Shown here: in pieces, positions 1-12,701 of the stretch | How the letters are laid out: every line of letters starts with the position of its first letter | Position numbering within the stretch: position 1 is the stretch's first letter | Source of the DNA: Candidatus Thorarchaeota archaeon | GTDB taxonomy: Archaea > Asgardarchaeota > Thorarchaeia > Thorarchaeales > Thorarchaeaceae | Length of the DNA stretch: 12,701 bases | Direction of reading: 5' to 3' | NCBI GenBank assembly: GCA_016840825.1 | Contig: JAEORN010000304.1 | Coordinates: 1-12,701 of the forward strand | The notes under the pieces: model-generated | The model's database searches: none | What the model saw: the letters and a program-made list of their open reading frames with translations, nothing else | What the model was told of the DNA's origin: nothing | Position numbers and translations under genes: made by a program

Positions 1-2
1 CT

Positions 3-467
3 ACATATGTTGGAACTAGCGAGATGGGACTGGCATCGACAATGATTGCATTATTCGCAGTCTATCTTGCCATAACATCTGGATTCCTTGTCCTCTCATT
101 CCCAGCTGTCATAGATGGAAAGTCTGCGATAGGAGCAATCAAGACTTCAATCAGACTAAGTACGACATATTTCGATAGAGTATTCTCTGTCTGGCTCTCG
201 TTCTTAGGAATTGCTCTCTTGCTGTTCATTCCTGTCATCGGCCCGCCACTTTTAGCATTACCATCCATGGATGCATTGGCAACAAACTTCGGTATCTATA
301 CAGGATATGCGTTACTTGCAGGTCTATTCACATTCTTCGTGTTTCTACCTGCCTTGGTGATAGGAATGAGTAGAATCTACATGATACTGGTATCTGATAA
401 TCTTTCAGACCCAGAGATCTACGAAGATGACACACTTGATGATGTGAACATCCTCGGAGGTGATTAG
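3..467 (+). CDS. Multi-pass membrane protein, C-terminal part (5' end outside window)
   Basis: The frame is open from the left edge, so this is probably the C-terminal part of a longer protein. An internal ATG at 24 would give 147 residues, but it has no good Shine-Dalgarno site and the reading frame continues upstream of it. Three hydrophobic segments are visible, at about residues 6-30, 55-80 and 92-120 counted from that ATG. Between the first two is a pattern of the form FPAVIDGKSAIGAIKTS, typical of poorly characterised prokaryotic integral membrane families (DUF4013/DUF7847-like) in which a Pro-Ala-x-x-x-(D/E)-G turn precedes an amphipathic Ala/Lys/Ser helix. The tail is acidic and probably cytoplasmic. 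The gene ends 3 nt before the regulator's start and contains that gene's Shine-Dalgarno site, so the two are translationally linked. The substrate or role is unknown. Family assignment is by pattern only; membrane location is secure. Confidence 0.75.
   Translation, partial: TYVGTSEMGLASTMIALFAVYLAITSGFLVLSFPAVIDGKSAIGAIKTSIRLSTTYFDRVFSVWLSFLGIALLLFIPVIGPPLLALPSMDALATNFGIYTGYALLAGLFTFFVFLPALVIGMSRIYMILVSDNLSDPEIYEDDTLDDVNILGGD
456..464 (+). promoter_or_regulatory. Strong Shine-Dalgarno site for the winged-helix regulator
   Basis: GGAGGTGAT is a perfect match to the 16S rRNA 3' end and sits 6 nt before the GTG at 471. It lies inside the last codons of the upstream membrane-protein gene. It fixes the GTG as the regulator's start. 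Confidence 0.9.
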
Positions 468-470
468 GAA

Positions 471-1103
471 GTGTCTCCCAAGAAACGCGTCCCTCTCAAA
501 GAAATCGAAGTGGTATCTGATCCTAAGGTGATCAAACTCATGATGGAGCCAACTAGAGCCGCAATTATCAAGCTCGTAGCTTCAAATGAGATGACAGTAA
601 AGCAACTATCGACCGAGCTTGGGAAGAATCCCGGTACAATCCTACACCATATCGAGAAACTAAGAAAAGTTGGAATTGTCGTTGAGGTTCGAACTCAACA
701 GACCCCAACTGGTATTGTGCAGCGATATTACCGTGCAAGGGCTCGAGAATACCGATTAGGTATCAAAGAGATGATGCAAACCGATAATGGTGTTGCTAAG
801 TTTGCGGAGGACCGTTTGAGATCAATAGTCCGAACGCTAGCTGTCTTTGGCATTGAGATTCCCGAATCTCAAATTGCTGAAGGCACACAATTACTTAGAG
901 AACTAATCGAACGTGAGAATGATCTGATATCGGAGATGCCGATAATTGATCAACAAGCTCATGATAAGTTGTCTAAGCAGGATCGAACAGATGCGACTCG
1001 AATTCTTCGAAGATACATACTTGATCAAGATCCAATGTATACCGAGTTACGTAGAGATTGGCACAGATTCCTTAACCGTCACGAACAAGGTGCAAAACAA
1101 TGA
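471..1103 (+). CDS. ArsR-like winged helix-turn-helix transcriptional regulator
   Basis: This is a 210-residue DNA-binding protein with a GTG start set by the Shine-Dalgarno site at 456-464. Residues 17-37 (DPKVIKLMMEPTRAAIIKLV) are the typical first helices of ArsR/HTH_20 domains. The helix-turn-helix is at about 42-64 (TVKQLSTELGKNPGTILHHI), followed by a beta wing at 69-90. The motif T-x-L-H-H-I-E-K-L-x-K-x-G is characteristic. The C-terminal 110 residues are charged and helical, probably for dimerisation or sensing, and contain no cysteine pair or other obvious metal site. The stop codon overlaps the ATG of the first toastrack-like gene (ATGA), so the regulator is co-translated with the surface proteins. 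It probably controls its own operon in response to an envelope signal. The fold is confident; the ligand and target are unknown. Confidence 0.88.
   Translation: MSPKKRVPLKEIEVVSDPKVIKLMMEPTRAAIIKLVASNEMTVKQLSTELGKNPGTILHHIEKLRKVGIVVEVRTQQTPTGIVQRYYRARAREYRLGIKEMMQTDNGVAKFAEDRLRSIVRTLAVFGIEIPESQIAEGTQLLRELIERENDLISEMPIIDQQAHDKLSKQDRTDATRILRRYILDQDPMYTELRRDWHRFLNRHEQGAKQ
1087..1092 (+). promoter_or_regulatory. Shine-Dalgarno site of toastrack-like gene A
   Basis: AAGGTG lies 7 nt before the ATG at 1100, inside the regulator's last codons (Gln-Gly-Ala-Lys-Gln-stop). It forms the left end of a 45-nt direct repeat shared with gene B. Confidence 0.7.
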
Positions 1104-1131
1104 GTAATTATGAAAGAAACAATACAATGGT
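1087..1131 (+). repeat. 45-nt direct repeat, copy 1 (translation initiation region)
   Basis: This is identical, base for base, to 1881-1925. It covers the Shine-Dalgarno site, the last codons of the regulator, the ATG and the first ten codons of copy A. It marks the tandem gene duplication. Confidence 0.92.
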
Positions 1132-1873
1132 TGCCTGCGTTATAGCTTTTATTATCGTAGGTGGCGCCGCCCTAGGAGCTATGTTCTTCCTCGGCTCATA
1201 TAATTGGGATTTCCCCAATATATCTCCAATCGATTGGGATGAAGGTGAGCAATTCGAATTCAGTCGAAATGAAACAAGTATGCCCGCCACAGTGACACTC
1301 AATATCGATGTTGCAGCAGGAGGCATACTTATCGTTTTTGAAGATGATTCAGAACTTCTATACGATATCTCTATGTGGGTGCCTAATTCTACGCTAGTAA
1401 CTCATGGCGACCCTGAAGTCACTTATTCTTCCAATACGATTGGTTTGAATTACCCTGCTGCTGGAGTGAATGTCACCCTTGGAACAGGAACCAAATATGT
1501 GTTAGATATTGCCGCAACTGTTGGTGGTGTCGCACTCATAGTTTCAAATAACGCAAGTATTGGAGATGTTGATATCGAAGTCACAACTGGTGGTATCTCT
1601 CTTGATATCTCAGACGACATCAGAGTGTCTGGTGACATAACCTTTGACTTAGACACAACAACCGGTGGAATATCAGTGGAAGTGAATCTTCCGTCTTCTG
1701 TTGCCGGACAGTTCAGAGGAGCCACCAGTACTGGTGATGTTGATGTTACAGCTGTTGGCTGGGAAGAGATTAGTTCTACATACTATGAGACCTCAGATTT
1801 CAATAGTGCTGCAGATCGTATCTACGTTAGCGCAGACACAAATACTGGCGGGGTTTCTGCCACACTATCATGA
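1100..1873 (+). CDS. Membrane-anchored toastrack/DUF4097-like surface protein, copy A
   Basis: This is a 257-residue protein. A short N-terminus (Arg6) is followed by one hydrophobic helix at about 10-32 without a signal-peptidase site, so the protein should be anchored N-in with the remaining 220 residues outside the cell. The ectodomain is Thr/Ser/Asp/Gly-rich and built from beta segments punctuated by turns of the type T-T-G-G-I, at 73-76, 141-144, 163-166, 188-191, 211-214 and 249-252. This periodic pattern is characteristic of toastrack/DUF4097-like single-stranded beta folds, which in bacteria are linked to LiaF/PspC-type envelope-stress sensing. The gene overlaps the regulator by ATGA and is followed after 20 nt by an ungapped paralogue. 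It is probably a surface sensor or scaffold. No enzymatic motif is visible. The family call rests on motif rhythm rather than a database match. Confidence 0.8.
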   Translation: MSNYERNNTMVACVIAFIIVGGAALGAMFFLGSYNWDFPNISPIDWDEGEQFEFSRNETSMPATVTLNIDVAAGGILIVFEDDSELLYDISMWVPNSTLVTHGDPEVTYSSNTIGLNYPAAGVNVTLGTGTKYVLDIAATVGGVALIVSNNASIGDVDIEVTTGGISLDISDDIRVSGDITFDLDTTTGGISVEVNLPSSVAGQFRGATSTGDVDVTAVGWEEISSTYYETSDFNSAADRIYVSADTNTGGVSATLS

Positions 1874-1880
1874 TCAGATG

Positions 1881-1925
1881 AAGGTGCAAAACAATGAGTA
1901 ATTATGAAAGAAACAATACAATGGT
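1881..1925 (+). repeat. 45-nt direct repeat, copy 2 (translation initiation region)
   Basis: This is the second exact copy of 1087-1131. Here the part before the ATG is non-coding but still spells the regulator's terminal codons (Gly-Ala-Lys-Gln-stop in the old frame). It contains the AAGGTG site at 1881-1886, 7 nt before the ATG at 1894. Confidence 0.92.
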
Positions 1926-2667
1926 CGCTTGCGTCATCGCCTTCATCATCGTAGGCGGTGCCGCCTTAGGTGTTATGTTCCTATTAGGTTCGATGAACAT
2001 CGTTCCATTCATTCCCAACAATAATAATTGGGAGGACGGAACTTTGTTCGAATTCGAACGTACAGGTGAAGCTATCCCTGATGATATTACTGTCAACATA
2101 GATGTTGGAGTAGGTGCAATCTTGGTCGATTATATTGATGATCCTGATTTGACCTATGCAGTTTCTATCTGGGTTCCGAATGACACACTTGTGGAGGATG
2201 GAAATCCCACCGTTTCGTGGGGTTCCAACTCAATCACTATTGATTATTCGGAATGTGCAGTGAATATCACTCTTGGAACGAATGCTACATACGCACTAGT
2301 ACTTACTACCTCCACAGGAGCCATTGCCATTGGTCTTGATAGTGGTGCCAAGGTTGGAGATATTGATGCTACTACCTCGACGGGATCTATCGTTCTCTCA
2401 ATGAGTGATGATGTCGTGCTTGAAGGTGATATCACCTTTGACCTGCATACCTCAACAGGATCCATAGTATTGGCAGTGGATCTACCACTGGATGCTGGAG
2501 GTCGATTCACAGGAGATACTGGGACAGGTAGTGTGAACGTCAATCCAATCGGATGGGCTTCTGTTACTACCGATGTATATGAAACATCAGACTATGACAC
2601 AGCAACCAACACAGTGACAATAACTGCCACTACTGGTACTGGATCGATTAGTGCAATTCTAAGTTAG
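1894..2667 (+). CDS. Membrane-anchored toastrack/DUF4097-like surface protein, copy B
   Basis: This is a 257-residue paralogue of the preceding protein and aligns with it end to end without a gap. The first 33 residues differ at only two positions (27 and 30), so the membrane anchor at about 10-32 is nearly identical, while the ectodomain has diverged widely. The turn motifs fall at the same positions but read T-G-S-I or T-G-A-I where copy A reads T-G-G-I. One Cys (121) is in the ectodomain. It should have the same topology, N-in and ectodomain outside. It is probably a partner or specialised version of copy A in the same operon, perhaps forming a heteromer. It is the last gene before a hairpin/T-tract terminator. 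No catalytic motif is seen. Confidence 0.8.
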   Translation: MSNYERNNTMVACVIAFIIVGGAALGVMFLLGSMNIVPFIPNNNNWEDGTLFEFERTGEAIPDDITVNIDVGVGAILVDYIDDPDLTYAVSIWVPNDTLVEDGNPTVSWGSNSITIDYSECAVNITLGTNATYALVLTTSTGAIAIGLDSGAKVGDIDATTSTGSIVLSMSDDVVLEGDITFDLHTSTGSIVLAVDLPLDAGGRFTGDTGTGSVNVNPIGWASVTTDVYETSDYDTATNTVTITATTGTGSISAILS

Positions 2668-2682
2668 AATCATTACGGAAAT

Positions 2683-2720
2683 ATGGGGGCTTCATTCCCC
2701 CATTCTTTTCTCTCTTTTTG
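2683..2720 (+). terminator. Hairpin plus T-rich tract ending the regulator/toastrack operon
   Basis: A 7-bp stem (ATGGGGG at 2683-2689 with CCCCCAT at 2697-2703) encloses a 7-nt loop. It is followed by a pyrimidine tract with TCTTTT and CTTTTTG. It begins 15 nt after the stop of copy B. Archaeal termination depends mainly on the T-tract, so the hairpin may instead help 3'-end stability. Confidence 0.6.
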
Positions 2721-2738
2721 TATCAAAAGCAAAGATGT

Positions 2739-4160
2739 ATGACAAAAGTTATCGCTTGGATATGCAATACGCATGGCATGGTCGCAGGAAATAGATTCCT
2801 TGATATCGTATCCTCTGTCACAGATAGAGGTCTCTCTTTTACCTTCAAGAAACAGCCCTATACTATCCTCTACGGAAAGGAATATTGGAATGCCACTCCT
2901 GAGCAAACTAGAATTGCTCTGAGGGATAATCTCGCATTAGCCACCACGATGCACCTACCCATCGTCTTTTCCAGTCCTGGGATAACCTATGACACTCCAC
3001 GAGCCATGCTAATGCCTCATTTCTTCGAGAACTTTGTCAGGGATATCCCATCCTGTACCGAGGTTGATGGCACTGATACGAATCTCCTCATGCAGCAATT
3101 CTTCAATACGAAATATCTGTTCACCAAGGATCCCATCAATCAACCCTCTGATGTTCCTGTTGCTGATGCTGGACGAGCCATCATCGGGATGAGCTTTGGA
3201 AAGGATAGCCTCCTTACCTATGCCGTTGCGCAAGAGCTTGGACTTGACCCTGAGATAGTGTATATCGTTGAGGAGAGCATGACCTACGAGGAGAAGCATA
3301 AGAGCGCACTTGGTGAGCAATGGGCCAAGGAATTCGGGAAGCAGATGCACATACTGCACCACGATACCGGTAAGCTTCGGGACTATAACCATCTCGGATT
3401 GCCCTTCTCAGAATTCGGATGGGGTTTGCAGACAACCGAGTATGCTCTTGAGATGATACCCTTTGCATACAAGCTCAATGGAAGATATCTCCTGTTTGGT
3501 AATGAGCAGACTGCATCAGAAACCTACATGGATGAGAAGGGAGAATGGACAGTCTATCCTTGCTATGACCAATCGCATGAATGGACTGTTCAGATTGACC
3601 AGATTACTCAGAGGTTCTCTGGTGATTCCATTCAAACTGGAAGTTTAATTGAACCATTAATGGATATGATGGTTCAAAGGACGTTAGTCCACAGGTACCC
3701 TGAGATTGCCAAGTACCAAATGAGTTGCTTTACTGAAACTGAAGCAGGACGGGACTATCGCTGGTGTCATTCCTGCGGTGTCTGCGCCAAGATGTACCTC
3801 CTTTGTGTTGGGTCTGGAATGGATCCGAGCGATGTAGGCTTCAAGGAGAACATGTTAGATGGAACTGAGAAGGTTCATCATTTCACCTTGTTTGGAGGTA
3901 AATCTAAGCTCACCTATGCTAATACAGCTACTGCTCGAAATGAGCAGCTCTTTGCTTTCTATTCAGCTGCGAAGAAAGGCGCAAAAGGATCCCTCGTTGA
4001 GAAGTTCAAGGGGTCTGAGCTATTCGAAGAAGCCAAGGAACGAGAGGATGAGCTCTTCAAGACCTATATCTCCCTATACGAACCTATTAGCGTTCCACCA
4101 GAGCTGAAGGATGCTGTCATGTCGATTTACAAAGAGGAGATTGGTTCATTCGAGCTTTAG
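2739..4160 (+). CDS. PP-loop ATPase, MurL-like (UDP-MurNAc-L-Ala-L-Glu epimerase family)
   Basis: I chose the ATG at 2739 (473 residues). An in-frame TTG at 2718 would add seven residues but sits in the terminator T-tract, and neither start has a Shine-Dalgarno site. Residues 152-157 (SFGKDS) form a PP-loop, the pyrophosphate-binding signature of enzymes that adenylate a substrate and release PPi. Further features match the layout I recall for bacterial MurL (EC 5.1.1.23, which uses ATP giving AMP and PPi to invert L-Glu to D-Glu): GNE at 254-256, a W-C-x2-C-x2-C-x-K motif at 342-351, a fourth Cys at 356, and a late F-x-L-F-G-G. The Cys cluster may bind metal. No membrane segment is present, so it should be cytoplasmic. 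The next genes encode a Ddl-like ligase and a GNAT enzyme, which supports work on a peptide. The family is fairly likely; the substrate is unknown, since a murein precursor is not expected in an archaeon. A different PP-loop amidating or epimerising enzyme remains possible. Confidence 0.7.
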   Translation: MTKVIAWICNTHGMVAGNRFLDIVSSVTDRGLSFTFKKQPYTILYGKEYWNATPEQTRIALRDNLALATTMHLPIVFSSPGITYDTPRAMLMPHFFENFVRDIPSCTEVDGTDTNLLMQQFFNTKYLFTKDPINQPSDVPVADAGRAIIGMSFGKDSLLTYAVAQELGLDPEIVYIVEESMTYEEKHKSALGEQWAKEFGKQMHILHHDTGKLRDYNHLGLPFSEFGWGLQTTEYALEMIPFAYKLNGRYLLFGNEQTASETYMDEKGEWTVYPCYDQSHEWTVQIDQITQRFSGDSIQTGSLIEPLMDMMVQRTLVHRYPEIAKYQMSCFTETEAGRDYRWCHSCGVCAKMYLLCVGSGMDPSDVGFKENMLDGTEKVHHFTLFGGKSKLTYANTATARNEQLFAFYSAAKKGAKGSLVEKFKGSELFEEAKEREDELFKTYISLYEPISVPPELKDAVMSIYKEEIGSFEL

Positions 4161-4219
4161 ATTTTGAACAGAGTGTGAATGTTTTAAGGAAGTATGCACA
4201 ACTGACATGCGATTATATC

Positions 4220-5209
4220 ATGCGCGTAGCGATTGTTGTTAATACTAGACTTCACGATAATGAGTTCGAGGTTGAATATGACCCGCCTCATACTATTGAG
4301 CTAATACGACATGGAATTGAAGCAGCCGGACATGAGTGTCTTTTCATTGAAGCAGATGAAAACGTTGCCGAGAATTTGAAGGAGCAACGCCCTGATCTCG
4401 TCTTCAACCGAGCAGAAGGGGTAAGAGGGGAAAGCCGTGAGTCCCATGTGCCTGCAATCATGGAGATGCTTGGTATCCCCTACATTGGCTCAAATGTCTT
4501 GACAACTGCTGTAGGGTTAAACAAGGCATGGACAAAGAAGATTCTCCATTACCATGGCATACTTACACCCCGTTTCCATGTGACTAACTCTCTCAAGGAC
4601 GCACAGGGACTTGATATCATCTACCCGTCCATTCTCAAACCAAATGAAGAAGGCTCTTCTGTTGGAATTAATGAGGATAATGTAGTACGATCTAAGGAGC
4701 AAATGCTTCGAAAATTGGAATCGATGTTGAAAGAATATCAACAGAATATATTGATTGAGCAATTCATTCAGGGACGAGAATTTAGTGTCGGGATGCTTGG
4801 TCGTCCCGAAAAAGAGCCAGAGATTCTACCGATTACAGAAGTAGACTTCTCACGACTTCCACCTGAGGTAGGAGGAGTATATGGACAACGAGCCAAGACA
4901 AAATATGATGAGATTGAGAACTACAGTTGCCCCGCGAAGATTTCTGAAGAGCTCAAGAACCGACTTGAAAAGACCACACTTGCAGTTTGCAAGCATCTTG
5001 ATATCGTAGACTTTGGGAGGATCGACTACAGGATGGACGCATCGGGAGATCTCTACTTCCTAGAGATTAATCCCCTACCTGGCATGGACTTTGATATGGA
5101 AAACAAAGACTTCTCATTCTTCCCATATATGGCTTCCAAGGCAGGATACTCTTACAATGAGCTCATGAGGAGACTAATCGAGTCCGCATGTTATAGATAC
5201 GGTCTCTGA
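4220..5209 (+). CDS. ATP-grasp ligase of the D-alanine-D-alanine ligase family
   Basis: The ATG at 4220 gives 329 residues beginning MRVAIVVNTR, the usual first beta strand of Ddl. The GTG at 4175 would add 15 residues lacking family character. N-terminal landmarks are PDLVFNRAEG at 58-67 and RESHVPAIMEMLGIPYIGS at 73-91. ATP-grasp elements follow: LKP with Lys140, the glycine-rich GSSVGI at 145-150, and IEQFIQGREF at 179-188. The mobile loop with CPA is at 237-239. Mg ligands are probably Asp269, Glu282 and Asn284 in EINPLPGM. The family joins two amino acids through an acyl phosphate with ATP to ADP. The loop that in DdlB reads YDYEAKY here reads YGQRAKTKY, so the substrate may not be D-Ala. 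It lies 59 nt after the MurL-like gene and 11 nt before the GNAT gene. A TTTTAAG at 4182-4188 could be a weak TATA element. Confidence 0.85.
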   Translation: MRVAIVVNTRLHDNEFEVEYDPPHTIELIRHGIEAAGHECLFIEADENVAENLKEQRPDLVFNRAEGVRGESRESHVPAIMEMLGIPYIGSNVLTTAVGLNKAWTKKILHYHGILTPRFHVTNSLKDAQGLDIIYPSILKPNEEGSSVGINEDNVVRSKEQMLRKLESMLKEYQQNILIEQFIQGREFSVGMLGRPEKEPEILPITEVDFSRLPPEVGGVYGQRAKTKYDEIENYSCPAKISEELKNRLEKTTLAVCKHLDIVDFGRIDYRMDASGDLYFLEINPLPGMDFDMENKDFSFFPYMASKAGYSYNELMRRLIESACYRYGL

Positions 5210-5211
5210 GG
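5208..5211 (+). promoter_or_regulatory. Shine-Dalgarno site of the GNAT gene
   Basis: GAGG overlaps the ligase's TGA stop and lies 9 nt before the GTG at 5221. It supports that GTG as the start and coupled translation. Confidence 0.6.
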
Positions 5212-5220
5212 AATGACCAC

Positions 5221-5748
5221 GTGAAATCAAATGATAGTACGACACGATCTGCCTTGAATATCTGGAAAGAGATCGTACCAACTGTAGATGAACTACTAGG
5301 AAGAGAGTCTCATATCATCTATCCTGGAGGGACAGATCCGTACTATCAGTGGTTCGTAGAACTTGAATCAGATGCCTTTAGGTCTGAGCTACGTTATAGT
5401 GCGGAAGAATTGGAAGAGCGGTTATCGAATGATGATCTTCTCTTCCTCTTCATTACATCCTCAAAGGGACGAGAGGCTGTCGTACTTGCCTATGAGGACC
5501 CTGATAATCCCGGGAGTGCACTCTATTTGGACACAATCGCTGTCAAGACAACTGGACATGGCCTTGGCTCACTGCTCATGAAGACTCTCATAAGATATGC
5601 TATAGCCAAATCCTATAGTCGGGTGAGACTTGATACAGAGGATATGAATGAGAAGGGTCAAAAGCTCGTCAAGTTCTATCAAGGTATTGGGTTCACTACT
5701 ACCGAAACGACAGACGATGGCAATGTAACTATGGAGCTTACACTCTGA
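5221..5748 (+). CDS. GNAT-family N-acyltransferase
   Basis: This is a 175-residue soluble protein with a GTG start. The GNAT core is recognisable: the beta4/alpha3 acetyl-CoA motif is at about 102-120 (YLDTIAVKTTGHGLGSLLM, with the pyrophosphate loop TTGHGLG), and motif B is at 151-158 (KFYQGIGF). The N-terminal 60 residues are acidic and helical, without similarity I recognise, and probably shape the acceptor site. It should transfer an acyl group from acyl-CoA to an amine. Its position 11 nt behind the Ddl-like ligase suggests the acceptor is an amino acid or peptide made by the two upstream enzymes, either capping or inactivating it. It could also be an unrelated protein N-acetyltransferase. 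The fold is confident; the substrate is unknown. Confidence 0.85.
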   Translation: MKSNDSTTRSALNIWKEIVPTVDELLGRESHIIYPGGTDPYYQWFVELESDAFRSELRYSAEELEERLSNDDLLFLFITSSKGREAVVLAYEDPDNPGSALYLDTIAVKTTGHGLGSLLMKTLIRYAIAKSYSRVRLDTEDMNEKGQKLVKFYQGIGFTTTETTDDGNVTMELTL

Positions 5749-5749
5749 C

Positions 5750-6778
5750 CTACTCAAAGTTCCTTCCTGTTAGGACTGCAACGAAGGTGCCCTTAATTGT
5801 TACAAAGTTGTCTGCTAGGTCAGATATTACCGCAAGTGTGCTCGCTGATGCAGGGAGAACATACAGTCCTTCTTCTTGTCGAAGAACCTTCGCGAACTCC
5901 ATCATCTTGGACTCAGAAGCGTAGTCCGCAAAGCCATTCGATTCGTATAAGGCATCTAAAGCTTCCTGACCATCATATGAATGCCAGTTGGTCAAAGGTT
6001 CATTGAATTTGGTTTCCTTGATCTCATCTCTCCCGAGATCTACAATCTTCCTACTTTTCACCTTCCAAGATTTCACAATTGGATTTCCACGTCTAGTACT
6101 GGTAGCAACCATCTTTGGGATATGAGGTATCTTTCCGGATTCAAGTAACCGTTTGAATCCTATGTGAATGCCTGCGATTGTAGTACCGTTTCCAACAGGG
6201 CAGAACACATAATCTGGAGCTTTTCTAATATCCCGATATATCTCGTTTGCAATCTCACCATAGGCATCAAGGGATATTGATTTCACAGAATCACTACCCG
6301 GGTTTGCATCGAACCAGCCATTCTCTTTTGCCTCTTGTATTGACAGTTCGACCAGATCCTCATACTGTCCAGGATGGAAATGCATTATTGCCTCAGCTTC
6401 ATGCATACGCTTCATCCTGTCCTTAGGAACGTGATATCCCTTCGGAATGTAGATATGAGCTGGAATCTCATAGAGCCTCGCAGCCCAGGCAAGGGCTGTG
6501 CCAAAGTTGCCACATGAGGCAGAAGTGACTGCAGTAGCTCCGATATGTTTTGCGTGATCCATAATAGCAAGAGCTATCCTATCCTTTTGGGTGCCTGTGG
6601 GGTTTCCTCCTTCGAATTTTAGATATAGCTTCTCACATCCTACTGCTCTCGCAACATTCCGTGATTCTATAAAAGTAGTCGACCCGAGGAACTCTCTCCA
6701 TTTTCGAGAGCCGTTCTTTTTGGCAGCACTGGCTTGCCCACTTTCGTTTTTGCCAGAATCCTTTGAGTCACCATTCAT
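5750..6778 (-). CDS. PLP-dependent threonine synthase-like enzyme (fold type II)
   Basis: This 342-residue enzyme has a Lys/Ser/Gly-rich N-terminal stretch of about 25 residues. The fold-type-II PLP signature NPTGTQKDR at 59-67 contains the Schiff-base Lys65. The phosphate-contacting and substrate loops appear as SCGNFG at 88-93 and PVGNGTTIAG at 194-203. A late LPASAS matches the active-site Ser/Ala region of threonine synthase. Family members eliminate or replace a beta or gamma leaving group on an amino acid; threonine synthase uses O-phosphohomoserine. True threonine synthases usually read TGSFKDRG, and this protein has TGTQKDRI, so a related activity is possible. It is cytoplasmic. It is convergent with the GNAT gene, with one base between the stops, so it is not in that operon. 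The fold is confident; the exact reaction is not. Confidence 0.85.
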   Translation of the reverse strand: MNGDSKDSGKNESGQASAAKKNGSRKWREFLGSTTFIESRNVARAVGCEKLYLKFEGGNPTGTQKDRIALAIMDHAKHIGATAVTSASCGNFGTALAWAARLYEIPAHIYIPKGYHVPKDRMKRMHEAEAIMHFHPGQYEDLVELSIQEAKENGWFDANPGSDSVKSISLDAYGEIANEIYRDIRKAPDYVFCPVGNGTTIAGIHIGFKRLLESGKIPHIPKMVATSTRRGNPIVKSWKVKSRKIVDLGRDEIKETKFNEPLTNWHSYDGQEALDALYESNGFADYASESKMMEFAKVLRQEEGLYVLPASASTLAVISDLADNFVTIKGTFVAVLTGRNFE

Positions 6779-6813
6779 ATTAATTCGTGCCTTACATTAC
6801 TTCTACACAGTAG

Positions 6814-6821
6814 TATATTAA
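6814..6821 (-). promoter_or_regulatory. Candidate TATA box for the PLP enzyme gene
   Basis: On the minus strand this reads TTAATATA, in an AT-rich stretch 36-43 nt before the ATG at 6778. With a start site about 25 nt downstream, the leader would be near 12 nt, which suits the lack of a Shine-Dalgarno site. It is the only clear TATA-like element in the 67-nt gap. Confidence 0.5.
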
Positions 6822-6845
6822 CTAATTTCTGGCTCAATCACTTGC

Positions 6846-8099
6846 TCATAGCCTTTTTGCTCGAGCTGAGCATTCAGCAGCCTTCATTTCGTCCTTCAGG
6901 TCTCTGAATAGATCAGATGCAACCTGCCACGTGCGCTTTGCCTCTGTATATCGTTCGAGATTCTCTAGAATCATCGCTCTATAGTATAGATGTTGAGGAT
7001 TATCCGGTTCATTTGAAAATGCTTGGTCGAAATCCTCTAATGCTTCATTGAACCGTTTTAACGAATAGTAGACCAATCCTCTTTGATGTGCCACATTTGG
7101 ATCGTTTGCATCTAGAGCAAGTGCGGTGTTGAAATATTCAAGCGCAAGATCCTGCTCATCCATGAGCAATGATATCTGTCCATTCTTGACCCAGCTTTCA
7201 ACCCTCTCTGGATCTGCATGAATCGCTTTCTCATATGCATTCGCTGCTTGTTGATATGATCGCATATGTCTGTGTACATCGCCCTTTTTTATCCAAAGAC
7301 TTGGGTCATCAAATTTCACACTAACTGCCCTATCATAGAAGTAGACAGCACGGTCATAGTTTCTCAACAAGCTATAGAGATCACCGAGTAATGCTAATGC
7401 ATATGGGTGCTCTGGGTCGGCCTCCAAAGCCTTCTGTAAGGTTGCTTCGGCTTTTTCGTATTCCTTTTGTTCAATGAATATCTTCGCCATCTCTTGGTAG
7501 AGAGTAATGAAGGGTGTACCAACAGTTTGGGCTTTGCTCATCCATTGAAGAGCTCCTTGAAGATTCCCCTTCATCTTATGATACAAACCAATTCCCATGT
7601 ATGCTCGGCTATTTGTCCTGTCCTCTCTAATGGCCTTATCAAAGTCCTCTTTTCCTTCTTCCAATCTATTGAGTTCTATCTCACACAATCCTTTGAATGT
7701 GAGTGCTCTAGAATTCTCAGGTTCAATACCTATGGCTGTATCTAAGCACTTGATGGCATCACTGAACTCTCCCGCCATGTAGTACGCGATGCCCATATGT
7801 AGCCACGCTTCTACTCGCTCAGAGTCAAGTCCGAGGCTTTGTTCATATAGAAGTATAGACTGCCCATACGACCCCTCCTTTAAATGGAGATTCCCTATCC
7901 TATAGAGCAGCTCTGGCAATCGCTCATTACTCTTGATGGACTCCATTACTTTGCGCATCTCTTCCTCTAATTGTCCCAGCTTCCTTCTGTCTCTAGTCTG
8001 GATGGCAACAGGCCGAATCATCTCTGGCTCAATGACTTCCTCTACGCCTACGTACTCTAGCTGATTCATCAACGAGTCTAGTAGCTCTTCCCGTTCCAT
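6846..8099 (-). CDS. Cytoplasmic TPR-repeat protein (about ten repeats)
   Basis: This is a 417-residue soluble protein. Residues 1-58 are a charged, helical lead-in with no recognisable domain. From about residue 60 to 400 there are ten tandem 34-residue tetratricopeptide repeats, with the usual small residue at position 8, Gly/Ala at 20 and Pro/Asp at 32 (for example DPSLWIKKGDVHRHM, then YQQAANAYEKAIHADP). The fourth and fifth repeats are a little irregular. There is no signal peptide, membrane segment or catalytic domain, so it is a helical scaffold binding peptides or proteins. It is the next gene downstream of the giant surface protein on the same strand, 111 nt away. The cytoplasmic tail of that protein is a possible partner, but this is only adjacency. 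The start lacks a nearby strong Shine-Dalgarno site; GAGGGG lies about 28 nt upstream. Confidence 0.9.
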   Translation of the reverse strand: MEREELLDSLMNQLEYVGVEEVIEPEMIRPVAIQTRDRRKLGQLEEEMRKVMESIKSNERLPELLYRIGNLHLKEGSYGQSILLYEQSLGLDSERVEAWLHMGIAYYMAGEFSDAIKCLDTAIGIEPENSRALTFKGLCEIELNRLEEGKEDFDKAIREDRTNSRAYMGIGLYHKMKGNLQGALQWMSKAQTVGTPFITLYQEMAKIFIEQKEYEKAEATLQKALEADPEHPYALALLGDLYSLLRNYDRAVYFYDRAVSVKFDDPSLWIKKGDVHRHMRSYQQAANAYEKAIHADPERVESWVKNGQISLLMDEQDLALEYFNTALALDANDPNVAHQRGLVYYSLKRFNEALEDFDQAFSNEPDNPQHLYYRAMILENLERYTEAKRTWQVASDLFRDLKDEMKAAECSARAKRL

Positions 8100-8182
8100 G
8101 TGACGCGCTTTCCTGGAAGTTCCCCTCAGTGCGAACCTGCGAATACTTTTACTAGATTCCCATTAAATCTTTGCTTTTTGGG

Positions 8183-8190
8183 TAAATATA
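8183..8190 (-). promoter_or_regulatory. Possible TATA element before the TPR gene
   Basis: On the minus strand this reads TATATTTA. It lies about 85-90 nt before the TPR start and would imply a leader of about 60 nt. It is a weak candidate; a second AT-rich patch (AAAGATTTAATG, 8163-8174) is an alternative. The TPR gene could also be transcribed by read-through from the surface-protein gene. Confidence 0.3.
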
Positions 8191-8193
8191 GCA

Positions 8194-8212
8194 AGATGGA
8201 ATGATTCCATCT
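8194..8212 (-). terminator. Palindrome at the stop codon of the giant surface protein
   Basis: A 19-nt inverted repeat, AGATGGAAT and ATTCCATCT around one central base, overlaps the TAG stop. It could fold as an 8-bp hairpin with a 3-nt loop. The following minus-strand sequence (TATATTTA) is only modestly T-rich. It may be a 3' stability element or a protein-binding site rather than a strict terminator. Confidence 0.35.
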
Positions 8213-11200
8213 ATGCTACTATCTTCACGGGCCGAAGGTTGACGACTCGATGCTCTCCTTCTATGCTATCGTACTCGAGCATCCCCACAAGCTCACCTTG
8301 TGCGCCTGGTTGAAGCTCGAAATCGAGCTGTACGATCGACAGAGTATCTGGTTCTACTGTACCAATCGTCTTTGTCTTGATAGCATCAGTAAGATCAGGA
8401 ATGCCAAGTATCACCATCACATTGGACATAGCATTCTTTGAGCCGTTCCTGATGACCACACCAAAGACGACCTTGCCTTCTCGGATCTTGTACTCTACTG
8501 CGATATCCATACCTGGCTCGAGTCCCTCACTAGCAGGTTCTGCTCGCGTCACGAACTCCATCGCCTTCCTACGGTCTCTGATACGCTTCACTCCAACTGC
8601 GGCGACAAAGGCCAGTGCTATCACTGGAATCAGCTGCCAGCCCCAATGGATGGTCGGCCCAAGGAAATCGTCAGGGTCAAGGATGAAGTCACCATCAGAG
8701 TCTGCTGAAAGGGGATTCGTTCCGTAGACGAAGATCTCATCGTAGTCTGACAATCCATCATGATCTGTATCCCAATAGGTCAAGTTGGTACCGTACGCAC
8801 GTTCCAGCGTATCATTGAGCATATCATTGTCAGAATCGATGCTTAGGGGATTGCTCTCATAGACCTCGATCTCATCGTAGTCATTGATTCCATCATTATC
8901 GGTGTCAGCGTCGATGGGCGAGGTGCCATAGATCCTCACCTCATCATAGTCTCCGACACGATCAAAGTCAGAATCATAATACCATGGATTTGAACCATAG
9001 GTGATGACCTCTTCGTAGTCGTTTAGCCCGTCTCCTTCGCTATCAGGATTGGTCGCATTCGTATTGAAGATACCAATCTCTTGCGAATCGCTTAGATCAT
9101 CTCCGTCTGTATCCTCAAGCAATGGGTCTGTTCCATAGGTCCAGTATTCCAATCCATCCTCAATGGAATCACCATCGGTATCTTCATCTAATGGATCAGT
9201 GCCTATATCGACCTCTATGCCATCGATCAGGTCATCATTGTCTGTATCCTCATCGTCAGGTCTGGTTCCGTATACCCTGAGTTCCTCTAGGTTTCCAAGT
9301 CCGTCGTTATCAGAGTCATAGACAGAGTCCAAGATACCTGTGTAGGTCATGTTAGTCGTCGGGTCAGTGAAAGTCAAGGTCACCTCTTCCCAGTCTGACA
9401 AGAGGTCACTGTCAGTGTCGTTTAGGAGCGGATCGCTCTTCCACTTGTTTATCTCGACGCCGTCCTTGAGCTTATCGTCATCTGAGTCAGAATCGAGCGG
9501 GTCTGTCCCATACTCATCCACTTCCTCGAAATCTGTTAGTTCATCGTTGTCTGTATCATCGTCTAATGGATCAGTATGATAGATATGGACTTCCTCATGA
9601 TTGGTTAGTCCATCGTCATCCTCATCATCATTATAGTCCGACTTGCCGTCATCGTCCGAATCCTTGTCCCTGGGATCTGTCTCTGTGAGGACACACTCCT
9701 CATAGTTCGTAAGAAGGTCCCTGTCCTCATCATCGTCACCATCATTGATAGAGTCGTTATCAGAATCAGCATCTCTGGGATCCGTCTTTGTCAGGAGGAT
9801 CTCATCCAGATTGCTCAATCCATCCTCATCAATGTCCCAATCCGCATCAGATACACCATTGCCCTGTGTGCTATAGGCAAGCGGATCGGTCAGTGTCTTA
9901 TTCACTTCCATGAAGTCGGTCAGATCGTCTCCATCAGTATCCTCTTCTCTTGGATCTGTCCCCAAGATCAGCTCCTGGTTATCTAGGAGACCGTCGTCAT
10001 CAGAATCATCCTTCAATGGGTCTGTATTATGAGTGTTCACTTCAGAACCATCACTCAATGTGTCGGAGTCTGTATCCCACTGAAGCGGATCAGTTTCGAA
10101 TACTGAAATCTCATCGTAATCTGAGAGACCATCATCATCCGTATCTGTATCATTCAACAGAGTGAAGTAGGTCCGTGCCTCCTCAGAGTCCTCTAGCCCA
10201 TCTCCATCCGAATCCCTATTGTTGGGGTCACTAGAGTAATAGAAGAGCTCATCCCAGTCATCTATGGTGTCGCCATCAGTATCTGCCTTATTCGGGTCAG
10301 TCCTTTCGCTGAGGACGAACAGCTCATAGTAATCGGATAGACGGTCACCATCAGTATCAATGAGTGTACAATTAGTTTCATAGACGTATATCTCATCGAA
10401 GTTGGATATTCCATCTCCATCCTCGTCATCAAGATCGTCAGGGATGGTGTCTCCATCGCTATCGACTTTGTTCGGGTCAGTGTGACTATTCCAGACTTCG
10501 TCATTGTCCGCAATGTTGTCGTCATCTGTGTCTTCGTCGAGAGGGTCTGTTTCGAAGATATTCACCTCGTCCCCATCAGTCAACGAATCAAAGTCACTAT
10601 CTGCATTCGCTGGGTCGGTCCCGTTCTCTAGTTCTTCCTTATCATTCAGTCCGTCATTGTCTTGGTCCGCTTGGGTCGGGTCGGTCTCATAGATCTTCCA
10701 TTCATCCCAATCTGATAGACCATCTCCATCGGTATCATTGTTGTTGAGGTCAGTTCCGAGCTCGAGCTCCTTCTTATCGTTGATATTGTCGCCATCACTA
10801 TCTGCAAGATTCGGGTCACTGCCATAGGTGTTTATCTCTGAGCCGTCCGAGAGCTGGTCACCATCGCTGTCCCAGAGGGTCGGAGAGGTCTCATAGACAT
10901 AGACCTCGTCATAGTCTCCTATACCATCTCCATCAGAATCGGTACCTGTTGGGTCAGTATGCCAGATCTCATCTTCCTCATAGTCAGTTAGACCATCATC
11001 ATCTGTATCCATATCTGTGGGTGAAGATCCTGCAGTGTATACCTCATAGCCATCTAAGAGGGTATCCCCATCAGTATCATTGACCGTAGCATCAGTATGC
11101 CATCCAAAGACTTCTAGACCATTTGAGAGACCATCATCATCAAAGTCCTCATCGTAATCGTTAGTTCCATCGTTATCAGTGTCTGTGTCATTTGCTAGGT

Positions 11201-12701
11201 AACCTAGGTCAAGAACCTCAAACCCATCGTAAAGTTGGTCACCATCAGAATCCTTCACAAGTGGATTACAGTTGTAGATGAATAGTTCCTCATAATCTGT
11301 TAATCTATCATCATCAGTATCATTCAGTAATGGATCAGTTCCATATGTATAGACCTCTGGACCATCGAATATCTCATCATCATCAGTGTCCGAATCTCCT
11401 GGTGATGTATCGTAGATATCAATCTCATCTCCATTCGAGATGCCATCATGGTCTGAGTCTAGGTCATAGTCAGAGGTTCCGTTGAAGTAAGTGCTCCACT
11501 CAGTCGGGTTCGTGAGAGTCACGTTATTCTCGATATAGTCATCCAGATTGTCGGAATCCGTGTCATTGAGAAGAGGTGACGTACCCAAGTCGTTGTACTC
11601 CTGACCGTCTAAAAGCAGGTCACCATCCGTATCCTCATCGAGTGGATCCGAACCGATGGTCATGACCTCTAAACCGTCTTCTATGCCATCACCATCTGTA
11701 TCTGCGACTGAGGGATCTGTCTCGTACTTGTCGACGATACCATCTCTGTCTAGGTCTTCACCATACTCACCTAGGTCCCATCGACCGTTATGATTGGTAT
11801 CATTGAATCCATCGAACAGGCCATCACCGTCTGTATCAAAATTGGTGGCGTTAAGACCTATGTCAATCTCAAGGCCGTCACGGAGCATATCGCCATCGGT
11901 GTCTCGTTTTGTAGGATCAGTATCATAGGTCCTGATCTCCTCGAGGTTTGTAAGACCGTCATTATCCTTGTCGTCAGCTCCATCCAGAATTCCATCATCA
12001 TCAGAGTCACTGTCTAATGGATTGGTCTTGACATCTAGAATCTCTTCTGAATCAGTGAGTTGGTCATTGTCAGAATCTGCATCGAGAGGATCCGTATAGA
12101 TATCAGGATCAAGGTCCACCCCAGTAAGTCCATTTGGATCGTTTATGCCGTCATAATTCATTTCTTCCAGATTGGTAAGGCCGTCATTATCAAGGTCTTC
12201 CTCCCAATCAAGGATACCATCGTCATCAGTGTCATTATAGGTTGGATCTGTCTGGGTCTCAAAGACTTCGAACCAGTTCGGGAGCAGGTCTCCATCCTCA
12301 TCATCAAAGTAATCTGAAACCCCCACGGCACCTCCTGAGTCCCATAGGGTTGGGTCAGTATAGGTAATGTACAATTCGATACCGTTGGATAGGTCATCAT
12401 TATCCAAATCCTCGTCATAGTCTGTAATCGAGTTATCATTGGAGTCCTCATCGTTGGGATCTGTACCGAGGATATTCACCTCGTCCCCATCTTTCACTCT
12501 ATCATCATCACTATCAGGGTCTCGAGGTAACGTATACGTCACATAGAGTTCCTCATAGTTGTTCAGACCGTCAAGGTCACTGTCCTCAAGGTCATCATTC
12601 GTTGAATCCCCATCTGTATCAGCGAGGATAGGTGAGGTCTTGGTCCAGTAGATCTCATCACCATTCGAGAGATTATCGCCATCAGTATCGAACTCGTAGT
12701 C
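8211..12701 (-). CDS. Giant thrombospondin-type-3-repeat surface protein with C-terminal anchor (N-terminus outside window)
   Basis: The frame stays open to the right edge, so at least 1,496 residues are visible and the start is missing; the GTG at 12542 is internal. Residues from the edge down to about 150 before the end form roughly 52 Asp-rich units of the type D-(T/S)-D-x-D-x-(L/I)-x-D-x-x-E, followed by a spacer usually ending Y-G-T-D-P. This is the thrombospondin type 3 calcium-binding consensus. The array is followed by a single hydrophobic helix (LIPVIALAFVAAVGV) and a stop-transfer KRIRDRRK. A predicted beta-rich domain of about 110 residues then lies in the cytoplasm. The protein should project from the cell as a long calcium-stiffened rod, serving as an adhesin, spacer or surface-layer component. 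Cysteines are very few. Only the start and any N-terminal functional head are unseen. The TPR gene follows 111 nt downstream. Confidence 0.9.
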   Translation of the reverse strand, partial: DYEFDTDGDNLSNGDEIYWTKTSPILADTDGDSTNDDLEDSDLDGLNNYEELYVTYTLPRDPDSDDDRVKDGDEVNILGTDPNDEDSNDNSITDYDEDLDNDDLSNGIELYITYTDPTLWDSGGAVGVSDYFDDEDGDLLPNWFEVFETQTDPTYNDTDDDGILDWEEDLDNDGLTNLEEMNYDGINDPNGLTGVDLDPDIYTDPLDADSDNDQLTDSEEILDVKTNPLDSDSDDDGILDGADDKDNDGLTNLEEIRTYDTDPTKRDTDGDMLRDGLEIDIGLNATNFDTDGDGLFDGFNDTNHNGRWDLGEYGEDLDRDGIVDKYETDPSVADTDGDGIEDGLEVMTIGSDPLDEDTDGDLLLDGQEYNDLGTSPLLNDTDSDNLDDYIENNVTLTNPTEWSTYFNGTSDYDLDSDHDGISNGDEIDIYDTSPGDSDTDDDEIFDGPEVYTYGTDPLLNDTDDDRLTDYEELFIYNCNPLVKDSDGDQLYDGFEVLDLGYLANDTDTDNDGTNDYDEDFDDDGLSNGLEVFGWHTDATVNDTDGDTLLDGYEVYTAGSSPTDMDTDDDGLTDYEEDEIWHTDPTGTDSDGDGIGDYDEVYVYETSPTLWDSDGDQLSDGSEINTYGSDPNLADSDGDNINDKKELELGTDLNNNDTDGDGLSDWDEWKIYETDPTQADQDNDGLNDKEELENGTDPANADSDFDSLTDGDEVNIFETDPLDEDTDDDNIADNDEVWNSHTDPNKVDSDGDTIPDDLDDEDGDGISNFDEIYVYETNCTLIDTDGDRLSDYYELFVLSERTDPNKADTDGDTIDDWDELFYYSSDPNNRDSDGDGLEDSEEARTYFTLLNDTDTDDDGLSDYDEISVFETDPLQWDTDSDTLSDGSEVNTHNTDPLKDDSDDDGLLDNQELILGTDPREEDTDGDDLTDFMEVNKTLTDPLAYSTQGNGVSDADWDIDEDGLSNLDEILLTKTDPRDADSDNDSINDGDDDEDRDLLTNYEECVLTETDPRDKDSDDDGKSDYNDDEDDDGLTNHEEVHIYHTDPLDDDTDNDELTDFEEVDEYGTDPLDSDSDDDKLKDGVEINKWKSDPLLNDTDSDLLSDWEEVTLTFTDPTTNMTYTGILDSVYDSDNDGLGNLEELRVYGTRPDDEDTDNDDLIDGIEVDIGTDPLDEDTDGDSIEDGLEYWTYGTDPLLEDTDGDDLSDSQEIGIFNTNATNPDSEGDGLNDYEEVITYGSNPWYYDSDFDRVGDYDEVRIYGTSPIDADTDNDGINDYDEIEVYESNPLSIDSDNDMLNDTLERAYGTNLTYWDTDHDGLSDYDEIFVYGTNPLSADSDGDFILDPDDFLGPTIHWGWQLIPVIALAFVAAVGVKRIRDRRKAMEFVTRAEPASEGLEPGMDIAVEYKIREGKVVFGVVIRNGSKNAMSNVMVILGIPDLTDAIKTKTIGTVEPDTLSIVQLDFELQPGAQGELVGMLEYDSIEGEHRVVNLRPVKIVA
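8214..8510 (-). other. C-terminal cytoplasmic beta-rich domain of the surface protein
   Basis: About 99 residues of alternating hydrophobic and polar segments starting at VEYKIREGKVVFGVVIRNGS, with a later NVMVILGIPD and ending near RPVKIVA. The pattern suggests an immunoglobulin-like beta sandwich of the kind seen in adaptin-ear or archaeal surface-protein tails. I do not recognise a specific family. Its place behind the stop-transfer sequence makes it intracellular. Confidence 0.55.
8589..8645 (-). other. Transmembrane segment of the giant surface protein
   Basis: The minus strand encodes WGWQLIPVIALAFVAAVGV, 19 hydrophobic residues, directly followed by six basic residues within KRIRDRRK. 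Charge distribution puts the repeat array outside and the C-terminal 115 residues inside. Confidence 0.85.
8664..12701 (-). repeat. Coding array of about 52 thrombospondin-type-3-like calcium-binding units
   Basis: I counted about 52 units by eye. Most are 23-25 residues: a calcium loop such as DTDGDGLSDYDE and a spacer such as VYVYETDP. A second type has two acidic loops about 12 residues apart (for example 11950-12010 and 9590-9660). A third type has a shortened, Gly-rich first loop. DNA codons differ between units, so the array is old and diverged rather than freshly expanded. Confidence 0.88.

Follow-up and report, generated by a model that had tools for sequence, protein, structure and literature searches.

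Gene content of the locus

The window, the whole stretch of 12,701 nucleotides that was analysed from a Candidatus Thorarchaeota contig, carries three genes in a row on the forward strand, for a PP-loop enzyme (PP), an ATP-grasp ligase (DDL) and an acyltransferase (GNAT), and a convergent gene for a PLP-dependent enzyme (PALP). The first three occupy the open reading frames 2718-4160, 4175-5209 and 5221-5748. The PP frame opens at TTG 2718, but ATG 2739 or ATG 2778 (the latter giving 460 aa) is the more likely start, because the loci of relatives align to PP from residue 7-20 (of the form starting at codon 2742) and residues 1-16 have a pLDDT below 50 in the predicted model. The DDL frame opens at GTG 4175; homologues begin at ATG 4220, so that the gaps between the three genes are 59 and 11 nt.

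Table 1. Genes of the cassette in the window
Gene	Product	Coordinates	Strand	Remarks
PP	MurL-like PP-loop (N-type ATP pyrophosphatase) enzyme	2739..4160	+	473 aa from ATG 2739
DDL	Ddl-like ATP-grasp ligase	4220..5209	+	329 aa
GNAT	N-acyltransferase	5221..5748	+	175 aa; least conserved member of the cassette
PALP	PLP-dependent fold-type II enzyme, threonine-synthase group	5750..6778	-	342 aa

Conservation of the four genes

Strong PP matches were found in 18 of 227 Asgard genomes, and DDL was present at no less than 51% identity in the same 18. PALP was found in 17 of these and in no other genome, with no match at E<=1e-40 in 210 of the 227; in the eighteenth, the contig breaks off inside GNAT. 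PALP shared a contig with PP in 17/17 cases, at distances of 144-4014 bp. The order PP, DDL, GNAT was kept in 11 of the 13 genome_contigs loci, the remaining two contigs stopping inside PP, and a fusion of a Ddl-like protein with a GNAT in another Asgard genome further links these two genes. The neighbourhood of PP, DDL and GNAT is not due to chance, and the four genes form one unit in which PALP takes one of three arrangements: convergent and downstream, as in the window; upstream of PP on the same strand (G182 and G183); or on the opposite strand, separated by two genes (G049).

An earlier note, made from the sequence of this DNA, had described three consecutive same-strand genes with gaps of 59 and 11 nt in an apparent archaeon, and had named beforehand their adjacency in relatives as a check on the proposal. 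The frames and the homologue-set DDL start confirm the layout, and the adjacency is conserved across Asgard genomes and loci. The archaeal host agrees with the named homologues listed (the best 120 of 559 and the best 120 of 566 matches, 45 being used for the model), which come from Thorarchaeota and other Asgard MAGs and a few from Bathyarchaeal/MCG ones. The three-gene set likewise held as a conserved unit, but its fourth member, PALP, had been missed.

LiaF-like, TPR and TSP3-repeat genes adjoin the cassette in the window; the LiaF-like and TPR genes recur in Thorarchaeota loci. LiaF-like, ArsR and TPR genes were not counted as part of the core, since none was found next to the four genes of L009 or L011. 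Genes upstream of PP were also rejected, not being conserved across loci; they include a methyltransferase (L005 and L011), an aminotransferase and a diaminopentanoate dehydrogenase (L005), an MFS protein (L057), and a GNAT-containing protein of 1106 aa (L010) with a relative in L056.

PP is related to MurL

PP carries an SFGKDS loop, the motifs GNE, YDQS and SLIEPL, and a C-x12-C-x2-C-x2-C cluster. Against the NCBIfam MurL model NF041275 it scored 19.3 bits, below the cut-off of 700 bits, where a reference MurL scored 836.5 bits and a Pseudonocardia relative 321.7 bits; genome searches with this model gave sub-threshold matches in 2/7 genomes (22.1 and 29.4 bits) and in 0/14 controls. Kinship emerged from profile comparison with hhalign, in which PP profile A1 matched the annotated Xanthomonas sacchari murL, the reference MurL just mentioned, at 97.8% over 197 columns (E 9.4e-13, in a single comparison) and profile A2 at 94.7% over 205 columns, with an alignment spanning the PP-loop, NE, SLxxPL and WCxxCxxC. 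E255 and S301 of PP (numbered from codon 2742) align with MurL residues, and Q277 had no MurL Gln aligned to it in either of two alignments. Searching the PDB by sequence returned no match to PP at E<=1, and profile A1 retrieved weak PP-loop matches alone (best E 0.0014). The predicted model of PP adopts a QatC/QueC/Cap9-like fold, with QatC and Cap9 among the nearest folds; that the fold searches returned no MurL structure proves nothing. Taken together, profiles and model indicate that PP is a relative of MurL with a predicted PP-loop fold.

That PP is instead a tRNA- or nucleobase-modifying enzyme with coincidental neighbours is very improbable. TtuA, MnmA and QueC do share the PP-loop fold with PP, but the sequence matches to such enzymes are weak and lie mainly over the P-loop region; tRNA modification was set aside on the LarE-like L106 match (68.7%), which covers that region alone. 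Moreover, the strict co-occurrence of PP with DDL and PALP argues against coincidence.

We consider it distinctly unlikely that the target of the cassette is a protein or surface polymer, a macromolecule to which PP or DDL would attach the amino acid or dipeptide. Cap9 conjugates a nucleobase to a protein N-terminus, with QatC proposed to act on a partner protein as Cap9 does; these folds, among the nearest to PP, would suit such a role, as would the LiaF-like, TPR and TSP3-repeat neighbours. However, a conserved partner protein that could be the substrate was not seen, L009 and L011 have the four genes without LiaF, ArsR or TPR, and PADLOC matched 0/6 PP proteins, so that a known defence system gains no support.

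A tblastn search of plasmids gave four records for the 34% relative and four for MurL, of which three were used (Pseudonocardia H8 being left out). One bacterial plasmid locus, a parallel to the Asgard gene set, reads PLP enzyme, MurL/QueC-like, NRPS-like, MFS.

The partner enzymes and the murein context

DDL matched the Pfam domain Dala_Dala_lig_C with 117.8 bits (cut-off 24), but scored below the NCBIfam Ddl cut-offs (PRK01372, 186 versus 243; TIGR01205, 165.1 versus 245.65) and fell short of the cut-off in every one of the 25 NCBIfam models listed out of 55. It is 29% identical to Escherichia coli DdlB and, in alignment with it, keeps the EGSS loop, AK, RID, N-x-x-PG and the Ddl active-site Ser. 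At the positions of the DdlB active-site residues Ser150 and Tyr216, the Ser is kept and a Thr replaces the Tyr in 17/17 DDL proteins; the alignment is ambiguous at the Glu15 equivalent. Six residues are inserted ahead of the second-substrate Ser. Judged by sequence, DDL is a diverged relative of Ddl and, by model cut-offs or the active-site Tyr, is not a D-Ala-D-Ala ligase.

GNAT exceeded the cut-off of Acetyltransf_1 (PF00583; 27.3 versus 20.7 bits), is 30-40% identical to 16 relatives and has a 10.4-bit match to TIGR03103. PALP has the threonine-synthase fold and scored above the cut-off of NCBIfam NF004996 (363.6 versus 266) and under that of TIGR00260 (70.6 versus 167.1). It is a diverged relative of threonine synthase. 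Plain threonine synthesis was set aside despite the NF004996 score, because in 20/20 genomes a locus other than the cassette holds the best thrC (TIGR00260) match, in 14 of them over the cut-off.

Mur_ligase_M was found over its cut-off in none of 20 related genomes (the 18 cassette-bearing Asgard genomes, G004 and G300, the window's own genome not being among them), and the same search was positive in 12/14 controls. A sub-threshold match in G002 contained stops.

These results partly support the reading of the earlier note, a MurL-like PP-loop enzyme, a Ddl-like ligase and a GNAT with none of the usual Mur ligases nearby. Its first element is in line with the profile comparison, and PP did not group with an unrelated tRNA-modifying family, the outcome named as contrary, MurL being preferred to QueC and the LarE-like match being confined to the P-loop. 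Its Ddl-like ligase is borne out by the Dala_Dala_lig_C ATP-grasp domain, without being a D-Ala-D-Ala ligase by model cut-offs or active-site Tyr, the acyltransferase was correctly recognised, and no Mur ligase exceeded the cut-off in the 20 related genomes either.

A proposed biosynthetic pathway

PMC8788868 describes MurL as an enzyme that converts ATP to AMP while inverting the Glu at the C-terminus after the ligase step, in the L to D direction only. Our best reading, held tentatively and at somewhat less than an even chance, is that the four enzymes form a dedicated cassette that makes a small N-acylated peptide, with MurL chemistry outside murein. Its demonstrated part is the cassette and the family kinship alone; what the substrates and product are, in which order the steps run and that PP inverts a residue, we infer. 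PALP would make or remodel an amino acid, which DDL, forming an acyl-phosphate and turning ATP into ADP, would ligate to a second one. GNAT would then acylate the free amine of the dipeptide, and PP, splitting ATP into AMP and PPi, would adenylate the N-acyl residue at its C-terminal carboxylate, invert the alpha-carbon of the adenylated residue and release it by hydrolysis, the inversion preceding hydrolysis as in the mechanism proposed for MurL. The MurD2/MurL logic of ligating an L residue and then inverting it would thus yield a soluble or surface dipeptide with a D residue.

Since PP shares its fold with amide-forming enzymes of the QueC family, inversion is one possible outcome among others. 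A serious rival, possible if on the unlikely side, keeps the same cassette and has PP activate the C-terminal carboxylate of an N-acyl dipeptide by adenylation and join it to ammonia or an amine; the resulting N-acyl dipeptide amide might serve as a compatible solute. QueC couples an adenylated carboxylate to ammonia, and in the synthesis of N-acetylglutaminylglutamine amide (NAGGN), whose toolkit of PP-loop, ATP-grasp and GNAT enzymes favours this rival, a PP-loop partner forms the amide. The QatC/QueC/Cap9-like predicted fold of PP and the TIGR03103 match of GNAT point the same way, as does the redeployment of QueC-family enzymes for joining carboxylates to amines, shown for Cap9 and proposed for QatC (PMC13329287 and PMC13279940). 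Against it, profile comparison strongly prefers MurL to QueC, and neither Pfam nor NCBIfam gave PP a glutaminase or asparagine-synthetase family match.

Diverged PP relatives in Bathyarchaeota offer a parallel that favours the biosynthetic reading and also bears on a further alternative. Of 16 such relatives, 13 are immediately preceded by a DUF1611/DgcN-like gene and nine have a GNAT close by, on one strand or the other; PALP heads the gene set in 4/5 extended loci. The cassette could instead serve to degrade or detoxify D-amino acids or D-peptides, DgcN/DgcA-like and running towards L-amino acids, a reading we regard as improbable. It would suit the DgcN-like gene, dgcN being described in PMC12363236 as belonging to a pathway that racemizes acidic D-amino acids irreversibly, and a distant PP relative adjoining an enolase-superfamily gene in G105. 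Nonetheless, an ATP-grasp ligase and an AMP-forming enzyme would be costly for catabolism, MurL runs from L to D only, and the four genes have no conserved transporter, peptidase or oxidase next to them.

Returning to the biosynthetic reading, we advance, as less likely than not, its boldest form: that Asgard archaea with no Mur ligases ligate and then invert to make a D-residue acyl dipeptide, a MurL-type adenylating epimerase acting outside murein. If true, ATP-driven peptide epimerases would form a wider family, found in archaea, of which the MurL reaction represents one use in bacteria, MurL chemistry would have a wall-independent branch, and Asgard archaea, the group held closest to the ancestry of eukaryotes, would make a dedicated, undescribed peptide metabolite. 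The cassette itself is apparently undescribed, no description of the four genes having been found among the titles and abstracts listed in searches of open-licence literature (bioRxiv lying outside that scope). As the four genes are short and always together in the searched genomes, it is feasible to reconstruct the pathway in vitro or in E. coli, providing a test bed for the MurL inversion mechanism and for the divergence of inversion and amide formation within one PP-loop fold.

Comparison with known systems

One of the closest known systems is the MurD2/MurL pair of Xanthomonas and some actinobacteria, where a ligase gene also adjoins a MurL-type PP-loop gene, and MurL and PP have the PP-loop, NE, SLxxPL and WCxxCxxC in common. 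Unlike that pair, the cassette has an ATP-grasp, Ddl-like ligase in place of a Mur-fold one, adds a GNAT and a PLP enzyme, stands against a background of 20 related genomes in which no Mur ligase exceeds the cut-off, and has a PP at 19 bits against a cut-off of 700. DDL resembles bacterial Ddl in its C-terminal domain, conserved motifs and active-site Ser, and differs in the Thr for Tyr216, the 6-residue insert and the low identity to DdlB.

With the QueC family (QueC, QatC of qatABCD and Cap9 of type IV CBASS) PP shares a predicted QueC-like PP-loop fold; however, it matched neither PF06508 nor any other Pfam family at E<=1, nor PADLOC, it reached 6.8% and 1.3% in hhalign comparison of its profiles with Asgard QueC, and no qat or CBASS partner genes were recognised beside it. 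The NAGGN cluster also applies ATP-grasp, GNAT and PP-loop chemistry to a dipeptide, but its GNAT and ATP-grasp are fused, its PP-loop enzyme is of the asparagine-synthetase type with a glutaminase domain that PP does not match, and it has a peptidase where the Asgard cassette has the PLP enzyme; the 10.4-bit TIGR03103 match of GNAT is the sole link. Finally, the Bathyarchaeal operon of PALP, DUF1611/DgcN-like and MurL-like genes combines PALP with a distant relative of PP and in many cases a GNAT, and in one locus (L065) its PALP matches the same NCBIfam model as that of the window, whereas its PP shows 21-31% identity, within the matched region, to that of the window and the DUF1611/DgcN-like gene replaces DDL.

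A four-gene cassette conserved among Asgard archaea

The earlier note had described a MurL-like PP-loop protein (PP), a Ddl-like ATP-grasp ligase (DDL) and a GNAT N-acyltransferase encoded in tandem, and the reported gaps of 59 and 11 nt were borne out when DDL was counted from ATG 4220. Pfam searches matched DDL to Dala_Dala_lig_C (117.8 bits), GNAT to Acetyltransf_1 (27.3 bits) and the PLP-dependent enzyme (PALP) to PALP (174.9 bits), and returned no family for the window PP protein. PP scored 19.3 bits against NCBIfam MurL (cut-off 700) and DDL 186 bits against an NCBIfam Ddl subfamily model (cut-off 243), while PALP scored 363.6 bits against NCBIfam NF004996 'threonine synthase' (cut-off 266) and 70.6 bits against TIGR00260 (cut-off 167.1).

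Coordinates of the cassette, its neighbours and related genes
Feature	Location	Strand	Remarks
PP	window 2718-4160	+	ORF of 480 codons; probable start ATG 2739 or 2778
DDL	window 4175-5209	+	ORF; start in homologues ATG 4220
GNAT	window 5221-5748	+	ORF
PALP	window 5750-6778	-	342-aa ORF, directly convergent with GNAT
Tandem paralogues	window 1100-1873, 1894-2667		Near-identical N-terminal segments; weak sub-threshold LiaF-like C-termini
TSP3-repeat protein	window 8211-12542	-	1443 aa; bacterial TSP3 repeats
Enolase-superfamily gene	L058:5458-6603	-	o-Succinylbenzoate-synthase-type, 286 bits (cut-off 200.65)
Class-III aminotransferase and 2,4-diaminopentanoate dehydrogenase-like gene	L005:3534-5900	-	
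Ddl-like ligase	L089:318-2541	-	36% to DDL; directly upstream of KamA-family radical-SAM aminomutase gene
Exiguobacterium plasmid cluster	L102:4320-10730		In row: PLP enzyme, MurL/QueC-like protein, NRPS-like protein, MFS transporter

Conserved adjacency in relatives, the check that the note had called for, was found: DDL and GNAT follow PP in 11 of 13 loci, the other two contigs stopping inside PP. The proposed archaeal host likewise held and is Asgard, as these loci (PP at 61-71% identity) come from 11 Thorarchaeota MAGs, one Hermodarchaeota and one Bathyarchaeota. PALP follows the three genes in 10 of the same 13; the L002 contig stops inside GNAT. Gaps between PP, DDL and GNAT, computed from longest-ORF starts, range from -20 to 103 nt (L001-L011, L054-L058).

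PP was detected in 19 of 227 Asgard genomes, strongly in 18 and at 25 bits in one (G105); 18/227 is a biased frequency, as some genomes came in through loci already collected for PP. DDL matched in 67 genomes at E<=1e-30, and those with at least 51% identity were identical to the 18 strong-PP genomes, the next match being at 42%. PALP (E<=1e-40) occurred in 17 of the 227, every one among those 18, and shared the PP contig in 17/17 at a distance of 144-4014 bp; in G204 and G206, where PP is split over contigs, the PALP contig carries its 3' part. In G216, the strong-PP genome without PALP, PP has the same offset from the contig end as in L002. Assuming independence, the chance of the overlap would be ~5e-27, a figure inflated by shared descent. 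PALP is convergent in most genomes, lies on the opposite strand beyond two genes in G049, and is upstream of PP on the same strand in G182 and G183. Because of this co-occurrence and contig linkage, the conserved unit is PP, DDL, GNAT and PALP; its distribution is patchy, and the four-gene cassette is real and strongly conserved. The loci examined share no conserved partner gene, which lowers the odds of a protein-modifying role for the cassette.

Upstream of PP, Thorarchaeota loci repeatedly carry relatives of the neighbours LiaF1-like, ArsR and MEM; L009-L011 have none there. In the window, the tandem paralogues stand behind an ArsR-type regulator, and the TSP3-repeat protein has a C-terminal membrane segment (by eye). 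The L058 enolase-superfamily gene sits between PALP and the other three cassette genes in G049; the L005 pair lies just upstream of the cassette, in this Thorarchaeon only.

Related gene sets in Bathyarchaeota and bacteria

A contig assigned to a Bathyarchaeota bin (L011, G004) also carries the cassette, with a PP 64% identical to that of the window, and among the matches listed a PP homologue at 63% (P0074) carries an MCG name; either transfer between groups or mis-binning would account for this. A PP search of 300 Bathyarchaeota genomes including G004 gave 19 matches. Besides G004 itself, two stood at 33-34% identity and the remaining 16 were distant.

In the 16 distant loci (L038-L053), a DUF1611/DgcN-like gene lies directly upstream in 13 and GNAT, on either strand, inside the fetched stretch in nine. 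PALP heads the set in four of five loci extended to 12-19 kb; neither PALP nor DUF1611 was found in L061. The DUF1611/DgcN-like member in L065 scored 210 bits against DUF1611 and 153.7 bits against NCBIfam N-acetyltransferase DgcN (cut-off 480). The resulting PALP - DUF1611/DgcN-like - MurL-like operon, often with GNAT (L062, L064, L065, L066; L038-L053), is labelled here a putative second, sister-type system. Counter to the pattern of these parallels, the 33-34% relatives (L059, L060) have no DDL, GNAT or PALP beside them and adjoin a protein that matches DUF1848 and looks radical-SAM-like by eye, together with genes judged ABC-transporter-like by eye. The weak PP relative of G105 adjoins an enolase-superfamily gene.

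The Exiguobacterium plasmid encodes a cysteine-synthase-like PLP enzyme (22% identity to the PALP of the window), a protein resembling MurL and QueC (hhalign 96.6%) and an NRPS-like protein that combines adenylation, carrier and condensation domains; the cluster may make a small natural product by way of a MurL-type step.

Ddl-like ligases occur in further settings. Two Asgard ORFs (L090, L092; 671 and 650 aa) encode fusions of a SAM methyltransferase with an ATP-grasp domain of Ddl-like type, confirmed by Pfam in 2/2 tested and perhaps another peptide-type ligase family; open frames of similar length were seen in many DDL matches of the Asgard genome search. The L089 ligase/aminomutase pair suggests a beta-amino-acid peptide. 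In G091, a Ddl-like and GNAT fusion stands beside a Ddl-like protein that shares 42% identity with DDL.

Proposed pathway

It is established chemistry that the alpha-hydrogen of an activated N-acyl residue is acidified, which would be why an acyltransferase stands alongside the PP enzyme in Asgard and many Bathyarchaeal sets. By analogy, the closest model for the cassette mechanism would be MurL. According to PMC8788868, MurL acts after a ligase has added an L residue, uses one ATP, releases AMP and inverts the C-terminal residue from L to D without catalysing the reverse change; carboxylate adenylation is the hypothesis of that paper's authors. Taking the MurL model and the acidified alpha-hydrogen together, we therefore propose that PALP would yield an amino acid, DDL would form a dipeptide, GNAT would N-acylate it and PP would activate and invert it, the order of the GNAT and PP steps being a guess. 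The chief rival keeps this pathway and has PP form an amide at the end, the outcome known from QueC and from NAGGN (N-acetylglutaminylglutamine amide) synthesis; present data would fit either ending. No description of the four-gene cassette was found in the open-licence papers searched, and as far as those can show it is undescribed: its enzymes are of familiar kinds, newly combined and in a new setting.
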